Assembly: GCF_010470675.1 (NCBI RefSeq)
Contig: NZ_VOIQ01000001.1
Coordinates: 186,001 to 250,000, forward strand
Direction: 5' to 3'
DNA from: Desulfovibrio sp. JC010
GTDB taxonomy: Bacteria; Desulfobacterota; Desulfovibrionia; Desulfovibrionales; Desulfovibrionaceae
DNA length: 64,000 nt
Positions 1 to 64,000 of this stretch are shown in pieces. The notes under the pieces were generated by a model, which ran no database searches, was not told the origin of the DNA, and saw only the letters and a list, made by a program, of their open reading frames with translations. Within the stretch, counting starts at the first letter, position 1; each line of letters starts with the position of its first letter. The translations under genes and the position numbers were made by a program.

Positions 1-1437
1 ACAAAGGCCGCGGCCAGATTTTATGGTTACTCACGGGATGAGCTTAAATCAAAAACCGTTTTTGATCTCAACCAGTTGCCCCGCAAAGAAGTAATAGCAA
101 AAATGAAGGAGGCAAAGCGGAGCAAGCTTGCCAGCTTCATCTTCCAGCACCGTATTGCAGACGGCGAAATAAGAGACGTTGAGGTATTTTCCGGTCCCTT
201 TGATTTCAAAGGAAAAACACGGCTCATATCCATCATCCACGACATTACCCAGCGTTTGGAAGATGAAAGGGAACTTTCCAAGGCCAAAGAGTCTGCAATT
301 CAAGCCAACAAGACCAAGGACGAATTTCTGGCCAATATCAGCCATGAAATAAGAACCCCGCTCAACGGCGTCATGGGCATGCTGCAGGTCATGGATACAG
401 ATGATCTGAAGCAGGAACACCGTGACTGTATAAACGTTGCTCTGCAATCATCACGCAACCTGCTGCGCGTGCTTGATGATATTCTGGACCTCTCCAAGGT
501 GGAAGTCGGCACCCTCGATCTTTACGAAGAATCCTTCTCACTGGACAGACTGCTCACTGAAAGTATGGATCTGTTCAAACTTCAGGCGGATGAAAAAGGA
601 ATCAGCCTTTCATATACCGTTCATCCCGGTGTTGAAGACTGTTATCTGGGAGACGAAGGACGCATCAGACAGATCCTTTTCAACCTGATGGGTAATGCCA
701 TAAAATTTACGGACCACGGTTCGGTGACGGTGAAAGTCGGTTCCGGGATTGATTGCGCAGGCGATAAGCGGCAATTAACTTTCACGGTAAAGGATACCGG
801 AGTGGGTATACCGGAAAATTATCTGGAAAGCATTTTCGATTCCTTCACCCAGGTGGACGGTTCCCTCTCGCGCAAATACAAAGGTGCCGGTCTCGGACTG
901 TCCATTGTCAAAAGGCTCATTGACCTCATGGACGGCTCCATCAGCATAAAAAGCACCCTCGGCGAGGGCACTTCAATTAATTTTGCAATCTCTCTTAAAA
1001 CATCAGCCCCGGCAACTAATGAAAACGACAGCCTGTCCGATATTCCGGTTGTGTCTTCAAAGCTCAAAGTCATGCTTGTGGAGGACGAACTGGTTAACAG
1101 GATGATGGCCCGCAGACTGCTTGAAAGAATGGGTCATGAGGTAATCTGTGCGGAAAACGGTGCTGAGTGTCTTGAAATGCTGGCGGACAACAAGATCGAT
1201 GCCATTCTCATGGACATACAGATGCCGGTGATGGACGGCCTTGAGGCCACTAGGACCATCCGTACCTCAAATGATTTCATAAATGTGCGCAGCATTCCCA
1301 TCATCGCCCTCTCCGCCCATGCCAATAAGGAAAGCAGGTACTCAGCCCTTGAAGCCGGGGTTAACGGCTATCTGTGCAAGCCCTTTGAAATGAAGGATCT
1401 CGAAAAGATACTGGCCGGATCTGTCCGCAAGAATTAG
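1..1437 (+). CDS. Hybrid sensor histidine kinase/response regulator, 5' end outside window
   Basis: The reading frame is open from the first base, so the gene starts upstream and the visible 478 residues are its C-terminal part. It opens in the second half of a PAS domain (FYGYSRDELKSK near residue 7), followed by HisKA with the H-box NISHEIRTPLN (phospho-acceptor His codon at 343). Next comes a HATPase domain with a DTGVGIP box and a GAGLGLSIVKRL box, then a C-terminal receiver domain from about residue 355. The receiver keeps the phospho-acceptor Asp in LMDIQMPVMDG (codon at 1213) and the conserved Lys in CKPF. The expected path is His to Asp phosphorelay within one polypeptide, with output through an unseen phosphotransfer partner. 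The input signal cannot be judged because the N-terminus is missing. An internal TTG at 76 is not a credible start because it would cut the PAS fold. Confidence 0.93.
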   Translation, partial: TKAAARFYGYSRDELKSKTVFDLNQLPRKEVIAKMKEAKRSKLASFIFQHRIADGEIRDVEVFSGPFDFKGKTRLISIIHDITQRLEDERELSKAKESAIQANKTKDEFLANISHEIRTPLNGVMGMLQVMDTDDLKQEHRDCINVALQSSRNLLRVLDDILDLSKVEVGTLDLYEESFSLDRLLTESMDLFKLQADEKGISLSYTVHPGVEDCYLGDEGRIRQILFNLMGNAIKFTDHGSVTVKVGSGIDCAGDKRQLTFTVKDTGVGIPENYLESIFDSFTQVDGSLSRKYKGAGLGLSIVKRLIDLMDGSISIKSTLGEGTSINFAISLKTSAPATNENDSLSDIPVVSSKLKVMLVEDELVNRMMARRLLERMGHEVICAENGAECLEMLADNKIDAILMDIQMPVMDGLEATRTIRTSNDFINVRSIPIIALSAHANKESRYSALEAGVNGYLCKPFEMKDLEKILAGSVRKN

Positions 1438-1563
1438 CCTCTCACAGCCTCCCGCTCAGGGAAAATCAGTACCGCAAGAGTTGACACAACACGGTTTTCA
1501 AAGCATCTAGTATTGCTTGGCGGATTACTCAAATAGACCAAAAAACAACTGACCGGAGTTATC

Positions 1564-1947
1564 ATGACTCAATATTCTGATATTTTTAATCAGGAAATGA
1601 TGAGCAACATTTTCCCCGAAGACAAGACCAACCAGTTCTTTGAGGCCCTTTTCGGAGACGCGGAAGAAGGCAGCTATGACATTTCACTGGCCTATGCCGG
1701 AGACAACGGAGATACTGTTCATTTTGAACTGCAGCTGCGTCAGCGTCCGGGCTGTTGTCTGGCCTGCAACCTGACTTACGGTCTCCCGCAGGTATTTTCC
1801 CGTCACCCCATCATCAACATACAGGGTGTTGCGGAAAAAGTGGGCGAAGCAGTTGGCAAGCCTGAAAATGTAAGCTGGCAGCTCGGCTCCACACAGGAAA
1901 AAAGCAGGGAACTGCACGTTATTCCTCTTGCCGTCAGCTTGAGCTAG
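1564..1947 (+). CDS. Small conserved-looking protein of unknown function
   Basis: A 127-residue acidic protein with no signal peptide or membrane segment. The start has a good ribosome-binding site (CCGGAG seven bases before ATG). I do not recognise the family. The middle holds a cysteine pair in the segment RQRPGCCLACNLTYGLPQVF (about residues 59-78), so metal or thiol chemistry is possible, and the C-terminal half looks alpha/beta. It lies alone between the hybrid kinase and the receiver-TPR protein, about 126 bp after the kinase stop, and is followed by an inverted repeat. The function is not assignable from sequence. The coding call rests on the start signal, length and codon use resembling the neighbours. 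Confidence 0.7.
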   Translation: MTQYSDIFNQEMMSNIFPEDKTNQFFEALFGDAEEGSYDISLAYAGDNGDTVHFELQLRQRPGCCLACNLTYGLPQVFSRHPIINIQGVAEKVGEAVGKPENVSWQLGSTQEKSRELHVIPLAVSLS

Positions 1948-1960
1948 CTGAAAAAAGACC

Positions 1961-1992
1961 AGACCCGTTTTCCGACCCCGGTAAACGGGTCT
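1961..1992 (+). terminator. Inverted repeat after the small unknown gene
   Basis: Perfect 10-bp arms AGACCCGTTT and AAACGGGTCT separated by 12 bases, 13 bp after the stop codon at 1947. The downstream sequence is only weakly T-rich, so it may be an inefficient terminator or a 3'-end stabilising hairpin. Confidence 0.45.
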
Positions 1993-2099
1993 CATTTGAT
2001 ATGAGAAACATAATAACACGTTAAAGTGGAAATTCAGTTGAATCAGACCTGACGAAAAGGTATTATCTACAGATAAATTAACCATTTCAGGGGCGGGGA

Positions 2100-3188
2100 A
2101 TGCTCGAAGAACTTCGATACGGAATTTTTTCTAATAACTCCAAACACATATCCAATGACAGACTGACATTGGTAGGTCTTGGCGCGTCTGATATTTATGT
2201 TTACTCCAATCTGGATAACGCCGTAAGTGCCTTGGAGAATGGGGAAATAGATGTTGCGCTGGTGGATGAGTCAATTCATGACGCTTCCGGCACGGACTGT
2301 GTGCGCAAATTGCGCCGCCATGCCACGCGCTCACTTCCGGTGATCATGGTTACCCCGGATAAACGCAAAGAGTCTGTCCTTAATTCCATTGCCGCCGGAG
2401 TAGGAGGCTATGTACTGCGTCCCTACAGCATGGAAACCCTTAAGCGCCACCTTTTTGCCGCTTATATGAGTGCCACTCCGGACGATATCGAGCAGGAACT
2501 TCTCAGCTCCTCCTGGGATCTGGTTGCCAACGGCAGCTTTGACGAAGCCATCGACAGCTTTTCTGAAATCCTTGATGAAGTTACTGAAGCGGATAAAAAT
2601 CCCGCTGAAGAATATTTTGAGAAAGGGCTCAATTTCCTTGCCCAGGAAAAATTCGGCAAGGCCATCATTGCTTTCAACAAAGCAATAGCCCTCAATGAAA
2701 TGTATGCCGAGGCATATAAAGGCATGGCCGATGCATACAAAGGCAAAGGAGATATGAACAGCTATCAGGATTACCTGACAAAGGCCGCAGACATCTACGC
2801 GGTTCAGGACAACCTTGATAACGTAAAGGAATTGTTCATTGAAATCATCCAGAACGAACCGGATGCGGTCAACCCCTTCAACCGTCTCGGTGTAAAGCTG
2901 CGCAAGGACGGAGACTATCAGGGAGCCATCAAAGCCTACCATCAGGCATGCACTTTTACTCCCAACGACGCCAATCTCTACTACAACATGGCCCGCGCAT
3001 ACACCTACGCCAAGGACTACGAAAGCGCACTGAATTACACCGAACTCAGCCTGCGACTTGATTCCAGCCTTGAGCCGTCACGCTCACTTCATGGACAGAT
3101 CGTAAAAATGCTTGAAAAACAGCAGAAAGAGAATCCCACACCGAAAGAAGATTCCCCGAAAGTCGAAATTGATGACGGACTGGAGTAG
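2100..3188 (+). CDS. Receiver-domain protein with C-terminal tetratricopeptide repeats
   Basis: A 362-residue cytoplasmic protein. Residues 1-120 have the receiver (CheY-like) fold: a candidate phospho-acceptor Asp56 in VALVDESIHD, followed by RSLPVIMVTPDK and GVGGYVLRPYS. The usual N-terminal acidic pair is not visible and the conserved Lys of the KP motif is Arg107, so the domain may be an atypical or pseudo-receiver. Residues about 155-340 carry several TPR units (for example AEEYFEKGLNFLAQEKFGKA and ANLYYNMARAYTYAKDYESA). There is no DNA-binding or enzymatic output, so the likely role is protein-protein signalling. The start has a G-rich Shine-Dalgarno (GGGGCGGGG) directly before ATG. Confidence 0.88.
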   Translation: MLEELRYGIFSNNSKHISNDRLTLVGLGASDIYVYSNLDNAVSALENGEIDVALVDESIHDASGTDCVRKLRRHATRSLPVIMVTPDKRKESVLNSIAAGVGGYVLRPYSMETLKRHLFAAYMSATPDDIEQELLSSSWDLVANGSFDEAIDSFSEILDEVTEADKNPAEEYFEKGLNFLAQEKFGKAIIAFNKAIALNEMYAEAYKGMADAYKGKGDMNSYQDYLTKAADIYAVQDNLDNVKELFIEIIQNEPDAVNPFNRLGVKLRKDGDYQGAIKAYHQACTFTPNDANLYYNMARAYTYAKDYESALNYTELSLRLDSSLEPSRSLHGQIVKMLEKQQKENPTPKEDSPKVEIDDGLE

Positions 3189-3196
3189 TGAATTTA

Positions 3197-3685
3197 TCAG
3201 GGCCTAATGCTCTTTTCGTGTTCCAGCAATTGTTGTTTGATTCTTGTGCCGTGCGCAAATCCTGCCAGACTTCCGTTTGCCGCAATCACCCGGTGGCAGG
3301 GAATAATCAGCGGGATGGGATTTTTACCATTGGCCGTTCCCACAGCCCGGCTCGCTTTTTCATTTCCCAAAGCGGCAGCCACTTCCTTGTATGAGCGGGT
3401 TTCCCCGCAAGGAATCCTGCACAGCTCCGACCAGACCTTTTTCTGAAAATCACTGCCCTGCGGATTTACTTTTACATCGAATCGGGACCGCTTTCCGGCT
3501 GCGAATTCCTCAATCTGCCCTCGTATTTCAGAAAAGAACTCATCGTCACGCACCCAGTCCGGGCTGATTTCAAAGATGCGTTTACCCTCCCCGGTCTGCA
3601 TATGCAGATGGGATAAACCATCCTCGTTTCCGGCAAGAATTATCTCGCACAGCGGTGTCATGAATCTTGTATAGTATACGGTCAT
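3197..3685 (-). CDS. ogt: Methylated-DNA--protein-cysteine S-methyltransferase
   Basis: A suicide DNA-repair protein that moves the alkyl group from O6-alkylguanine (or O4-alkylthymine) to its own cysteine. The 162-residue product has the N-terminal ribonuclease-like domain and the C-terminal domain with the active-site motif IPCHRV (Cys130), preceded by the RSYKEVAAALGN and RAVGTANGKNPIP segments typical of Ogt/Ada-C. I chose the ATG at 3685 (MTVYYTRF), which lies 2 bp beyond the stop of the Ada-AlkA gene and has a GGGGA ribosome-binding site. A longer frame reaching 3745 would overlap that gene and lacks family similarity. Co-transcription with the Ada-AlkA fusion makes a complete alkylation response unit. 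Confidence 0.93.
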   Translation of the reverse strand: MTVYYTRFMTPLCEIILAGNEDGLSHLHMQTGEGKRIFEISPDWVRDDEFFSEIRGQIEEFAAGKRSRFDVKVNPQGSDFQKKVWSELCRIPCGETRSYKEVAAALGNEKASRAVGTANGKNPIPLIIPCHRVIAANGSLAGFAHGTRIKQQLLEHEKSIRP

Positions 3686-3687
3686 AA

Positions 3688-5136
3688 TTAATTCCCCAGA
3701 GAATTCCATAAACAAAGTGTTGCGTAACTGCGGTAGGGACGCCACTTCTCAGCTATTTCAAGCACCTGCCCGGGCGCAGGTTTCACCCCGTCCACTGCGA
3801 GAGCTTTAATCACCCCGAGATCCCCGGCGGGAAAACTGTCCGGCAGCCCCAAACCGCGCATGGCGACATAATTTACGGTCCAATCCCCGATTCCCTTCAG
3901 GCTGGAAAAATCGCGCTGAAAATTTTCCAGCGATTGATTTGAACTCAATTTCACAGCACCGTTCAGAATCGCTTGAACCGCAGTGGAAAGAGTCTGCCGC
4001 CGGTTATTAGTCAGTCCGACGCCTTCAAGATCAAGTCGGGCCAGTTCTTCCGGTCCGGGAAAAAAGTAATCCAACCCTCGCGGAAAATCATCCCCGCAAA
4101 CAAGTCCCGCTTTTTCCGCCACACGTCCGGCCATGGTGGTGGCCGCTTTGACTGAAATCTGCTGCCCCAGAATGGCCCGGATCATAAACTCAAACGGTTC
4201 AAAAGCCTTGGGCAATCTGGGAACATGTCCATTGATCATTCCTTTTGCCAACAGCGGATCACCCTGAAAATGGGCACCGATAATACGGAAATCCGTATCA
4301 AGGTCAAACATGCGCCGCACCCGGTTGTAGATTTCCATATAACACTTGATGTCTTCTGAAAATATGGACAGACGCAGGGCGGACTGCGCGGGATCATCAG
4401 TAACCGTAAAATATCCTTTGGCCTCGGCTGTGCGGAAACTGCGGCAATAGCTGTCTGCGGTTACAACTTCAACGCCCTTCAAAGCACGCTCACGCATGAA
4501 AGAAAGCATCTGCCCGAAATCAAAAGGCTGTTCATACTTCAAAAACAGGGTCGTATTTTCCCGTGCATCAACGGACCGTCCCAGCTCCCGGCGCATTGCC
4601 GTGGGTGTCATATTGAAGACGTTTTTAAAGACATCGTTGAACTGGCGCAGAGAACCGAATCCGGCAGCAGCGGCAATATCGGTAATGGAGCCGGTTGAAT
4701 TAAGCAGCATTTTGCGGGCAAACATAGCCTTATGATAACGGGCCATCTTTACCGGAGGCACGCCCAGCCGCTCCACAAACAGCTGCCGCAAGTGTCGGTC
4801 CGTAATACCAAGCTCCATTGCCAGATCACTCAGCGAATGGTAGTTGAGAAAACCGTCATAAATCATGCGCAGGGCTTCATTGACCAGTTCATGAGACGAT
4901 GGATAACCGGCACCGTACTCGATACTAATATCCGGACGGCAACGGAGGCAGGGCCGAAATCCAGCTTCAAGAGCCTGAAAAATAGAATCATAATAGACTA
5001 CATTTTCTTCCTTGGCCCGTGGTGAAGGGCAGGAGGGGCGGCAGAATATCCCGGTAGTTTTGACCGCGAAGAAGAACTTCCCGTCAAAATTGCGGTCTCT
5101 GTTAATGCGTGCTCTGCTGTAATCTTGGTTGGTCAT
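3688..5136 (-). CDS. Ada-type regulator fused to AlkA 3-methyladenine DNA glycosylase
   Basis: A 482-residue three-part protein. Residues about 1-75 form the Ada zinc domain with Cys32, Cys36, Cys63 and Cys66; in Ada one of these accepts methyl from phosphotriesters and switches on DNA binding. Residues about 85-185 form an AraC-type helix-turn-helix (AMELGITDRHLRQLF, GFGSLRQFNDVFK). The remainder is AlkA: an N-terminal domain, then a HhH-GPD core with LKGIGDWTVNYVAMR and the candidate catalytic Asp439 in FPAGDLG. The Ada methyltransferase domain is absent, but it is supplied by the ogt gene that follows after 2 bp. It probably senses methylation damage, activates its own operon and excises alkylated purines. 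No clear Shine-Dalgarno is seen before the ATG. Confidence 0.93.
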   Translation of the reverse strand: MTNQDYSRARINRDRNFDGKFFFAVKTTGIFCRPSCPSPRAKEENVVYYDSIFQALEAGFRPCLRCRPDISIEYGAGYPSSHELVNEALRMIYDGFLNYHSLSDLAMELGITDRHLRQLFVERLGVPPVKMARYHKAMFARKMLLNSTGSITDIAAAAGFGSLRQFNDVFKNVFNMTPTAMRRELGRSVDARENTTLFLKYEQPFDFGQMLSFMRERALKGVEVVTADSYCRSFRTAEAKGYFTVTDDPAQSALRLSIFSEDIKCYMEIYNRVRRMFDLDTDFRIIGAHFQGDPLLAKGMINGHVPRLPKAFEPFEFMIRAILGQQISVKAATTMAGRVAEKAGLVCGDDFPRGLDYFFPGPEELARLDLEGVGLTNNRRQTLSTAVQAILNGAVKLSSNQSLENFQRDFSSLKGIGDWTVNYVAMRGLGLPDSFPAGDLGVIKALAVDGVKPAPGQVLEIAEKWRPYRSYATLCLWNSLGN

Positions 5137-5146
5137 AAGAGATAGT

Positions 5147-5243
5147 TGATGCGCTACCGCGCTTTTAATTGAAAAGACTTCGCCTCCGGCGGCTTAAACC
5201 CTTTTGCAAAAGGGTTTAAGAATCCCAAAACCTTTTTAGTAGT
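5147..5243. repeat. Modular intergenic repeat, copy 1 (variant A)
   Basis: It starts with TTGATGCGCTACCGCGC, then a CGCCTCCGGCGGC box and a perfect 26-bp palindrome at 5194-5219 (TTAAACCCTTTTG and its complement), then AAGAATCCCAAAA. It lies between the divergent ada-alkA and monooxygenase genes. It belongs to the same family as the copies at 13627, 19350, 22586, 29641, 42528, 42632 and 59730. Confidence 0.9.
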
Positions 5244-5315
5244 TTTAATGAGATTGAACATACAAACACAAGCGATTTTCGGAAATGGCATCATAATTCA
5301 TCCAAAATGCTGATC

Positions 5316-5326
5316 TGTGTTACACA
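5316..5326. promoter_or_regulatory. Small palindrome TGTGTTACACA upstream of the monooxygenase gene
   Basis: An 11-bp perfect inverted repeat 54 bp before the ATG at 5381 and about 180 bp from ada-alkA. It could be an operator, but no regulator family can be named from one site of this length. Confidence 0.3.
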
Positions 5327-5380
5327 AGACTTGGGTACAAGATTTCCAACCATAACTAAACATCAACTTGGAGATATGAA

Positions 5381-5680
5381 ATGATAACACTTACCGCAAA
5401 AGTACAGGCAGCAGAAGGCAAAGAGCAGGAACTGGAAGCAGTCCTGCGTGAACTGGTCAAGGGTACCGCAACAGAGGAAGGGGCAGTGGAATACAGACTG
5501 CACCGGGTAATCGGCACTCCCGGCGCGTTCCGTTTTGTGGAAAAATTCAAGGATCAGGCTGCCTTCGACTTCCACTCCAATTCTGCCCACTACAAAGCAG
5601 CAGTTGAAAAAATCGGTAAGCTTGCCGCAGGTGAAAGCGAGCTTGAAATGCTGGAACTTATTGATTCCATTCCTGAATAA
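5381..5680 (+). CDS. Antibiotic biosynthesis monooxygenase (ABM) family protein
   Basis: A 99-residue single-domain protein of the ferredoxin-like ABM/YgiN fold. It opens MITLTAKVQAAEGKEQELEA and contains EEGAVEYRLHRVIGTPGAFRF and FVEKFKDQAAFDFHSNSAHY, matching the family pattern of a core beta-strand, a V/E-rich central sheet and a conserved His before the last helix. Members oxidise small quinones or aromatic compounds without cofactors, or act in quinone redox cycling; the substrate is not predictable here. The start has GGAGAT seven bases upstream. It is monocistronic, ended by a strong bidirectional terminator against the convergent Bcr-type exporter. Confidence 0.87.
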   Translation: MITLTAKVQAAEGKEQELEAVLRELVKGTATEEGAVEYRLHRVIGTPGAFRFVEKFKDQAAFDFHSNSAHYKAAVEKIGKLAAGESELEMLELIDSIPE

Positions 5681-5700
5681 TTAATAAAACGTAAACTGCA

Positions 5701-5743
5701 TAAGAAAATCCCGCGCATGTATATACATCGCGGGATTTTCTTA
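5701..5743. terminator. Bidirectional intrinsic terminator
   Basis: Perfect 15-bp arms, TAAGAAAATCCCGCG and its complement, with a 13-base loop that itself contains the palindrome ATGTATATACAT. A-rich and T-rich flanks on both sides make it work for both convergent genes. Confidence 0.9.
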
Positions 5744-5758
5744 TGAAAGAATAGAAAA

Positions 5759-6913
5759 CTATCTGCTGCCACGCACTCGCCGGGTCACCCAGAACAGCGA
5801 AAGCAGTGGAACCGCCCCGCCGATGATGCCCATCTGCCCGATAGTGCCGATCTTTGACCCCCAATCAAAAGAAACAAGCTCCATGGCTGCTGCTCCGAGA
5901 ATAAAATAGGCAAAAGTCAAAAGAGCGGAAGCCGCGCCCACATCCCGGTCCACAGTCTCAAGGATCATATGGTTGCTGATGGGCCGGCTCACTCCGATAG
6001 AAAAAGTCATCAGAAACATGGGAACGGCAAATGAGTACTCAGAACCGCCGAAGAGCAGCACCCCAAGACTGGACAACACCACCCCGGCCAACGAAAATCG
6101 CAGAATAGACATGGATGAATAGCCCACACACAGCCTTGAGCAGGTAAATGATCCGGTCATGAAACCGATAGCATTGAACCCGAAAAACATGGCGTATTGC
6201 TGCTCAGTGAGTCCGAAACCACGAATATAAATATCCGCAGACCCGGCCAGAAAGCCGAAAAATCCGATGCCGATAACTGAAAAGGCGAAACAGTAGGTGC
6301 TGAACTCAACGTTCTTGAGCACTACCAGATAACGGCCGAGCATTTCCAAAACCCCGCCCTCGGTCTTTTCAAATTCCGGTTCCTTAAAGACCAGCGTTCC
6401 GTAAAAAGCAAGCGAAGCCAGCACGGCCTGACAGCCGAAAATCCATTTCCAGCTCAAAAATTCCAGCATCATACTGCCCAGCATGGGCGCGATCATAGGA
6501 CACAGGGGAATTATCACCCCGATATAGGCCAGCACCTTCTGCCGCTCTATGCCGCTGTAAAGATCCTTAGCCAGTGCCATGGAAAGAGCCGCAGCCGAAG
6601 CCGCCCCGCAGGCCTGAACAATACGGGCCGCCACCAGAAACCAGATATTGGTGGATAAAGCGCAGAGCAGGCTGCCCAGCACATACACGCCCACTCCGCC
6701 GATAAGCACGGGTCTGCGACCGTATTTATCGGAAAGCGGACCGTAAATGAGCATGAAAAAACTGAACAGAATAAAAAAGAGCACCAGCGAAAGGTTCACC
6801 TCAGCTAAAGAAATACCCCACTGCTCCTGAATGGTGGGCAGGGCCGGGAGATACATATCCGTTGAAAGGGCGGGAAAAGCCGCCAACATGGTAATGAAAA
6901 GAAAATTTGGCAT
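5759..6913 (-). CDS. Bcr/CflA-type MFS drug exporter
   Basis: A 384-residue inner-membrane proton antiporter with about 12 hydrophobic segments. Family marks are the STDMYLPALPTI segment of the first membrane helix, the loop motif GPLSDKYGRRPVLIGG between helices 2 and 3, and LCPMIAPMLGSMM in helix 5, all typical of Bcr/CflA exporters (bicyclomycin, chloramphenicol and related compounds). The actual substrate is unknown. It is transcribed away from a TetR-family gene whose intergenic region carries two operator-like repeats, so that regulator may control both sides. No strong Shine-Dalgarno is visible, but the start matches the usual family N-terminus. Confidence 0.9.
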   Translation of the reverse strand: MPNFLFITMLAAFPALSTDMYLPALPTIQEQWGISLAEVNLSLVLFFILFSFFMLIYGPLSDKYGRRPVLIGGVGVYVLGSLLCALSTNIWFLVAARIVQACGAASAAALSMALAKDLYSGIERQKVLAYIGVIIPLCPMIAPMLGSMMLEFLSWKWIFGCQAVLASLAFYGTLVFKEPEFEKTEGGVLEMLGRYLVVLKNVEFSTYCFAFSVIGIGFFGFLAGSADIYIRGFGLTEQQYAMFFGFNAIGFMTGSFTCSRLCVGYSSMSILRFSLAGVVLSSLGVLLFGGSEYSFAVPMFLMTFSIGVSRPISNHMILETVDRDVGAASALLTFAYFILGAAAMELVSFDWGSKIGTIGQMGIIGGAVPLLSLFWVTRRVRGSR

Positions 6914-7143
6914 AGCGGTACGGTTATTAAATTAAAATGATACGGATTTATTCAGATAAAAAGCGGAAAAACGTCAGGCGAAAAAGCGAGGTATGCGTTA
7001 GAGCCGGAGACAGGATTTGAAGATATTAGGCCCGGCAGTGCAACAGGTCAACTGTTAAACCGCTTATAGCAGCTTTTTTTACATTTCTTCACAATCACAA
7101 AAATTTCACCTTCCCAAAGCTAAACTAAACCACGAAACAAAGA

Positions 7144-7161
7144 TTCAAACATTGTTTCAAA
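7144..7161. promoter_or_regulatory. Operator-like repeat 1 (AAAC-NTT-GTTT)
   Basis: TTCAAACATTGTTTCAAA contains AAAC and GTTT arms in inverted orientation around 3 bases. It shares 15 of 18 positions with the site at 7199-7216, 55 bp away (about five helical turns), consistent with autoregulation by the TetR-family protein encoded just downstream. Confidence 0.6.
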
Positions 7162-7198
7162 TTCTGCTTGACTAAGCGCACACGCAATCATACAAAAC

Positions 7199-7216
7199 TT
7201 CAAACGTTGTTTAAAT
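7199..7216. promoter_or_regulatory. Operator-like repeat 2 (AAAC-NTT-GTTT)
   Basis: TTCAAACGTTGTTTAAAT is the second copy of the site at 7144. It ends 18 bp before the tetR start codon, a position where a bound repressor would block transcription or initiation. Confidence 0.6.
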
Positions 7217-7234
7217 CATTGTTGGAGATAATAT

Positions 7235-7870
7235 ATGAGCGATCAAAACACCAAGGACAGGATTCTGGCAGCCGCCAGCCGGGTTTTCTGTGAAAAAGGA
7301 TTCAAAGCCACCACCGTGCGCGATATCTGCGCCGAAGCTGATGCCAACGTGGCGGCCATCAACTACCACTTCGGCGACAAGCGCAAACTTTACTATCAGG
7401 TGCTGCAGCTGTGGATGGATCAGTCCATGAAACATTCCACCATGCTGGAAGAATCCGTGCAGGCTTTGCCGCCGGAAGAAAAACTCAGGCTATATGTACG
7501 CAATGAACTGTACCCGCTCTGCACCTACGATGATCCTGAAAAAACCAAAAAACGCCAGATAAGACTGTTACTTGAAGAGTATGTCTCTGAAGATTGCGAC
7601 CCGGAACTTTTCAAGTGCCACGACACAATTGAAGAAAAAGTACTCTTCCCCATGGTCAGGGACCTGCTGGCCCCCTTGGACGATCCCAAAATTCTGGAAC
7701 AGGCCTGCATGGCAGCAAGCGGTGTTATCGTTCACCACTTCCTGATGATTATTCATTACCCGGAAGGGGAAATCAATTCTGAAGAACAGCTTGAATTCAT
7801 GATAGATTTTTACACCACCTTCATCCTCGGCTCCCTGAAAGCCATTAAGGAAAAATACAATGAAAAATAG
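7235..7870 (+). CDS. TetR/AcrR-family repressor of the efflux operon
   Basis: A 211-residue regulator. The N-terminal helix-turn-helix is textbook: DRILAAASRVFCEKGFKATT, then VRDICAEADANVAAINYHFG with the recognition helix and the YHFGDK segment. The C-terminal ligand domain is helical and resembles the CerR (DUF1956-type) group of TetR proteins. Its 3' end overlaps the start of the membrane-fusion-protein gene by 11 bp, so it is the first gene of a tetR-MFP-RND operon and probably its local repressor. Two 18-bp inverted repeats upstream are candidate operators. The inducer is unknown. Confidence 0.93.
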   Translation: MSDQNTKDRILAAASRVFCEKGFKATTVRDICAEADANVAAINYHFGDKRKLYYQVLQLWMDQSMKHSTMLEESVQALPPEEKLRLYVRNELYPLCTYDDPEKTKKRQIRLLLEEYVSEDCDPELFKCHDTIEEKVLFPMVRDLLAPLDDPKILEQACMAASGVIVHHFLMIIHYPEGEINSEEQLEFMIDFYTTFILGSLKAIKEKYNEK

Positions 7871-8900
7871 ACATTTCATTCCCCTCTCACTGCTAATAAT
7901 GCTTTTCGCCATCTGCGGTTGTGACTCGGACCCCAAGACCGAAGCCAGCACTGCTGCCCCGGAAAAAGCAATCCGGGTCGGCGTGGTTGAAGTTGTTCCG
8001 GTCACAATTGAAGATATGCTGACCCTGCCCGGTGAGACAGTACCGGACAAAGACGTCTGCGTGTCTTCCGAATCCGCCGGGACCGTGGTCTGGCTGGGAG
8101 TAAAAGAAGGTGACACTGTACGCAAAGGCCAGCTCATCGCCCGTCTGGATGGAGCCTCCAGCGGAGCTAAATTCGACCGAGCCAAGGCGGCCAAAAAACT
8201 CGCTGCCGAACAGCTGCGCCGCCGCAAGGAACTGCTCAACAAAGGCGTGCTGGCCCAGGAGGAGTACGACCAGATCAAGGCCGAACTGGAGCAGAGTGAA
8301 GCTTCGCTTAAAGAAATGATGGTCAACGTTGAATACGGTATTGTGCGCGCGCCCATCTCCGGGGTGATCAACAAGCGTTACATTGACCGCGGCGAACGTC
8401 TGGAAGTGGGTGCCAATGTGGTTGATATCGTGGATTCATCCACCATCAAAACCTACATCAACGTGCCTGAAATGGATATTTCATATATCAAGAAAGGGCA
8501 GAAAGTGTCCGTATCTGTAGACGCCCTGCCCGGCAAAAAATGGGAAGGCGTGATTGATTTCGTCTCCTTCAAGGCGGACCGTTTCTCCAAGACTTTTGAA
8601 GTAAAAGTACTCACCGACAACAAGGCCGGGGAAATCCGCGCCGGAATGCTGGCCCGTGTTTCCCTGCTGCGCCGCACCGTGACCGATGCCGTGACTACTC
8701 CCCTTTCCGCCATTATCAATCAGGGCGGTGAAAGGATCATCTACGTGGAAAAAGACGGATTGGCCCACGTGCGCACAGTTGAACTCGGCATAATTGACGG
8801 CGACCGCGCCCAGATCACCAAAGGTCTGAAGGCCGGGGAAAAACTGATCACCGCCGGGCATACCATGGTTGAAGACGGCATGAAGGTGGTGACCCAGTGA
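7860..8900 (+). CDS. RND efflux membrane-fusion protein, lipoprotein
   Basis: A 346-residue periplasmic adaptor that links an RND pump to an outer-membrane channel. It has a signal peptide ending in a lipobox-like FAICGC (an unusual Cys at -2), then a biotinyl-lipoyl half (VWLGVKEGDTVRKGQLIARL), an alpha-hairpin of about 60 residues, the second lipoyl half (VNVEYGIVRAPISGVINKRY) and beta-barrel and membrane-proximal domains. The start overlaps tetR and the stop overlaps the RND gene as GTGA, which indicates translational coupling. No TolC-like gene follows, so an outer-membrane partner must be encoded elsewhere. Confidence 0.95.
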   Translation: MKNRHFIPLSLLIMLFAICGCDSDPKTEASTAAPEKAIRVGVVEVVPVTIEDMLTLPGETVPDKDVCVSSESAGTVVWLGVKEGDTVRKGQLIARLDGASSGAKFDRAKAAKKLAAEQLRRRKELLNKGVLAQEEYDQIKAELEQSEASLKEMMVNVEYGIVRAPISGVINKRYIDRGERLEVGANVVDIVDSSTIKTYINVPEMDISYIKKGQKVSVSVDALPGKKWEGVIDFVSFKADRFSKTFEVKVLTDNKAGEIRAGMLARVSLLRRTVTDAVTTPLSAIINQGGERIIYVEKDGLAHVRTVELGIIDGDRAQITKGLKAGEKLITAGHTMVEDGMKVVTQ

Positions 8901-11900
8901 TTATCAACAAGGCAGCACTGAACAGGCAGTCCACCGTAATGGTCCTGCTTGTTTTCATCATCATCGCCGGGATTTCGAGCTACGCATCCCTGCCCCGCGA
9001 GAGTGATCCGGATATCACCATCCCTTACATCTTTGTACAGACAAATTTCGAAGGCGTGGCCCCGGAAGACATGGAAACCCTGATCACCATGCCCATCGAG
9101 CGCAAGCTCAAAGGGCTTTCCGGGACCAAGGAGATTTCCTCCATTTCCGATGACGGGGTATCCATCATCAAAGTTGAATTCAACCCCGATGTGGATATCG
9201 ACGACGCCCTGCAAAAGGTCCGCGACAAGGTGGATCAGGCCAAACCGGACCTGCCCGCAGACCTGCCCGACGAACCGGTCATCAACGAGGTCAACCTCTC
9301 GGAACAGCCCATCCTGAACGTGGTCCTATCCGGCCCGTTCTCTCTGAAACGGCTGAAAGTCTTTGCCGAGCAGTTGGAAGACCGCATTGAATCAGTACAG
9401 GGCGTGCTCGATGCCAAGATCATCGGCGGACTGGAACGTGAAATTCACGTGGAATTCGATATGGACCGCGTGGCCTACTACAACATTCCCATTTCCAGCC
9501 TGCTGAATGCGCTGAAGAATGCCAACGTAAACACCCCCGGCGGGTCCGTTGAAATCGGCAAATCCAAATACCTCGTGCGTGTGCCGGAAGATTTCAAGCA
9601 CCCGGACGAAATTGATAAAATCGTGGTCTACGAAAAAGACGGCCGCCCCATCTACCTGCGCGACATCGCCACCATCCGTGACCACTACAAAGACCCGACC
9701 TCCAAAAGCCGCTTTAACGGAATCCGGAGTGTAACCATTGAAGTGAAAAAACGGGCCGGGGAAAATATCATCCGTATCATTGATACAACCAAGGAAATCA
9801 TCAGGGAAGAGCAGCAGATTCTGCCGCCGACCCTGAAGATCGATATGACCGCGGACCAGTCCGATGAAATCCGCCAGATGGTTGCCGACCTGCAGAACAA
9901 CATCATTACCGGACTGCTGCTGGTGCTCATCGTAGTCTTCGCCTTTATCGGCGGACGCTCGGCCCTGTTTGTTTCGCTGGCGATTCCGCTGTCCATGCTG
10001 ATCACTTTCACTGTGCTGGAGATTTTCTCCTACACCCTGAATATGGTCATCCTCTTCTCGCTGATCCTGAGCCTCGGCATGCTGGTTGATAACGGTATTG
10101 TTGTGGTCGAAAACATCTACCGCCACATGGGCATGGGTAAATCCCGTTTTCAGGCAGCCATGGATGCCACCGACGAGGTCGCATGGCCGGTTATCGCCTC
10201 CACCCTGACTACCGTGGGCGCGTTTTTCCCCATGGTCTTCTGGCCCGGAATCATGGGCGAATTCATGAGCTACCTGCCCATCACCGTTATCATTGCCCTG
10301 ATTGCATCGCTCTTTGTGGCTCTGGTTATCAACCCGGTGCTTTCGGCAAAGTTTCAGGATGTGCCCAAGCAGGACGAAAACGCCAACCCCGGCTTCATCG
10401 ACCGCATGATGGAAACCCTGAAGAACTTCTACCGCCCCATCCTTGAATGGTCCCTGGACCACAGGATACTGGTGGTGCTTTTCTCCTTCGGCTTCCTCGT
10501 TGCATCCACAGTCTGCTTCGGCATGTTCGGACGCGGGGTGGAATTCCTGCCCAAAACCGAGCCAAAACGTTCAGACGTCAAAATCAAGGCCCCGGTGGGG
10601 ACCAACCTTGAAGCCTCGGACCAGTTTGTTAAAGTTGTCGAAAAAATCGCAGCAGAATACCCGGATATTGAATACGTCATCGCCAACACAGGTGAATCCG
10701 GGCAGTCTGATGAAATCGGCACCCACTACAGCCTTGTGAAACTCGATTACCTTGATATTCAGGACCGCAGCCGCCCTTCATCCGAAATCACCGATGAAAT
10801 CCGCGGACGTCTGCAACACGCCATCCGGGGCGCGGAAGTTCGCGCGGAACCGGAAAAGATGGGCCCGCCCACAGGCAGTGCCATCAACATGGAAATTTAC
10901 GGCAAGGACCTGCGTAAGCTAGGTGAAATCACCGGATCCTTCAAACGGGCCATTAAAAACGTCCCCGGACTGGTGGACCTTAAAGACAACTATATCTCCG
11001 CCAAACCGGAAATCCGCGTGGATGTGGACAAGGAAAAAGCGGCTATCATGGGCCTTGACGCCTTCACCATCGCACAGGCCGTAAAGACCGCCATCAACGG
11101 CTTTAAGGTCGGGGTCTACCGCGAAGGCAAGGACGAATACGATATTGTGGCCCGTCTGCCCAAGCATAACCGCGATTCCCTTGAAGATATCCGGCGCATC
11201 ACCGTGTCCGGCCCCAAGGGTGAACCGATCCCCATCACCAGCCTTGCCGATGTAACCATGGGCGGGGGCCTCGGCGGTATCAACCGCATTGACCAGAAAC
11301 GGGTGGTAACCATCTCCGCCGATGTCTCGGGACGTCTGGCCGAAGAAGTAATCGCCGACATCAATGCGGCGGTATCCGGCATAGAACTGCCTCGCGGCTA
11401 CTCCTACAAATTCACCGGGGAGCAGGAAGAACAGGCCAAGGCCTCCGCATTCCTTGAAAAAGCATTTGCCGGGGCACTGTTCCTGATCTTCATCGTACTG
11501 GTCACCCAGTTCAACTCCATTGCCACCCCGTTCATCATCCTGACTGCGGTCATCCTTTCGCTGGGCGGGGTCATGGTCGGGCTGCTGGTTACCGGGACCG
11601 CCTTCGGGGTCATCATGACCGGGGTCGGGGTCCTCTCCCTCGCCGGGGTCGTGGTCAACAACGCCATCGTGCTTATTGACTATTTTGAACAGCTCAAGGA
11701 ACAGGGCCGAAATGCCCGCGAAGCACTCATCGAAGCCGGGCTGACCCGTTTCCGCCCGGTACTGCTCACCGCCATCACCACCGTGCTGGGGTTGATCCCC
11801 ATGGCGACAGGAGTGAGCTTCGACTTCATCAACATGCGTCTTGACATGGGCAGTGAGACCTCCCAGTGGTGGGGCCCCATGGCCGTAGCCGTAATCTTCG

Positions 11901-12025
11901 GGCTGGCCATCGCCACCGTGCTGACCCTCGTGGTCGTGCCCACGCTATGTTCTTTACAGGAAAGCTGGAAGGAACGCGCGGCCCGAAAAAAAGCAGCCAA
12001 AATGGCTGCGCAGGCCATGAATTAG
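8897..12025 (+). CDS. RND-family efflux transporter, AcrB-like
   Basis: A 1042-residue inner-membrane proton-driven pump of usual family length. It shows the HAE1-type layout: helix 1 after NKAALNRQSTVMVLLVFII, two large periplasmic loops, and membrane helices 2-6 and 8-12. Helix 4 carries the proton-relay segment GMLVDNGIVVVENIYRH with a single D rather than the DD pair of AcrB. The C-terminal repeat has GVVVNNAIVLIDYFEQ and RPVLLTAITTVLGLIPMATG. The GTG start overlaps the adaptor stop by 3 bp. RND pumps with a single Asp here are common among metal-independent, poorly characterised exporters, so the substrate is open. Confidence 0.95.
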   Translation: MIINKAALNRQSTVMVLLVFIIIAGISSYASLPRESDPDITIPYIFVQTNFEGVAPEDMETLITMPIERKLKGLSGTKEISSISDDGVSIIKVEFNPDVDIDDALQKVRDKVDQAKPDLPADLPDEPVINEVNLSEQPILNVVLSGPFSLKRLKVFAEQLEDRIESVQGVLDAKIIGGLEREIHVEFDMDRVAYYNIPISSLLNALKNANVNTPGGSVEIGKSKYLVRVPEDFKHPDEIDKIVVYEKDGRPIYLRDIATIRDHYKDPTSKSRFNGIRSVTIEVKKRAGENIIRIIDTTKEIIREEQQILPPTLKIDMTADQSDEIRQMVADLQNNIITGLLLVLIVVFAFIGGRSALFVSLAIPLSMLITFTVLEIFSYTLNMVILFSLILSLGMLVDNGIVVVENIYRHMGMGKSRFQAAMDATDEVAWPVIASTLTTVGAFFPMVFWPGIMGEFMSYLPITVIIALIASLFVALVINPVLSAKFQDVPKQDENANPGFIDRMMETLKNFYRPILEWSLDHRILVVLFSFGFLVASTVCFGMFGRGVEFLPKTEPKRSDVKIKAPVGTNLEASDQFVKVVEKIAAEYPDIEYVIANTGESGQSDEIGTHYSLVKLDYLDIQDRSRPSSEITDEIRGRLQHAIRGAEVRAEPEKMGPPTGSAINMEIYGKDLRKLGEITGSFKRAIKNVPGLVDLKDNYISAKPEIRVDVDKEKAAIMGLDAFTIAQAVKTAINGFKVGVYREGKDEYDIVARLPKHNRDSLEDIRRITVSGPKGEPIPITSLADVTMGGGLGGINRIDQKRVVTISADVSGRLAEEVIADINAAVSGIELPRGYSYKFTGEQEEQAKASAFLEKAFAGALFLIFIVLVTQFNSIATPFIILTAVILSLGGVMVGLLVTGTAFGVIMTGVGVLSLAGVVVNNAIVLIDYFEQLKEQGRNAREALIEAGLTRFRPVLLTAITTVLGLIPMATGVSFDFINMRLDMGSETSQWWGPMAVAVIFGLAIATVLTLVVVPTLCSLQESWKERAARKKAAKMAAQAMN

Positions 12026-12073
12026 ACAAAAGTCTGAGGATTAAGCCTTAATTACCACTTAAATTAAAACTCA

Positions 12074-13189
12074 ATGAAAAAAGCAATACTTTATATACTC
12101 ACTTTGCTGGCAGCAGCCGGGATTTCCATCGGAATCCCGGCCTGCTCCAAGATGGGCCACGCCCCGTCTCTTGAGGAAAGCACCATGTATGAAAAATCAA
12201 CCCATTTCGAAAACGGCACCTTCATCAACGAGCATCCGGTCAATATGACAGTGGAAGGCTTTACCTTCGGCAAAATGATCAACTTCTTCTTTGACCTCAG
12301 CCGCAAGCCCGCTGAAAAACTGCCCTACTATCATCTTACCAAAGAATCATTCCCTGCCCAGCCCGCAGATTTGCAGGTCACATGGCTGGGTCATTCCTCC
12401 ATGATTCTGGACATTGACGGGGTTCGGCTGCTTATCGACCCGGTTTTCGGCAATGCCTCCCCGGTGCCGTTCACGGTCAACCGTTTTCAGGCCGCTCCAA
12501 TCGCACGCGAAGAACTCCCGGAAGTGGACGCAGTGGTCATTTCCCACGATCATTACGATCACTTGGAAATGTCAACCATCAAGCACCTTGCCCCGCGCAC
12601 CAAGCTTTTCATCGTTCCGCTGGGAGTCGGTTCGCACCTGCGCAAATGGGGCTGCAAGCCGGAACAGATTGTGGAACTGGACTGGGATGAATCCATCATT
12701 ATCAAGGATGTGGAGATCATTGCCGCTCCTACGCAGCATTTTTCAGGGCGAGGTCTGGGTGACAGGTTCAAAACCCTCTGGGCTTCTTTCATCTTTAAAG
12801 GCAGCAAACACAGTGCCTATTACACCGGCGACGGCGGATACGATGAACGTTTTAAAATAATAGGCGAGAAATACGGTCCCTTCGACCTGACCATGGTTGA
12901 ATGCGGTGCCTACGACAAAGGCTGGAAAGACGTGCACATGATGCCCGAGGAATCCGTACAGGCGCACCTTGAACTGGGTGGAAAATACATGCTCCCGGTA
13001 CATTGGGGAGCTTACGACCTGGCCTTTCACAAGTGGGATGAGCCCATCCGCAGGGTGTCCGCTCTGGCAGCAGCACAAGGGATTAAGCTGCTGACCCCGC
13101 AGATGGGCGAATTCTGCATACCCGGCAAATCCACACACACTGCATGGTGGGAACCTGCCGATGAACAGAAATTAGCTGTTGCAAATTAA
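12074..13189 (+). CDS. Metallo-beta-lactamase-fold lipoprotein (NAPE-PLD/UlaG-like)
   Basis: A 371-residue exported hydrolase. The first 25 residues form a signal peptide ending in a lipobox-like IPACSK. The catalytic part begins at VTWLGHSSMILDIDG and has the metal motif SHDHYDHLEM, a second ligand region TQHFSGRG and YYTGDGGY, and a late His in LPVHWGAYDLAFHKWDEP. This is the COG2220 layout shared with N-acyl-phosphatidylethanolamine phospholipase D, so phospholipid or lactone hydrolysis at the envelope is possible but unproven. It follows the RND gene by 48 bp without a strong Shine-Dalgarno and may be read through from that operon. It converges with csaA, overlapping it by 4 bp at the 3' end. 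Confidence 0.9.
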   Translation: MKKAILYILTLLAAAGISIGIPACSKMGHAPSLEESTMYEKSTHFENGTFINEHPVNMTVEGFTFGKMINFFFDLSRKPAEKLPYYHLTKESFPAQPADLQVTWLGHSSMILDIDGVRLLIDPVFGNASPVPFTVNRFQAAPIAREELPEVDAVVISHDHYDHLEMSTIKHLAPRTKLFIVPLGVGSHLRKWGCKPEQIVELDWDESIIIKDVEIIAAPTQHFSGRGLGDRFKTLWASFIFKGSKHSAYYTGDGGYDERFKIIGEKYGPFDLTMVECGAYDKGWKDVHMMPEESVQAHLELGGKYMLPVHWGAYDLAFHKWDEPIRRVSALAAAQGIKLLTPQMGEFCIPGKSTHTAWWEPADEQKLAVAN

Positions 13190-13524
13190 CAAAGCTTCGC
13201 CCCAAGCGGCACTTCCTTATCCGGCACGCAGAGTGCAACCTCGCCATTTTCATTATGGAATCCGGTCACCAAGCACTCGGACATTAGCGGCCCGATCTGC
13301 TTTTTGGGGAAATTGACCACACCCACCACGAGCTTGCCGGGCAGTTCTTCCACAGAATAAAGCTTGGTAATCTGGGCACTTGATTTGCGCATGCCGATTT
13401 CCGGCCCGAAATCTATATGCAGGATATAGGCAGGGTTGCGGGCTTCTTCAAAGACCCGGGCCTCAACGATCTTCCCGACCCGAAGCTCTACCTTTTCAAA
13501 ATCATTCCAGCTGATTGTATCCAT
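13186..13524 (-). CDS. csaA: CsaA-like tRNA-binding-domain protein
   Basis: A 112-residue single OB-fold (Trbp111/EMAP-like) protein. It matches CsaA across its length: WNDFEKVELRVGKIVEA at the start, the NPAYILHIDFG strand, and GVVNFPKKQIGPLMSECLVTG near the end. CsaA binds tRNA as a dimer and has been described as an export-related chaperone in Bacillus; in Gram-negative bacteria its role is less clear. The start has AAGGAG eight bases upstream. It is separated from the upstream araC-type gene by a copy of the modular repeat, so it may be transcribed independently. Confidence 0.92.
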   Translation of the reverse strand: MDTISWNDFEKVELRVGKIVEARVFEEARNPAYILHIDFGPEIGMRKSSAQITKLYSVEELPGKLVVGVVNFPKKQIGPLMSECLVTGFHNENGEVALCVPDKEVPLGAKLC

Positions 13525-13626
13525 TATTCTTCTCCTTGAGATGTTGTTATCGTGGGGAGAGAATAACGAAACCGGAATTATGAATATTGAATAAAATTGA
13601 CATCAGTGACGATTGATAAATCTATC

Positions 13627-13731
13627 CGGCGAAGCTTAACAAAAGGTTTTGGGATTCTTAAACCCTTTTGCAAAAGGGTTTAAGCCGCCGGAGGCATCAT
13701 CTTTTAATTCTTAAAGCGCGACAGCGCATCA
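13627..13731. repeat. Modular intergenic repeat, copy 2 (variant A)
   Basis: A complete copy in the opposite orientation: GGCGAAGC, GGTTTTGGGATTC, the perfect 26-bp palindrome at 13658-13683, GCCGCCGGAGGC and an AAAGCGCGACAGCGCATCAA end. The TGA stop of the araC-type gene (13729-13731) is formed by the repeat's own TGATGCGC end. Confidence 0.92.
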
Positions 13732-14541
13732 AATACTCTTCTGATACTGGCGGGGAGTAAGTCCGTAACGATTCTTAAATAATCTGGTCAGATGGCTTTG
13801 GTCGGAAAATCCGCACTGAATGGCGGTATCGGCGATATTGGAATTGGCAGCGAGAAGCCTGCGGGCCTTTTCAAGCCGCAGCTGAATCAGGAAAGAGTGC
13901 GGCGGCAGCCCTTTGTGGCTGCGAAAAATACGGATCAGATGAAATTCAGTACATCCGGCCAGATCAGCGAGTTCGGCAAGAGAAAGGTTGCCGTCGATGT
14001 TGGCGTGCAGGTAGTCAATGACCATATCGACCCGCTTGTCCTCGCTGCCGGGGATATAATCACGCTCATCAATATTTTTATACAGACCGGAAAGTACAGA
14101 GAGAATGGATTCATCAGTTTCCAGCTTATGGGCGGTGTTGAGCAGTTTGTGGTGCAGATTTGAGAGAGACAACCAGAGCTTCCTATTCTCCAGCAGGTTG
14201 TTGCGAAATGGCGAGGGTGCGTTTTCACTGCCCAGCAACTTCAAATTCAGGGAACGGACGAATTCTTCGGAAAAATAAAAACTGCGCAGATGACGGTGCT
14301 CGGTACAACAAGGGCTGTTGGAATGGATGGTTTCCGGCTCGATGATGCTGATGGAACCGGGCTGCAGGATACCGGTACAGCCTTTAAGGCTGTACTTCTC
14401 CCCGGATTCGGAATTGAGCCAGAGCACGTACCCGTCATGCAGATGGCTTTTGAACTCCCGCCCGCTACTGCATGAGAGCACTTCCAGCCCCTCTTTGGGC
14501 GAAGAATAAATCAGCTTATGGTCGTTTTTCATCTCATGCAT
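13729..14541 (-). CDS. AraC-family transcriptional regulator
   Basis: A 270-residue regulator with an N-terminal cupin-like AraC ligand domain (GSISIIEPETIHSNSP) and a C-terminal double helix-turn-helix. The first helix pair is LSLAELADLAGCTEFHLIRI and the second is DTAIQCGFSDQSHLTRLFKN, ending in YGLTPRQYQKS. It starts 11 bp after the fliD stop on the same strand, so it appears to be the last gene of the flagellar hook-filament operon; whether it controls flagellar genes is not shown. The ATG at 14541 was chosen; an upstream in-frame TTG at 14544 adds one residue. The stop codon lies inside a modular repeat. Confidence 0.92.
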   Translation of the reverse strand: MHEMKNDHKLIYSSPKEGLEVLSCSSGREFKSHLHDGYVLWLNSESGEKYSLKGCTGILQPGSISIIEPETIHSNSPCCTEHRHLRSFYFSEEFVRSLNLKLLGSENAPSPFRNNLLENRKLWLSLSNLHHKLLNTAHKLETDESILSVLSGLYKNIDERDYIPGSEDKRVDMVIDYLHANIDGNLSLAELADLAGCTEFHLIRIFRSHKGLPPHSFLIQLRLEKARRLLAANSNIADTAIQCGFSDQSHLTRLFKNRYGLTPRQYQKSI

Positions 14542-14552
14542 CAAGTCCGTTT

Positions 14553-16280
14553 TTAGCTTGAATCAAGGGAAGCCAAAGTGGTTTCGAGCTGGCTCTCCAC
14601 GCTTGAATAATAAGAAAGCATCGTATCCAGAGCGGAATATTTTTCTTCCAACCGGGTCTGGTATGCATCGATCCTTGCTTCTTCGTCATAAATATCACTT
14701 TCAAGCTTGCTGGTCAGATCGGCATAACTTGCGGAGAGCAAAGGAATACTTCCGGTGGAAACATCAGTCACAGCCGAGCAGAGGTCAGCAAGCTGGCTGC
14801 ACTTGCCCTGCTTCACTGTAACTGTGCTGGAATATGATCCATCCGTCAAATCCGAAACCTCCAGATAAAGACCGTTGGCATCGCTGTCGCTGCCTGCCAG
14901 AATCGTATTTCCATCTATGAACATATCCACGCCGTTAATGGTGGCCGAAGAGATTGCTCCGCCGGAAACAGTATATTCCACGTCATATTCCCCCGCACCG
15001 GTCAGGCCGGAAATGGTGGAAATGACCTGCAGGTCGGAACTGTCCGTTTCCGCTTCTCCGTTGGCGGCAAAAAGCAGCCCCACGGCTTCCGGGTCCTCGG
15101 CCAGTGCTTCCTCAAGCTCATCATAATCAACCTGCAACTGCCCAAAAGTGGATGAACCTTCAGTGCTGTCGGTGGTTATTCCAATGGCTGACAGAGAAGC
15201 AAACAAATCTCCTTCCCCGGTATCACTGTCATAGTACTGAAAACCGAGTCCCGCAGAAGTCAAAGCATCTTTGATGGAGTCATAGACGAGGCCGAGGGTG
15301 GCATCATTGATATAAACTGTGCCGTCATCTTCATCATCAACATCGGTAAGCTCTCCGGTTACATCCAACAGGTCGTACAACAGCTGATTCACTTCGGAGA
15401 CAAAAGTCTCAATAGTTTCGATCATGGCATCCGTATCATAAGAAACTCCTAGATTGATACCGGCCGAATCCGTAGTTGCATTGAGGGTCAGGGTCATATT
15501 GTCGATAACATCATCAACTGTGTTGGAATCCCGCTCAATCCACTCATCCGCTCCGGACGGGAATCCGTCCACCTTCATCTGGCAGTTCTGGGCGGTCTGG
15601 GTATTGGTGAAAGAAGTACCGGAATAACCGTCAATAGCACTCAAATCAGTAAGCACTATGGCATTATCCGCACCTGTATCCGCACCGCTGAACTTGAGGT
15701 AATAATTATCACCATCGCTGATCAGGGAGGCACTTATCTTGTCATCAAAATCCGGGTCGCTGTTGATCTGGTCCACCAGTTCCTGTGCCGTGGTTCCGGC
15801 GGTGACATCCATGGTGATGTCCTCCCCGGCATAAGACAGGGTGATGGAAGAGTCCGCTGAAATAATCTGCTGATCGGAAGAGGTAATGGACATCCCTTCT
15901 GAAATCCAGACATCCTTCTGGGCCAGCTGGTTTACGACAACATTGTAGGAATCCTCGGTGGCTCCGTCCTCAATGGCAGCCTGCACCTCGCCCTCCCCGG
16001 TGGTTGCCACGGAGTAGGACATAAATTCATCCATCTCGTCAAAGCCCTGCAGAGTAGTAGAAAGAGCAATGACCTCTTCATTGAGTGCTTCAAGAAGCTC
16101 CGAGATTGCTTCCGCTTCTTCCAGATCTTCCTTATACTGATCAAGCTCATAGCTTTCCGCCTCCACAGAAGCAGCAATGAGATCGGTCCAGTCCGTGCCG
16201 TCTCCGAGTCCGTTGATCTTGAAACCTCCGGAAGTACTGGTGGGCTCGTAAGTGCCGGTAGAAACTGATGCTACTGCCAT
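14553..16280 (-). CDS. fliD: Flagellar filament cap protein FliD
   Basis: A 575-residue cap that promotes flagellin polymerisation at the filament tip. Recognition rests on the N-terminal GGFKINGLGDGTDWTDLIAA (equivalent to the family's SGLDVDSLVEQL-type start), the central flagellin-hook repeats, and the C-terminal FliD domain with CSQLADLCSAVTDVSTGSIP and heptad-rich RLEEKYSALDTMLSYYSSVE. The protein is strongly acidic, as are the hook proteins next to it, which fits a marine host. It follows flgL by 25 bp with AAGGA before the ATG. Divergence from enteric FliD is large outside the ends. Confidence 0.92.
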   Translation of the reverse strand: MAVASVSTGTYEPTSTSGGFKINGLGDGTDWTDLIAASVEAESYELDQYKEDLEEAEAISELLEALNEEVIALSTTLQGFDEMDEFMSYSVATTGEGEVQAAIEDGATEDSYNVVVNQLAQKDVWISEGMSITSSDQQIISADSSITLSYAGEDITMDVTAGTTAQELVDQINSDPDFDDKISASLISDGDNYYLKFSGADTGADNAIVLTDLSAIDGYSGTSFTNTQTAQNCQMKVDGFPSGADEWIERDSNTVDDVIDNMTLTLNATTDSAGINLGVSYDTDAMIETIETFVSEVNQLLYDLLDVTGELTDVDDEDDGTVYINDATLGLVYDSIKDALTSAGLGFQYYDSDTGEGDLFASLSAIGITTDSTEGSSTFGQLQVDYDELEEALAEDPEAVGLLFAANGEAETDSSDLQVISTISGLTGAGEYDVEYTVSGGAISSATINGVDMFIDGNTILAGSDSDANGLYLEVSDLTDGSYSSTVTVKQGKCSQLADLCSAVTDVSTGSIPLLSASYADLTSKLESDIYDEEARIDAYQTRLEEKYSALDTMLSYYSSVESQLETTLASLDSS

Positions 16281-16305
16281 GATTCACGTCCTTGTGATAA
16301 AAAAA

Positions 16306-17514
16306 TTACAAATAATTCATGATCGACATGCTGATAACATTCGATGTTGAACTGAGCACCGCATTATAGATGTACTCCGCCCGGCTGAGTTCCACGCTCA
16401 GTTCCGCACTGTCCGCATCTTCTTCATCGCTGATAGCCGAGGCCACCCGTTCACGGGTCAGCTCCAGACTCTGCCCGGTAAAATCGGCCTTTTCCTCACG
16501 GGCACCTACATTGGATGTTTCAATGAGCATATTGTTGTAGCCGTCATCTATGGTTTCAAGGGTAGTCGCCGTGCCGTGCTCATCCCCGATCCACATGTAA
16601 GCGATGGAATCACTCATGGCTTCAAACATATTCGGGTCCGGAAACGGCTCCCCGGTGTCAGGATCAATGCCGCCGAAAATATCACTGCCCACGGAATTTA
16701 CTTCCAGCTCGGTACTCTCGGAAATATTGATTGCCATGGCTTCATCCGCCCCGTTGTATTGCATGGAATTACGGACCACGAACTGCCCGCCTGTTTTGTC
16801 ATCCGAATCATAAGCAGTGACCGCTGTCCCCGCGTTCATTTCCACGGATACATCTCCCAGTTCCATGGTGGTGTCCGGGGGCGTAGCCGTGCCGTCCATG
16901 GTCCCGGTCAGCCATGAGTTGCCGCCATCCAGCGAATAGCGGTAATCCACTGCATCGGTGCCGATGGTACCGTCCGAGGTGAATTCAACAATTACCGGGT
17001 CATCCAGAGAACCTGTGAAAGAGACAAAATCACTTTCTGCCGGGGAATCCCCGGTCACGGTCACACCGGGTACATACTCATAAGGCGCGGTATCCGTTGA
17101 CTCACCGGAAAAAAGATAATCGTCACCCAGTTCCGCATTGGCGATAGCCAGCATGGCATCCTGATAGCCGATCATATTAACGGCCATGGACTGCTGCTGG
17201 TCGTCAGTATAAGTCCCGGTGGAACCCTGCTCCACCTGCTCCTTAACGGAAATCATGACTTCACTGGCTTCACTGAGCAGACCGTCCGCTGTGCCCAGCA
17301 GGCTTCCGGCGTACTCGGTGTTGTTGTAATAGCTTTCCAGAGTCTGGTCGTAGCTGCGCAGGTTGACCACATTGCCCATACCTGCCGGATCATCGGAGGG
17401 GGCATTAAGCTTTTTCTGAGTTGCCACCTGTTCGTTGACATTCAGATAATCAGACAACGACCTGGTTACGTTGTTCATGCTCTGGTCATAAATCTGTGAA
17501 GTACTTACTCTCAT
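16306..17514 (-). CDS. flgL: Flagellar hook-filament junction protein FlgL
   Basis: A 402-residue member of the flagellin/HAP3 family. The N-terminal helix MRVSTSQIYDQSMNNVTRSL and the adjacent KLNAPSDDPAGMGNVVNLRS are typical of FlgL, and the C-terminal helix SVELSRAEYIYNAVLSSTSN closes the coiled-coil. The middle (about residues 135-310) is a large acidic insertion compared with the roughly 300-residue enteric protein. The ATG at 17514 has an AGGAGG site six bases upstream; a frame open to 17541 adds only nine unlikely residues. It lies in order between flgK and fliD. Confidence 0.93.
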   Translation of the reverse strand: MRVSTSQIYDQSMNNVTRSLSDYLNVNEQVATQKKLNAPSDDPAGMGNVVNLRSYDQTLESYYNNTEYAGSLLGTADGLLSEASEVMISVKEQVEQGSTGTYTDDQQQSMAVNMIGYQDAMLAIANAELGDDYLFSGESTDTAPYEYVPGVTVTGDSPAESDFVSFTGSLDDPVIVEFTSDGTIGTDAVDYRYSLDGGNSWLTGTMDGTATPPDTTMELGDVSVEMNAGTAVTAYDSDDKTGGQFVVRNSMQYNGADEAMAINISESTELEVNSVGSDIFGGIDPDTGEPFPDPNMFEAMSDSIAYMWIGDEHGTATTLETIDDGYNNMLIETSNVGAREEKADFTGQSLELTRERVASAISDEEDADSAELSVELSRAEYIYNAVLSSTSNVISMSIMNYL

Positions 17515-17593
17515 GACTGCCTCCTGAGACAACACCCTCAAAAATAAACCCCTGTTTATTTTTGAGAAAAACTCAAATATTTTTATTCAAACA

Positions 17594-19345
17594 CTAAACA
17601 ATACCCAGAATGGTATCGATCATCTCACGGGTAACCGAAATAATCTGACAGGCCGCCTCATATTGCTGCTGAGCCTTGGTCAGGCTGACCAGTTCCTCAT
17701 CCACATTCACCCCGCTTACGGATTCCTGCTGGTCGGCATAAATCTGGGCTGCAGCGGTATCGCAGGTAACCTGAGTTTCAGCTGTGGACGCCGCAGCCCC
17801 CACATCGGAAACAATGGCTGCCAGATATTCGGTCAAAGACGCGTTCGTTGCAGAAGCCCCCTCACCTATTGATACGGTCCCGCTCAGCAAATCGTTTATG
17901 CTCTTGGCAGTATCATTGCTTCCCGATGAAACCGTTCCGTCATCACCGACCTGTCCGGCATTGAGATGTGAAGGGTCTGAAGACACATAATCATTAACTG
18001 CAATATCCCCGGCAGAGCTGCCTTCAAAGAAGGTATTGATTCCCACAGCTGCCAAAAAACCGGAACTGTCTTCCCCGAATTCAAATGAAGCGTCACCCAC
18101 GGCATCAATTTCCAGCTCACCGTCGGAATTAACCGAAGCAGTCAGGGTTCCCGCAAATGCTGCGTTGATGTCGGCTGCAACGTCATCCAGCGAATCCGCT
18201 GAAGGATCGACAGCGATGGAAGAATTTCCGGTTACATTGCCATCAGCATCGTAGATATAGATGGAGAACTCGCCGGAAGTAATCTTGTCTGCGAAATCAT
18301 ATCCGCTGTTTGAGAGCACTGCGGTCTGGTCATCCACACTGTAAGTTCCTTCCACTGAGGTATGCGGTTCCAGGCCCGCACCCTGCGAATGAGTCACGTT
18401 GGTTTCCCAGATCAAAGCCGAGGTGTAATCATCAATCTTGTCCAGCGTGGGCTGGATGTACTCATCACGGGTAATGAACAGCCCGGCAATTGAGCCGCTG
18501 TCGGTGCGTCCGGAGACCGGATCGCCGTCAGCATCGTTCATGGGGGTGATGTCGATCAGCGCACCGGAACCTGATTCCCAGAACAGCCCGGTCTTTGAAG
18601 TATCTGAATCATATGCCACTGCGAGGTGATGGGTTTCCTCACCCTCAACAAGCGGCTGACCGGTTTCGGTATAAACCTTGGTGGAACCGTCTTCGTAGCT
18701 GAGTACTTCCACCCCGATGAGTTCATCCAGTTCACGGATGGCCTGATCCCGACTGGCGACCAGCTCGTAATTGTCCGGGTTGGCTGCTATCTGCTCATTC
18801 AAGAGGCCGATGGAATCAATCAGCTCATTGGCGGTATCGACCTGCTCGATAATTTCCGATTCCACGCTGGCGGACATATCCTTGAGTTCCGAAGAAGTGG
18901 AATTCAGCGCGTAAACCAGCGAATCCGCTTCGCCCAGTAAGGCTTCACGTTCGGCCAGAGAGTCCGGGTAGGTGGAAAGGTCGTTCCACGCGCTCAGGAA
19001 TTCATCCTGCGCTGCAGCCAGACCTTCTTCGTCCGTCTGGTTGAAGATGGAATCCATCTGGGTCAGATATTTGGATTGTATTTCGCTGGAGGCCAGATCA
19101 GCCGAGGCCGCAAGGTACTGCTTCTCAATAAAGCTGTCCCAATTGGCCTGAACCGCAATGATATCCGCGCCGGTTCCGAGGCTGTCACCGTAAACAGTGA
19201 TATTGCCCGTGCTGTCGTAAACCGCATCAGCACGCTGGTAACCCTCGGTTTCGGCATTGGCGATGTTGTTGCTGGTCGTGTTGATCGAGACCTGCGCATT
19301 GGCAACTGCCTTCTCACCTATGGACATTGCATTTGTTAAACTCAT
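17594..19345 (-). CDS. flgK: Flagellar hook-filament junction protein FlgK
   Basis: A 583-residue HAP1 protein. The start MSLTNAMSIGEKAVANAQVS, followed by TTSNNIANAETEGYQRADAV, is the rod/hook family N-terminal motif. The C-terminal end GVNVDEELVSLTKAQQQYEA with EMIDTILGIV is FlgK-type. A central acidic region (about residues 330-480) replaces the usual variable domains. The ATG at 19345 is preceded by GGAGG, which is part of a modular repeat element lying between flgE and flgK. A longer frame into that repeat (to 19411) has no family similarity. Confidence 0.94.
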   Translation of the reverse strand: MSLTNAMSIGEKAVANAQVSINTTSNNIANAETEGYQRADAVYDSTGNITVYGDSLGTGADIIAVQANWDSFIEKQYLAASADLASSEIQSKYLTQMDSIFNQTDEEGLAAAQDEFLSAWNDLSTYPDSLAEREALLGEADSLVYALNSTSSELKDMSASVESEIIEQVDTANELIDSIGLLNEQIAANPDNYELVASRDQAIRELDELIGVEVLSYEDGSTKVYTETGQPLVEGEETHHLAVAYDSDTSKTGLFWESGSGALIDITPMNDADGDPVSGRTDSGSIAGLFITRDEYIQPTLDKIDDYTSALIWETNVTHSQGAGLEPHTSVEGTYSVDDQTAVLSNSGYDFADKITSGEFSIYIYDADGNVTGNSSIAVDPSADSLDDVAADINAAFAGTLTASVNSDGELEIDAVGDASFEFGEDSSGFLAAVGINTFFEGSSAGDIAVNDYVSSDPSHLNAGQVGDDGTVSSGSNDTAKSINDLLSGTVSIGEGASATNASLTEYLAAIVSDVGAAASTAETQVTCDTAAAQIYADQQESVSGVNVDEELVSLTKAQQQYEAACQIISVTREMIDTILGIV

Positions 19346-19349
19346 GATG

Positions 19350-19432
19350 TGGCCTCCGGCGGCTCTCCGAGGGCTTAAACCCTTTTTGCAAAAAGGGTTT
19401 AAGAATCCCAAAAACTTTTAATAAGCTTCGCT
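19350..19432. repeat. Modular intergenic repeat, copy 3 (variant A), upstream of flgK
   Basis: Box GCCTCCGGCGGC, an 11-base extra segment, then a 28-bp perfect palindrome at 19375-19402 (one base longer in each arm than copies 1 and 2), AAGAATCCCAAAA and AAGCTTCG. On the transcribed minus strand the box reads GCCGCCGGAGGC, and its GGAGG sits seven bases before the flgK ATG. Confidence 0.9.
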
Positions 19433-19459
19433 GCTATCGTCTGTTTGTCATTGCGTTAA

Positions 19460-21001
19460 TTAGCTTTTGAGTGAAATCGCAGTCTGCAGCAAAGTATCTG
19501 CTGTAGTTACGACTTTACTGTTGGCCTGATACGCGGACTGGATGATGATCAACTCCGTCATCTGTGATGCGAGGTCCACGTTTGAGGCTTCAAGGGAATT
19601 TGAGACCACGGTTCCGAATCCGGCGGACCCGGCGGTTCCGATAATGGCCTCACCGGACTCGGTGGTGGCCCGGAACAAGGTGCCGCCTTCTGCGGTAAGC
19701 CCGCCTTCGTTGGTGAAGTCGGCAAGACCGAGCTGGTAGAGTTCAATGGACTGGCTGTTGGAATAGTTACCGACAAGAATACCGTTTTCATCCACTTCTA
19801 CGGATACGAGAGACCCGGTGGGATAACCGTCCTGTCCCACACTGTAGGTGGCCGAGGAGCTGTCGGAGTAACTGGTGGTCGCGCCCAGTTCGAGGGTGTA
19901 GTCGGTGAATGAGGGCAGGTCCGAATAGTCAGTGGCTGCGGTTATGTCGTCGAGAGAATCGATACCGCCGGAAGTATCCCAGGTGGCATTATCGCTGGAC
20001 ATACCGAAGTTGATGGAAACATCCTGACCGTCTGCGCTTCCGGTGAAATTGAGGTTTACTTGCGGATAACCTTCAGGGCTTAGATCGGCCAGCCCCCACT
20101 GGTCAGCATCCTTGGTTTCGGTGGAAGTGGCGGCATTGGAAAGAGTGAAGGCGGTCATGGAAGTCATCTGACCTTCGGAGTTGAAGGTCAGGGTTCCGGT
20201 CATGGCCAGCCCGGCACCGCTGGTGGTGTTCATGTCCACACCGTCGGCAGTGGTGCGCATGTCATCTTCAGTTTCGTAAGCGGCAACATATTCCCAGACG
20301 ATGTTACCGTCAGCATCCACATCCACCGGGTCCATGTAATAAGTCATGTCATGGGCGGAACCGTTTTCATCATAAACAGTCATGGTGGTGGAATAGCTGT
20401 ACTGGGAATCATCCAGCGGCGGATTATTGGTGCCGTCATAAAGCTCGAACAGGGAAGTGTAAGGATTTGCGGTCTGCGCCTCATCCACACTCTGGGAATC
20501 GAGGTTCATGGTCAGGCTGATCTCGGAAGTCGCTTTCGGCGGTGACTGGGACTGGTCCAGCTGGATGGTGGTCAAAACACCGGAAGCAGTACCGTCTTCG
20601 ATTTCCCAACCCTGCACCTGATTGCCGTAAGGATCGACCAGATAGCCGTCTTTATCGAAATCAAAGTTCCCGGCGCGGGTGTAGTAAGTGGTGCTGGTGT
20701 CCGGGTCCACTACTATAAAATAGCCGTCGCCGTTGAGAGCCACGTTGGTGGACACGCTGGAATCTTCGTAAGACCCCTGAGTGTAATCGGTGTTGATGGT
20801 GGAAACCCCGGCACCGTTACCAACCTGCGAAAGTCCGCTTCCGGTGGTGATGGTGGAGTAGAAAACATCCTCGAAGACCGCATCCGAACCTTTGAAACCC
20901 ACGGTGGAAGAGTTTGCGAGGTTGTTGGAAACTACTGAGGTTGCCTGAGAGTTAACATTAAGGCCTGAAATTCCGGTATAAAGAGAACTGGTGATACCCA
21001 T
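19460..21001 (-). CDS. flgE: Flagellar hook protein FlgE
   Basis: A 513-residue subunit of the hook. The N-terminus GITSSLYTGISGLNVNSQAT with SVVSNNLANSSTVGFKGSDA is the hook/rod signature, followed by FlgE domain blocks (NGDGYFIVVDPDTSTTYYTR and AGNFDFDKDGYLVDPYGNQV). The C-terminus SNVDLASQMTELIIIQSAYQ with ANSKVVTTADTLLQTAISLK is also diagnostic. It is about 100 residues longer than the enteric protein through acidic surface domains. The ATG has CAGGAG upstream and lies 28 bp after the flgD stop. Confidence 0.95.
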   Translation of the reverse strand: MGITSSLYTGISGLNVNSQATSVVSNNLANSSTVGFKGSDAVFEDVFYSTITTGSGLSQVGNGAGVSTINTDYTQGSYEDSSVSTNVALNGDGYFIVVDPDTSTTYYTRAGNFDFDKDGYLVDPYGNQVQGWEIEDGTASGVLTTIQLDQSQSPPKATSEISLTMNLDSQSVDEAQTANPYTSLFELYDGTNNPPLDDSQYSYSTTMTVYDENGSAHDMTYYMDPVDVDADGNIVWEYVAAYETEDDMRTTADGVDMNTTSGAGLAMTGTLTFNSEGQMTSMTAFTLSNAATSTETKDADQWGLADLSPEGYPQVNLNFTGSADGQDVSINFGMSSDNATWDTSGGIDSLDDITAATDYSDLPSFTDYTLELGATTSYSDSSSATYSVGQDGYPTGSLVSVEVDENGILVGNYSNSQSIELYQLGLADFTNEGGLTAEGGTLFRATTESGEAIIGTAGSAGFGTVVSNSLEASNVDLASQMTELIIIQSAYQANSKVVTTADTLLQTAISLKS

Positions 21002-21029
21002 TTTTCACTCCTGCGTTTATTAAATTTAT

Positions 21030-21710
21030 TTAAATAAAAGTAACGTCGGTAATTGAGACTTCGCGTCCGTCATCAAGGGTCAGGGTAGTGTTGCCTGAAT
21101 CATCCTGATCAACTGCGGTGATGGTCCCGGCGGACTTGACGTAAACCTCTACTGAGGCGTCATCGGCATCGCTGGCAAAGGCCATGGCCACGTAGGTTCC
21201 GTCCGATTCGATGTTGGCACTGCTGAGCAGATCTTCACCGGAAATCTCATGGGTTCCTGCTTCAACGTCGGTGTAATAAAGAGTGTCCACAAGAGTGCCT
21301 TCAGAGTCGTAAATATTAAGACCGAGGGTGGCGGCATCTTCCTGCAGGTCGATGGTTATGTCGCTGCCCGAACCGTCTTCCACGGTGATGATTCCGCCGT
21401 CAGCCATGACTTCCTCGCCGATGTAGCCGGAGGTACTCAGTGCCGAGAGGGAATCCAGCTGATTGATGATGGTTTCCAGATTTTCATTCTGCTGCACGTC
21501 TTCATCGAGCATGGAGTAGTTGGTCATCTGGCTGACCATTTCCGTGTTATCCACGGGGTTGGTAGGGTCCTGATATTCCAGCTGGGTGGTCAGCAGGGTC
21601 AGGAAGTCCACCTGATCAAGTGAGGTATTATCGCTGGTTGTAGTTGTGGAGCCGGTCGTATCAGACCCGGTCAAACTACTGTAATAACTGGTGGTATCTA
21701 TACTGCTCAT
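21030..21710 (-). CDS. flgD: Flagellar hook-cap (scaffold) protein FlgD
   Basis: A 226-residue scaffold needed for hook assembly. The conserved N-terminal motif is LDQVDFLTLLTTQLEYQDPT, followed by NPVDNTEMVSQMTNYSMLDE; then come the FlgD Ig-like and Tudor-like domains, with GLNIYDSEGTLVDTLY and the C-terminal SDVTFI-like end (EVSITDVTFI). The start codon overlaps the sigma-factor stop as ATGA, so the two genes are translationally coupled; GAGGAGGG lies upstream. Confidence 0.93.
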   Translation of the reverse strand: MSSIDTTSYYSSLTGSDTTGSTTTTSDNTSLDQVDFLTLLTTQLEYQDPTNPVDNTEMVSQMTNYSMLDEDVQQNENLETIINQLDSLSALSTSGYIGEEVMADGGIITVEDGSGSDITIDLQEDAATLGLNIYDSEGTLVDTLYYTDVEAGTHEISGEDLLSSANIESDGTYVAMAFASDADDASVEVYVKSAGTITAVDQDDSGNTTLTLDDGREVSITDVTFI

Positions 21711-22252
21711 GATACGACCCTCCTCTTGTCGCCTGCTGAAAAATGGCGGCGAAGTTTTTGAATTGCCTGATGCTTGATGCAGCGCACTGTGCGGGAGGTA
21801 ATACCCAACTGCTGCGCCACTTCAACTGCCTTTAAATCTCCCCAGAAAATCATTGTCACAACTTCATTCTGTCTTTTTGAAAGAAGTCCATCAGGAAGAT
21901 TAAAATCTACTTGTTCATTTTCTATCTCTGGAATTTCTTCCAAGTCATCTACATTAGTATATATGGGATTTATTTTTCTCATATAATCCACAGACACAGA
22001 ACGGCTTATGATGTATAACCAAGTATTAAGAGAGCTTTTTTCAGAGGAATATTTTGAAATATAATTATTTTTAATTATCTTTAATGCTATTTCCTGACAC
22101 ACTTCATCGACATCAACTTTTGATGCCCCATTATATTTTGTGAATAAAAACTTGCTGACAACATTTTTAATAAAGAGACTATTGTCTCTAAAAAAACTAT
22201 TCACTACATCAACAGAATTGCATGTCAGATTTTCTTTAATGTAAGTATTCAT
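21707..22252 (-). CDS. Sigma-70-family (ECF-like) RNA polymerase sigma factor, head of the hook operon
   Basis: A 181-residue two-domain sigma factor. Region 2 is visible at about residues 25-85 (VDVDEVCQEIALKIIKNNYI, SLNTWLYIISRSVSVDYMRK) and region 4 at about 115-170 (LSKRQNEVVTMIFWGDLKAV, EVAQQLGITSRTVRCIKHQA). Regions 1.1 and 3 are missing, as in ECF factors, and it is not FliA. No anti-sigma gene is adjacent. It overlaps flgD by 4 bp and is clearly more AT-rich than the flagellar genes that follow. AGGAGG precedes the ATG and a sigma-54-like promoter lies just upstream. Control of flagellar or other genes is inferred from position only. Confidence 0.88.
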   Translation of the reverse strand: MNTYIKENLTCNSVDVVNSFFRDNSLFIKNVVSKFLFTKYNGASKVDVDEVCQEIALKIIKNNYISKYSSEKSSLNTWLYIISRSVSVDYMRKINPIYTNVDDLEEIPEIENEQVDFNLPDGLLSKRQNEVVTMIFWGDLKAVEVAQQLGITSRTVRCIKHQAIQKLRRHFSAGDKRRVVS

Positions 22253-22276
22253 AATTCCTCCTACTGCCTATAATTG

Positions 22277-22292
22277 AGCAACTTGCATTCCT
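22277..22292 (-). promoter_or_regulatory. Sigma-54-type promoter of the sigma factor-flgD-E-K-L-fliD operon
   Basis: Read on the minus strand, AGGAATGCAAGTTGCT matches the -24/-12 consensus TGGCACG-N4-TTGCW at the invariant GG and GC, which are 10 bases apart, and at nine of twelve defined positions overall. Initiation about 12 bases downstream would leave a short leader holding AGGAGG, then ATG at 22252. Hook-class flagellar operons are commonly sigma-54 dependent, which supports the call. Confidence 0.6.
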
Positions 22293-22492
22293 GACAACAT
22301 TAAATTGACATCAGATTGCATTCAGAATGAATCAGATTACATTCAAGAAAAGTTAACTTTCTTCAGGAGGATTAATGAAAAAGGCCTGAAATTAATGAAA
22401 CTTAATTCGATTTGGCTAATTAGAGATGTGCAGGGGGGCGAAGTGCAGAGGGGGGGAAGTTTTTGCCGGAAACAAATGCCCGGTTAAGAACG

Positions 22493-22533
22493 CAAAAAGG
22501 CCGCAGCTCCAGCTACTCGGAACTACGGCCTTA
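22493..22533 (-). terminator. Intrinsic terminator candidate (minus strand)
   Basis: AAGGCCG and CGGCCTT arms with a GC-rich interior; on the minus strand the hairpin is followed by CTTTTTGCG. It lies in the 490-bp gap between fliC and the sigma factor and would stop transcripts running on from fliC. Confidence 0.55.
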
Positions 22534-22549
22534 TGCTTGCACAAAAGAA

Positions 22550-22575
22550 AAAAGCCCGGCAAAACCGGACCTTTT
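22550..22575 (-). terminator. Second terminator candidate downstream of fliC (minus strand)
   Basis: CCGG arms around a five-base loop, followed on the minus strand by a CTTTTTTCTTTT run. With the hairpin at 22493 and the modular repeat at 22586, three stem-loops separate fliC from the sigma-factor operon. Confidence 0.5.
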
Positions 22576-22585
22576 GTCAATTAAA

Positions 22586-22732
22586 TCGGCGAAGCCTAAT
22601 AAAACGTTTTGGGATTCTTAAACCCTTTTGGAAAAGGGTTTAAGGCCCCCGGCAGGCCTTACAGACTCTTAACGAAAAGCTTTGCTTTGAGTTTAGTGGC
22701 TGTTGAGAACAGCGGTGCCGCCGGAGGCCATT
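22586..22732. repeat. Modular intergenic repeat, copy 4 (variant A, expanded)
   Basis: Has CGGCGAAGC, CGTTTTGGGATTC and a palindrome at 22618-22643 with one central mismatch. The next box is GGCCCCCGGCAGGCC instead of CCGCCGGAGGC, but a normal GCCGCCGGAGGCC box appears 85 bp further on, next to the fliC stop. The copy therefore looks expanded by an insert. Together with the two terminators and the sigma-54 promoter it fills the fliC to sigma-factor gap. Confidence 0.8.
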
Positions 22733-22742
22733 AGTTGACTAA

Positions 22743-23600
22743 TTAGCCGATGAGTGACAATGCCATCTGGGGCAGGGAGTTGGCCTGCGCCAGCATGGAT
22801 ACTGCGGACTGGGTAATGATCTGCTGCTTGGAGTAGTTGGTCATCTCGGTTGCAACATCAACATCAGAGATCTGGGATTCGGCGGCCTGCAGGTTTTCGC
22901 CCTGAATCTCAAGGTTGGAGATAGTAGCGTCAAGCCTGTTCTCAAGAGCACCGAGGTTCGCCCTGACCTTATCCTTGGAAGTAATGGCGGCATCAAGTGC
23001 TGCCAGAGACTGCTGCGCAGCTTCCTGAGTGGAAACGGCAAATCCGGCACCTTCGACACTCTGGTTACCGATACCGAGAGCGGATGCGGTGCAGGTACCG
23101 ATCTCAACGTCATACTTGTCTTCCGCGCTGTCATTACCGGTTCCGAAGTGGATGGTAACAGCGTTGTCGCCGGAGCAGTTGCCGTTGAGCAGATAAATAC
23201 CGTTGAAGTCGGTAGCACTGGCGATTCGGGTGATTTCCGAAGCCATGGCCTGATACTCACTGTCGATGAGTCCGCGCTGTTCTTCGGTGTAAGTACCGGT
23301 TGCGGCCTGTTCCGCCAGTTCCTTCATGCGGATAAGCTTTTCATCCACTACGCCGAGTGCGCCGTCAGCAGTCTGGATCATGGAGATACCGTCGTTTGCA
23401 TTTCGCACACCCTGCTGCAGGGTGGAAATGTCCGAACGCATGAGTTCGCGCACAGCAAGACCGGCCGCATCATCCGCTGCAGAGTTAATGCGCAGCCCCG
23501 AGGACATCTTCTCAGTAGAAGAACCGAGAGCACTGTATGCATCATTAAGGTGTCTGGCTGTTGAATTTGCAACGGTATTGTTGTTAATGATTAAAGACAT
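22743..23600 (-). CDS. fliC: Flagellin
   Basis: A 285-residue filament subunit. The N-terminal D0/D1 segment SLIINNNTVANSTARHLNDA with STEKMSSGLRINSAADDAAG and the C-terminal ATEMTNYSKQQIITQSAVSM with LAQANSLPQMALSLIG are classical flagellin ends, including the terminal helix recognised by the export system. The central variable part is short. The ATG at 23600 was chosen because GGAGG lies nine bases upstream and MSLIINNN is the normal family start; the frame continues to 23657 without similarity. It is expressed separately from the hook operon, with several stem-loops between them. No convincing sigma-28 promoter was found upstream. Confidence 0.96.
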   Translation of the reverse strand: MSLIINNNTVANSTARHLNDAYSALGSSTEKMSSGLRINSAADDAAGLAVRELMRSDISTLQQGVRNANDGISMIQTADGALGVVDEKLIRMKELAEQAATGTYTEEQRGLIDSEYQAMASEITRIASATDFNGIYLLNGNCSGDNAVTIHFGTGNDSAEDKYDVEIGTCTASALGIGNQSVEGAGFAVSTQEAAQQSLAALDAAITSKDKVRANLGALENRLDATISNLEIQGENLQAAESQISDVDVATEMTNYSKQQIITQSAVSMLAQANSLPQMALSLIG

Positions 23601-23851
23601 AAAAAACCTCCGTGTTGTATCGTACATCCTTGCACTTTCAGCAGGAGACCGATTCACCTGCTTTACCTGTTTATACGCAGCGGAGGTAAAGAACGTTTAT
23701 GGCGGAAATATTTTCTTCCAGCCCCAAATTTCAGACACTATAGACAAATATTCCTTATCTTAACATTTCTTAATCTATTTAACATTTATTTACACTAAAC
23801 TTATTTGCTTATCCCTTCTAAACACATAGTATCTGTTGTAGGAGAATATAT

Positions 23852-24556
23852 ATGAACAAGATACTTCTTATCGACGACGACCCGGAAATGGGGGAACTCT
23901 TATCCACCTATCTGGACGGCGAAGGCTACAGCCTGCAGCACAAGTGCACAGCAAAGGAGGGACTCAAGGCATTCGGCAATGAAGACTATGATCTCATTCT
24001 GCTGGACATTGTCCTGCCTGACATCAGCGGGCTGAACGTGCTGGAAAAAATCCGGCTGGACTCAACTGTTCCGGTTATCATGCTCACCGGAAAAGGGGAT
24101 GAAGTAGACAGGGTTGTGGGGCTTGAAATGGGTGCCGACGACTACATCTGCAAACCCTTCCCTTTGAGAGAACTGCTGGCCCGCATGCGCGCATCCCTGC
24201 GCCGCTGCTCCATGGCCCCGCAATCCCCGAGCATCACCCCCTCCTCCAAAGGAAATATTAAGGTCGGGGGACTGGACATCAACCTTGATTCCCATTCCAT
24301 TCAGGTACGCGGAATCGACACCCACTTCACAGCTGCTGAATTCAGCATCATCGAACATCTGGCCGCCAGCTGCGGTAAACTCATTGAACGTGACGAGCTC
24401 ATGGAAATCGCTCTCGGCAGAACCGCCGACTTTGATGACTATGTGCTTAACGTGCATATGAGCAATCTGCGCCGTAAAATCGGCGATTCCGTTTCAATCA
24501 AGACCATCCGTGGACGCGGATACATGATGACCGCGAGGAATCAGGCCGAGGCATGA
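23852..24556 (+). CDS. OmpR/PhoB-family response regulator
   Basis: A 234-residue transcription factor with an N-terminal receiver (acidic pocket LLIDDDPEM, phospho-acceptor Asp52 in LLDIVLPDISG, Lys101 in CKPFPLREL) and a C-terminal winged helix (FTAAEFSIIEHLAASCGKLI, VLNVHMSNLRRKIGDSVSIK, TIRGRGYMM). It is the first gene of a four-gene operon and overlaps the TonB-receptor gene by 4 bp as ATGA; the cognate kinase is probably the last gene (27029). Target genes are unknown; autoregulation of the operon is plausible. The start is preceded by TAGGAGA. Confidence 0.95.
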   Translation: MNKILLIDDDPEMGELLSTYLDGEGYSLQHKCTAKEGLKAFGNEDYDLILLDIVLPDISGLNVLEKIRLDSTVPVIMLTGKGDEVDRVVGLEMGADDYICKPFPLRELLARMRASLRRCSMAPQSPSITPSSKGNIKVGGLDINLDSHSIQVRGIDTHFTAAEFSIIEHLAASCGKLIERDELMEIALGRTADFDDYVLNVHMSNLRRKIGDSVSIKTIRGRGYMMTARNQAEA

Positions 24557-26484
24557 TCCGATTGCGGTTGGCAGTTGTTGCCCTCTCTCTCATGATTCTG
24601 GCCATGGTGGCCGGAACACCGCCAAGTTTTGCAGCAGACAAGGATGTCTCTGCTGAACTGGAAAGCCTTGACCTTGAAGACCTCCTGCAGGTCGAAATGG
24701 TTTCCCCTTCCGAACGCAAGCAATCCCTCGAAAATATTGCCGGATCATACACCATCCTCACCGAGGAGGATATCAAACGCAGCGGAGCCAGATCGGTTCC
24801 CGAAGCACTGCGCACAGTTCCCGGCGTGGTGGTTACCCGTACTGATACGGACAAATGGTCCATCGGGGTCAGGGGATTTTCAGGCACTTTCAACAGCAAG
24901 CAACTCATTCTGGTGGACAACCGCCCGATCACTTCGCCTTATTTCCACGGGGTAATCTGGTCCAGCCAGAACCTGCCCATCCAGCAGGTCAAACGAATCG
25001 AAGTCATTCGCGGACCATGGACCAGCCTCTGGGGTTCCGAATCTTTCAACGGCGTAATCAACGTCATTACCAAATCCGCCGCAGAAATACAGGGCAACCG
25101 CAGCGTGACCACCGCCGGAACGGACGGGGTCAGCCAATACCTGCGCAAAGGCATACACATTTCCGAAAACGCAACCATGGCCGTTTTTGCCAAAGGCGAA
25201 TATGAGCCGGGTAAAAACTACCGCATCCGTGGACGGACAGAAAAAGGCTCTACTGACTGGACTACCGGCAGCGGCGGTTTCCGAGCCGACTGGCTGAACG
25301 CTTATACCGACCAGTTTTCATTGCAGGGTCAGCTTGCCGGTTCATCAATCACTGAGTACTCCCCGCCGGGTAACCCCTTTTCCGCCAACAAAGATAAGAG
25401 CGACTACTCCGGTTACGCCCAGATTCTCTGGGACAGAAAAACCGGGGCCCGCTCCGGTATGCAGTTCCGCAGTTCTTACACCCGAACAGAAATCACCGTT
25501 TCCGACATGGAAAACATGTCCAACACCGTTGATGCGGAATTCATTTATTCCAATGAACAGCTGGACGGCCACTTCCTGACCTTCGGCATCGGCGGAAAAT
25601 ATTTCTGGGATGAATTCAGCCAGGGTGAAAATGTACAGGTATCCAACGACAGCATCTACCGTCTTGATTTCAGCGGATTTGCCAAGGACCGTATCACACT
25701 CATTGATGAAAAACTTTTCCTGACCCTCGGACTGAAGCTGGATTACTCAGGTGACTCAGACCTGACCCCGCAGCCCACCGCCCGGCTTCTGTATATGGAA
25801 GACGACGAGGAGTACTGGCTGGCTTACTCCTACGCCAACCGCAAGCCGGGATTCTGGCTGCGCGACGGCAACTACCGGGTCCGGGTAAGGGACAAAGAGT
25901 ACACCATGAGTGTCGGGGAAGACCTGGAAAATGAAAAACTGAGTTCATTTGAAGCCGGATACCGCAAGCTTTTCAGCGAAACCCTGAAACTTGACCTTTC
26001 CCTGTACCTGAACAGCTACGACCAGATGGTCACCTTCAGCTTTGATGAAGATACCAACACAGCCACCCCGGTAAGCGGACTGAGCGGGACATCTTATGGA
26101 CTCGAAGTAGCCCTTGACTGGCAGCCGTGGTCTTTCCTGACCCTGCGCCCTTCTATCGATCTTTCCAATCAGGATTTTCAGAACGTTCCTGAAGGAATTC
26201 CCGGTTTTTCACCGCCGCTCAATTCCGCACTATACAATATCAAACTGCAGGCCCTGATTGATCTGGCCGAAAATTGGGAACTTGACCTGTTCACGTCCTA
26301 CCTGAATTCCATGGACAACAAAGATCTTTCCACCGGATTCGGTTTTGACGCCCGTCTGGCGTGGCAGGCCCGGGAAGACTTATCCCTTGAACTTATCGGC
26401 AACAATCTGCTGACCAATGTAGACGAAAACAATTTCGCCCCTGTTGAACCTTCCTGCACGCTGAGGTTGACATGGGACTTCTAA
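24553..26484 (+). CDS. TonB-dependent outer-membrane receptor linked to a two-component system
   Basis: A 643-residue outer-membrane beta-barrel with plug. It has a signal peptide ending FAADK, then LEDLLQVEMVSPSERKQSLE, then the plug (RSVPEALRTVPGVVVTRTDT, IGVRGFSGTFNSKQLILVDN, RIEVIRGPWTSLWGSESFNG, VINVITKS) and a barrel ending in a C-terminal aromatic residue (LRLTWDF). The N-terminal LEDLL-E-V-S type segment is the form often found in receptors encoded beside YfiR-like proteins. No FecA-type signalling domain is present. No transport genes are adjacent, so it may act as a ligand sensor or import the signal molecule. The ligand is not predictable. Confidence 0.92.
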   Translation: MIRLRLAVVALSLMILAMVAGTPPSFAADKDVSAELESLDLEDLLQVEMVSPSERKQSLENIAGSYTILTEEDIKRSGARSVPEALRTVPGVVVTRTDTDKWSIGVRGFSGTFNSKQLILVDNRPITSPYFHGVIWSSQNLPIQQVKRIEVIRGPWTSLWGSESFNGVINVITKSAAEIQGNRSVTTAGTDGVSQYLRKGIHISENATMAVFAKGEYEPGKNYRIRGRTEKGSTDWTTGSGGFRADWLNAYTDQFSLQGQLAGSSITEYSPPGNPFSANKDKSDYSGYAQILWDRKTGARSGMQFRSSYTRTEITVSDMENMSNTVDAEFIYSNEQLDGHFLTFGIGGKYFWDEFSQGENVQVSNDSIYRLDFSGFAKDRITLIDEKLFLTLGLKLDYSGDSDLTPQPTARLLYMEDDEEYWLAYSYANRKPGFWLRDGNYRVRVRDKEYTMSVGEDLENEKLSSFEAGYRKLFSETLKLDLSLYLNSYDQMVTFSFDEDTNTATPVSGLSGTSYGLEVALDWQPWSFLTLRPSIDLSNQDFQNVPEGIPGFSPPLNSALYNIKLQALIDLAENWELDLFTSYLNSMDNKDLSTGFGFDARLAWQAREDLSLELIGNNLLTNVDENNFAPVEPSCTLRLTWDF

Positions 26485-27032
26485 AAATCCATAAAATTAT
26501 GGCAATTACAGTCGCCACCATTTTTATGGTATGCTCCATGCCGGACATGTCTGCCCATGCCCGTGTTAAAAGCGGACAGCAGCGCAGGCTGACCGCTACC
26601 CAGCCGCAGTTGCAGGCCCTGTTCATCAAAAAAATCACCAAGTATGTGCTCGGCCCGGACAAACGCAGGATAGCTGCCGACCGTCCGGTTACGGTGGCTG
26701 CAGTGGCACCCAAAAAGATATCCCGTTTTTTTAAAAATCCGGATAAATTCAAACTGGTGCGCTGGCCGGATGAGGAATGCAGCGTCCTTTTCATAGACAT
26801 CGACAACCCGCGCATCATTGCCGCCGTACTGAAAAAAGTAAAAGGCAAGCCGGTACTGACCATCGGCCAGAGTCCTGATTTCCTGCGGCTGGGCGGCATG
26901 ATCAACCTTGTTGAATCCGGCTCCCGTTTCAAGCTTCAGGCCAACATCTGTGCCGCACGTGAAGCCGGGCTGACCATAAGCTCCAAACTCTTGAAGCTCT
27001 CGGAAATATACTGTGGAGACACCCCTCGATGA
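26472..27032 (+). CDS. YfiR-family (DUF4154) periplasmic protein
   Basis: A 186-residue exported protein with an N-terminal signal peptide of about 30 residues. The mature part fits the YfiR/HmsC-type family: PQLQALFIKKITKYVLGPDK near the start, the central GKPVLTIGQSPDFLRLGGMI, and the C-terminal NLVESGSRFKLQANICAARE with AGLTISSKLLKLSEIY. YfiR is a periplasmic repressor of the CHASE8-containing diguanylate cyclase YfiN. Here the next gene encodes a histidine kinase with a CHASE8-like sensor, so this protein probably controls that kinase. It overlaps the receptor by 13 bp and the kinase by 4 bp. Confidence 0.88.
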   Translation: MGLLKIHKIMAITVATIFMVCSMPDMSAHARVKSGQQRRLTATQPQLQALFIKKITKYVLGPDKRRIAADRPVTVAAVAPKKISRFFKNPDKFKLVRWPDEECSVLFIDIDNPRIIAAVLKKVKGKPVLTIGQSPDFLRLGGMINLVESGSRFKLQANICAAREAGLTISSKLLKLSEIYCGDTPR

Positions 27033-28540
27033 AAAAATACCGGAACAGCATAGGACGCAAAGTGGGCCTTGCCATTCTGGGTACGACCATTGTGGCGGTG
27101 GTTCTTTCAATGTCCCTGAATATCGCTTCATTTTTCCATTCATTCCGGCAGGCCACCTTGCAAAAAGCGGCATCGCTGACGCAGGTGCTGGGAACTTCCG
27201 TTGCCCCGGCACTGGACTTTAACGACCCTGATTCGGCCACAGAAGCCCTGCAATCACTAGCACTGGTCAACAACTCCGTGGGCGCGACCATATTCACCGC
27301 AGACGGGCAGGTCTTTGCCGGGTTCGGAAAACAGGCAGATGAGTTACCAACACGCGACACCAGTACAATAGAAGAATTCAACAACTACCGAATAATTCAG
27401 GAAATCCGCTCCGGGGACGAACTGCTGGGCTACATACTTCTTGACGGCTGCTATTCCGATCAGCTGGACTGGTTTTTCCAGAACCTTGCCACATCCGGTC
27501 TCATTTTGTTCAGCGTACTGACATTCTGTTTCCTGACCACAAACTATATCCGCAAAAAATTAACCAGCCCCATCGGACAACTGACCGCTACGGTTCGCGA
27601 CATTTCAAACAGCAAAGACTACACCCGGCGGGTTTCCTACCGCAGTGACGATGAAATCGGCTATCTGGTTACCGAATTCAACTCCATGCTCGGTAAAATC
27701 GAAAAGCGTGACAACTGGCTGAACAACCATCGCGAAATGCTGGAAAATATTGTTGCACAGCGCACTAAACAGCTACGCTCCAAACAGGCGGAACTGGAAA
27801 AGAAAAACAAACTGCTGGTGCAGCAGATTCACGAAAGGCGCACCGCGGAGATGATCCGCGACGAAGTGGAACGCATTAACAGGCACGACCTCAAATCTTC
27901 GCTGAATCTGGTAATCGGTTACCCGGAGCTTATCCTCAACAGTGACGAAGAACTGACCCCGAACCAGCGCAAATATGTGAAGCGCATTGCCTCGGCAGGC
28001 TATCGCATGCTGGACATGATCCAGTTCCATCTGGATATGTTCAAGATGGAGCAGGGGATTTACAGGCTGAAAACCATGCGCATCGACCTTATTGACCTGA
28101 TGACCTCGCTGGAAGAGGAAATGGCCCTGCTGCTCAACCAGTCCGGAGTAAAGCTTTCCATTATGCTGGACGGCAAGGAAATCGAGGGCATGGAAGAACT
28201 GCACCTCACCGGGGAAGGCATGCTGCTGCGAACCATGTTCCGCAACCTGATCAAAAATGCAGTGGAAGCTTCCAACGAAGAGGATACCGTAACCATAGCC
28301 ATCAAGAGCGGCCCGCCTGTTTCAGTTACAGTGAAGAACACCCTTGCCGTGCCTGAAGAAGTCAGGGAAAGATTTTTTGATAAGTACGTTACTCTGGGCA
28401 AGGAAGACGGAACCGGACTGGGCACCTATTCCGCCAAACTGATTGCCGAAACCCACAAGGCTGAAATCAGCATGCATACAGCAGAAACCAGCGGAACCGA
28501 GGTTACAACCAGTTTTGTTGATGAGAGCAGCGCGGCTTAG
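27029..28540 (+). CDS. Membrane histidine kinase with CHASE8-like sensor, HAMP and coiled-coil
   Basis: A 503-residue kinase. Membrane helix 1 is at about residues 13-33 and helix 2 at about 152-172; between them lies a CHASE8-like periplasmic domain (QVLGTSVAPALDFNDPDSAT, EALQSLALVNNSVGATIFTA). HAMP (about 174-228) and a charged coiled-coil (about 235-280) follow. The phospho-acceptor is His286 in RINRHDLKSSLNLVIGYPEL. The ATP-binding domain has FRNLIKNAVEAS and the GTGLGTYSAKLIAE box, but the usual D-x-G-x-G box is degenerate (NTLAVPEEV). The partner regulator is expected to be the first gene of the operon. Regulation by the YfiR-like protein in the periplasm is inferred from the YfiR-CHASE8 pairing known from YfiN. 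Confidence 0.9.
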   Translation: MKKYRNSIGRKVGLAILGTTIVAVVLSMSLNIASFFHSFRQATLQKAASLTQVLGTSVAPALDFNDPDSATEALQSLALVNNSVGATIFTADGQVFAGFGKQADELPTRDTSTIEEFNNYRIIQEIRSGDELLGYILLDGCYSDQLDWFFQNLATSGLILFSVLTFCFLTTNYIRKKLTSPIGQLTATVRDISNSKDYTRRVSYRSDDEIGYLVTEFNSMLGKIEKRDNWLNNHREMLENIVAQRTKQLRSKQAELEKKNKLLVQQIHERRTAEMIRDEVERINRHDLKSSLNLVIGYPELILNSDEELTPNQRKYVKRIASAGYRMLDMIQFHLDMFKMEQGIYRLKTMRIDLIDLMTSLEEEMALLLNQSGVKLSIMLDGKEIEGMEELHLTGEGMLLRTMFRNLIKNAVEASNEEDTVTIAIKSGPPVSVTVKNTLAVPEEVRERFFDKYVTLGKEDGTGLGTYSAKLIAETHKAEISMHTAETSGTEVTTSFVDESSAA

Positions 28541-28546
28541 ACTTAA

Positions 28547-29599
28547 TCACTCAGCGTAATACAAGCCTTCTGTACAACCGAAAACTTCATTCAGACGGTC
28601 AATATTGCGCCCTGAAGTGAGCACAATCAGGTAGTCTCCGGCCCGGACCTGCAGTGAAGTCGGCGGCAGCTTGTTCAGCTCTCGTCCCTGCCCCTTATCT
28701 TGTGACACCCCGATAGCCAGCACGTTAAAAGAGTCCCGCAAGTCGTTGAAAATATCCCCATAGTCCAGCCCGTCGTATTTACTGCCTTCCTTGATGTAAT
28801 ACTGCTGCACATCATAATCTTGGTTGCCCGAAGCGGATGACAGGATATCCTCATTGAACAGGGCCACGCTGGGTTCGAAAATATAGCTGGCTACGATCTT
28901 GGAGGAGATGTCATTGCGGCAGATGGTGAAGCTGACCCCGGCACTGGTAAAGGTTTCCTTCAGCTCGGAGTTATCGATGGTCGCCACAAAGGAAAGGTGA
29001 GGATGGTATTTCTTAGCGTTGAGCACAAAGACAAGGTTCTTGGTATCATCACCAAGGCAGGGCATGAGTGAAACGGCCTCAGCTGCATTGGCCTTTTTCA
29101 GACACTCACGACAGTTCATGTCCGAGAAGATCACAAAGACCTGATCCCGTGAAAAACTCTCGTAAATAAATTCAATATGGTCCTTGTTGTCAGTGACAAT
29201 GCAGACTTTTTTTCCGGCATGGACCAGCTGGGTGACAACATCTTCTGAAAATTCATTCCAGCCCACAATAACCACATGGTTGATGAAATCTGTTCCGTCA
29301 AAACCCATTTTGCGCCTCTCTGCCAAAGCCTGAATATGTTCGGTGAGCCTGCCTATGAAATAGCCGAGGATGCCGATACTGCCCAGCACCATGACCATTG
29401 AAATCATCTTCCCCACAACGGACGTGGGATAAAGATCACCGTAGCCAACGGTGGTCAGGGTGACCAGCGAATACCAGAAGGCATCAAAGAGAGTCTTGAT
29501 ATTGGAACTCTCGCAGGTCGATTCAAAGTAATAGATAAGCAGGATGGTCAGCAGGTAGATCAGCATTCCCGCCCATAAAAAGCACGTGCTCTTTTTCAT
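28547..29599 (-). CDS. Potassium channel with RCK/TrkA-N domain
   Basis: A 350-residue inner-membrane channel of the two-helix/RCK type. Membrane helix 1 (residues about 6-26) is followed by the pore helix and selectivity filter LVTLTTVGYGDLYPTS, then helix 2 (VMVLGSIGILGYFIGRL). The C-terminal part is a TrkA-N Rossmann domain (NHVVIVGWNEFSEDVVTQLV) and a TrkA-C domain (LRDSFNVLAIGVS, VRAGDYLIVLTSG). It allows gated K+ flux controlled by nucleotides or ions binding the RCK ring. It converges with the histidine-kinase gene 6 bp away. No clear Shine-Dalgarno is seen before the ATG. Confidence 0.92.
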   Translation of the reverse strand: MKKSTCFLWAGMLIYLLTILLIYYFESTCESSNIKTLFDAFWYSLVTLTTVGYGDLYPTSVVGKMISMVMVLGSIGILGYFIGRLTEHIQALAERRKMGFDGTDFINHVVIVGWNEFSEDVVTQLVHAGKKVCIVTDNKDHIEFIYESFSRDQVFVIFSDMNCRECLKKANAAEAVSLMPCLGDDTKNLVFVLNAKKYHPHLSFVATIDNSELKETFTSAGVSFTICRNDISSKIVASYIFEPSVALFNEDILSSASGNQDYDVQQYYIKEGSKYDGLDYGDIFNDLRDSFNVLAIGVSQDKGQGRELNKLPPTSLQVRAGDYLIVLTSGRNIDRLNEVFGCTEGLYYAE

Positions 29600-29640
29600 A
29601 CGAGCAACATAACACGTTAAATTGTTCAGAACAATTCTGT

Positions 29641-29711
29641 TACGCTACGCGCTTTTAAGAATGAAAGAATTTGCCTCCGGCGGCTTAAACCCTTTTATTT
29701 CGGCTTCGCCG
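29641..29711. repeat. Modular intergenic repeat, copy 5 (truncated)
   Basis: CGCTACGCGCTTTTAAG and TTGCCTCCGGCGGC, then TTAAACCCTTTT with no second palindrome arm; the sequence jumps directly to CGGCTTCGCCGG. The terminator-like hairpin is therefore lost in this copy. It lies between the lysE-like gene and the K+ channel gene. Confidence 0.8.
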
Positions 29712-29724
29712 GAATCAGCTTTAG

Positions 29725-30369
29725 CTAACTGAAGAATATATAACCGCCGAGCAGAAACAAAATTGTCCCGGTAATTTTATTGATCAGGGACACATACTCG
29801 CCGTAAATACGCTGAACTATCGAAGTATTCAAGAAAAGCACAAACAATCCCCAGCCGAAAAAAGCTTCCAGCACGATGACCGAACCGTAAACAGCTTTTT
29901 CGCCCAATGCCGCATCCGGCCCCACCAGCTGCATAAAAACACTGAGGATGAACAAAGTCACCTTGGGGTTGAGCAGATTGCAGAAAAGCCCGTCCCGCAG
30001 GCCCTGCATGAAGGTCGAGCCGGTGCAGTTTTCAGCAGAACCTTCAAGCTCCAGTCCACCGTTATCCGTGAAACAGCGATAGCCGATATAAAGCAGGTAA
30101 AATGCCCCGGCATAGCGCACGGCATTGTATATGAAGGGATGGCTTTTAAGCACAAGAGCCAGTCCGAGTACGGAAAGACTGACATGGAAAGTAAGCCCCA
30201 TGCAGACCCCGATGATGCAACCGTAAGCCGCAGACGAGCCGCGAAAAAATCCCCTGCCGCTACTGGAAGGTGCGCATCCGGCATGATGGATAAGCAGCAT
30301 CATGTCCGGGCCGGGACTCATGCGAGCGAAAAAACAGATTGTGAGCAGGGTGAAAACGGTTTCAAGCAT
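29725..30369 (-). CDS. LysE/RhtB-family amino-acid exporter
   Basis: A 214-residue inner-membrane protein with about six hydrophobic helices. The family mark is the N-terminal CFFARMSPGPDMMLLIHHAG with the conserved SPGPD, followed by a glycine-rich loop (SSGRGFFRGSSAAYGCIIGV) and FCNLLNPKVTLFILSVFMQL with the conserved LNPK. Members export basic or neutral amino acids such as threonine and homoserine lactone; the substrate is not determinable. It begins 6 bp downstream of the hemerythrin-chemoreceptor stop on the same strand, so the two may be co-transcribed. Confidence 0.92.
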   Translation of the reverse strand: MLETVFTLLTICFFARMSPGPDMMLLIHHAGCAPSSSGRGFFRGSSAAYGCIIGVCMGLTFHVSLSVLGLALVLKSHPFIYNAVRYAGAFYLLYIGYRCFTDNGGLELEGSAENCTGSTFMQGLRDGLFCNLLNPKVTLFILSVFMQLVGPDAALGEKAVYGSVIVLEAFFGWGLFVLFLNTSIVQRIYGEYVSLINKITGTILFLLGGYIFFS

Positions 30370-30375
30370 TGTTGT

Positions 30376-32109
30376 CTATTTTACCCCGTGGCTGTTCAGG
30401 AAGGAAGTATACTTGCGGTCCTCACCCTGAATATGCTGCACCAGCCAGTCTTTGAGGAATTTCATTACGTCCATGGTTACCTTGGCTTTTCCGCTATGCA
30501 GAGCGGATTCAAACTCAAGGACCTGATTGACGAATTTGACATGCAGTTCTTTGTGTTCAGGAGTCTGAGGATAGCCGTAGCGGTCAAAAAGTTTTTCTTC
30601 AGTGCTGAAATGATCCACGGTGTAGTTTTTAAGCTCCTCCACCAGTCGCTTCATAACCGTGTCAGAAGCACGGTCGCGCATGGCTTTGTGCAGACCATTG
30701 ATCATGCCGACCAGCTTCTTGTGCTGCACATCAATGGCCCTGATGCCGACGGAAAAGGCAGTATCGTTCCAGGTGACCAGTTCATCGCCGGAAGCGGAAT
30801 CAATATTTCCTTCGGACATACCGTGAATCAGGGAATCCAGCTCCTGTACCAGACTTGAAACTTCGATGAGAATCTGACGGGCTTCATCCATTTCAGCCGC
30901 GGTTTCCTGCGCCACGCGGGTGACATCGGAGACAGCACTGTTAATTTCCTCACTGGTGGCCGACTGCTGCTCGGAAGCAGTGGCAATGGACTCCACCTGC
31001 TCGGAAGTGGCTTCAATGATAGTCACGATTTCCTGCATATATTTACCGGACTCAACAGCTGTTTCTGTTCCGGCCACAATATCTTCGGCAGCACGGTCCA
31101 CTGAGGCCACGTTGGTCTGGGCATGCTGCTGGATATCAGTGATGGCGTCGCCCACTTCTTTGGTGGCTTCCATGGTTTTTTCGGCCAGTTTGCGGACTTC
31201 ATCGGCAACCACGGCAAATCCGCGTCCGGCCTCCCCGGCACGGGCCGCTTCAATGGCCGCGTTCAGGGCCAGCAGGTTGGTCTGGTCCGCAATATCGTTG
31301 ATCACATTGATGACCCGGTCAATATTCTCCGCCCGTTCACCAAGCTGGCTCATAGTCTGCTTCAGTGAGAGCACCTCGTCCTCAACCTTTTTAATGGCAT
31401 CCACGGATTCACTTACTCCGCGCGCACCTGTTGTCGCATTACTGCGGGACTGGTCCGCGTTTCCGGCGGCAAGGGAAGCATTGCGGGCAACCTCTGCTAC
31501 TGTGGAGTTCATCTCTTCCATGGCTGTGGCGGTCTCAGTCATGCGGTCGCGCTGGATTTCAACGCCCTCACCTACTTTTTCAATGCGGTCGCTTAAATCG
31601 CTGATATCTGAAAAAATGCGTTCGGAAGAATTCCCGGCCTTGTCAGCAACTTTGCGCATGGCATCAATGAGCTTCAGGGTTTCTTCTTCCTTCTCCCGGC
31701 TGGTCTGCAGGGCATTCTCAATCTCTGCGGCCTTGCTCCGGGCCTCTTCGCTCATATCCCCGGCCCTTTTGTTGGCCTCATTCATGCTGTCCACCATGGC
31801 GCAAACCGCAACCTTAAGCTCTTCCAGTTCATACATATAAAAACCGGAGCACTCGTTGTTCTGACGACCTTTCTGGATATCAACCGCGTAATCCCGCAAA
31901 TTTTCAATAGGAGAAGTAACATTGCGGCTGATGCTGTAGACAATAAATCCGGTGATGACCAAACCGGCCATCACCCCGCAAATCAGAATAATGGAAGACG
32001 TGGATCCAAAAGAAAAATCAGGGCAGAAGCCCAAAAGAATTGCGCAGATAACGACAGGAATAAAACCAAGGACAAATGTCGAAAGCCTAAGACGGGTAGA
32101 AATATTCAT
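30376..32109 (-). CDS. Methyl-accepting chemotaxis protein with C-terminal hemerythrin domain (DcrH-like)
   Basis: A 577-residue chemoreceptor. Two membrane helices lie close together near the N-terminus ([40 protein letters not shown]) with almost no periplasmic domain, then HAMP and the methyl-accepting coiled-coil with tip [20 protein letters not shown]. The last 135 residues are a bacteriohemerythrin: [39 protein letters not shown] and HIQGEDRKY supply the diiron His/Glu/Asp ligands. D. vulgaris DcrH has the same C-terminal plan and binds O2, so aerotaxis is the expected role. The ATG at 32109 has AAGGTGG upstream; a longer frame to 32172 is unlikely. Confidence 0.93.
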
Positions 32110-32415
32110 GAACAACCACCTTGAGAGTTTTGATACAGACCAAGAACAATTTCTGTAAACTAGCTTTAACACCTTAAAAATGGAAATTATTTTTGTGTAA
32201 CAACTATTTTATTTTTGAGCGTATTTTCAGAAACAAACCCGATACTAATAACCATTACCGACAAAGTCCAAGTGTTAACCCAAATAACAAGCAGCAATCA
32301 CCCGTCCCTGTCAGACATGGCTGACAAGGGCGATGAAAGCCGAGGGAAAAAGCAATAAACCAGCTCACCGGACAGCAGTGACGGGACTGATCAATTTCCT
32401 GACAGAACCGTAATT
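32110..32415. other. Gene-free gap between the hemerythrin chemoreceptor and the SMR gene
   Basis: A 306-bp AT-rich stretch. It contains a hairpin at 32306-32330 (CCCTGTCAG and CTGACAAGGG with one bulged base), which may end the SMR transcript on the minus strand or form part of the chemoreceptor promoter region. I see no coding potential. Confidence 0.5.
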
Positions 32416-32742
32416 TTAATGTCCGGCTCCGCTCAGCTTAAGCCCCACAACCCCGGTGAGAATCAACAGCAGACTGAGAACCTTCAGCGCTGAAACAGAC
32501 TCTTTGAAAAAGAAAATCCCTATGGCGAAAATAAGGGCGGTTCCGAGACCGGACCAAATGGCATAGGCAACACTGACATCAATCTTTTTAAGGGCAATAG
32601 CCAAAGCGGCAAAGGATGCGCCGTAAAAAATAAACATGAGCACAGAAGGAAGCAGCCTGCTGAAACCTTCTGAAAATTTCATGGACACAGTGCCGCAGAC
32701 TTCCAGCACAATGGCACCGGCAAGAATAATCCAGTATTGCAT
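32416..32742 (-). CDS. Small multidrug resistance (SMR) exporter, EmrE/SugE type
   Basis: A 108-residue four-helix membrane protein. Diagnostic features are Glu14 in the first helix (AGAIVLEVCGTVSMKFSEG) as the proton/drug-binding residue, helix 2 (LMFIFYGASFAALAIALKKI), VAYAIWSGLGTALIFAIGIF with the W-G-G motif in helix 3, and LSLLLILTGVVGLKLSG in helix 4. It functions as an antiparallel dimer exporting cations or guanidinium-type compounds; which subclass applies is not clear. AGGG lies seven bases before the ATG, and the diguanylate cyclase gene ends 33 bp upstream on the same strand. Confidence 0.93.
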   Translation of the reverse strand: MQYWIILAGAIVLEVCGTVSMKFSEGFSRLLPSVLMFIFYGASFAALAIALKKIDVSVAYAIWSGLGTALIFAIGIFFFKESVSALKVLSLLLILTGVVGLKLSGAGH

Positions 32743-32775
32743 TTATTACCCTGATTTTAATGTAAAGTTCACCAT

Positions 32776-33945
32776 TTATTGACCGAAAAGCACTCGATCC
32801 CGACCTTCCTGCTTGGCTTTATAAAGAGCCTTATCTGCAATGTCCATGAGCCCTTCAAGTTTTCCCGAACCGGAAAATTCAGAAAATCCGGCACTCACTG
32901 TAACCTTTTCAGCATGTGGAAATTCATAATTTGCAACAGCCTGCCTGAGCCTGTCCAGCAGTTTGTGTGCATCTTCAGCCGATGTTTCCGGCATGACCAG
33001 TACAAACTCCTCTCCTCCGACACGGGCGAGCAGATCAGTCTTACGTATTCTGGAAGAAATAACCCCTGCAAAACTTTTCAAAACTTCATCGCCAACAGGG
33101 TGACCGAAATTATCATTGATGGATTTGAAATGATCGATGTCGAAAAGAGCCAGCACTAGGGGATGTTTGTAACGACCACTGAGCCAAAGCAGCTTTTCCA
33201 CCTCGCCGTAAAAACCGCGCCGGTTGGGTAATCCGGTCAATTCATCAGTGATCGCCATCTCCCGCATCAGGCTGAATGTTTTATCCAGCTTGGTACGCAT
33301 ATCATCAAGGGTTTTGCCCAGCATGGAAAATTCATCACGCCCGCTCCAGCGGTAAGGAATTCCTAGCTCACCTTTCGAGAGCACTTCAACCTGCCGCATG
33401 AGCCTGTCCAAGGGTCTAAGGACTTTAAAATAGATAGCCGGAATTACCAGCAACAGCCCCCCCACAAACATAGTCACAAACATGGCTATAATCTGATTGC
33501 GCTCTTCGGCGATACGCGGCTTGACCCAATCCTTATCCACTGCAACCAGCACGAAGCCGAGGTCTTCACCGTCTTTGACCACGTTCTGAACCAGCTCCAT
33601 GGTATTATACTCATGTTCTGTGGTTTCTTTGGATACACGCAGGAGATATAGATCATAAATATTTGAAAAAATTTCTATCTTTACAATACGTTCATCCTGT
33701 AGAAGCAGACTCACCACATTGCGGGCACCTTCCGGTGAAAATGAAATCATGGAATCTTCAGCAGCATCGATCAGGGTATCCAGGGAACGCTGATGGAATT
33801 CGGCAAGACGGGTTATCATATCTTCTTTTTCCAACTCAAAAGAAATGATCAACCCTGCAGCCAGCGGGACAATAAGCCCGACCAGCATGACTTTCACCAG
33901 AAACAGGGAGATGCTATGAAATCTTGTCATATAACTATTTGACAT
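32776..33945 (-). CDS. Membrane diguanylate cyclase with HAMP, paired with a Bmp-type binding protein
   Basis: About 389 residues. Helix 1 (SLFLVKVMLVGLIVPLAAGL), a periplasmic region of about 110 residues, helix 2 (IIAMFVTMFVGGLLLVIPAI), then HAMP and a C-terminal GGEEF domain with ITDELTGLPNRRGF and the active-site GGEEFVLV. It makes cyclic di-GMP. An RxxD inhibitory site (RKTD) lies five residues before the RVGGEEF segment. The gene overlaps the 3' end of the Bmp-like periplasmic protein gene by 11 bp if the ATG at 33945 is used; the ATG at 33930 is an alternative, and neither has a strong Shine-Dalgarno. Translational coupling suggests that the binding protein feeds a signal to this cyclase. 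Confidence 0.88.
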   Translation of the reverse strand: MSNSYMTRFHSISLFLVKVMLVGLIVPLAAGLIISFELEKEDMITRLAEFHQRSLDTLIDAAEDSMISFSPEGARNVVSLLLQDERIVKIEIFSNIYDLYLLRVSKETTEHEYNTMELVQNVVKDGEDLGFVLVAVDKDWVKPRIAEERNQIIAMFVTMFVGGLLLVIPAIYFKVLRPLDRLMRQVEVLSKGELGIPYRWSGRDEFSMLGKTLDDMRTKLDKTFSLMREMAITDELTGLPNRRGFYGEVEKLLWLSGRYKHPLVLALFDIDHFKSINDNFGHPVGDEVLKSFAGVISSRIRKTDLLARVGGEEFVLVMPETSAEDAHKLLDRLRQAVANYEFPHAEKVTVSAGFSEFSGSGKLEGLMDIADKALYKAKQEGRDRVLFGQ

Positions 33946-34951
33946 TGTTAGGACAAGGCGGGTTTTCAGTATCTTCGTTAACCAGAATTTCTCCGAGAAC
34001 AATCTTCTTGCGAATATTTTCTATACGACTACGCATCTCCGGGGTTACCAATCCTTTGTTATGCTCATCAAAAACTATTCCGACAGCTTCCTGCTCAAGT
34101 CCGAGACGCTTGTAATTATCCCTCCAGATTCCACGCTTGGCCAGCATAAGAGCGGCATAGATGGCCTTATCTGTTTGCTTGACCATAGAGGTGAGCACGC
34201 TGCCCGGATACAAGCCGTTCTGGTTGATATCAACACCGATTCCCAGTTTTCCCCGGGCCGCACAAGCTTCAAGGACAGCGGGGCCTGCTCCCCCCGCAGC
34301 CTGATAAATAACATCCGCGCCCTCATCCATCATCTGATTGGCCAATCTGGATGTGGCATTTCCATCAAACCATGCATTTTCATAATTTCCGATAAACCCC
34401 TTGAGCACTTCAATATCAGGATTGATGTACTTGGCACCCTGCGTGTATCCGCACAAAAAACGACGCTGGAAGGGAGTATCCACAACAGAGACAAATCCCA
34501 GTTTACCGCTCTTGGAAGCCATTGCCGCCAAGGCCCCTGCAAGGAAAGATCCTTCATGGTCGGCCAGAACAAAGGAATAAATATTGGGTTCGTCCCGGAC
34601 AGTATCGAGAATGATAAACCTTGTTGCCGGATATTTACGGGCAAAAGTAACCAGATCGGGGAAATGGTTGCCGTAAAGAAGAAAAATAGGAGAATAACCC
34701 TCTTCTGCAAATTGTGTTATCGCAGTCACGTAGTCTTCGACGGTCGTACCGATCACGACCTCTGTACAGTCATCCCCTGTTTTCTTCTTGAAACGCTCAA
34801 CACCCTTATGGATGGATACAGTAAAGGAATTTTCATCAATCGGACCTTGATAAACCAGCACAGGATTGAATTCATCAGTATCGGCACTGACATTGGAAGA
34901 ACAAAGCAGCACTGCCGACAGAAAGAACATTATAATGATCGGTATTCTCAT
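33935..34951 (-). CDS. Bmp/PnrA-family periplasmic substrate-binding protein
   Basis: A 338-residue exported protein of the basic membrane protein (PBP1) family, members of which bind purine nucleosides for ABC uptake. A signal peptide (IPIIIMFFLSAVLLCSSNVS) precedes NPVLVYQGPIDENSFTVSIH, then LLYGNHFPDLVTFARKYPAT, HEGSFLAGALAAMASKSGKL with GFV, and DEGADVIYQAAGGAGPAVLE with GIGVDINQNGLYPGSVLTSM. No permease or ATPase gene is nearby; instead the gene is coupled to a diguanylate cyclase. The ATG at 34951 has AAGGGG seven bases upstream. A sensory rather than transport role is inferred from this context. Confidence 0.9.
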   Translation of the reverse strand: MRIPIIIMFFLSAVLLCSSNVSADTDEFNPVLVYQGPIDENSFTVSIHKGVERFKKKTGDDCTEVVIGTTVEDYVTAITQFAEEGYSPIFLLYGNHFPDLVTFARKYPATRFIILDTVRDEPNIYSFVLADHEGSFLAGALAAMASKSGKLGFVSVVDTPFQRRFLCGYTQGAKYINPDIEVLKGFIGNYENAWFDGNATSRLANQMMDEGADVIYQAAGGAGPAVLEACAARGKLGIGVDINQNGLYPGSVLTSMVKQTDKAIYAALMLAKRGIWRDNYKRLGLEQEAVGIVFDEHNKGLVTPEMRSRIENIRKKIVLGEILVNEDTENPPCPNNVK

Positions 34952-35160
34952 CAGACCCCTTTTGGATATAGACAGCACGGGAATAACTATTTCACGCCGT
35001 TGCATTGTATAAATCAGCACCCCATAGAAATTTTTCTACTTTGAATTTAATACCTTTTCATAACAAAATGCAAGCAGACAATATATTTTGACACCTTGTA
35101 AGATTTAGTTCTTCCTGAACGGCAGGGTAAAACGCTTAAGTTGAGCCGGAAGGGTTGGAC

Positions 35161-35610
35161 TTATTCATTGTCCCATTTTTCCAATGTTTCATGAACATCC
35201 TTCAACAGGCGGGTCGCCGTAAGTACATCTTCAGCAGCAAAGCCCGGAAAAGCCTTTTCAATTATTTCATTCTCCAGCTTTTCCGAAAACTCGTACCTTT
35301 CGCGACCAGAATCAGTCACCTCAACCAGCTTGGCCTTTTTGTGCCGGGGATTATCAATGAGCCGGACATAGTCCTGCTCTACCATGGCAGTTACCCCCAC
35401 CTGCACCGACTGCCGTGACACACCGCGCACATAAGCAAGATCCGACACTGTCATCGGCCCCGCTGAAATCAAGTGCGCAATATTTATTTTTTGGGCCTTG
35501 CTGAACCCGCTTTCCATGTGGATAGACTCCTCCACTTCCTCTACCGACTTCCAAGCCCCATAAAGAGCCTTGAAAAATTCGTGAAGCATTTCTCCGTCTG
35601 CGTTTTTCAT
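35161..35610 (-). CDS. MarR-family transcriptional regulator
   Basis: A 149-residue winged-helix dimer. The HTH is KINIAHLISAGPMTVSDLAY with VRGVSRQSVQVGVTAMVEQD, then the wing LIDNPRHKKAKLVEVTDSGR. N- and C-terminal helices give the dimer interface. It is divergent from an ICMT-like methyltransferase gene, with a 13-bp perfect inverted repeat between them, so it probably represses both. The ligand is unknown. Confidence 0.92.
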   Translation of the reverse strand: MKNADGEMLHEFFKALYGAWKSVEEVEESIHMESGFSKAQKINIAHLISAGPMTVSDLAYVRGVSRQSVQVGVTAMVEQDYVRLIDNPRHKKAKLVEVTDSGRERYEFSEKLENEIIEKAFPGFAAEDVLTATRLLKDVHETLEKWDNE

Positions 35611-35651
35611 ATCTCACTAATTACATACTTTTCCTTTTTCGGCAACCAACA

Positions 35652-35664
35652 TGTCAATTTGACA
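35652..35664. promoter_or_regulatory. Inverted repeat TGTCAA-T-TTGACA, probable MarR operator
   Basis: A perfect palindrome in the 120-bp divergent region between the marR-type and methyltransferase genes. A third TTGACA follows at 35671. The site would let bound repressor block both promoters. Confidence 0.6.
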
Positions 35665-35670
35665 ACAAGG

Positions 35671-35699
35671 TTGACAAAATAAAATTTCATCCCTATTTC
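35671..35699 (+). promoter_or_regulatory. Sigma-70-type promoter for the methyltransferase gene
   Basis: A perfect -35 TTGACA, 17-bp spacing and a weak -10 TATTTC, 31 bp before the ATG at 35731. The -35 lies seven bases from the palindrome, in a position suited to repression. Confidence 0.5.
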
Positions 35700-35730
35700 T
35701 GAATTCAACACAAACCACAGGAGACAAAAA

Positions 35731-36177
35731 ATGAAGTTTTATCCACTCCCCCCAATACTCTTTTTCTTCAGCGTTTTTATGATCGTTATAGCTTCAATGG
35801 CGGACATCACTCCCATCAGCAGGCCTGATTATCTCAAATGGACAGGTTGGTTTCTGATCGTAACAGGAACGGTTTTCTGCTATTCCGGTTCCATTCTGTT
35901 CAGCAGGCAGAAGGCCAACATTGACACCTTCAAGGACCCAAACAAGCTGGTGGTCAGCGGTCCGTTCAGGGTAAGCCGCAATCCCATGTACGTAGGTATG
36001 GTTGCAGCTCTGCTGGGTACCAGTCTTGCGGCAGCCACTTACGTGGGAATCGCGTTCCTGCTGCTGTTCGTGATGATTGTGGCAACGGTCTACATACCCT
36101 TTGAGGAAGGACGTATGCTTGCTGTTTTCGGCAGGGAATATGAGGAGTATTGTTTGAAAGTAAGGCGTTGGCTGTAA
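35731..36177 (+). CDS. Isoprenylcysteine carboxyl methyltransferase-like membrane protein
   Basis: A 148-residue integral membrane protein with about four helices. The C-terminal half has the ICMT/PEMT signature: VVSGPFRVSRNPMYVGMVAA in the cofactor region, then FEEGRMLAVFGREYEEYCLK and VRRWL at the end. Members transfer methyl from S-adenosylmethionine to lipids, isoprenoid groups or small molecules; bacterial homologues mostly have unknown substrates. AGGAGA precedes the ATG, a MarR gene is divergent and a strong terminator follows, so it is a single-gene MarR-controlled unit. Confidence 0.88.
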   Translation: MKFYPLPPILFFFSVFMIVIASMADITPISRPDYLKWTGWFLIVTGTVFCYSGSILFSRQKANIDTFKDPNKLVVSGPFRVSRNPMYVGMVAALLGTSLAAATYVGIAFLLLFVMIVATVYIPFEEGRMLAVFGREYEEYCLKVRRWL

Positions 36178-36181
36178 AAAC

Positions 36182-36220
36182 AACAGGGTCGGAAGAGTGA
36201 GCTTCCGACCCTGTTTTCTT
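36182..36220. terminator. Intrinsic terminator after the methyltransferase gene
   Basis: Perfect 14-bp arms, AACAGGGTCGGAAG and its complement, with a six-base loop. TTTTCTTT follows on the plus strand and GTTGTTTTT on the minus strand, so it could serve apbE as well. Confidence 0.9.
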
Positions 36221-36386
36221 TCATGGGGACGAGGTGGAGTCCCATGTATTGAGGATGTCGTATTCCGGACTGCTGCGTTGTTGCCCTGAACGGAATGAAC
36301 GTTCCGTCCCTTACAGTATGCAGGGAACCTTTCATTTAGGAGGTATTATTCAGTTCCCCGACTTCCGGAATCGACTTTTATATCTT

Positions 36387-37436
36387 TTAAATCCCGACCT
36401 GAGCTTCCCAGTTGCGGGAATCCAGCTTCACACCGGAAGCACTGGCGATCAGGCATTCACTTTCTTTTTGCCCATTGATAAAGCGGAGAGCTTCCTTCGG
36501 ATTCATGGCAAATGCCGAAGTGGAAAGCGCGTCCGCCTCCATGACTGATGGAGCCACAACCGAAAGGCTGAGCTGGCAGCCATGGTGTGATGGAGCAAAA
36601 TGCGCGTTTTCAGGGTTTGGAACATGAAACCGGGTGCGCTCGGCATCAAAGTAGAATTCACTGCCGCCGGAAGTAGCTACAGCAGAGTCCTTAAGCCTGA
36701 TTACAGCCGGGAACCCTCCTTTACCGGAAAGGCTCTCAATGGCGACAATCCAAGGCTGCCCCGGAGCACGCTCACCACGGGCGCGGATATCCCCGCCTGC
36801 GGTGATCAGGTGGTTCTCCACGCCGAATTCAGCCATAAGGTCCGAAGCGCGGTCCACGATATATCCACGCCCGATGCCGTCAAGGGTCACGGACATGGAA
36901 CTTCTTTCAAAGCTGATTCCGCTCTTGGAAACATGGACAAAACCGGAACCGACAAGAGCCAGCGCATCATCGAGATCACTCTGGCTGAGCATCAGTCTTC
37001 CCTTGGGGGCACGGTTTTTCTGCAGCATTTCCAGTACAGGCAGCACAGTGGCATCGAATGTTCCGTTGGAGTGGTGATAGTAAGCCTGCGCTTTGCCCAT
37101 CACCTCAAGGAGTTCGGGAGCTACATCGCTCAGTTTTCCGGTTTCGTTAAGCTCGGAAACCGGAGTACCGGGCCGATGACGGTCAAAGATTGCGGTAAGA
37201 CGTTCCATCTCGCTGAAAGCCGAAGCCACAGCTGTTTCAGCCGCATCTTTGGAAAGGTGCAGGGCAACAACAGTGACCTGTGTTCCCATGAGAAAACGAC
37301 TGGCACTGATTTTATGTCTCCTGTCACCGATGCGCAAAGTATCGGCCAGTTTTAATGCCGCACCCAGCGGATGGGCAATAGAGGCCGCCTTTGCACCAAG
37401 TGATTGAACGAATGAACGTCTGACCGCATTTTCCAT
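36387..37436 (-). CDS. apbE: FAD:protein FMN transferase, last gene of the rnf operon
   Basis: A 349-residue ApbE-type enzyme that attaches FMN from FAD to a Thr in RnfG (and usually RnfD). Core motifs are FLMGTQVTVVALHLSKDAAE, FDRHRPGTPVSELNETG, YYHHSNGTFDATVLPVLEML, VTLDGIGRGYIVDRASDLMA with the flavin site, ENHLITAGGDIRARG, and the late SVMEADALSTSAFAMNPKEA. The N-terminus MENAVRRSFVQSL is twin-arginine-like but the hydrophobic part is weak, so export by Tat is only possible. It begins 11 bp after rnfB with AGGGA upstream. Placement at the end of rnf fits its role in maturing the complex. Confidence 0.94.
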   Translation of the reverse strand: MENAVRRSFVQSLGAKAASIAHPLGAALKLADTLRIGDRRHKISASRFLMGTQVTVVALHLSKDAAETAVASAFSEMERLTAIFDRHRPGTPVSELNETGKLSDVAPELLEVMGKAQAYYHHSNGTFDATVLPVLEMLQKNRAPKGRLMLSQSDLDDALALVGSGFVHVSKSGISFERSSMSVTLDGIGRGYIVDRASDLMAEFGVENHLITAGGDIRARGERAPGQPWIVAIESLSGKGGFPAVIRLKDSAVATSGGSEFYFDAERTRFHVPNPENAHFAPSHHGCQLSLSVVAPSVMEADALSTSAFAMNPKEALRFINGQKESECLIASASGVKLDSRNWEAQVGI

Positions 37437-37447
37437 GACTTAAGTCC

Positions 37448-39562
37448 CTATTCCTTGCCCAGCTCGCTGAACTTCTGCACGTCGGAATCCTGTGCGTATT
37501 CCGCACCGGCTTCGGCATCGTAGCAGGTCAGGCCACAGCGCAGGCAACGGCTGCCTTCCTTGCGGGCTGCTTCGTAGACAATGGAGCCCTTAACCTCTTC
37601 CTTGAATGTGGAACGGCGTTCTTCAACAGTGATCTCCGGAACGTTAATTCTGGGGATGGTGTAGGTAACGTCCATATTCTTGAGGATGGATTCGGGGATA
37701 ACGCGCAGCTGCGGGTTAACAGGCTCGGGGATCGCACCATCAGTGATAAAGTGATGGATTCCACGCGCTGCCATGCGTCCGTCAGCAACGGCCTGAATGA
37801 TAATGGAACGGCCTGTGTGCAGCTCGCCGCCAACGAAAACGCTGGGCACGCTAGTCTGCATGGAGGTCTTGTCGCAATCAATTCCGCCGGTCTTCTTGTT
37901 CAGCTTGAAGGGAATTTCACCTTCAGCATTCATGAACGGGGTCATGTCCGGCACACGGTCGGTGGCAATTACAATGAGGTCGGCATCAATGGTCTGCTCG
38001 GTACCTTCAACAGGCAGGGGTTCGCCAAGGGCCTTCTTGGGGTCCTTGTACTGTACTTCAATATATTCAACGCCTGTGACCTTGCCGTTTTCCGCGATAA
38101 AGCGGGAAGGCTTGGTCAGGAAGAGCAGCTCACTGCCCAGTTCGGAGGCGCGTTTAACTTCGTTCTTGTTGGCGGACATCTTACGCTGGATGCAGCCTAC
38201 GAGGGAGGTCACATCGCAACCGAGACGCGCGCCGCTGCGCACAACGTCCATGGCGGTGTTGGTATCGCCGATGACCACAACTTTCTTACCCTTGAGATCG
38301 TTGATGGATTTGCCTACTTCCTCAAGGAAAGTGACCGCGTCCATGACGCCTTCGGCATCTGCGTTCTCAAGCTCCAGAGCAGGAACTTTCCAGGCCCCGG
38401 TGGCAATGAATACAGCTTCATAGCCGTCACGCTCAAGTGTTTCAAAGGTGATATCCTTACCGAATTCAACACCGTTCTGCACCTCAACGCCGAGGTCGAG
38501 AATAGTCTGAACTTCCCAGTCCACTACCTTAGAAGGCAGACGGTATTCGGGAATAATACCCTTCATCATACCGCCGATCTCTTCACGCTTTTCAAAGATC
38601 ACGGGTTCATGACCGATACGGCGCAGGAAGTAGGCTGCGGAAAGACCTGCGGGACCACCGCCGATGATAGCCACTTTGTGACCGGACGGCGGGTTGCAGT
38701 TCAGGTTTACGCGGTTGCCGGAATTCATTTCCCAGTCAGCCACGAAACGGTGCAGGGTGTGGATGGCCACACCGTCGTCAGCGATGTTGCGGCGGCAGAT
38801 GGTTTCGCAGGGTGCGGGGCAGAGACGGCCCACAGCCAGCGGCAGCGGGTTGCGTTCCTTCATGGTCAGCAGTGCGCCGCGCATGTCGCCGTTTTTCATC
38901 TGGTTGATATAGGTACGGACGTCGATCTGGGCCGGGCATTTCTGCATGCACGGAGCCAGACAATCGTCGATTTTATTAAGATGGAGCAGGTCCATGGTCA
39001 TGCCGGACACACGGATAGCTCCGGTGGGGCAGACTTCAGCGCATTTACCGCAGGAAACGCAGGCGTTCATGTCTACAACAGGCACGCCCTCTTCGTTGAG
39101 GCGGATAGCGTCGAAACCGCAGACCTTTACGCAGGAACCGAGGCCGAGGCAGCCGAGACCGCAGGATTTTTCACCGCCGTAAAGCAGTGCTTCCGCGCGG
39201 CAGTCTTCAACACCTTCGTAATCGAAGAGCAGGTTCGCACGGGAACCGCCGGTGCAGATGTTGTTGGCAACCTTGGGTTCCTTGAAAGTAGCTTCAAGGC
39301 CCATGATAGACGCGATATTTTCAGCAATCTCAGGACCGCCGGCAACGCAGATTTCGGGAGCGGCTTCACCTTTTACAATTGCGCCTGCAGCAGCGTTACA
39401 ACCGGGGTAACCGCAGCCACCGCAGTTTGCGCCGGGAAAACATCCTTCGACTTCAGCGATGCGGGGATCTTCCTCCACATGCAGAACCTTGGATGCTGCA
39501 GCCAGTACGGCTGCGGCGGTTAGACCGAGCAGGAACAGGACCAGAATAGAAGAAGTAACCAT
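37448..39562 (-). CDS. rnfB: RnfB fused to a GltD-like flavin/pyridine-nucleotide oxidoreductase
   Basis: 704 residues against about 180-330 for ordinary RnfB. Residues 1-24 form a membrane anchor. Cys41, Cys47, Cys50 and Cys55 form the RnfB-specific 4Fe-4S site (NCGGCGYPGC). Two further cysteine quartets follow, 134/138/144/148 and 168/171/174/178 (CVSCGKCAEVCP). From about residue 200 the chain is a GltD-type module: six Cys for N-terminal clusters (CLAPCMQKCP, LCPAPCETICRR), an FAD site VAIIGGGPAGLSAAYFLRRI at about 297, and a second Rossmann segment VVVIGDTNTAMDVV at about 428. There GxGxxA is altered to GDTNTA and the NADP-type YRR motif of relatives is replaced by GCIQRKM. The C-terminal RCLRCGLTC resembles another cluster. 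Probably the electron entry subunit; AAGGAG precedes the ATG. Confidence 0.95.
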   Translation of the reverse strand: MVTSSILVLFLLGLTAAAVLAAASKVLHVEEDPRIAEVEGCFPGANCGGCGYPGCNAAAGAIVKGEAAPEICVAGGPEIAENIASIMGLEATFKEPKVANNICTGGSRANLLFDYEGVEDCRAEALLYGGEKSCGLGCLGLGSCVKVCGFDAIRLNEEGVPVVDMNACVSCGKCAEVCPTGAIRVSGMTMDLLHLNKIDDCLAPCMQKCPAQIDVRTYINQMKNGDMRGALLTMKERNPLPLAVGRLCPAPCETICRRNIADDGVAIHTLHRFVADWEMNSGNRVNLNCNPPSGHKVAIIGGGPAGLSAAYFLRRIGHEPVIFEKREEIGGMMKGIIPEYRLPSKVVDWEVQTILDLGVEVQNGVEFGKDITFETLERDGYEAVFIATGAWKVPALELENADAEGVMDAVTFLEEVGKSINDLKGKKVVVIGDTNTAMDVVRSGARLGCDVTSLVGCIQRKMSANKNEVKRASELGSELLFLTKPSRFIAENGKVTGVEYIEVQYKDPKKALGEPLPVEGTEQTIDADLIVIATDRVPDMTPFMNAEGEIPFKLNKKTGGIDCDKTSMQTSVPSVFVGGELHTGRSIIIQAVADGRMAARGIHHFITDGAIPEPVNPQLRVIPESILKNMDVTYTIPRINVPEITVEERRSTFKEEVKGSIVYEAARKEGSRCLRCGLTCYDAEAGAEYAQDSDVQKFSELGKE

Positions 39563-39589
39563 AACTAAATATTCTCCTTGCTTAACCTG

Positions 39590-40165
39590 TTAGGCAACCA
39601 TGCCCTTGAAGGCGAAAAAGATCAGGGACATGACTCCGGCAGTAATCAGGGCGATAGGCACGCCTCTGAAGACATGGGGAACCGGAGCAACGTCCAGACG
39701 CTCACGAATGGATGAGATAATGACCAGCGCGATGAGAAAACCGATACCGGAAGCCAGACCGTACATCATGGACTTCAGGAAAGAGTACTCATTGCGCTGA
39801 ACCATAATCGCTACACCGAGCACCGCGCAGTTGGTGGTGATCAGGGGCAGGAAGAGGCCCAGAGACTTGTACAGAGGCGGGATGACCTTTTTGAGGAACA
39901 TCTCGACAAACTGTACCAGTGAGGCGATGACCAGAATGAAGACAATGGTCTGCAGATACTCAATGCCGTAAGGGATGAGTATGAACTGGTGCAGGGGCCA
40001 GGTGATGGCGGTAGCCATCAGGGTAACAAATATAACTGCTCCACCCATTCCGAGCGCAACATCGGTGGACTTGGAGGTGCCCATGAAGGGACATGCGCCA
40101 AGGTACTGAACCAGTACGATGTTGTTGATGAAAATGGCGGAGATAAAAAGCAGAAAGTATTCCAT
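39590..40165 (-). CDS. rnfA: Rnf complex membrane subunit RnfA
   Basis: A 191-residue integral membrane protein with about six helices, homologous to NqrE. It starts MEYFLLFISAIFINNIVLVQ and has YLGACPFMGTSKSTDVALGM, LGLFLPLITTNCAVLGVAIM and the end VPIALITAGVMSLIFFAFKG. The conserved Cys in LGACPFMG and TTNCAVLG match the residues that hold the intramembrane Fe-S centre between NqrD and NqrE. It is 14 bp from rnfE, with GGGGAGAG before the ATG. It takes part in the redox-coupled ion pathway together with RnfE. Confidence 0.96.
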   Translation of the reverse strand: MEYFLLFISAIFINNIVLVQYLGACPFMGTSKSTDVALGMGGAVIFVTLMATAITWPLHQFILIPYGIEYLQTIVFILVIASLVQFVEMFLKKVIPPLYKSLGLFLPLITTNCAVLGVAIMVQRNEYSFLKSMMYGLASGIGFLIALVIISSIRERLDVAPVPHVFRGVPIALITAGVMSLIFFAFKGMVA

Positions 40166-40179
40166 TTTAACGCTCTCCC

Positions 40180-40866
40180 CTATTTATCCTTAAGATCTTG
40201 AATGCCGCCGCAGGCACCGCAATGTGCGCAGCCGGAGTTCATTACATCAGGTACGGTCTCGCCTTTCTTGCGGCTCTGGTATCTGTTGAAGGCGTTCATG
40301 CCCGCTAAGATGACACCGAGACCGACAAATGCGCCGGGGGCCATAACCATGAATTCAGCGGGCTGGAAGCTTTCCCACATGACCGGGACACCGAAAACGG
40401 TTCCGGCACCGAGGACTTCGCGCACAGCACCGAGAAAAGTCAGGGAGGCGGCAAAACCGATTCCCATGCCCAGTGCATCGGCAATGGAGAGGATTACTCC
40501 GTTCTTGGAAGCGAATGCTTCCGCACGCCCGAGGATCAGGCAGTTAACAACAATCAGCGGAACAAAAATGCCCAGCTTCTGGTAAAGCGGATATGCGTAG
40601 GCCTGCATGAGCAGCTCAACCGTAACAACCAGTGATGCGGTGATAACGATGAAGCAGGCGATACGTACTTTCGCGGGAATAATTTTTCTGATGCTGGAAA
40701 TGATCAGGTTGGACATGGTCAGAACAAAGATGACCGCCATACCCATGCCGAGGCCGTTCTCCGCAGAGGAAGTAACAGCCAGTACCGGGCACAGCCCCAG
40801 CAGAACCCTGAACGGAGGCAGCTCGTCCCAGAGTCCTTTTACGAATTCTTTTACTAAACGGCTCAT
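40180..40866 (-). CDS. rnfE: Rnf complex membrane subunit RnfE
   Basis: A 228-residue NqrD homologue with about six membrane helices. Typical stretches are FVKGLWDELPPFRVLLGLCP, LAVTSSAENGLGMGMAVIFV, LGIFVPLIVVNCLILGRAEA and ADALGMGIGFAASLTFLGAV. The Cys in LLGLCPVLAVT and VVNCLILG are the equivalents of those in RnfA. An added C-terminal tail (NSGCAHCGACGGIQDLKDK) carries three Cys in a CxxCxxC arrangement that enteric RnfE does not have, so a metal or extra redox site is possible. AAGGAG precedes the ATG. Confidence 0.95.
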   Translation of the reverse strand: MSRLVKEFVKGLWDELPPFRVLLGLCPVLAVTSSAENGLGMGMAVIFVLTMSNLIISSIRKIIPAKVRIACFIVITASLVVTVELLMQAYAYPLYQKLGIFVPLIVVNCLILGRAEAFASKNGVILSIADALGMGIGFAASLTFLGAVREVLGAGTVFGVPVMWESFQPAEFMVMAPGAFVGLGVILAGMNAFNRYQSRKKGETVPDVMNSGCAHCGACGGIQDLKDK

Positions 40867-40875
40867 GGTGTCTCC

Positions 40876-41445
40876 TTAAGAGTTCTTCCAGATGTTGGTG
40901 ATCTCAGGCTTGATGGACTGGTAGGTCTCGATGGCCTTGCGCACAGCGTCAACAGTACCCACGGAGGAGTAAGTCGCCCCGGCAATGGAGTCGATATCTC
41001 CGCCCTTCTTGGATACCTGCATGGAATCAAGACCGTGGCCTTTGAACTTATCGGTAAAAGACGGCTTCATAACCTTATCACCGAGACCGGGGGTCTCAGT
41101 CTGGGTGGTGATGCCGATGCCGATCAGCTGATCTTCATTAACATCAAAACCGACCATGACGCCGATGTCGCCGGAGTAACCGGGAGCAAAAGCTTCAAGA
41201 GCGATACCGACCAGCTTGCCGTCCTTCATGGCCGGGAAGACAGTCACGTCTTTTATTTTCACACGTTCTTTAATGGGATCGTTGTCACGATTCTCAAGTA
41301 CGGAGAGCAGCGCGGGACCCTGTACGTAAGTCAGGACCTGCTGTTCGATCTGGGATTTGGTGGCCTGCTTCAGGTTAACCAGCACCGCACCGGAAGTGGC
41401 ACAGATGATGGAGAGGACCACGAGCATATGAAGTATTTCGCGCAT
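40876..41445 (-). CDS. rnfG: Rnf complex flavoprotein subunit RnfG
   Basis: A 189-residue subunit with one N-terminal membrane helix (ILHMLVVLSIICATSGAVLV) and a periplasmic FMN_bind domain (GYSGDIGVMVGFDVNEDQLI, GIGITTQTETPGLGDKVMKP). The flavinylation motif SIAGATYSSVGTVDAV keeps the acceptor Thr of the S/A-G-A-T-x-S consensus, so ApbE can attach FMN by a phosphoester bond. It receives electrons on the periplasmic side, close to the pentaheme cytochrome. The gene lies 3 bp after rnfD, with GGAGG upstream. Confidence 0.95.
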   Translation of the reverse strand: MREILHMLVVLSIICATSGAVLVNLKQATKSQIEQQVLTYVQGPALLSVLENRDNDPIKERVKIKDVTVFPAMKDGKLVGIALEAFAPGYSGDIGVMVGFDVNEDQLIGIGITTQTETPGLGDKVMKPSFTDKFKGHGLDSMQVSKKGGDIDSIAGATYSSVGTVDAVRKAIETYQSIKPEITNIWKNS

Positions 41446-41448
41446 GAC

Positions 41449-42420
41449 TTACTTGCCTCCGAAAGGTTTGGGACGCACGCGGTCCAGCAGGGGGGTAAGC
41501 AGGTTTGCCACCATGATGGCAAAAGGCACGCCGTCGGGATAAACACCGTAAACCCGGATAATGATGACCATAGTTCCGGCAATGAGTCCGAAAAGGACCT
41601 GCGGAATGATTCCCACCGGGCTGGAAGCCACATCAGGAGCGAGGAAGAAAGCCCCGAACATCACTGATCCGGTCAGCAGATGGAAAAGCGGGTTGGCGTA
41701 TACTTCAGGATCAATCATCCAGAAGATGGTCGCGGTAACAGTCACACCCACGAGGAAAGCAGCGGGAATGAAAAAGCGCACCCATTTGGTGGCGATGAGG
41801 AAAATACCGCCCGCCAGCACAGCGATGATCTGGGAAGCACCCAGTCCGCCGAGCTGTTTGCCGAGAAACAGATCAGTATAATTGAACTGCTCAAGGGTAT
41901 CGAGACCGAAGAACTTGAGCTGGTCCAGAGGCGCGTTGATCATGAAATGGGCAAGGTTGGCGTCAATATCCATGGCGGCAGGCCAGGAAAGACGGCAGAA
42001 TGCCCATGCAACCAGAGGCGCACAGATGGGGTTGCAGCCGAAGCCGCCGAAAACAGTGCGGCCCATGACGATGGTCAGTGCTGCACCGCAGCCCACCATC
42101 CACCACGGCGCGCCCGCAGGCAGCAGGAAGGCGAAGAGAATGCCTTCATAAAGGGCGGTGTAGTTATCTACATTAATGTCCCGTTCCTGCCACTTGAGCA
42201 TGAGAGCTTCGGTAAGAACGGCAACCGCGCCGGCCATACCCACAGTAGCGAGGGCAGGCAGGCCGAACATATTGAAAGCCATGAGCAGAGCGGGAACCAG
42301 AGCCAGAAGATGATACTGCATCATCTTCTCCACGGTGCGCTTGCTGCGCCAGTGCGGAGCAGGGGAAACCGTGAGTCTGACCGCAATGTCGGACATTGCT
42401 TTAATTACTGGAGGAGTCAT
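41449..42420 (-). CDS. rnfD: Rnf complex membrane subunit RnfD
   Basis: A 323-residue NqrB-family membrane protein with about eight to ten helices. It begins with the usual cytosolic SPAPHWRSKRTVEKMMQYHL and has TEALMLKWQERDINVDNYTA, LLPAGAPWWMVGCGAALTIV with MGRTVFGGFGCNP, and the end VYPDGVPFAIMVANLLTPLL with DRVRPK. At the place where RnfD proteins normally carry the flavinylation motif (S/T-x-A-T-P-L) this protein reads MINAPLDQLKFFG, so the acceptor Thr appears to be missing. The preceding intergenic region contains two modular repeats. CAGGA precedes the ATG. Confidence 0.94.
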   Translation of the reverse strand: MTPPVIKAMSDIAVRLTVSPAPHWRSKRTVEKMMQYHLLALVPALLMAFNMFGLPALATVGMAGAVAVLTEALMLKWQERDINVDNYTALYEGILFAFLLPAGAPWWMVGCGAALTIVMGRTVFGGFGCNPICAPLVAWAFCRLSWPAAMDIDANLAHFMINAPLDQLKFFGLDTLEQFNYTDLFLGKQLGGLGASQIIAVLAGGIFLIATKWVRFFIPAAFLVGVTVTATIFWMIDPEVYANPLFHLLTGSVMFGAFFLAPDVASSPVGIIPQVLFGLIAGTMVIIIRVYGVYPDGVPFAIMVANLLTPLLDRVRPKPFGGK

Positions 42421-42527
42421 ATTTTAAATCCTGTATGATTATTCAATCAATCTAAGATGCCTTCGGCGACACACCAGGTCTCACTCATCCGTAAAACTCG
42501 AAGCAACGCTTCTCGGTAACGGCTGCG

Positions 42528-42599
42528 AGGCCTGCCGGGGGCCTCAAACCCTTTTCCAAAAGGGTTTAAGAATCCCAAAACGTTTTAGTAAGCTTCGCA
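42528..42599. repeat. Modular intergenic repeat, copy 6 (variant A), between rnfC and rnfD
   Basis: GGCCTGCCGGGGGCC box (as in copy 4), then AAACCCTTTT and AAAAGGGTTT arms around two bases (42546-42567), AAGAATCCCAAAACG and AAGCTTCG. It faces copy 7 in inverted orientation. The two together fill most of the 329-bp gap inside the rnf operon. Confidence 0.85.
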
Positions 42600-42631
42600 T
42601 CGGTATTTTGCTTACCGTCTGCGGAAACGAA

Positions 42632-42742
42632 GCGGCGAAGCCTTAATAAAAGTTTTTGAAGAGTTCAGAGAAACTTTTTTTCAAAAAGTTTCTTTGGCCG
42701 CCGGAGGCGAACTCAATTCATCCAAAGCGCGAAGCGCAACAA
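42632..42742. repeat. Modular intergenic repeat, copy 7 (variant B), between rnfC and rnfD
   Basis: CGGCGAAGCC, AGTTTTTGAAGAG, a hairpin with 11-bp arms AGAAACTTTTT and complement (42669-42693), GGCCGCCGGAGGCG, and AAAGCGCGAAGCGCAACAA, ending 7 bp from the rnfC stop. The outer boxes are those of variant A but the hairpin sequence is different. Confidence 0.88.
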
Positions 42743-42749
42743 ACTGCCT

Positions 42750-43895
42750 TTAACTCTTCTCAGCCTGACCGCTGGTACGCAGCTGATCTTTTGCAAAACG
42801 GATGTACTGCAGAATGGGTCGGCGCACGGTACAGTTGAAGGAGCAGAGACCGCATTCGAAACAGCTGTGCAGATTGTGCTTTTCAGCCATTTCAAACATC
42901 TCGTACTCAGCGTAACGGCTGAGCATGTTCGGCAAAATTCTTGCCGGACAGCTGAGCACGCATTCGCCGCAGTTGATGCAGGTTGCGTCTTCAATGGTGG
43001 GGAAGGTTCCGGCGGGAATTACGAACAACCCGTAATCGCCCTTCTTGACCCCTTCGTCGAGGCTGTAAACAGCTTCGCCGCGGAAAGGACCGTCCAGAAC
43101 GACCTTATCGCCGGACTTAACTTCAATGCCCAGTTCGTTGCAGATATGGCTGACGGGAGTTCCGAAGAGCACGCGGTAGTTGTTGTCGCCGATGGTCATG
43201 ATGGTATCGGTGACGGGCATGCCGGTTTCGTAGACCCTGCCGAGATTGTAGAGATCCATGACGCTGATCACTTTGGTGTCATCTGGAAATTCCTTTCCGG
43301 TGACTTTTTTGACCACAAGGGCGTCAAGGGAGTTGGGGTATTTGGGCTTTACGAAAACGCGCTCCGCTCCGGCCAGTTCGTAGTGTGAACCTGCGGCAAC
43401 AGCCAGAGTGGTGTGCACCGGGGTGATCAGCGTTTCAGCGAGGCGCAGGCCGGCTTCAATGGTTTCTTTCTCATCCTTAAGCAGCTGTTCAGCTACGGAG
43501 ATACCCGGCTCGGGGTTGAGTCCATTGATGACCAGATTGTCGGCATGGGAAGAAAGAACGGCGATGTTTACACCGAGCTCCTGCAGGGTGCGCAGAAGCT
43601 CTTTGCCCGGCCCCATGGATTTTACATCAATGGGTTCAACGGATTCTTCACCGCCGTCGGATTTGATGGTCAGGTGGTGGTAGTTGACTTTGGTGGCTTT
43701 ACCGGAAAGAGCCGCACTGCAGGCCGCACCGTATTTGGAAGGACGCTCGGCAAGCATTTCACCTGCGGCGAGCTTCTGGCCTTTCTTGATCTTCAGAATC
43801 TTGTTGCGCATGGAAATGTTGAGTTCCGCAGGCGCAGTGATGTCGGAAACAGTCTTCTGGACATCGGATTCGAGGGAATAATGTATTCTAAGCAT
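42750..43895 (-). CDS. rnfC: RnfC-type iron-sulfur subunit, without the usual NADH loop
   Basis: 381 residues, shorter than typical RnfC (about 440 or more). Present are a barrel-sandwich region (KILKIKKGQKLAAGEMLAER), the SLBB-like segment IGDNNYRVLFGTPVSHICNE, and two ferredoxin-type quartets near the C-terminus at Cys306/309/312/316 and Cys345/348/351/355. The glycine-rich GxGGAGFP loop that binds NADH/FMN in RnfC and NuoF is not seen; the corresponding stretch reads TLQELGVNIAVLSSHADNLV, followed by INGLNPEP where relatives have INGAECEP. The ATG at 43895 (MLRIHYSLESD) was chosen over a TTG at 43916 that overlaps the cytochrome stop. It lies 5 bp after the cytochrome gene. Confidence 0.93.
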   Translation of the reverse strand: MLRIHYSLESDVQKTVSDITAPAELNISMRNKILKIKKGQKLAAGEMLAERPSKYGAACSAALSGKATKVNYHHLTIKSDGGEESVEPIDVKSMGPGKELLRTLQELGVNIAVLSSHADNLVINGLNPEPGISVAEQLLKDEKETIEAGLRLAETLITPVHTTLAVAAGSHYELAGAERVFVKPKYPNSLDALVVKKVTGKEFPDDTKVISVMDLYNLGRVYETGMPVTDTIMTIGDNNYRVLFGTPVSHICNELGIEVKSGDKVVLDGPFRGEAVYSLDEGVKKGDYGLFVIPAGTFPTIEDATCINCGECVLSCPARILPNMLSRYAEYEMFEMAEKHNLHSCFECGLCSFNCTVRRPILQYIRFAKDQLRTSGQAEKS

Positions 43896-43900
43896 GGGAC

Positions 43901-44377
43901 CTACCTCGCATGGCAATCGTAACAGGAGTCTTCACCGTAGGGACCTCCGTCACTCTCGTGACAGTCCATGCACTGGGCGTGAAACGCTTCAGCGCGCAGG
44001 GGAATACTCTCGGTGTCAGGCTTGTCCTCTTCTGCGAGAGGACCGGAAGGAACATCATCGTGACAGCGCAGACACGCTTCTTCACTGGGGAAATTCTTCT
44101 GATGTTCTGCTCTGAACTTGGCGTCGAAAGCTACCGGGTGGCAGCTGCCGCAAGCAATGGGAGTCTCCTGCCCGATGTCATCATGGTGGCAGTCGGAACA
44201 TTCGTAGCCATACTCATCGGCATGGACAAAATGGGTAAAAATAACCCTGCCGCCGCTGTTGTCCAGAACAACACGGGCCGGATTTTCCTGCACTGCGGGC
44301 GGGAAAAGAAACCCGGCGACTGCCGCAACGGACAATACAGCAACAATTAAAGTTATTGGGATATATCTGTTCTTCAA
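43901..44377 (-). CDS. Membrane-anchored pentaheme cytochrome c at the head of the rnf operon
   Basis: 158 residues. An uncleaved N-terminal helix (ITLIVAVLSVAAVAGFLF) anchors it facing the periplasm. Five CxxCH motifs lie at residues 60-64, 76-80, 102-106, 136-140 and 152-156, and five other histidines (49, 52, 65, 92, 133) could give bis-His ligation of every heme. The size and THF/HxxC spacing resemble class III cytochromes but with one heme more. Co-transcription with rnfC suggests it exchanges electrons between the periplasmic cytochrome pool and Rnf, probably through RnfG. The frame has no ATG start; I chose TTG at 44377 (MKNRYIPIT) with AAGGATT upstream. A TTG at 44407 is the alternative. 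Confidence 0.9.
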   Translation of the reverse strand: MKNRYIPITLIVAVLSVAAVAGFLFPPAVQENPARVVLDNSGGRVIFTHFVHADEYGYECSDCHHDDIGQETPIACGSCHPVAFDAKFRAEHQKNFPSEEACLRCHDDVPSGPLAEEDKPDTESIPLRAEAFHAQCMDCHESDGGPYGEDSCYDCHAR

Positions 44378-44608
44378 CGGATCAATCCTTAATTTAGAAA
44401 GATTCAAGATTAAGGCACTAAGGCCGGAAACTACCGATTAGAAGCAATACCTATGCATCAATTTGCAGTTTCATCCTCCGGTAAATCTTTAAAAAGTGTA
44501 TGGAACCCTCTATCCACAGCCTAGGAAAGATTCATTCCGCCCCGCCACTCCGCTTTCCACGCCCTTTGGGATAGGACGCGCATTGAAAACGGAAGTTGCG
44601 AAGCGACT

Positions 44609-44626
44609 AATGATTGGTCAATCATT
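44609..44626. promoter_or_regulatory. 18-bp palindrome AATGATTG-GT-CAATCATT upstream of rnf
   Basis: Eight-base arms match perfectly around a two-base centre, 232 bp upstream of the cytochrome start. It looks like a dimeric regulator operator; the regulator is not identifiable. Confidence 0.45.
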
Positions 44627-44938
44627 CAGTATTTATTTCGGAGTAACCCTTTCCAAAAAATACCGCTTGGGTCAAGTAGGAAATACCATCTTAACCGAAG
44701 ACCACAGCCAAAAAATCAAAAGCATGAAACCTCCAGCCCTAGCAGACAAGTGCTGGATACGATTGATTATTCATTCAGCCGACCAAAGCAAGCAATTACC
44801 ATACCATGAATTTATAAATCCATGACTGGATAATTATTTTGACCACTCAACACTCTAAAATAACTAACTTTAACCAAACAAACAAAATATTGTGAAAAAA
44901 TTCTTATAATTTCTTTTAAGAAACTCACCGCTCTCTTT

Positions 44939-44956
44939 TTGTGCTTTTTTGCACAA
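44939..44956. promoter_or_regulatory. Rex-box-like site TTGTG-N8-CACAA
   Basis: TTGTGCTTTTTTGCACAA is an exact inverted repeat that fits the Rex core TTGTG-N8-CACAA, though with C/G where the consensus has A/T. A weaker half-site (TTGTGAAAAAATTC) starts at 44890. Rex senses NADH/NAD+, which would suit an rnf operon, but the site lies about 560 bp from the first rnf gene. The hairpin could also be a simple terminator-like structure. Confidence 0.4.
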
Positions 44957-45441
44957 AATCTGAAAAACAAGAGTCCTTTTTTTCAGACCAAGCACCGCAA
45001 CACATTGATATATCGCCACTTTACACCGCTACAACTATCTACCCCTGTGTCCTGTTTTTAAGACTAGACATTATCTTGACCATAACCAAGCAGCAGTTTA
45101 GTGCATAATTTTAGATATATAACTATTTTACAAGCAAACTCCGAAAACCGCTTGTCTGAAAATCCGGCAGAATGCTAAATGAGCCTAGATAATCGAAAGC
45201 AGGCTCCTGATGACTCAAATTCATATTTAGAATAAATTCCGCTCCCTCCCCTTGTTACGATCGAGTGTCAAAATACGCCTAATTATTATAATTGCGCCTT
45301 TCCTTAAGAAACATGTAGAATCTCTTATTCTAAAAATAAAGACAGCACTAAGCCTTAATTATTTCAGGTAAAGTTCAAACGGGTCACTGGGAAGGACCTT
45401 GAGCTTTTAAGGAATTTGCAATTTCTAATCAAAGGGGTGTC

Positions 45442-47469
45442 ATGACATTTTCAATTCGTAACAAGATTGTACTAACGGCAGTAGCGATATCGCTGGTGAC
45501 CGCCGCATCGATTTTTTTGACTGTAAACCACTACGTGGGAGAAGGGTTTTCCAAGCAAGCAATCCGCAATATTTCGACCATGAAAAAGGTCACGGACAAG
45601 CACCTGGAGAACCTCACAACAAAATTTCACGGGGAAGCAATCCTTCTGGCCAAGGATGTTGACCTCATTGAGGTAATTGAGTCCAGAGACACAGCAAAAT
45701 TACAGGCTTTGCTGCGCAATCTCATGCCGACAATTGGTGCAGACTTTATAACTGTCACAGATGCCAAAGGCATGGTCATTGCCCGGGGACATTCCGACAA
45801 GACCGGGGATTCCGTGACAATGCAGGGTACTGTTCGTAATGCGCTTAACGGTTCGGACAGCGACGGGATTGTCCGCGGTGCAGTAATTCCTTTCAGCCTG
45901 AGGGCCGGGGCACCCATAAAAACTGACGGCAAAATCATAGCAACTGTATCCCTTGGTGTATCACTGTCAGCTGAATCCTTTGTTGATGACATCAAACGTT
46001 TCTCCGACCTTGAAGTAACTGTATTCAAAAACGATGTCCGCGAAATGACCACCATCGTCAAAAAAGGACGCCGGGCCGTAGGCACTAAAATGACCAACCA
46101 GAAAGTAACTGAAACAGTCATCGGCCGGGGCGAGACATTTCTGGCCCAGAACAACATTCTCGGCATTGATTACCAGACCGCATACTGGCCCATTAAAAGT
46201 ATGGATGGGAAAAATATCGGCATGTGGTTCATCGGCATGCCCATTGAAACCATGGTTACCGCCCAGCGCAACATTGAAATATCATCATTGATGGTCATCG
46301 CAATAATCCTGCCGCTGATCATGCTTGCTGCATGGTTCTATGCGCGCAGCCTTGCAAAACCCATCATCACCACCACAAATTATGCCAGCCATGTTGCCGA
46401 TGGCGATCTTGACCGTGAACTGAATGTAAAGACCAATGATGAAATCGGCGTGCTGGCCGGTGCATTGACATCCATGGTCAGCTCCCTCAAGGAGAACATT
46501 GCAGAAGCGCAGGAGCAGACCCGCTTAGCGGCAGAAGAAACTGAAAAAGCGCAGGAAGCCATGGCCGAAGCAGAAGAAGCAAGAAAGCAGGCTGAAAACG
46601 CAAAACGTGAAGGAATGCTACAGGCGGCCAGAGAACTGGAAGATGTTGTGGAGATTATATCTGCAGCTTCCGAAGAGCTTTCCGCCCAGATAGAGCAGTC
46701 CGCCACCGGATCAGACATGCAGAGCCAGCGGACAGGGGAAACAGCCACAGCCATGGAGCAGATGAACGCCTCTGTACTGGAAGTGGCCCGCAACTCCGGA
46801 GAAGCGTCCTCCACAGCCGACGATGCCACTGAAACCGCCACCAACGGTTCAAATGTGGTCAAAGACATGGTTTCCGGTATCGGTGTTGTTCAGGAATACT
46901 CCGAAGCTCTTGAAAAAGAGATGGAAGAGCTTGGCGAAAGCGCAGGCAAAATCGGCCAGATCATCGACGTAATTTCAGACATTGCCGACCAGACCAACCT
47001 GCTGGCCCTCAACGCCGCCATTGAAGCGGCCCGTGCCGGGGAAGCCGGACGCGGATTCGCCGTTGTGGCAGATGAAGTACGCAAGCTGGCGGAAAAAACC
47101 ATGACCGCCACCAACGAGGTGGAATCCGCCATCGGAGAGATTCAGCGCGGAACCAAACAGAGCATCGGCCAGTGTACAAACACAGTCAATGAAATCGGTA
47201 ATGTTTCAGAAATGGCTGAAAATGCAGGAACTTCACTCACTGAAATACTTTCACTTACCGATACTGTCTCTGAACAGATTCAGGGAATTGCCGCTGCCTG
47301 TGAAGAACAGTCCGCCACCTCGGAGCAGATCAACCGGGCAGTGGACGAGATCAACAATATCTCCACAGAAACAAACAGTGCCATGCGCCAGTCGGCGGAA
47401 GCAGTTTCCGACCTTGCTGCACAGGCTCTGCAACTCAAAACCATTATTGATCAGATGAAATCAGCATAA
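45442..47469 (+). CDS. Methyl-accepting chemotaxis protein with Cache-type sensor
   Basis: A 675-residue chemoreceptor. Helix 1 at about residues 10-28, a periplasmic Cache-like domain of about 240 residues ([60 protein letters not shown]), helix 2 at about 280-300, HAMP ([20 protein letters not shown]), then a long coiled-coil with methylation helices and the CheA/CheW-binding tip [20 protein letters not shown]. Cache sensors bind small organic ligands such as carboxylates and amino acids. AGGGG lies six bases before the ATG. It is a single gene ended by a bidirectional terminator. Confidence 0.95.
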
Positions 47470-47472
47470 GAA

Positions 47473-47504
47473 AAAGCCGGTGTGCGGAAACGCACACCGG
47501 CTTT
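47473..47504. terminator. Bidirectional intrinsic terminator with GAAA loop
   Basis: Perfect 14-bp arms AAAGCCGGTGTGCG and its complement closed by a GAAA tetraloop, between the convergent chemoreceptor and diguanylate-cyclase genes. Confidence 0.9.
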
Positions 47505-47505
47505 G

Positions 47506-49035
47506 TTAAACTTCTGCACAATATGAAACAACCCGATTTCGCCCTTGCGACTTTGCCTTATACAGACACCCGTCCGCATGCCTGAGAGCGGATTCAATAT
47601 CTTCGTCAGCACAGACCATGGCGAGACCGATGCTCACAGTAAATTTTACAACATGTTCACCGGAGCGAACTTCCAAATCCTCTATTGCCTGACGCAACCG
47701 TTCAGCCACCAGAATAGCTGACTCCACGCTGCCGTGAACAAGCAGGGCCGCAAACTCCTCCCCTCCAAGACGCCCGAAAACATCTGAAGTACGCAGAGTG
47801 GCGGTACAACATTTGACCAGTTCCTTGAGAACCACATCCCCCACGCTGTGCCCGTAGGTATCGTTCACATTCTTGAAATGGTCGATATCCAGCATCATCA
47901 GGTAAAGTTCACCGCCGTAACGTGACAAACGGTCCAGTTCGATTTCAGCACGGTCCATGAAAAAACGCCTGTTATTGGCCCCGGTCAAAGAATCAGTACT
48001 GGCCAGCCGTTTTACTTCTTCAAACATAACCTTCTGCTCGGCAAGGGCCTTGCTAAGTTCCGCAGTGCGCTCCTCCACCTTGGTTTCCATCTCGGCATAT
48101 GCCTTGTGCAACTCTTCATCCGCCTGTTTACGACGGACAATATTCCACATGCCCTCCATGAGCAGACTGAGCTGGCGGACATCTTCATCCCCGTATTCAT
48201 TGTCTTTGTTACCCACTCCGGCAAGCAGGACAATTTTCCCGCCATCAAAGATAGGGACGTTCATATGACGGGCAACAGGCACATGCCCTGCAGGAAGACC
48301 TTTTTTCTCTGTACACCTTTCATAATCATTAAGTATCATCGGCCGACGCTGGCGGATAGCTTCCCCCCAGACCCCGGTATCAGCCACATGATATGCATCG
48401 GGAATTGACTCAACCGAACACTGGGGCATCACTTTACGCGACCATGCATAAAGTCTGAGCTCCGACTCATCTTCATTGAGAAAATAAATATAGCCGATCT
48501 CACTACCTGTAATACGTACTGCTGCTTCCAGTGCAAAATCATATAATTGGGGTAATTCCGCTTCGGCCATCCCGGCAAGGGACGAAAGAGCCTCGAACCG
48601 GGTTTCATTCAAACGTGCTTTTTTCTCCCCTTCCCGCAATTCCACTTCAGTCTTTTTGCGTTCCGAAATATCCCGGATAATAGAAATATGAATGGCACTA
48701 TCTTCAACCAGCATAGTGGAAACACTAAGGCTGGCAGTGAAGGTCTGTCCCTTCCCGTCCAGAATTTCAGTCTCAAAATCCTGCACAGATTCGCCCCGGG
48801 ACAACATGTCGAGCACCCTGCCCCGGTCCTCTTCATTTTTATAACTGCCGATCACATTGGGAGGAATTGTATTTTTATCAATATAACCGAACAGTTCCGC
48901 CGCACGGGTATTACCGGCCAGCACAACACCGGACGCATCATTTACAACAATAGCATCGGGCGAGGATTCTATAAATTTTTTACACAGGCTGTTATTCGCA
49001 AATAACTCCTGAAACTTGTCACTTAAATAAAACAA
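47506..49035 (-). CDS. Cytoplasmic PAS-GAF-GGEEF diguanylate cyclase
   Basis: 509 residues without membrane segments. PAS at about residues 15-130 (FIESSPDAIVVNDASGVVLA, HISIIRDISERKKTEVELRE), GAF at about 155-310 (RLYAWSRKVMPQCSVESIPD, HMNVPIFDGGKIVLLAGVGN), a coiled-coil linker, then GGEEF from about 345 with STDSLTGANNRRFF, DIDHFKNVNDTYGHSVGDVV and the active-site FGRLGGEEFAALLV. The RxxD product-inhibition site is in LRTSDVFG (RTSD). It makes cyclic di-GMP in response to unknown small ligands. The start is TTG with a very strong AAGGGGGG site six bases upstream; no ATG is available nearby. Confidence 0.93.
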   Translation of the reverse strand: MFYLSDKFQELFANNSLCKKFIESSPDAIVVNDASGVVLAGNTRAAELFGYIDKNTIPPNVIGSYKNEEDRGRVLDMLSRGESVQDFETEILDGKGQTFTASLSVSTMLVEDSAIHISIIRDISERKKTEVELREGEKKARLNETRFEALSSLAGMAEAELPQLYDFALEAAVRITGSEIGYIYFLNEDESELRLYAWSRKVMPQCSVESIPDAYHVADTGVWGEAIRQRRPMILNDYERCTEKKGLPAGHVPVARHMNVPIFDGGKIVLLAGVGNKDNEYGDEDVRQLSLLMEGMWNIVRRKQADEELHKAYAEMETKVEERTAELSKALAEQKVMFEEVKRLASTDSLTGANNRRFFMDRAEIELDRLSRYGGELYLMMLDIDHFKNVNDTYGHSVGDVVLKELVKCCTATLRTSDVFGRLGGEEFAALLVHGSVESAILVAERLRQAIEDLEVRSGEHVVKFTVSIGLAMVCADEDIESALRHADGCLYKAKSQGRNRVVSYCAEV

Positions 49036-49106
49036 AATCCCCCCTTAAACGAACGAGATTCACATACTATTTATACACAATAGCTATGAATATACCAAAC
49101 ATTCAA

Positions 49107-49904
49107 TTAATTTCTCCTGCTCTGCCCGGTAAGCAGGGTCATGGCCGGAGAAAAACAACGTTTACGTACCAGCAACAGGACCAGAATCGACGAAAGGGCC
49201 GTGGAAGCCACCAGCATGAACATAACCACAATCTGATAGCGGACAGCTTCTTCAGGATCGGCCCCGGCCAGAATCTGTCCGGTCATCATGCCGGGCAGAA
49301 AGACCAGCCCCACGCCCATGAGCGAGTTAATGGCCGGGATCATGCCCGCACGCAGGGCATTGCGGAAAATATCCTCTGTGGCTTCCTTGTAATCCGCCCC
49401 GTGGCAAAGCATCATCTCCACTTCATCGCGCCTGCTTTTGAGATCAGAAAAGAAACGTTCAAGGGACAGGGCCAGCGAGTTCATGGAATTCCCGGCAATC
49501 ATACCGCCGATGGGGATAAAATACTGCGGCTCCCACCACGGACTCGCACCGATGACAAACTTTGTAACCAGAATGGTAACCAGCGAATAACTGAACATGA
49601 CCGCCAGCCCGGTGGGCATCAGGTAGGATACATTCTTCTCCTTAACCCGCCCGTGAATGATATGAACCGAAAAGAAAGTCATGACCAGGTAGAGGGCCAG
49701 CACCAGCAAAGCACTGTTCAGCCCGAACAGGATTTTGAGCAGGTAGCCCATGGTCAAAAGCTGCACAAAGGCCCGCAAGACGCCGATGACCAGATCCTTT
49801 TCCAACTTGAGCTTATAATAAATGGAAAGGACGCCAGACACAGACACAAGACTCAGGGCGATGAGCAACTGAATCCAGGTTATGGAAATAAAACCGCTGC
49901 TCAT
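49107..49904 (-). CDS. fetB: FetB-like (UPF0014) iron-export permease
   Basis: A 265-residue membrane protein with about seven helices of the UPF0014 family. Marks are YLVMTFFSVHIIHGRVKEKN, FIPIGGMIAGNSMNSLALSL, then ERFFSDLKSRRDEVEMMLCH with GADYKEATEDIFRNALRAGM, and INSLMGVGLVFLPGMMTGQI with the LAGADPEEAVRYQIVVMFML end. In E. coli FetAB exports iron and protects against oxidative stress. It overlaps the upstream ATPase gene by 4 bp (ATGA). The role in this organism is inferred from the pair. Confidence 0.9.
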   Translation of the reverse strand: MSSGFISITWIQLLIALSLVSVSGVLSIYYKLKLEKDLVIGVLRAFVQLLTMGYLLKILFGLNSALLVLALYLVMTFFSVHIIHGRVKEKNVSYLMPTGLAVMFSYSLVTILVTKFVIGASPWWEPQYFIPIGGMIAGNSMNSLALSLERFFSDLKSRRDEVEMMLCHGADYKEATEDIFRNALRAGMIPAINSLMGVGLVFLPGMMTGQILAGADPEEAVRYQIVVMFMLVASTALSSILVLLLVRKRCFSPAMTLLTGQSRRN

Positions 49905-50593
49905 GAGAGAACCTCCACCCAGCCTTCGGAAACAGTAAGATGCATATGCGGACAGCTGGGATGGTAGCTGGTGTGATTGACCATAAGCACAGAGACGCCT
50001 TCTGCGGCAAGCTCCTCGGCAACCTCCTCCACCAGGACCCTGCTTTCACGGTCAAGAGCACTGGTGGGTTCATCAAAACAGATTACTGCAGGCTTGGGCA
50101 GCACCGACCGGATCAGACAAAGGCGCTGACGCTGCCCCACGGAAAGGTCGGCAGCTTTGCTTTCCAGTGAAACATCGCTAAGAGCCAGCCTTTCCAGCCA
50201 CTGCGACAACACATCGTCTGACGGGGCAGCTAAACCTTTCCTGATATCAAGAGTAAAGGGCATGAGCAGATTTTCACGCACGCTTCCGGGCAGGACTGTG
50301 GGGGTCTGCTGCACAAAACCGATACGGGAGCGCAACTCCGGAGGATACATGGATTGTACGGAGTCCCCCTTCAAAAGGATTTCCCCCTGCCCGGCCTCTT
50401 CCAGACGAACGGCAAGACGGAGCAAAGTGGATTTCCCGGCCCCGGAAGGTCCGGAAATAAGCACAAACTGACCCGCAGGCACGGCAAAGGAGACATCACT
50501 CAAGCCCTTCCCTCCCGGCCAGTTGAAAGAAACATTTCTGAATTCAAGAACAGGAGTCTCTCCGGCGGACTCCTCCGTAAGAGGCATATTCAA
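49901..50593 (-). CDS. fetA: FetA-like ABC transporter ATP-binding protein
   Basis: A 230-residue ATPase: Walker A GPSGAGKSTLLRLAVR, Q-loop region FVQQTPTVLPGSVRENLLMP, signature LSVGQRQRLCLIRSVL, Walker B AVICFDEPTSALDRES and an H-loop VNHTSYHP. It pairs with the UPF0014 permease that overlaps its stop, together forming a putative iron exporter. A TTG start at 50593 has GGAG seven bases upstream; ATG at 50587 two codons later is the alternative. Confidence 0.92.
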   Translation of the reverse strand: MNMPLTEESAGETPVLEFRNVSFNWPGGKGLSDVSFAVPAGQFVLISGPSGAGKSTLLRLAVRLEEAGQGEILLKGDSVQSMYPPELRSRIGFVQQTPTVLPGSVRENLLMPFTLDIRKGLAAPSDDVLSQWLERLALSDVSLESKAADLSVGQRQRLCLIRSVLPKPAVICFDEPTSALDRESRVLVEEVAEELAAEGVSVLMVNHTSYHPSCPHMHLTVSEGWVEVLS

Positions 50594-50725
50594 TTTGGTA
50601 CTCCATATTGCAGGTTGAAAAACGCGAAATCCGGCCTGAGTATTTTAGTGATTACAAGTCACAAAGCGGCTTTTAAGTCAATACTTTAGGAATAAATGTC
50701 ATCAATTGGTAATCTTTGCCGCCCT

Positions 50726-53023
50726 TCAAAGCACCACCTTTGCCCGCAAGGCCCGCAGCCCGTGCACGCCCTGCATGTCTTCCAGCACGTGGTTCTCAAT
50801 CTCCCCTTCAATGAACCCCTTATCCGCCAGATATTCAAAATAGCTGGTGTATTCCCGCCACTCCTTATCCTGCGTATAAATGACCGAGAGCATGCCCGGT
50901 CTGGTCAGCCGCTCCCCGCTGCCCAGAATGGTGGACTTATCGATACGTTTCTTGATGATTTCGTAACGAATATTGTAGGTCCCCTCGACTTCGAACCGTT
51001 TTTCGTCCACCCGGAAAAGAATCGTCAGCGGTGCGGAATGAACAAGCACCAGCGGAGAGCAGCTCAAGGGTACCCTTAGCTGCGGCAGCAAAGAATCGGT
51101 CAGCCGGACCATTTCGCACATCTTGATCATCTGCCAGACCCGCAGGTTTCTGAGCTGAACATCATCGAACTTGAAATCCCTGACCATGGATTCGCCCACG
51201 TAGATATTATATTCCACTCCATCAGTGCGGTATTTTTCAAAATAGTGGGGAAAAATCTGCTGCGCCCGCACTTCCTCCTGATCCAGAAATGCGGTCAACG
51301 AAAGATTGAGCAGGGAAACCGAATCCTCATAATCCCTGCGCCGCTGGTAGATTACGCCCATGCCGGGGTTCATTTCCTTAAAATACTCATCAATTTTGGA
51401 ACTGTATTTTTCCGATGTTTCACGCAGGTAATTGAAAAACGGTTCAACCCGCTGCTGCAGGAATTCGATGATGTTGATTTCATCCCCGGAATTAAGTCCT
51501 TCACGCACAGCCGCTGCATAGCGGGCAAGAGTGGCAAAATAGTAATCGGCAATGGGGATGGTCCTGTTGCGGTAGATTTCACTCAAGGTCTGGGAAGCAA
51601 GATCCAGTTGCTTGAGCAGGTCGGCCTGAATGGCCTGATTGCGCTCCACCGACGAACTGCGGATATCCATACTGCCGTACAAAGGATAGACGTCCCTGAA
51701 AACAATGTCATTGAAACGGACTTCCCCGTCCTCACCATTACGACTCAGAAAATTGTAGGCTGCTTCTTCAAAACGCCATGCAACGCTGGGATGGATGGCC
51801 GTGCAATGCTCCTTGATGACCCGGTCCACCCGCGATTCCAGACGGTTCATTTCCCGGCGCACGGCAACACTTAAAATGGGTAAAAGCTCAGCCAGTTTAC
51901 GGGCGGAATGGGTGCTGATCATATCCTTGGTATCTGAAACAAGCTCCAACACGGCAATGACCCGATCCTCTTCCATTAACGGCATGAGTCCCATGCTGCG
52001 CGCCCCGCTGCGGTAAAGATAATCGACCACCCCGTTCTGACCTTCGCACTCCAGAATTTCCGGGATGAAATACGGTTCTGCGGTCCTGAAGACCTGATCG
52101 TAAATTTCTTCAAACAAGCCCAGAGTTTCACCGGGATAGTCCCGCAATACACTGCGCTGAATCGTCTCCCTGTTGCCCTGCGTAACCCGGTAACGCAACA
52201 CCAGCCCTACACGCAGATCCTCCACTTTCAGGATCGAACGCAAGCGATGGGTAATGGCGGCCAGACTCTCCGCTTTGCGCAGAGAACCGTTTTCCACGAG
52301 ATCAGACTTGAGCTGCGAGATATTTTCCTTTTCCGTGACCTCGGAAAAACTGACCGTGATCAATCCTTTAAAGCTGACCCCGTCCAGCGGCATGAGCCGT
52401 TCAAGGGTTTCCTTATCGCGCATGATCAGCAGCCGCGAAAACTGCTCACGCGGTAAAATGTCAAGCCCTCCGGCATCCACATCCACAAAACGGAAAGAAT
52501 AATCAGCCAGAAAATAGCGATCCACCTTCTGCTGCGGATCGGGCATTTTCATAATCACTTCGATCATCTCGTGGTCAAGCTGGTAGTAGATATCGAAAAG
52601 CATGGTGTAAGCGAAAAGCAGATTCTCGCTGTAGAGATCGGAAAGACGCATCATCAGACTTTCGCTGAGTTCCAGCTCTATGCCCGGCTCTTCAAACATT
52701 TCCCTGTAACGGGCGGTGGCAAAAAAATGGTCATGGGTAAAAGGAGCCTGCACCTTGCCGATGCATTCCTTATCTTCGAGATCGGGAAAGACCAGACGCA
52801 TGAGAAAATGAATTTCTTCTGCATATTTCTGAAGATCTTCGGCTGTGACCGCACCGGAAAGCCCTTCCTTACCTTCCAAGGAGTCCAAGATCTTACCGAT
52901 CTGTCTGCTGTAGGGATTCCCGGCCCCGGACAGAACGGATCGGGCCTTGCGGAACAAGGGTTCAAAACTGAGTTCCGCTGTAAAGGGCATTGCCGCATAT
53001 GCTTTCATGGCTTCATCACGCAT
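50726..53023 (-). CDS. Large cytoplasmic protein of unknown function with a GAF-like segment
   Basis: 765 residues, largely helical, with no signal peptide or membrane helix. The region at about 305-430 resembles a GAF domain (LRVGLVLRYRVTQGNRETIQ, GARSMGLMPLMEEDRVIAVL with ELVSDTKDMIS), so it may bind a small ligand. I do not recognise the rest; it has no kinase, cyclase, HD or DNA-binding motif. The C-terminal part is rich in charged helices and beta segments. The start at 53023 (MRDEAMKAYAAMPF) was chosen because GGAG lies seven bases before it; the frame continues to 53266 but that part has no coding character. It is divergent from the M48 peptidase gene. Confidence 0.75.
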   Translation of the reverse strand: MRDEAMKAYAAMPFTAELSFEPLFRKARSVLSGAGNPYSRQIGKILDSLEGKEGLSGAVTAEDLQKYAEEIHFLMRLVFPDLEDKECIGKVQAPFTHDHFFATARYREMFEEPGIELELSESLMMRLSDLYSENLLFAYTMLFDIYYQLDHEMIEVIMKMPDPQQKVDRYFLADYSFRFVDVDAGGLDILPREQFSRLLIMRDKETLERLMPLDGVSFKGLITVSFSEVTEKENISQLKSDLVENGSLRKAESLAAITHRLRSILKVEDLRVGLVLRYRVTQGNRETIQRSVLRDYPGETLGLFEEIYDQVFRTAEPYFIPEILECEGQNGVVDYLYRSGARSMGLMPLMEEDRVIAVLELVSDTKDMISTHSARKLAELLPILSVAVRREMNRLESRVDRVIKEHCTAIHPSVAWRFEEAAYNFLSRNGEDGEVRFNDIVFRDVYPLYGSMDIRSSSVERNQAIQADLLKQLDLASQTLSEIYRNRTIPIADYYFATLARYAAAVREGLNSGDEINIIEFLQQRVEPFFNYLRETSEKYSSKIDEYFKEMNPGMGVIYQRRRDYEDSVSLLNLSLTAFLDQEEVRAQQIFPHYFEKYRTDGVEYNIYVGESMVRDFKFDDVQLRNLRVWQMIKMCEMVRLTDSLLPQLRVPLSCSPLVLVHSAPLTILFRVDEKRFEVEGTYNIRYEIIKKRIDKSTILGSGERLTRPGMLSVIYTQDKEWREYTSYFEYLADKGFIEGEIENHVLEDMQGVHGLRALRAKVVL

Positions 53024-53168
53024 GGTCATTCTCCGCTTATTTTTCGTAGATACATTAATATAGCTTAATAAGCGCAACAGGTGAAGCTTTGCCGCATGAA
53101 AACAGAAACGGTTGCCAAAGAAACCGTGCGGATATATCTTTATAGATAACGACGATTTCGGAGGAAGC

Positions 53169-54491
53169 ATGGCTAGAAAATATAAGGCAGGATCAATTTC
53201 CAGAAGACAGGCCCTGAAGCTGGCTGCAGGCGGAACACTGGGCATCTTGAGCGGCTGCGCCATCAACCCGGTTACCGGACAGCAGCAGCTGATGCTGGTT
53301 TCCCAGCAGCAGGAAATTCATATGGACCGCCAAAATTCCCCGCACCAGTTCTCCGCTGACTACGGAGCCGTTCAGGACAAACGGGTCAACGACTACATAA
53401 CCAGAGTCGGGATTTCCCTTTCATCCAGCAGTCACAGGCCGGACATGCCCTACTCCTTCCGCTGCGTGAATGCCAACTATGTCAATGCCTACGCCTTTCC
53501 CGGCGGAAGCATCGCCTGTACCCGCGGCATTCTGGTCACTCTTGAAAATGAAGCCGAACTGGCCGCGCTCATGGGACATGAGATCGGACATGTTAATGCC
53601 CGGCACACGGCATCACGCATGAGTTCGGCCATTGCCGTACAGGGAATTGTGGCCATCGGCGTGGGCGTGGCCGCCACTCAGGACAGCCGATTGGTTCCGC
53701 TGGCTGCCGGACTGGGAGGAGTCGGTGCCGGAATGCTGTTGGCAAGCTACTCCCGTTCCGATGAACGGCAGGCGGACAGCCTCGGCATGGAATACATGGA
53801 CAACATGGGCTACGACCCTGAAGGCATGGTCGGCCTTATGGAAGAACTGGAGAAACTTCACAAAAGCAAGCCTTCATTCGTGCAGCAGATGTTCGCTTCC
53901 CATCCCATGAGTTCTGAACGCTACGCCACTGCCGTAGAAAAAAGAAATACTGTTTACGCCGACAGCAAGGGTAAACTTCTGCGTGAACGATACATGGACA
54001 ACATCGCCTCAGTGCGCAAAATCAAACCGGCCATTGTGGAAATGCAGAAGGGCGAAGGAGCCATGGGCAAGAAAAGCTACCATGAAGCAGAGGATCATTT
54101 TGCAAAAGCCCTGCGCATTGCCCCCAATGATTATGCCGGATTGCTGCTCATGTCCAAGTGCCAGCTGGCACAGGGCAAAGCCAAGCAGGGCTTGCACTAC
54201 GCCCAGAGGGCCAAAGACCGCTACCCGCAGGAAGCACAGGCCCTGCACATGACCGGAATGCTCAGTCTTGAAAACCGCAAATTCAGGCAGGCCCTTTCCA
54301 ACTTTGATGCCTACGAAAAAAGACTGCCCGGCAACCCCATGACTACATTTTACAAGGGAGTCTCCTACGAAGCACTGGGCAACCGCGACATGGCTGCCAA
54401 TGAATATTACCGTTTCCTGAAGGTCAATAATCAGGGCGATTACGCAAAACATGCTTATGACCGGCTGACCGGATGGGGTTACCTGCAATGA
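53169..54491 (+). CDS. Tat-exported M48 metallopeptidase lipoprotein with TPR domain (BepA/LoiP-like)
   Basis: 440 residues. The N-terminus SISRRQALKLAAGG with LGILSGC combines a twin-arginine motif and a lipobox, implying Tat export followed by lipid attachment at Cys. The peptidase domain has the zinc motif MGHEIGHVNARHTA and a downstream ligand Glu in SRSDERQADSLGMEYM. Residues about 300-430 form TPR units (AEDHFAKALRIAPNDYAGLL, YKGVSYEALGNRDMAANEYY). BepA-type proteases degrade or help assemble outer-membrane proteins. The ATG at 53169 has GGAGG upstream; the upstream extension to 53112 is unlikely. Confidence 0.92.
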   Translation: MARKYKAGSISRRQALKLAAGGTLGILSGCAINPVTGQQQLMLVSQQQEIHMDRQNSPHQFSADYGAVQDKRVNDYITRVGISLSSSSHRPDMPYSFRCVNANYVNAYAFPGGSIACTRGILVTLENEAELAALMGHEIGHVNARHTASRMSSAIAVQGIVAIGVGVAATQDSRLVPLAAGLGGVGAGMLLASYSRSDERQADSLGMEYMDNMGYDPEGMVGLMEELEKLHKSKPSFVQQMFASHPMSSERYATAVEKRNTVYADSKGKLLRERYMDNIASVRKIKPAIVEMQKGEGAMGKKSYHEAEDHFAKALRIAPNDYAGLLLMSKCQLAQGKAKQGLHYAQRAKDRYPQEAQALHMTGMLSLENRKFRQALSNFDAYEKRLPGNPMTTFYKGVSYEALGNRDMAANEYYRFLKVNNQGDYAKHAYDRLTGWGYLQ

Positions 54492-54556
54492 TAAAATGTG
54501 CTAAATTATTCAAAAGATAACATCAGCAAACAAACCGGACCGCCCAGGGAGGCTGC

Positions 54557-55282
54557 ATGCTTCGAACATTCTCTGCATTGTGTTTTGCCTTCATGATCAG
54601 CTTTTCAGTCAACGCACATGCTGCAGAGGAGCTCATCATTTCCGGCAAGAATTCCACGCTGATCCACGCATGCGCCGAAGTTTTAAAAGAAGCATACGAA
54701 GAAATGGGGATAGAAATTGAGCCTAAATATTATCCCATCCTGAGAGCCGTAAAGACGGCAAATTCAGGCCATGTTGATGGAGAAATTGCTAAAATTGAAG
54801 GGATGGAAAAGCAATACCCCAACCTTATTCGCGTTCCTGTTCCCATCTACTATACTGAGGCTGTTGTCCTTACCAAAAACACGAATATAAAAGTCTCCGG
54901 ATGGAAATCACTTGCGCCGTACAGACTGGGCATACTGCGCGGGGTCCATGTTTTGGAAGAAGGTTTAAAAAAAGGGGACTGCACAAAGTTTGCGACCTGC
55001 AAGAACAACGCCCATATGCTGAAAATGATTGAAGCTGACCGGATTCAGGCCGGAGTCATTTCCAAGGTGGCTGCCATGGAAGCTCTGAAAAACTCTAACT
55101 CAACTGACGTCATAATTCTGGAGCCACCTGTCGAAACAACACCGTTGTACCACTACCTCAATAAAAAGCATGCTGCACTTATACCGCAATTGACAACTGT
55201 TCTGGAAAAAATGCAGAAGAGCGGACGAATGAAGGAAATCAAAAACAGCTATCTGCAAAAGCATTTCTATCCAAATCACTGA
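54557..55282 (+). CDS. Periplasmic solute-binding protein, family 3 type
   Basis: A 241-residue exported protein. The signal peptide ends NAHAAEE. The mature part has the type II periplasmic binding fold of SBP_bac_3 proteins (ELIISGKNSTLIHACAEVLK, EAYEEMGIEIEPKYYPILRA, GHVDGEIAKIEGMEKQYPNL, SGWKSLAPYRLGILRGVHVL, and the late VLEKMQKSGRMKEIKNSYLQ). It has no adjacent transport genes, so it may be a solo sensor or chemotaxis partner (a chemoreceptor follows 212 bp later). GGGAGG precedes the ATG and an intrinsic terminator follows. Confidence 0.88.
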   Translation: MLRTFSALCFAFMISFSVNAHAAEELIISGKNSTLIHACAEVLKEAYEEMGIEIEPKYYPILRAVKTANSGHVDGEIAKIEGMEKQYPNLIRVPVPIYYTEAVVLTKNTNIKVSGWKSLAPYRLGILRGVHVLEEGLKKGDCTKFATCKNNAHMLKMIEADRIQAGVISKVAAMEALKNSNSTDVIILEPPVETTPLYHYLNKKHAALIPQLTTVLEKMQKSGRMKEIKNSYLQKHFYPNH

Positions 55283-55312
55283 TCGGCTTTAACTGACAAA
55301 ATCCAGAAACAC

Positions 55313-55338
55313 CCCGGGCAACAGTCCGGGTTTTTTAT
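55313..55338 (+). terminator. Intrinsic terminator after the solute-binding protein
   Basis: CCCGG and CCGGG arms with an eight-base loop followed by TTTTTTATTT. Confidence 0.8.
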
Positions 55339-55494
55339 TTTCATCTGCAAAGAGACCGCAGCGGCCACCAGTATTCTTAATATAATCTTTTTACAAAATT
55401 TAATACGTTATATTAACAACATAAACAAACATAAACCAATTCAAACAACCGTATACTCTTATTTCAACAAGCTTAACATGAGGGGATGTTGCAA

Positions 55495-57927
55495 ATGCTA
55501 AAAAATCTGGGAGTAACAACTAAAATTGCTGCGGGCTTCGGGCTGATCCTGATCCTGCTGGCAGCAACCGCCGGGCAGGGAATTTTCAAACTCAATGACA
55601 GTTCGGACGGATTCACTAAGTACCGTGAACTGGCCCGGCAGACCAATTTGACCGGACGCATTCAGGCCAACCTGCTGCTGACCCGTATGGGTGCCATAGC
55701 CTACATGGATTCAGGCACAGATCAGGCTTTGAAGCAATATAATGAAAGGTTGGCCAAGTTAGAAGAATTTGTCCGGACTGCGGAAAAACAAATTTCCGGC
55801 CCCAGCCAGTCCGAACTGGTAAAAAAAATAAGCCGAAACGTCGCGGATTACGCACAGACTTTCAACGAGAGACTTGCCCAGAAGCAAAATGAAACCATTA
55901 TTCTGAAAAAAGCGGTTAAGAGCAGCAGGATTCTCAGTGAATGTCTGGCTACCTTGCGTGACAACGCAAAAGAACGTGACGACCAGTTCATGCTCTCCAG
56001 AATTGAGAAAAGCAGGGCTCTGATGTTTGAGGCGAGGCTGACCAACTCGTACTTCATCTTCAAAACCCAAAAAGCGGAAGACGCGAACAAAGCAGTTGCG
56101 CTTTTAAAAAATCTCAACCAAAGCATAACCGACATTGAAAACACCCTCTACTCCCCTTCAGACCTGAATATGATCGGTACAATGTCGGAAAACACACGAC
56201 TGTATCTTAAACATACAAACGAACTGATTGATGGCACAAAAGCCCAGATTGCAATAGAGCAGAAGTTGAACGGACTCGGTCCGGTAATGGCCGAGCATAT
56301 TGAGAATCTCAAAATGTCCATCATGAAAGAGCAGGACGAACTGGGACCGCGCATGCAGTCTTCAATTGCTGCAGCCGCCCAGTCCATGAGTGTAACTTCG
56401 CTGATTACCATCATCGTCGGCATAATCCTCGCTTTCTTCATATCCCGCTCCATTACCGGTCCGCTGGCCAAGGCCCGTGCCTTTGTGCAGGAGCTGGCAA
56501 ACGGCAATCTCAACACCAAAATGGAAGTGGACCAGAAGGACGAAGTAGGCATGATCTGCAAAGACATGGCTCAGGTGGAAAGCACCCTGAAAAAGGTAAT
56601 GTCTGAAATTGATGATGCCATCACCGGAATTGAGGAAGGCCGGATCGACAGTCAAGCCGACAGCTCCACTTTCAAAGGCAGCTACGCAGATCTCATCGAC
56701 CGCACCAATCTGGCCATGAATGTGATGAGGTCCTTTATTGACTCCGTTCCGGTTCCCGTAATGACCATGGACCGCGATATGAAAATCCTGTTCATGAACA
56801 AAACCGGAACAGGACTGCTCAATAAATCACTTGATGAACTGAAACAAAACACCTGCTCCGCCACAATGCAGACTCCCGATTGCGGAACCGAGAACTGCGC
56901 CTGCGCCAAAGCCTTCACTTCCCGTAAACCCGAAAACGGCGAGACCGTTGCCGATACCCCGGCAGGCAGGCTCGACATCGATTATATAGGTGTTCCCATT
57001 GAAAAAGACGGCAAAGTGGTCGGTGCTCTTGAGGTCATCCTTGATCAGACAACGATCCGCTCCGCCCAGCGAACCATGCAGGATGTTGCCGAACGCACCC
57101 AGACCGTTGCCGAACAACTTTCCTCTGCCAGTGAGGAACTGGCCGCGCAGGTGGAACAGATCAGCAACGGTTCTGAGATTCAGCATGAGCGTATCACTGA
57201 AACAGCCACCGCCATGGAACAGATGAACAGTACTATTCTGGAAGTGGCCCGTAATGCCTCCAATGCATCGGGCAAAAGCATGGAAGCCAGACAGCAGGCC
57301 GAGGAAGGTGCAAAAATCGTTTCCCAGTCAGTACGTTCCATCACCGAAGTCAGCACCATCGCCGACGACCTGCGCACAAGCATGGCTAATCTCGGCAAGC
57401 AGACTGAATCCATCAGCACGGTTATGGATGTTATTTCCGACATTGCCGACCAGACCAACCTGCTGGCCCTGAACGCCGCCATTGAAGCGGCCCGTGCCGG
57501 GGAAGCCGGACGCGGATTTGCAGTGGTTGCCGATGAAGTCCGCAAACTTGCTGAAAAAACAATGTCCGCCACCCATGAAGTGGGCAGCAATGTGGAATCC
57601 ATCCAGCAGGCCATGCGCACCAACATGCGTGAAGTGGAAAATGCTGTGGTCGCAGTAGAAAAAACCACCGAACTGGCTGCCCGCTCCGGCTCCTCACTTG
57701 AGGTAATCGTAAGCACGGTGGAAGACAGCGCGGGACAGGTGGAAGGCATCGCCACTGCTTCTGAAGAACAATCCAGCACCTCAGAACAGATCAACAGCGC
57801 CATCAATGAAATTAACAACATCACCCGAGAAACAACTGACGGCATCCAGCAGTCGGCCAAGGCTGTTCAGGAACTGGCGGTCATGTCCAGCGAACTGAAT
57901 GATCTGATCAGCGAATTGAAAGCGTAA
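55495..57927 (+). CDS. Methyl-accepting chemotaxis protein with helical periplasmic sensor and PAS domain
   Basis: 810 residues. Helix 1 (IAAGFGLILILLAATAGQGI), a periplasmic all-helical sensor of about 250 residues of HBM/4-helix type, helix 2 (LITIIVGIILAFFISRSITG), HAMP, then a PAS domain at about 415-525 (SFIDSVPVPVMTMDRDMKIL, GALEVILDQTT). The PAS segment contains five Cys within 27 residues (NTCSATMQTPDCGTENCACA), suggesting a redox or metal centre. The signalling coiled-coil has the usual tip [20 protein letters not shown]. The ATG at 55495 has GAGGGG nine bases upstream; the ATG at 55486 abuts that site and is less likely. Confidence 0.94.
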   Translation: MLKNLGVTTKIAAGFGLILILLAATAGQGIFKLNDSSDGFTKYRELARQTNLTGRIQANLLLTRMGAIAYMDSGTDQALKQYNERLAKLEEFVRTAEKQISGPSQSELVKKISRNVADYAQTFNERLAQKQNETIILKKAVKSSRILSECLATLRDNAKERDDQFMLSRIEKSRALMFEARLTNSYFIFKTQKAEDANKAVALLKNLNQSITDIENTLYSPSDLNMIGTMSENTRLYLKHTNELIDGTKAQIAIEQKLNGLGPVMAEHIENLKMSIMKEQDELGPRMQSSIAAAAQSMSVTSLITIIVGIILAFFISRSITGPLAKARAFVQELANGNLNTKMEVDQKDEVGMICKDMAQVESTLKKVMSEIDDAITGIEEGRIDSQADSSTFKGSYADLIDRTNLAMNVMRSFIDSVPVPVMTMDRDMKILFMNKTGTGLLNKSLDELKQNTCSATMQTPDCGTENCACAKAFTSRKPENGETVADTPAGRLDIDYIGVPIEKDGKVVGALEVILDQTTIRSAQRTMQDVAERTQTVAEQLSSASEELAAQVEQISNGSEIQHERITETATAMEQMNSTILEVARNASNASGKSMEARQQAEEGAKIVSQSVRSITEVSTIADDLRTSMANLGKQTESISTVMDVISDIADQTNLLALNAAIEAARAGEAGRGFAVVADEVRKLAEKTMSATHEVGSNVESIQQAMRTNMREVENAVVAVEKTTELAARSGSSLEVIVSTVEDSAGQVEGIATASEEQSSTSEQINSAINEINNITRETTDGIQQSAKAVQELAVMSSELNDLISELKA

Positions 57928-57948
57928 ACAAAATCAACCGCTAGAACT

Positions 57949-57988
57949 AAAATCCCGGCAGGCTTCACGGCTTGCCGGGATTTTGTTT
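57949..57988 (+). terminator. Intrinsic terminator after the PAS chemoreceptor
   Basis: Twelve-bp arms AAAATCCCGGCA and its complement, extended by G-U pairing, with TTTTGTTTTG following. Confidence 0.88.
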
Positions 57989-58126
57989 TGTTCCCAGAAC
58001 ATATTTAACTCAAGCAATATTAAGAAAATACCACATGGCCTGCATCTTTTGTAAAAATCATCCATTCCCTATGACAGAAAGCCTCGCTTCATGGTTTACT
58101 GGATACAAAAAAGAACTGGAGCGTTT

Positions 58127-59665
58127 ATGAAAAGATCCATCCTGCTGATCATATTTACTGCCTTATTCATCTGCACAAACTCCGCATGGGCCGGTAATTA
58201 CCCCATTGTGGACAGCGGACAGGATGCCTGTTTCAACAATTCCCGGCAGATTCACTGCCCGGACAAAGGAAGCGATTTCTACGGACAGGACGCCCAATAC
58301 AAGGGGAACCAACCCCGCTACAAAGATAACGGGGACGGCACGATTTCCGATCTTGTCACCGGGTTGATGTGGGTCAAGGAACGCGGCCCTGCCGTAAGCT
58401 GGCAACAGGCCATGGACGGAGCAGAAGACTGCCGGGTGGGCGAATACTCAGACTGGCGCGCCCCGAACATCAAGGAGTTGTACTCGCTAATTGATTTCAA
58501 CGGCTGGGTACAGGGTACAGAAAAGGACTCCACCCCGTTCATCAATACCGATTACTTTGAATTCAAATTCGGAGACACCTCCAAAGGCCAACGCATTATC
58601 GACTGTCAGGACTGGTCCTCAACATCTTACGTAAGCACCACCATGGGCAACAATCCCACGGCCTTCGGGGTCAACTTTGCGGACGGAAGAATTAAAGGCT
58701 ACGGCAAAAAAGACCGCCGGGGCAGCAAAAGCAAATATGTCCGCTATGTGCGCGGCAACCCGGATTACGGCAAAAATATTTTCGTAGACCGCAAAGACGG
58801 AACCATTGCGGACAAGGCCACCGGATTGATCTGGCAAAAGCAGGACAGCGTAAAAAAACTCAACTGGGAAGAAGCTCTCAGCTACTGCGAAAACCTTAAT
58901 TATGCAGGCCGCGACGATTGGAGACTCCCGAGCGTTAAGGAACTGCAATCCATCGTGGATTACGCCCGCAGCCCCAAAACCAGCGGGACCGCAGCCATCG
59001 ATCCCATTTTCAAGACCACTAAAAAAGAATCCTACTGCTGGTCATCCACAACCCATATGGACGGCCCCAAACCCTCCCATGCTTCCTACGTGGCATTCGG
59101 CCGGGCATGGGGCTACTTCGGGCCTCCAAGCAGCAGCAAAAAAACATGGATGGACGTCCACGGGGCCGGCGCGCAACGCAGCGATCCCAAATCCGGTGAT
59201 CCCGATGATTACCCCAATGGACGCGGCCCGCAGGGTGACGACATCCGCATCTATAATTACGTGCGCTGCGTTACAGGAGGCGGGGTTGAGCCTTGCGATC
59301 CGCCCTACACCAGAATCCCCACGTGGAAAGGCGGCAATCCCGGCGGCAATTCCGGTTCCGGCATGGGCATGAGCCATATGGACAACAACAGACAGCAAAG
59401 AAATAGAAATCAGGGCATGAATTCCGGCATGAGGCAAGGCAGAATGCAGGGCGGCATGGGAATGGGACAAGGCCGTGGTCCCGGTAACGGCCAAGGACCG
59501 CCGGAAGAAGCCTTCACCGCCTGTGAGAACAAATCCCAAGGCGACGACTGCACAGTTGAGACTCCGCACGGAACACTTAACGGCCAATGCGTAAGCCGGG
59601 GCGAGCAGACTTTCTGCGTACCCGAAGGACACGGCCGGGGTATGGGCGGCAGACCGAGACAGTAA
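58127..59665 (+). CDS. Exported protein with tandem DUF1566 (Lcl C-terminal) domains and a Gly/Met-rich tail
   Basis: 512 residues. A signal peptide (SILLIIFTALFICTNSAWAG) is followed by two DUF1566 units at about residues 55-205 and 215-395. Each opens with the same pattern (DNGDGTISDLVTGLMWVK; DRKDGTIADKATGLIWQK), has W-R-x-P-x-x-KEL (WRAPNIKELYSLID; WRLPSVKELQSIVD) and ends in a YVRYVRG or YNYVRCVTG segment. Then comes a low-complexity Gly/Met/Arg/Gln tail (about 415-465) and a final Cys motif (ACENKSQGDDCTVETPHGTL, NGQCVSRG). DUF1566 occurs in cell-surface and adhesin-like proteins; a biochemical function is not known to me. The ATG at 58127 has GGAG upstream; MVYWIQ at 58091 is an unlikely extension. 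Confidence 0.88.
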   Translation: MKRSILLIIFTALFICTNSAWAGNYPIVDSGQDACFNNSRQIHCPDKGSDFYGQDAQYKGNQPRYKDNGDGTISDLVTGLMWVKERGPAVSWQQAMDGAEDCRVGEYSDWRAPNIKELYSLIDFNGWVQGTEKDSTPFINTDYFEFKFGDTSKGQRIIDCQDWSSTSYVSTTMGNNPTAFGVNFADGRIKGYGKKDRRGSKSKYVRYVRGNPDYGKNIFVDRKDGTIADKATGLIWQKQDSVKKLNWEEALSYCENLNYAGRDDWRLPSVKELQSIVDYARSPKTSGTAAIDPIFKTTKKESYCWSSTTHMDGPKPSHASYVAFGRAWGYFGPPSSSKKTWMDVHGAGAQRSDPKSGDPDDYPNGRGPQGDDIRIYNYVRCVTGGGVEPCDPPYTRIPTWKGGNPGGNSGSGMGMSHMDNNRQQRNRNQGMNSGMRQGRMQGGMGMGQGRGPGNGQGPPEEAFTACENKSQGDDCTVETPHGTLNGQCVSRGEQTFCVPEGHGRGMGGRPRQ

Positions 59666-59668
59666 AAG

Positions 59669-59702
59669 TATAGCCCGGAATGGAGAGCCATTCCGGGCTA
59701 TA
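59669..59702. terminator. Strong hairpin after the DUF1566 gene
   Basis: Perfect 15-bp arms TATAGCCCGGAATGG and its complement with a four-base loop; only a short T-poor tail follows, so it may act partly through RNA stabilisation. Confidence 0.75.
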
Positions 59703-59729
59703 ATATTAAAAACGACTTTCAAACCTAAA

Positions 59730-59839
59730 CGGCGAAGCCAAACTAAAAGTTTTTGAAGAGTCCAGAGAAACTTTTTTCAAAAAGTTTCTTTGGCCGCCGG
59801 AGGCGAAATCTTCCAATAAAAGCGCGCCAGCGCATCAAA
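59730..59839. repeat. Modular intergenic repeat, copy 8 (variant B)
   Basis: CGGCGAAGCC, AGTTTTTGAAGAG, a palindromic hairpin at 59766-59789 (AGAAACTTTTTT and complement), GGCCGCCGGAGGCG and AAAGCGCGCCAGCGCATCAA. It ends 5 bp from the stop of the GltD-like gene. It closely matches copy 7. Confidence 0.9.
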
Positions 59840-59844
59840 CCTTC

Positions 59845-61068
59845 TTACAAACCTTCCACATAATCCATAATAGCCTGTGCTGAATTCTTGGAACAGCGCA
59901 CGGCTTCGGCAACGGTTCTGGCTCCGGTGACCACATCCCCGGAAGCGAAGATGCCTTCACGGGTGGTGCGTCCTTCCTCGTCGGTGATAACCAGTCCGGT
60001 CTTGCCGATCTCGATGCCGGTCAGGTTATTGCGCGGGGCCTGACTTACGGCGATAAAAACGGAATCAGCCTGTTCCAGCTTTTCCGAACCTTCCACGCTG
60101 GCCAGCATGATTTTTCCGTCTTCACCTTCCTGCTTTTCAGTACGGATGCAGAGCACGCCCTCCTCGGTGAGCTCCAGCGGGGAATGGAAAAACTTAAAAC
60201 GGACCCCGTCCAGCTTGGCGTAATCATACTCATACTTGGTAGCGGACATATCTTCCTGACCGCGGCGGTAAAGCACGGTAACTTCATCGGCTCCCTTGCG
60301 CAGGGCAGTTCGGGCCACATCCATGGCCACGTTCCCGGCCCCGATGACCGCCACTTTTTTGCCCAGCTGGTAGACGTCGGGATTCTTCAGATAATTGATA
60401 GCGTAATGCACATTGCCGAGGGTTTCACCCTTGAGCCGCAGGGGGCGCGGATTCCAGACCCCGGTGCCGATGAAAATGGCCTTGTAGCCGTCACGCAGCA
60501 GATCGTCGAGGGAGATAACCGGACCGATGAGCATGTTGGGCCGGATTTTAACGCCCAGCTGCAGCAACACATCACGCAGTTTTTCAAGGATATCCTTGGG
60601 CAGCCGGAATTCCGGGATGCCGTATTGCAGAACCCCGCCGATCTTGTCTTCGGATTCGAAGATGGTCACCTCATACCCTTTCAGGGCGAGGATGAAGGCC
60701 ACAGTAATCCCGGCCGGACCGGACCCGACCACAGCGATGCGGGCTTTACGTTTTTCCACCTTCTGCGGCTGAAACTGGTCCAGATAGTAGCGGGAAATGT
60801 AGTTTTCAATATCGCTGCACTGCACCGGGGAACTCTTACGGCCCAGGATGCAATGCCCTTCACAGAAATTTTCATGGGGGCAGATAAGCGAACAGACCAC
60901 GGAAAGCGGGTTGTTCTCAAAAAGCATAGCTCCGGCCTGCTGCATTTTGCCGTCCAGCAGGAGTTCGATCATTTTATTAATAGGTGTGCCGAGCGGACAC
61001 CCCTTGCTGCAAAGCGGTTTCTTGCATTGCAGGCAACGGGTCGCCTCTTCAATGATGTGTTTTCCCAT
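59845..61068 (-). CDS. Standalone GltD-like NAD(P)H oxidoreductase (glutamate synthase small-subunit type)
   Basis: 407 residues. The N-terminal Fe-S part has ATRCLQCKKPLCSKGCPLGT and VVCSLICPHENFCEGHC. The FAD domain begins ARIAVVGSGPAGITVAFILA and the NADP domain KKVAVIGAGNVAMDVARTAL, with the classical VLYRRGQEDMSA motif, then GIFASGDVVTGARTVAEAV at the FAD-closing site. No large subunit (GltB) or NfnA partner is adjacent, so it may be a subunit of an Nfn- or GltA-type complex encoded elsewhere, or act alone. It is a paralogue of the C-terminal module of RnfB in this window. The ATG at 61068 has no strong Shine-Dalgarno. Confidence 0.9.
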   Translation of the reverse strand: MGKHIIEEATRCLQCKKPLCSKGCPLGTPINKMIELLLDGKMQQAGAMLFENNPLSVVCSLICPHENFCEGHCILGRKSSPVQCSDIENYISRYYLDQFQPQKVEKRKARIAVVGSGPAGITVAFILALKGYEVTIFESEDKIGGVLQYGIPEFRLPKDILEKLRDVLLQLGVKIRPNMLIGPVISLDDLLRDGYKAIFIGTGVWNPRPLRLKGETLGNVHYAINYLKNPDVYQLGKKVAVIGAGNVAMDVARTALRKGADEVTVLYRRGQEDMSATKYEYDYAKLDGVRFKFFHSPLELTEEGVLCIRTEKQEGEDGKIMLASVEGSEKLEQADSVFIAVSQAPRNNLTGIEIGKTGLVITDEEGRTTREGIFASGDVVTGARTVAEAVRCSKNSAQAIMDYVEGL

Positions 61069-61209
61069 ATGAATGATGTGTGGTTTGGTCCTTTGATGAT
61101 GGGACCTGATTTTTATGAGAGGATTGGAAAGTAGTGCGTGGAGAAACGGAAATAGCAGGGCCGGACCATAAGGTCCAGCCCTTTGATGCCTGATACAGCC
61201 AATATGCTA

Positions 61210-62361
61210 TTAACCGTAGTAGGATTCCCTAAACAGCATTTTCATCTGCTCAACGCTGATTTCACGCGGGTTGGTGCTGGTGCAGGGATCTTCGCATGCG
61301 CCTTCGGCAATTTTGTCGAGGTTGGCGAGGAAGTCGTCTTCATTCACACCGAACTCTTTGAGGGTAGCAGGAATCTGCATGTCCACGTTGAGTTTTTTCA
61401 CGAAATTGATCAGGGAGTCGACCAATTCTTCAGTAGTAGAACCGGAAAGACCGAGTCTCTTGGCGGCGTCCGCATATTTTTCACCTGCTGTTACAGCATT
61501 GAAGCGGATTGCTGCGGGGAGATAGATGGCATTTGCGCAGCCATGAGGAATACCGAAAAGATGCCCGGTCTTGTGGGCCATGCTGTGAACAATTCCGAGG
61601 ATTGCGTTGGAAAAGGACATTCCTGCAAGGCACTGGGAAACATGCATTTTATCACGCGCTTCCCTGCCGCCTTTGTAAGAGGCAACCAGCTCGTCCTGAA
61701 TCATTTCCATGGATTTCATGGCCAGGCAGTCGGTCAGTTCATTGGACATGATGGAAACGTAAGCTTCCAGAGCATGGGTCAATGCATCCATACCGGTGTG
61801 AGCAACAAGGGATGCGGGCATGGACTGGGCCAGATCGCTGTCCACAATAGCCAGATCGGGGGTGATGTTGAAGTCGGCGATGGGGAACTTGAGCTCAGTA
61901 TCATTGTCGGTGATGATAGAGAACGCAGTTACTTCTGTTCCGGTGCCGCTGGTGGTGGGAACAGCAATGAAACGTGCTTTTTTACGCAGTTCGGGCAGGT
62001 TGAAGGGCTTTGCAGCTTCTTCAAAGGTGAAATCGGGGTTCTCGTAGAAAATCCACATGGCCTTTGCTGCATCAATGGGGGAACCGCCGCCCACGCCGAT
62101 GATCCAGTCCGGCTGGAAATCGTTCATGAGCTTTACACCGCGACGAACAGTGGCAACGGAGGGGTCAGCCTCAACACCTTCGAACAGCATGGTTTCGATT
62201 CCTGCTTCTTTCAGGAAACCTTCAATCTTAGCGAGAGCACCGTTTCTCTTTACAGAACCGCCGCTGATAACGATAACAGCTTTGCTGCCTTTAATATTTT
62301 TGAGATCTTCAATGCTTCCTGCACCAAAGTACACTTCACGGGGAATGGTAAATCTTGCCAT
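61210..62361 (-). CDS. Iron-containing alcohol dehydrogenase
   Basis: A 383-residue group III alcohol dehydrogenase that oxidises short alcohols with NAD+. The N-terminal Rossmann part contains KGSKAVIVISGGSVKRNGAL and the GGGSPIDAAKAMWIFYENPD motif; then come PTTSGTGTEVTAFSIITDND and the iron-binding part with SLVAHTGMDALTHALEAYVS and VHSMAHKTGHLFGIPHGCAN. Abundant alcohol dehydrogenases of this class support ethanol oxidation in Desulfovibrio. The ATG at 62361 (MARFTIPREVYFG) has GGAG nine bases upstream; an ATG at 62376 lacks one. It is divergent from an HxlR-type gene across an AT-rich region with a palindrome. Confidence 0.94.
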   Translation of the reverse strand: MARFTIPREVYFGAGSIEDLKNIKGSKAVIVISGGSVKRNGALAKIEGFLKEAGIETMLFEGVEADPSVATVRRGVKLMNDFQPDWIIGVGGGSPIDAAKAMWIFYENPDFTFEEAAKPFNLPELRKKARFIAVPTTSGTGTEVTAFSIITDNDTELKFPIADFNITPDLAIVDSDLAQSMPASLVAHTGMDALTHALEAYVSIMSNELTDCLAMKSMEMIQDELVASYKGGREARDKMHVSQCLAGMSFSNAILGIVHSMAHKTGHLFGIPHGCANAIYLPAAIRFNAVTAGEKYADAAKRLGLSGSTTEELVDSLINFVKKLNVDMQIPATLKEFGVNEDDFLANLDKIAEGACEDPCTSTNPREISVEQMKMLFRESYYG

Positions 62362-62785
62362 TTGTATTTTCTCCATTAACTTTTAAAAGCAACTACAATC
62401 TTATGAAGATACTTTTATTTTAAAACAAATTAAAAGTGCCAACTTTTTAATTTTGATTTTTTTTAAACTAAGGCCAAACAAAATAATTTTAAAAACCAGA
62501 AACGTTTCTATGCATCGGTTGAGAAGCGTTAAACACAAAAAACTTTTTACTGTAAAGTACGCACCTTTCAGTATCCTAGTTTACAACTGGTTCGTAGTTC
62601 CCTTTTGGTAACCACCTTTTAGAATCAATCGAAAACTACACAAAAAGCTTTAAATCTGGTAAGTTGAAAACTCTGCTGAATTGAATGCAATTTTCAATAA
62701 GCCGCAAAAGTGCTCAAAACTTCCCTGAAATATTTTTTATTTTTTTGATGACGGCCCAATTTCGCCGCAAGAATGGAGAAAAATC
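62362..62785. other. Divergent AT-rich control region between adh and hxlR-type gene
   Basis: A 424-bp gene-free stretch, strongly AT-rich near the adh start. It contains the palindrome at 62498 and presumably both promoters. I see no further gene or structured RNA in it. Confidence 0.5.
62498..62509. promoter_or_regulatory. Palindrome AGAAACGTTTCT upstream of adh
   Basis: A perfect 12-bp inverted repeat 137 bp before the adh start and 277 bp from the hxlR-type start. The AAACGTTT core is common in LacI-type operators, but no such regulator is encoded here. Confidence 0.4.
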
Positions 62786-63136
62786 ATGCCTGAAGACAGA
62801 ACTCACAAAGTGAGTTGCAGCAGCTTTACATATGAATTGGAAGTGGCCTTTGAAATCCTGTCCGGAAAATGGGTGCCGCTGATTATCTGGCACCTTGCCG
62901 ACGGAGAACCCAAAAGATTCGGGGAAATGCGCAGACTGATGCCCAAGGTGACCCAGAAAATGCTGACCCAACAACTGCGGGCACTGGAAAAACACGGCAT
63001 CGTCAGCCGCAAGGTCTATCAGGAAGTACCCCCGGCAGTAGAGTATTCCCTCACCGAGATGGGACTGAAACTGATCCCCATCTTTGAGAGTGTGAACGGC
63101 TGGGCCGTGGAGTATTTGGAAAAGCGGGACGGATAA
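62786..63136 (+). CDS. HxlR-family transcriptional regulator
   Basis: A 116-residue winged-helix regulator. The family pattern is clear: FEILSGKWVPLIIWHLADGE, PKRFGEMRRLMPKVTQKMLT, QQLRALEKHGIVSRKVYQEV and PPAVEYSLTEMGLKLIPIFE. A Cys at position 10 (KVSCSSF) sits where several HxlR members (for example YodB, HypR) have a redox-sensing Cys, so thiol or aldehyde sensing is plausible. It is divergent from adh, which makes adh a natural target. GGAGAA precedes the ATG and an intrinsic terminator follows. Confidence 0.92.
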   Translation: MPEDRTHKVSCSSFTYELEVAFEILSGKWVPLIIWHLADGEPKRFGEMRRLMPKVTQKMLTQQLRALEKHGIVSRKVYQEVPPAVEYSLTEMGLKLIPIFESVNGWAVEYLEKRDG

Positions 63137-63144
63137 AAAATGGA

Positions 63145-63176
63145 AAAGGCTGATTTCCTTCAGGAAATCAGCCTTT
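63145..63176. terminator. Bidirectional intrinsic terminator
   Basis: Perfect 15-bp arms AAAGGCTGATTTCCT and complement separated by two bases; it serves the convergent hxlR-type and sulfite-reductase genes. Confidence 0.88.
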
Positions 63177-63200
63177 CTAAATTATTAAGTCGGACTAAAT

Positions 63201-63857
63201 TTACTTAACAGCTTCAAGCAGAGCTTCTTCACCGAGACGGTCAATCAGACCGCTGATGCGTTCACGCTTACGGCCGTTTTCTTTGTAAAAATCAAGAGCC
63301 TTTTCGATCAGTGCGAGAGCTTCATCGTCAGCGAGCTTGGTGCCGATTTTCACACCTGCACGGACATTGCGCGCTGCGCCGCCTCCGAAAAGAACATCCC
63401 AACCCTTGGGGGTTCCAACGAGGCCGATATCACGCACATTGCTGAAAGCACAGACCATCTTACAGCCGGAAACACCGCTTTTAATTTTGAAGGGGTAAGG
63501 ACCGTTGGCCTTGATAACTGCAAGCAGCTTTTTACCCATGCCACGGCTGTCCTGAACGCCGTATTTACAAACGCCAACTCCGGTACAGACACCAACGGTA
63601 GGCGGAACTTTATCAATCTTGGTTCCGAGGCTGGCAATAACTTCATCCAGCTTCTCTTTGGGGATACCTTCAAGATTCAAACGCTGTCCGGTAGTCACGC
63701 GCACGGAGGTCAGATCAAATTTGGCCATGGTTTCCATGACGGTTTTCATCATACCGGGAGTACACTTACCCTGATCCAGAGGGATACGCAGGGCGTAAGT
63801 TCCGTCCTTACGTTCAACAGGCATGGCTGTGAGAGATTCAGCAACAATATTATCCAT
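63201..63857 (-). CDS. Small assimilatory-type sulfite reductase
   Basis: A 218-residue monomeric siroheme/4Fe-4S enzyme of the low-spin (P590-like) type known in Desulfovibrio, reducing sulfite by six electrons. The ferredoxin-like half (DLTSVRVTTGQRLNLEGIPK) precedes the cluster/siroheme ligands Cys91, Cys97, Cys132 and Cys136, giving the C-x5-C and C-x3-C pairs in TVGVCTGVGVCKYGVQDS and SGVSGCKMVCAFSN. The length equals that of the known Desulfovibrio enzyme. The ATG at 63857 has AAGGAG upstream; the frame extends to 63893 without support. The physiological role of this small enzyme is still debated. Confidence 0.93.
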   Translation of the reverse strand: MDNIVAESLTAMPVERKDGTYALRIPLDQGKCTPGMMKTVMETMAKFDLTSVRVTTGQRLNLEGIPKEKLDEVIASLGTKIDKVPPTVGVCTGVGVCKYGVQDSRGMGKKLLAVIKANGPYPFKIKSGVSGCKMVCAFSNVRDIGLVGTPKGWDVLFGGGAARNVRAGVKIGTKLADDEALALIEKALDFYKENGRKRERISGLIDRLGEEALLEAVK

Positions 63858-64000
63858 AAAAAAGACTCCTTGCTTATTTAGATGCCTATCCATTTACATC
63901 AGAGCGTGCTCCAGTGCAATAACGGGATGCAAGCCGCAATTCCCCTATGAATGCGACAGTTTTTAATAGGCCGACAGACATTAATGTGCTACAGAATCTT

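Follow-up and report, generated by a model that had tools for sequence, protein, structure and literature searches.

A loopless RnfC and an RnfB fused to a GltD-like module with a rewritten NAD(P) motif in a putative cytochrome-linked Rnf2 operon of Desulfovibrio sp. JC010

The window analyzed here is a stretch of 64,000 nucleotides from Desulfovibrio sp. JC010 (assembly GCF_010470675.1, contig NZ_VOIQ01000001.1, positions 186,001 to 250,000), and all coordinates refer to it. It contains an Rnf operon whose features are collected in Table 1. The cytochrome of this operon carries five CxxCH motifs as well as a hydrophobic N-terminal stretch, and its gene is separated from rnfC by a gap of 5 bp. 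According to Pfam matches and the cysteines of RnfA and RnfE, the Rnf membrane core A/D/E/G is completely encoded, together with ApbE. The strict S/TGAT pattern searched for in RnfG is absent; the corresponding stretch of the translation reads DSIAGAT. A scan for Rex sites upstream of the operon cytochrome gave at best a weak candidate with three mismatches. The coordinates given in an earlier note on this DNA for the stretch from rnfB to rnfC were correct, as was the RnfB length of 704 residues.

Table 1. Features of the Rnf operon in window coordinates.
Feature	Position	Strand	Remarks
Class III-type cytochrome c	43901..44407	(-)	first gene of the operon; Pfam Cytochrom_CIII 2.2e-9
rnfC	42750..43895	(-)	ATG start, 381 aa, loopless
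Site of the absent FMN/NADH loop in RnfC	43530..43575	(-)	residues 108-122
2x[4Fe-4S] ferredoxin domain of RnfC	42831..42980	(-)	Cys 306-355 kept
rnfD	41449..42420	(-)	NQR2_RnfD_RnfE 7.3e-89
rnfG	40876..41445	(-)	FMN_bind Pfam match
rnfE	40180..40866	(-)	Rnf-Nqr 9.2e-64; Cys26 and Cys109 present
rnfA	39590..40165	(-)	Rnf-Nqr 6.4e-60; Cys25 and Cys113 present
rnfB fused to GltD-like module	37448..39562	(-)	ATG start, 704 aa
Genuine RnfB part, residues 1-195	38978..39562	(-)	TM helix, FeS domain, ferredoxin domain; Pfam FeS and Fer4
GltD/NfnABC-like module of RnfB, residues 196-704	37448..38977	(-)	
FAD-binding GxGxxG of the module, residues 301-306	38645..38662	(-)	
Rewritten NAD(P) Rossmann motif, GDTNTA ... 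CIQRKM, residues 424-470	38153..38293	(-)	
apbE/rnfF, flavin transferase family	36387..37436	(-)	ApbE 1.4e-56; 11 bp downstream of rnfB

An alignment of the window RnfC with E. coli RsxC revealed a 12-residue deletion at the loop position, where RsxC reads GLGGAGFPTGVK and the window protein LGVNIAVLSSHADNLV. An alignment artefact was ruled out, because three further stretches that are conserved in loop-bearing RnfC (ECEPY, E-x-NK and YPxGxExQL) are likewise replaced, so that four separate motifs are gone with the Fe-S cysteines in register. The TIGR01945 model scored the protein at 149.5 bits (cut-off 245.95), with an alignment that begins at model position 153. Thus, the claim that this RnfC is devoid of a GxGGAGFP-type loop was borne out. 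Complex1_51K reached 17.2 bits against a cut-off of 31.2, Fer4_10 was the only Pfam family above its cut-off and no SLBB match was listed in the Pfam search at E 0.01. All eight cluster cysteines, i.e. both [4Fe-4S] sets, are present. They are invariant in an alignment of 46 sequences (A2), and 153 of the 154 loopless loci of the survey described below retain all eight, the exception (L034) being a split RnfC. As judged from these comparisons, RnfC of the window has lost its FMN/NADH site and kept both [4Fe-4S] clusters. Lost motifs are no proof of lost binding, and NADH could be bound in a non-standard manner. The loop was absent from all 62 RnfC proteins of a first survey, which comprised the window, a second operon of the same genome and 60 fetched regions.

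For RnfB, Pfam placed an FeS domain at residues 43–73, Fer4_20 at 202–281 and Pyr_redox_2 at 296–592; matches to the PDB chains 9eri_B and 7zc6_B lie inside residues 6–190. A 2024 paper described the layout in Desulfovibrionaceae and took it as loss of rnfB and appearance of a new FAD-dependent oxidoreductase (PMC11434368). This reading was ruled out, since the Pfam and PDB matches identify residues 1–195 as RnfB. Among solved structures, the fused module is closest in fold to subunits of NfnABC and StnABC, two bifurcating enzymes of the NADP(H) type. With these and with GltD it shares the FAD-binding Rossmann motif and the Fe-S ligands: G301, G303 and G306 of the FAD GxGxxG are invariant in 40 out of 40 aligned fused RnfB from three classes, and nearly all Fe-S cysteines are invariant as well. 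In contrast to these enzymes, the module is fused behind a membrane-anchored RnfB, and its NADP(H) motif reads GDTNTA and CIQRKM rather than GGGNTA and YRR. The second glycine of GxGxxA, YRR and GRR are all lost. The NADP(H)-bound relative 5jca_L retains GGGNTAMD...YRRTRKEM. The module had been called a complete GltD-like oxidoreductase; its fold, FAD motif and Fe-S ligands justify this description, but its NAD(P) site does not. Elsewhere in the window (59845–61068), a stand-alone GltD-like protein has essentially kept the signature (GAGNVAMD...YRR). In a GltD tree, three of the four rows from the same genome (L201–L203) were wrong ORFs and are uninformative.

The altered second Rossmann motif (GDTNTA, GCIQRKM) noticed previously is real and marks a class common to 40 distinct loci. 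Residue 434 is a glycine in all 38 fused RnfB of the YRR class and a threonine or serine in all 40 of the RKM class. Altogether, 27 positions are invariant among YRR-class proteins and have been lost from those of the RKM class. The NAD(P) subdomain, 117 residues long, accounts for 17 of them, among which are R512/R513 and the second GxGxxA glycine. Since the class was defined by YRR, counting Y455, R456 and R457 in this comparison is circular, a reservation that does not apply to G434, R512 and R513. The NAD(P) motif is also lost from a separate, "degenerate" class of fused RnfB (8 loci, six of them inspected in the alignment).

The same genome contains a second Rnf operon on contig 9 (L009). 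Its RnfC is loopless too, and its fused RnfB displays the intact NADP(H) signature of the YRR class. A paralogous operon with intact motifs would fit the idea that the operon of the window is decaying, as a duplicate with no function of its own. Median dN/dS values within the genus, however, range from 0.02 to 0.09 for the six measured parts of RnfB and amount to 0.051 for the rewritten NAD(P) motif, which indicates purifying selection and contradicts decay. Furthermore, RnfD of the window type occurs in 14 of the 16 genomes of the genus, and the rewritten motif is conserved over its 40 loci. We reject decay as highly improbable.

To relate loop, fusion and cytochrome, 168 distinct loci were compiled; two without a readable loop were dropped, and the 166 that were counted comprise 154 loopless and 12 loop-bearing loci. 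The latter were chosen by TIGR01945 score, and the RnfD-anchored sample according to how closely its RnfD resembles that of the window, so that neither set is random. Two loci that keep a remnant LGGNG (L161, L187) were counted as loopless. RnfB is unfused in 39 of the 154 loopless loci, including one (L173) in which it lies on the opposite strand from RnfC. No fused RnfB was found in loop-bearing operons (9/9 seen and 20/20 controls unfused). Fusion and loop loss are therefore not strictly linked: of the two linked changes proposed earlier, the fusion was indeed seen with loopless RnfC only, but loop loss also occurs without it. Likewise, the picture of a module moved from RnfC to RnfB holds for the loss of the RnfC site and the GltD-like FAD module in RnfB, but not for strict linkage or for the NAD(P) site of the window copy. 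In a tree, the loopless RnfC clade holds loci with fused as well as unfused RnfB. The six fusion changes on this tree are an overestimate, because broken or truncated RnfB genes were labeled unfused; fused genes are merely broken in L106 and L113, and RnfB is cut by the contig end in L124, L128 and L101. An independent-pairs test of fusion versus loop loss had too few informative pairs. An ORF with at least four CxxCH motifs is present on the same strand in 135 of the 154 loopless loci versus 0 of the 12 loop-bearing ones, and no multiheme cytochrome ORF was found on either strand near the 20 additional loop-bearing controls. Such a cytochrome is missing from the fetched stretch in 19 loopless loci, in at least one case owing to a contig end at the start of the stretch.

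The survey bears on the earlier proposal that the entry point of NAD(P)H has shifted from RnfC to the GltD module in RnfB. This would be an input swap similar to the origin of Na+-NQR, which is thought to be derived from Rnf, with a cofactor-free NqrA and with NqrF as the NADH input; an RnfC-to-NqrA scenario is in print (PMC4014512). The NADP(H)-type relatives of the module and the complete signature of the YRR class, including the second operon of this genome, argue for such an entry. The motif losses in the window copy and in the degenerate class, as well as loop loss with unfused RnfB, argue against it, and we regard it as unlikely. Since the window module has other residues in place of the NADP(H)-type signatures, the proposal is not supported for this copy and fits the second operon better.

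A TIGR01945 search of 247 Desulfovibrionales genomes matched 160 at E 1e-20. Seven of them (G001, G023, G031, G032, G041, G046 and G047) exceeded the cut-off and are canonical by score only, which corrects the statement that the order has no canonical RnfC: by this measure it is rare. The type of the Desulfovibrionaceae has been given as Rnf1 (PMC11887813). Here, in contrast, two genomes of the family (G046 and G047) exceeded the RnfC cut-off, and the 60 operon regions fetched with RnfD similarity as the criterion were loopless without exception. In genome G383, the loop-bearing operon L192 lies about 18 kb from L168, an operon that is loopless and has a fused RnfB. Encoded on its own, with no adjoining RnfD, an RnfC-like protein from the same family (L185, genome G080) reads GAGGAGLPTHVK; judged from this single example, many of the TIGR01945 matches of 190–227 bits are probably proteins of this kind.

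The combination of loopless RnfC and fused RnfB is already known as the "Tol2-type" or Rnf2 of Desulfobacteraceae and was described from Desulfobacula toluolica and Desulfococcus multivorans (PMC5109826). These systems likewise possess an RnfB of about 700 residues, an RnfC without NADH and SLBB domains and a cytochrome gene in the cluster (PMC5109826, PMC11887813). The window operon differs in the NAD(P) site of RnfB, which is rewritten within a retained fold; in the second operon it is intact. With canonical Rnf1 (A. woodii, C. tetanomorphum, A. vinelandii) the operon shares the RnfA/D/E/G core, the N-terminal RnfB and the RnfC fold with its Fe-S cysteines, but it is distinguished by the missing FMN/NADH loop, the FAD module and the cytochrome. 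Unlike Na+-NQR, it retains the RnfB part and both [4Fe-4S] cysteine sets of RnfC, and a scan of the eight operon proteins found no NqrF. The Rnf operon of M. acetivorans also includes a multiheme cytochrome, with which it operates without NAD(P); the text consulted on this system makes no mention of a fused RnfB (PMC4023990). Its RnfC, run as a control, scores above the TIGR01945 cut-off. Loop loss is therefore not needed for NAD independence, and the parallel is weak.

Based on these comparisons we propose, at a probability of roughly 0.5, that the product of the operon is an ion pump of the Rnf2 type, linked to a cytochrome and working between a cytoplasmic carrier and the periplasmic cytochrome instead of NAD(H). 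RnfB would be the point at which ferredoxin, or a different protein carrier of the cytoplasm, feeds in or takes up low-potential electrons, and FAD would act within the RnfB chain. The electrons would then cross the RnfA/E-G-D core, coupled to ion translocation, and be exchanged with the periplasmic cytochrome, whereas the RnfC clusters might allow a further exchange with a cytoplasmic partner. Alternatively, the FAD module could make RnfB a bifurcating or confurcating entry like that of Nfn or Stn, through which ferredoxin and a second couple of the cytoplasm are connected to the membrane chain; RnfC would serve as a second exit to the cytoplasm. The bifurcating relatives of the module and the RnfC clusters retained despite the lost FMN motifs are consistent with this, but no further flavoprotein subunit is found among the eight operon proteins scanned, and we consider it rather improbable.

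Returning to the cytochrome-linked pump, the NAD(P)H site of the fused module is rewritten as well, so the pump may link cytoplasmic carriers to the periplasmic cytochrome without NADH. We tentatively suggest, at somewhat below even odds, that Rnf2 of the window type is free of pyridine nucleotides. Both the NADH site of RnfC and the NADP(H) site of RnfB would have been abandoned, FAD, the Fe-S wires and the pentaheme cytochrome would have been kept, and the FAD module without nucleotide binding would serve as an internal electron gate, the sister operon being NADP(H)-linked. We favor the reading that the genome encodes two cytochrome-linked Rnf2 pumps, a probably pyridine-nucleotide-independent one in the window and a probably NADP(H)-using version on contig 9, so that the organism would run two specialized pumps.

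What is new here compared with known Rnf2 is that the acquired NAD(P)H site in RnfB has itself been rewritten in the window copy. Rnf of sulfate reducers has been treated as a ferredoxin:NAD+ oxidoreductase (PMC4841214, PMC4215793), and attempts to show this activity in vesicles of D. alaskensis failed (PMC4841214). The intact and the rewritten NADP(H) site in two operons of one genome offer a direct genetic and biochemical test. If most Desulfovibrionales RnfC are indeed without an NADH site, and if RnfB of one large class likewise lacks such a site, the energy balance of these bacteria would have to be recalculated with electrons passing from ferredoxin to cytochrome c rather than to NADH.

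Operons were collected with RnfD as the anchor, which is blind to both the FMN/NADH loop of RnfC and the GltD/NfnABC-like FAD module fused to the C-terminus of RnfB; ranking by similarity to the window RnfD favours the kin of the window. RnfD matched in 146 of the 247 genomes of the order, and 60 operon regions were picked from among the matches listed. RnfC lacked the loop in all 60, in the window and in a further rnf operon on contig 9 of the same genome (L009); seven of the 60, all loopless, encode an unfused RnfB of 289–332 aa. Adding 80 named loci, 40 regions and two short loci taken phylum-wide (match in 111 of 296 genomes) and E. coli gave 175 loci with both RnfC and RnfD. Of these 168 were distinct and 166 had a readable loop state: 154 loopless and 12 loop-bearing.

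Fused RnfB was sorted into three classes by its second Rossmann motif. The 154 loopless loci comprise 38 distinct loci with GGGNTA and YRR (YRR class), 40 including the window with a rewritten motif, e.g. GDTNTA or GGSNTA, followed by RKM (RKM class), eight degenerate ones (six of them inspected) and two broken fusions. In the remainder RnfB was unfused (39), cut at the 3' end (3), partial (1) or not seen (23). RnfB was unfused in nine loop-bearing loci and not seen in three, and 20 further operons from the strongest scorers against the RnfC family profile TIGR01945 were all loop-bearing and unfused. The earlier note had regarded loop loss and fusion as linked changes. This holds in one direction, as fused RnfB was seen only in loopless complexes; loop loss itself needs no fusion, because unfused RnfB occurs in loopless loci. 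In L106, L113 and L130 the fused rnfB appears to be broken into two or more frames. Separate GltD-like genes (467–682 aa) were the next picked up after rnfE in the loop-bearing loci L193, L196, L206, L211, L212, L214, L216 and L218; in the GltD tree such genes group apart from the fused modules. Ruminococcus RnfC-like proteins (L142, L145, L146, L150) are loopless and lie beside an RnfD-like gene, with no RnfB picked up within the fetched stretch.

A multiheme cytochrome is a better partner of loop loss than the fusion. An ORF with at least four CxxCH motifs lies on the same strand in 135 of 154 loopless loci versus none of the 12 loop-bearing ones, where L195 has a six-heme ORF on the opposite strand. 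No such ORF was found on either strand in the 20 loop-bearing controls picked by TIGR01945. In three Deltaproteobacteria MAGs with fused RnfB (L132, L133, L135) an 11-heme cytochrome is located downstream, not upstream, of the operon.

The type of operon cytochrome differs between the classes: five hemes in 39 of 40 RKM loci (no cytochrome was seen in the remaining one, L075, whose stretch begins at a contig end), and ten (29 loci), eleven (3), eight (2), five (3) or none (1) in the 38 YRR loci. In the contig-9 operon the cytochrome is decaheme, 248 aa long with 10 CxxCH motifs; RnfC (391 aa) is loopless, and RnfB (702 aa) is fused and keeps GGGNTA and YRR intact. An RnfD 48–51% identical to that of the window is present in all 16 genomes of the genus, and four loci fetched from this group (L054–L057) match the contig-9 RnfD at 69–84%; an additional RnfD at least 77% identical to the window copy occurs in 14 of 16. 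In the window operon rnfC and rnfD are separated by a 329-bp gap, which is occupied by a palindrome-containing intergenic repeat (AAACCCTTTTGGAAAAGGGTTT) present in many copies. It has 47 matches in the genome, itself included, and occurs at four places in the window; the contig-9 operon has no such gap.

Window features mentioned in the text
Feature	Position	Strand	Remark
Pentaheme cytochrome c	43901–44407	-	rnf operon
Intergenic repeat	42440–42740		rnfC–rnfD gap
GltD/NfnB-like protein	59845–61068	-	stand-alone, 407 aa; GAGNVA and YRR intact; adjoins an alcohol-dehydrogenase-like gene (named by eye)

The altered second Rossmann motif of the window RnfB, pointed out in the earlier note, proved to belong to a class of rewritten motifs shared by 40 loci. 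A comparison of 38 YRR with 40 RKM sequences singled out 27 positions that show at least 95% fixation in YRR but are retained by no more than 10% of RKM sequences; 17 of them lie in the NAD(P) subdomain (residues 419–535). These 17 include the second glycine of GxGxxA (434), Arg512 and Arg513; Tyr455, Arg456 and Arg457 also count among the 27, circularly, since YRR defined the class. The intact motif is present in the NADP(H)-bound relative 5jca_L. In 13 genomes of the genus the rewritten motif (residues 424–470) had a median dN/dS of 0.051 (range 0.013–0.144; 44 of 78 pairs usable, dS near saturation), and five larger parts of RnfB had medians of 0.020–0.091. Judged by this low ratio, the rewritten motif is not in decay.

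Canonical-looking RnfC is present in the order but rare, since only seven of 247 genomes exceed the TIGR01945 cut-off (160 match at E 1e-20). Two genomes of the window's family, G046 (which contains locus L052) and G047, do so with 505 and 504 bits and also have the loopless operon type; by profile score they probably carry canonical Rnf1 beside Rnf2. This search alters the picture for the order but leaves the odds of the readings as they were, because these rest on the window's own motifs.

A core tree of RnfD, RnfE and RnfA (74 representatives at 80% identity) contains a wholly loopless clade of 60 rows (SH-aLRT 100) and a second loopless group of five among loop-bearing rows, i.e. at least two changes of loop state. 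The 36 fused GltD modules form one group (90), with the RKM class as a subgroup of nine (100) on a long stem (0.63). In the N-terminal RnfB tree 38 fused or broken-fused rows group with L124 and L128, whose RnfB is cut by the contig end (40 rows, 97). A second group (99) unites 17 unfused rows, most of which stem from family f3 or from loci that bear the name Desulfovibrio or Mailhella. Unlike this tree, the core tree nests the same 17 among fused lineages. The simplest account is that the fusion arose once and that rnfB was later lost or replaced in these rows, although the trees, built by short search, are too weak to settle the fusion history.

The layout of loopless RnfC with fused RnfB is already published. 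The available text of PMC5109826 describes for D. toluolica an RnfB of ~700 aa with NAD-binding sites and an RnfC without NADH and SLBB domains, a cytochrome in the rnf2 cluster, and one complex of each type in D. multivorans. Genome G383 fits the latter description: L192 is a loop-bearing locus with unfused RnfB, and L168 combines a loopless RnfC with a fused RnfB. In the portions available, PMC11887813 names the layout Rnf2 and speaks of Rnf1 for Desulfovibrionaceae, and PMC11434368 notices the fused gene in this family and interprets it as rnfB loss. In a limited literature search, covering sources in part, we found no description of the rewritten NAD(P) site and its conservation, of the paired operons, or of loop loss as separable from fusion.

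We infer every functional step of the following mechanism. In canonical Rnf electrons pass from ferredoxin via RnfB, RnfA/E, RnfG, RnfD and the RnfC clusters to FMN and NAD+ (PMC12174285, PMC9588780, available parts). The window complex lacks this final step but retains the wire leading there. The periplasmic cytochrome could serve as electron exit or entry near RnfG, a role proposed for M. acetivorans in the accessible text of PMC4023990. Against this mechanism count the operon cytochrome of D. alaskensis, with almost no fitness effect in the part available of PMC4215793, and M. acetivorans itself, which scores above the TIGR01945 cut-off, so that loss of the loop is not a prerequisite for independence from NAD. 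On the cytoplasmic side, the earlier note had NAD(P)H entering at RnfB. For the contig-9 type, with its intact motif, an NADP(H) function there is a natural guess. In the window type, however, a protein carrier such as ferredoxin would be the likelier cytoplasmic partner, because the NAD(P) site of RnfB is rewritten.
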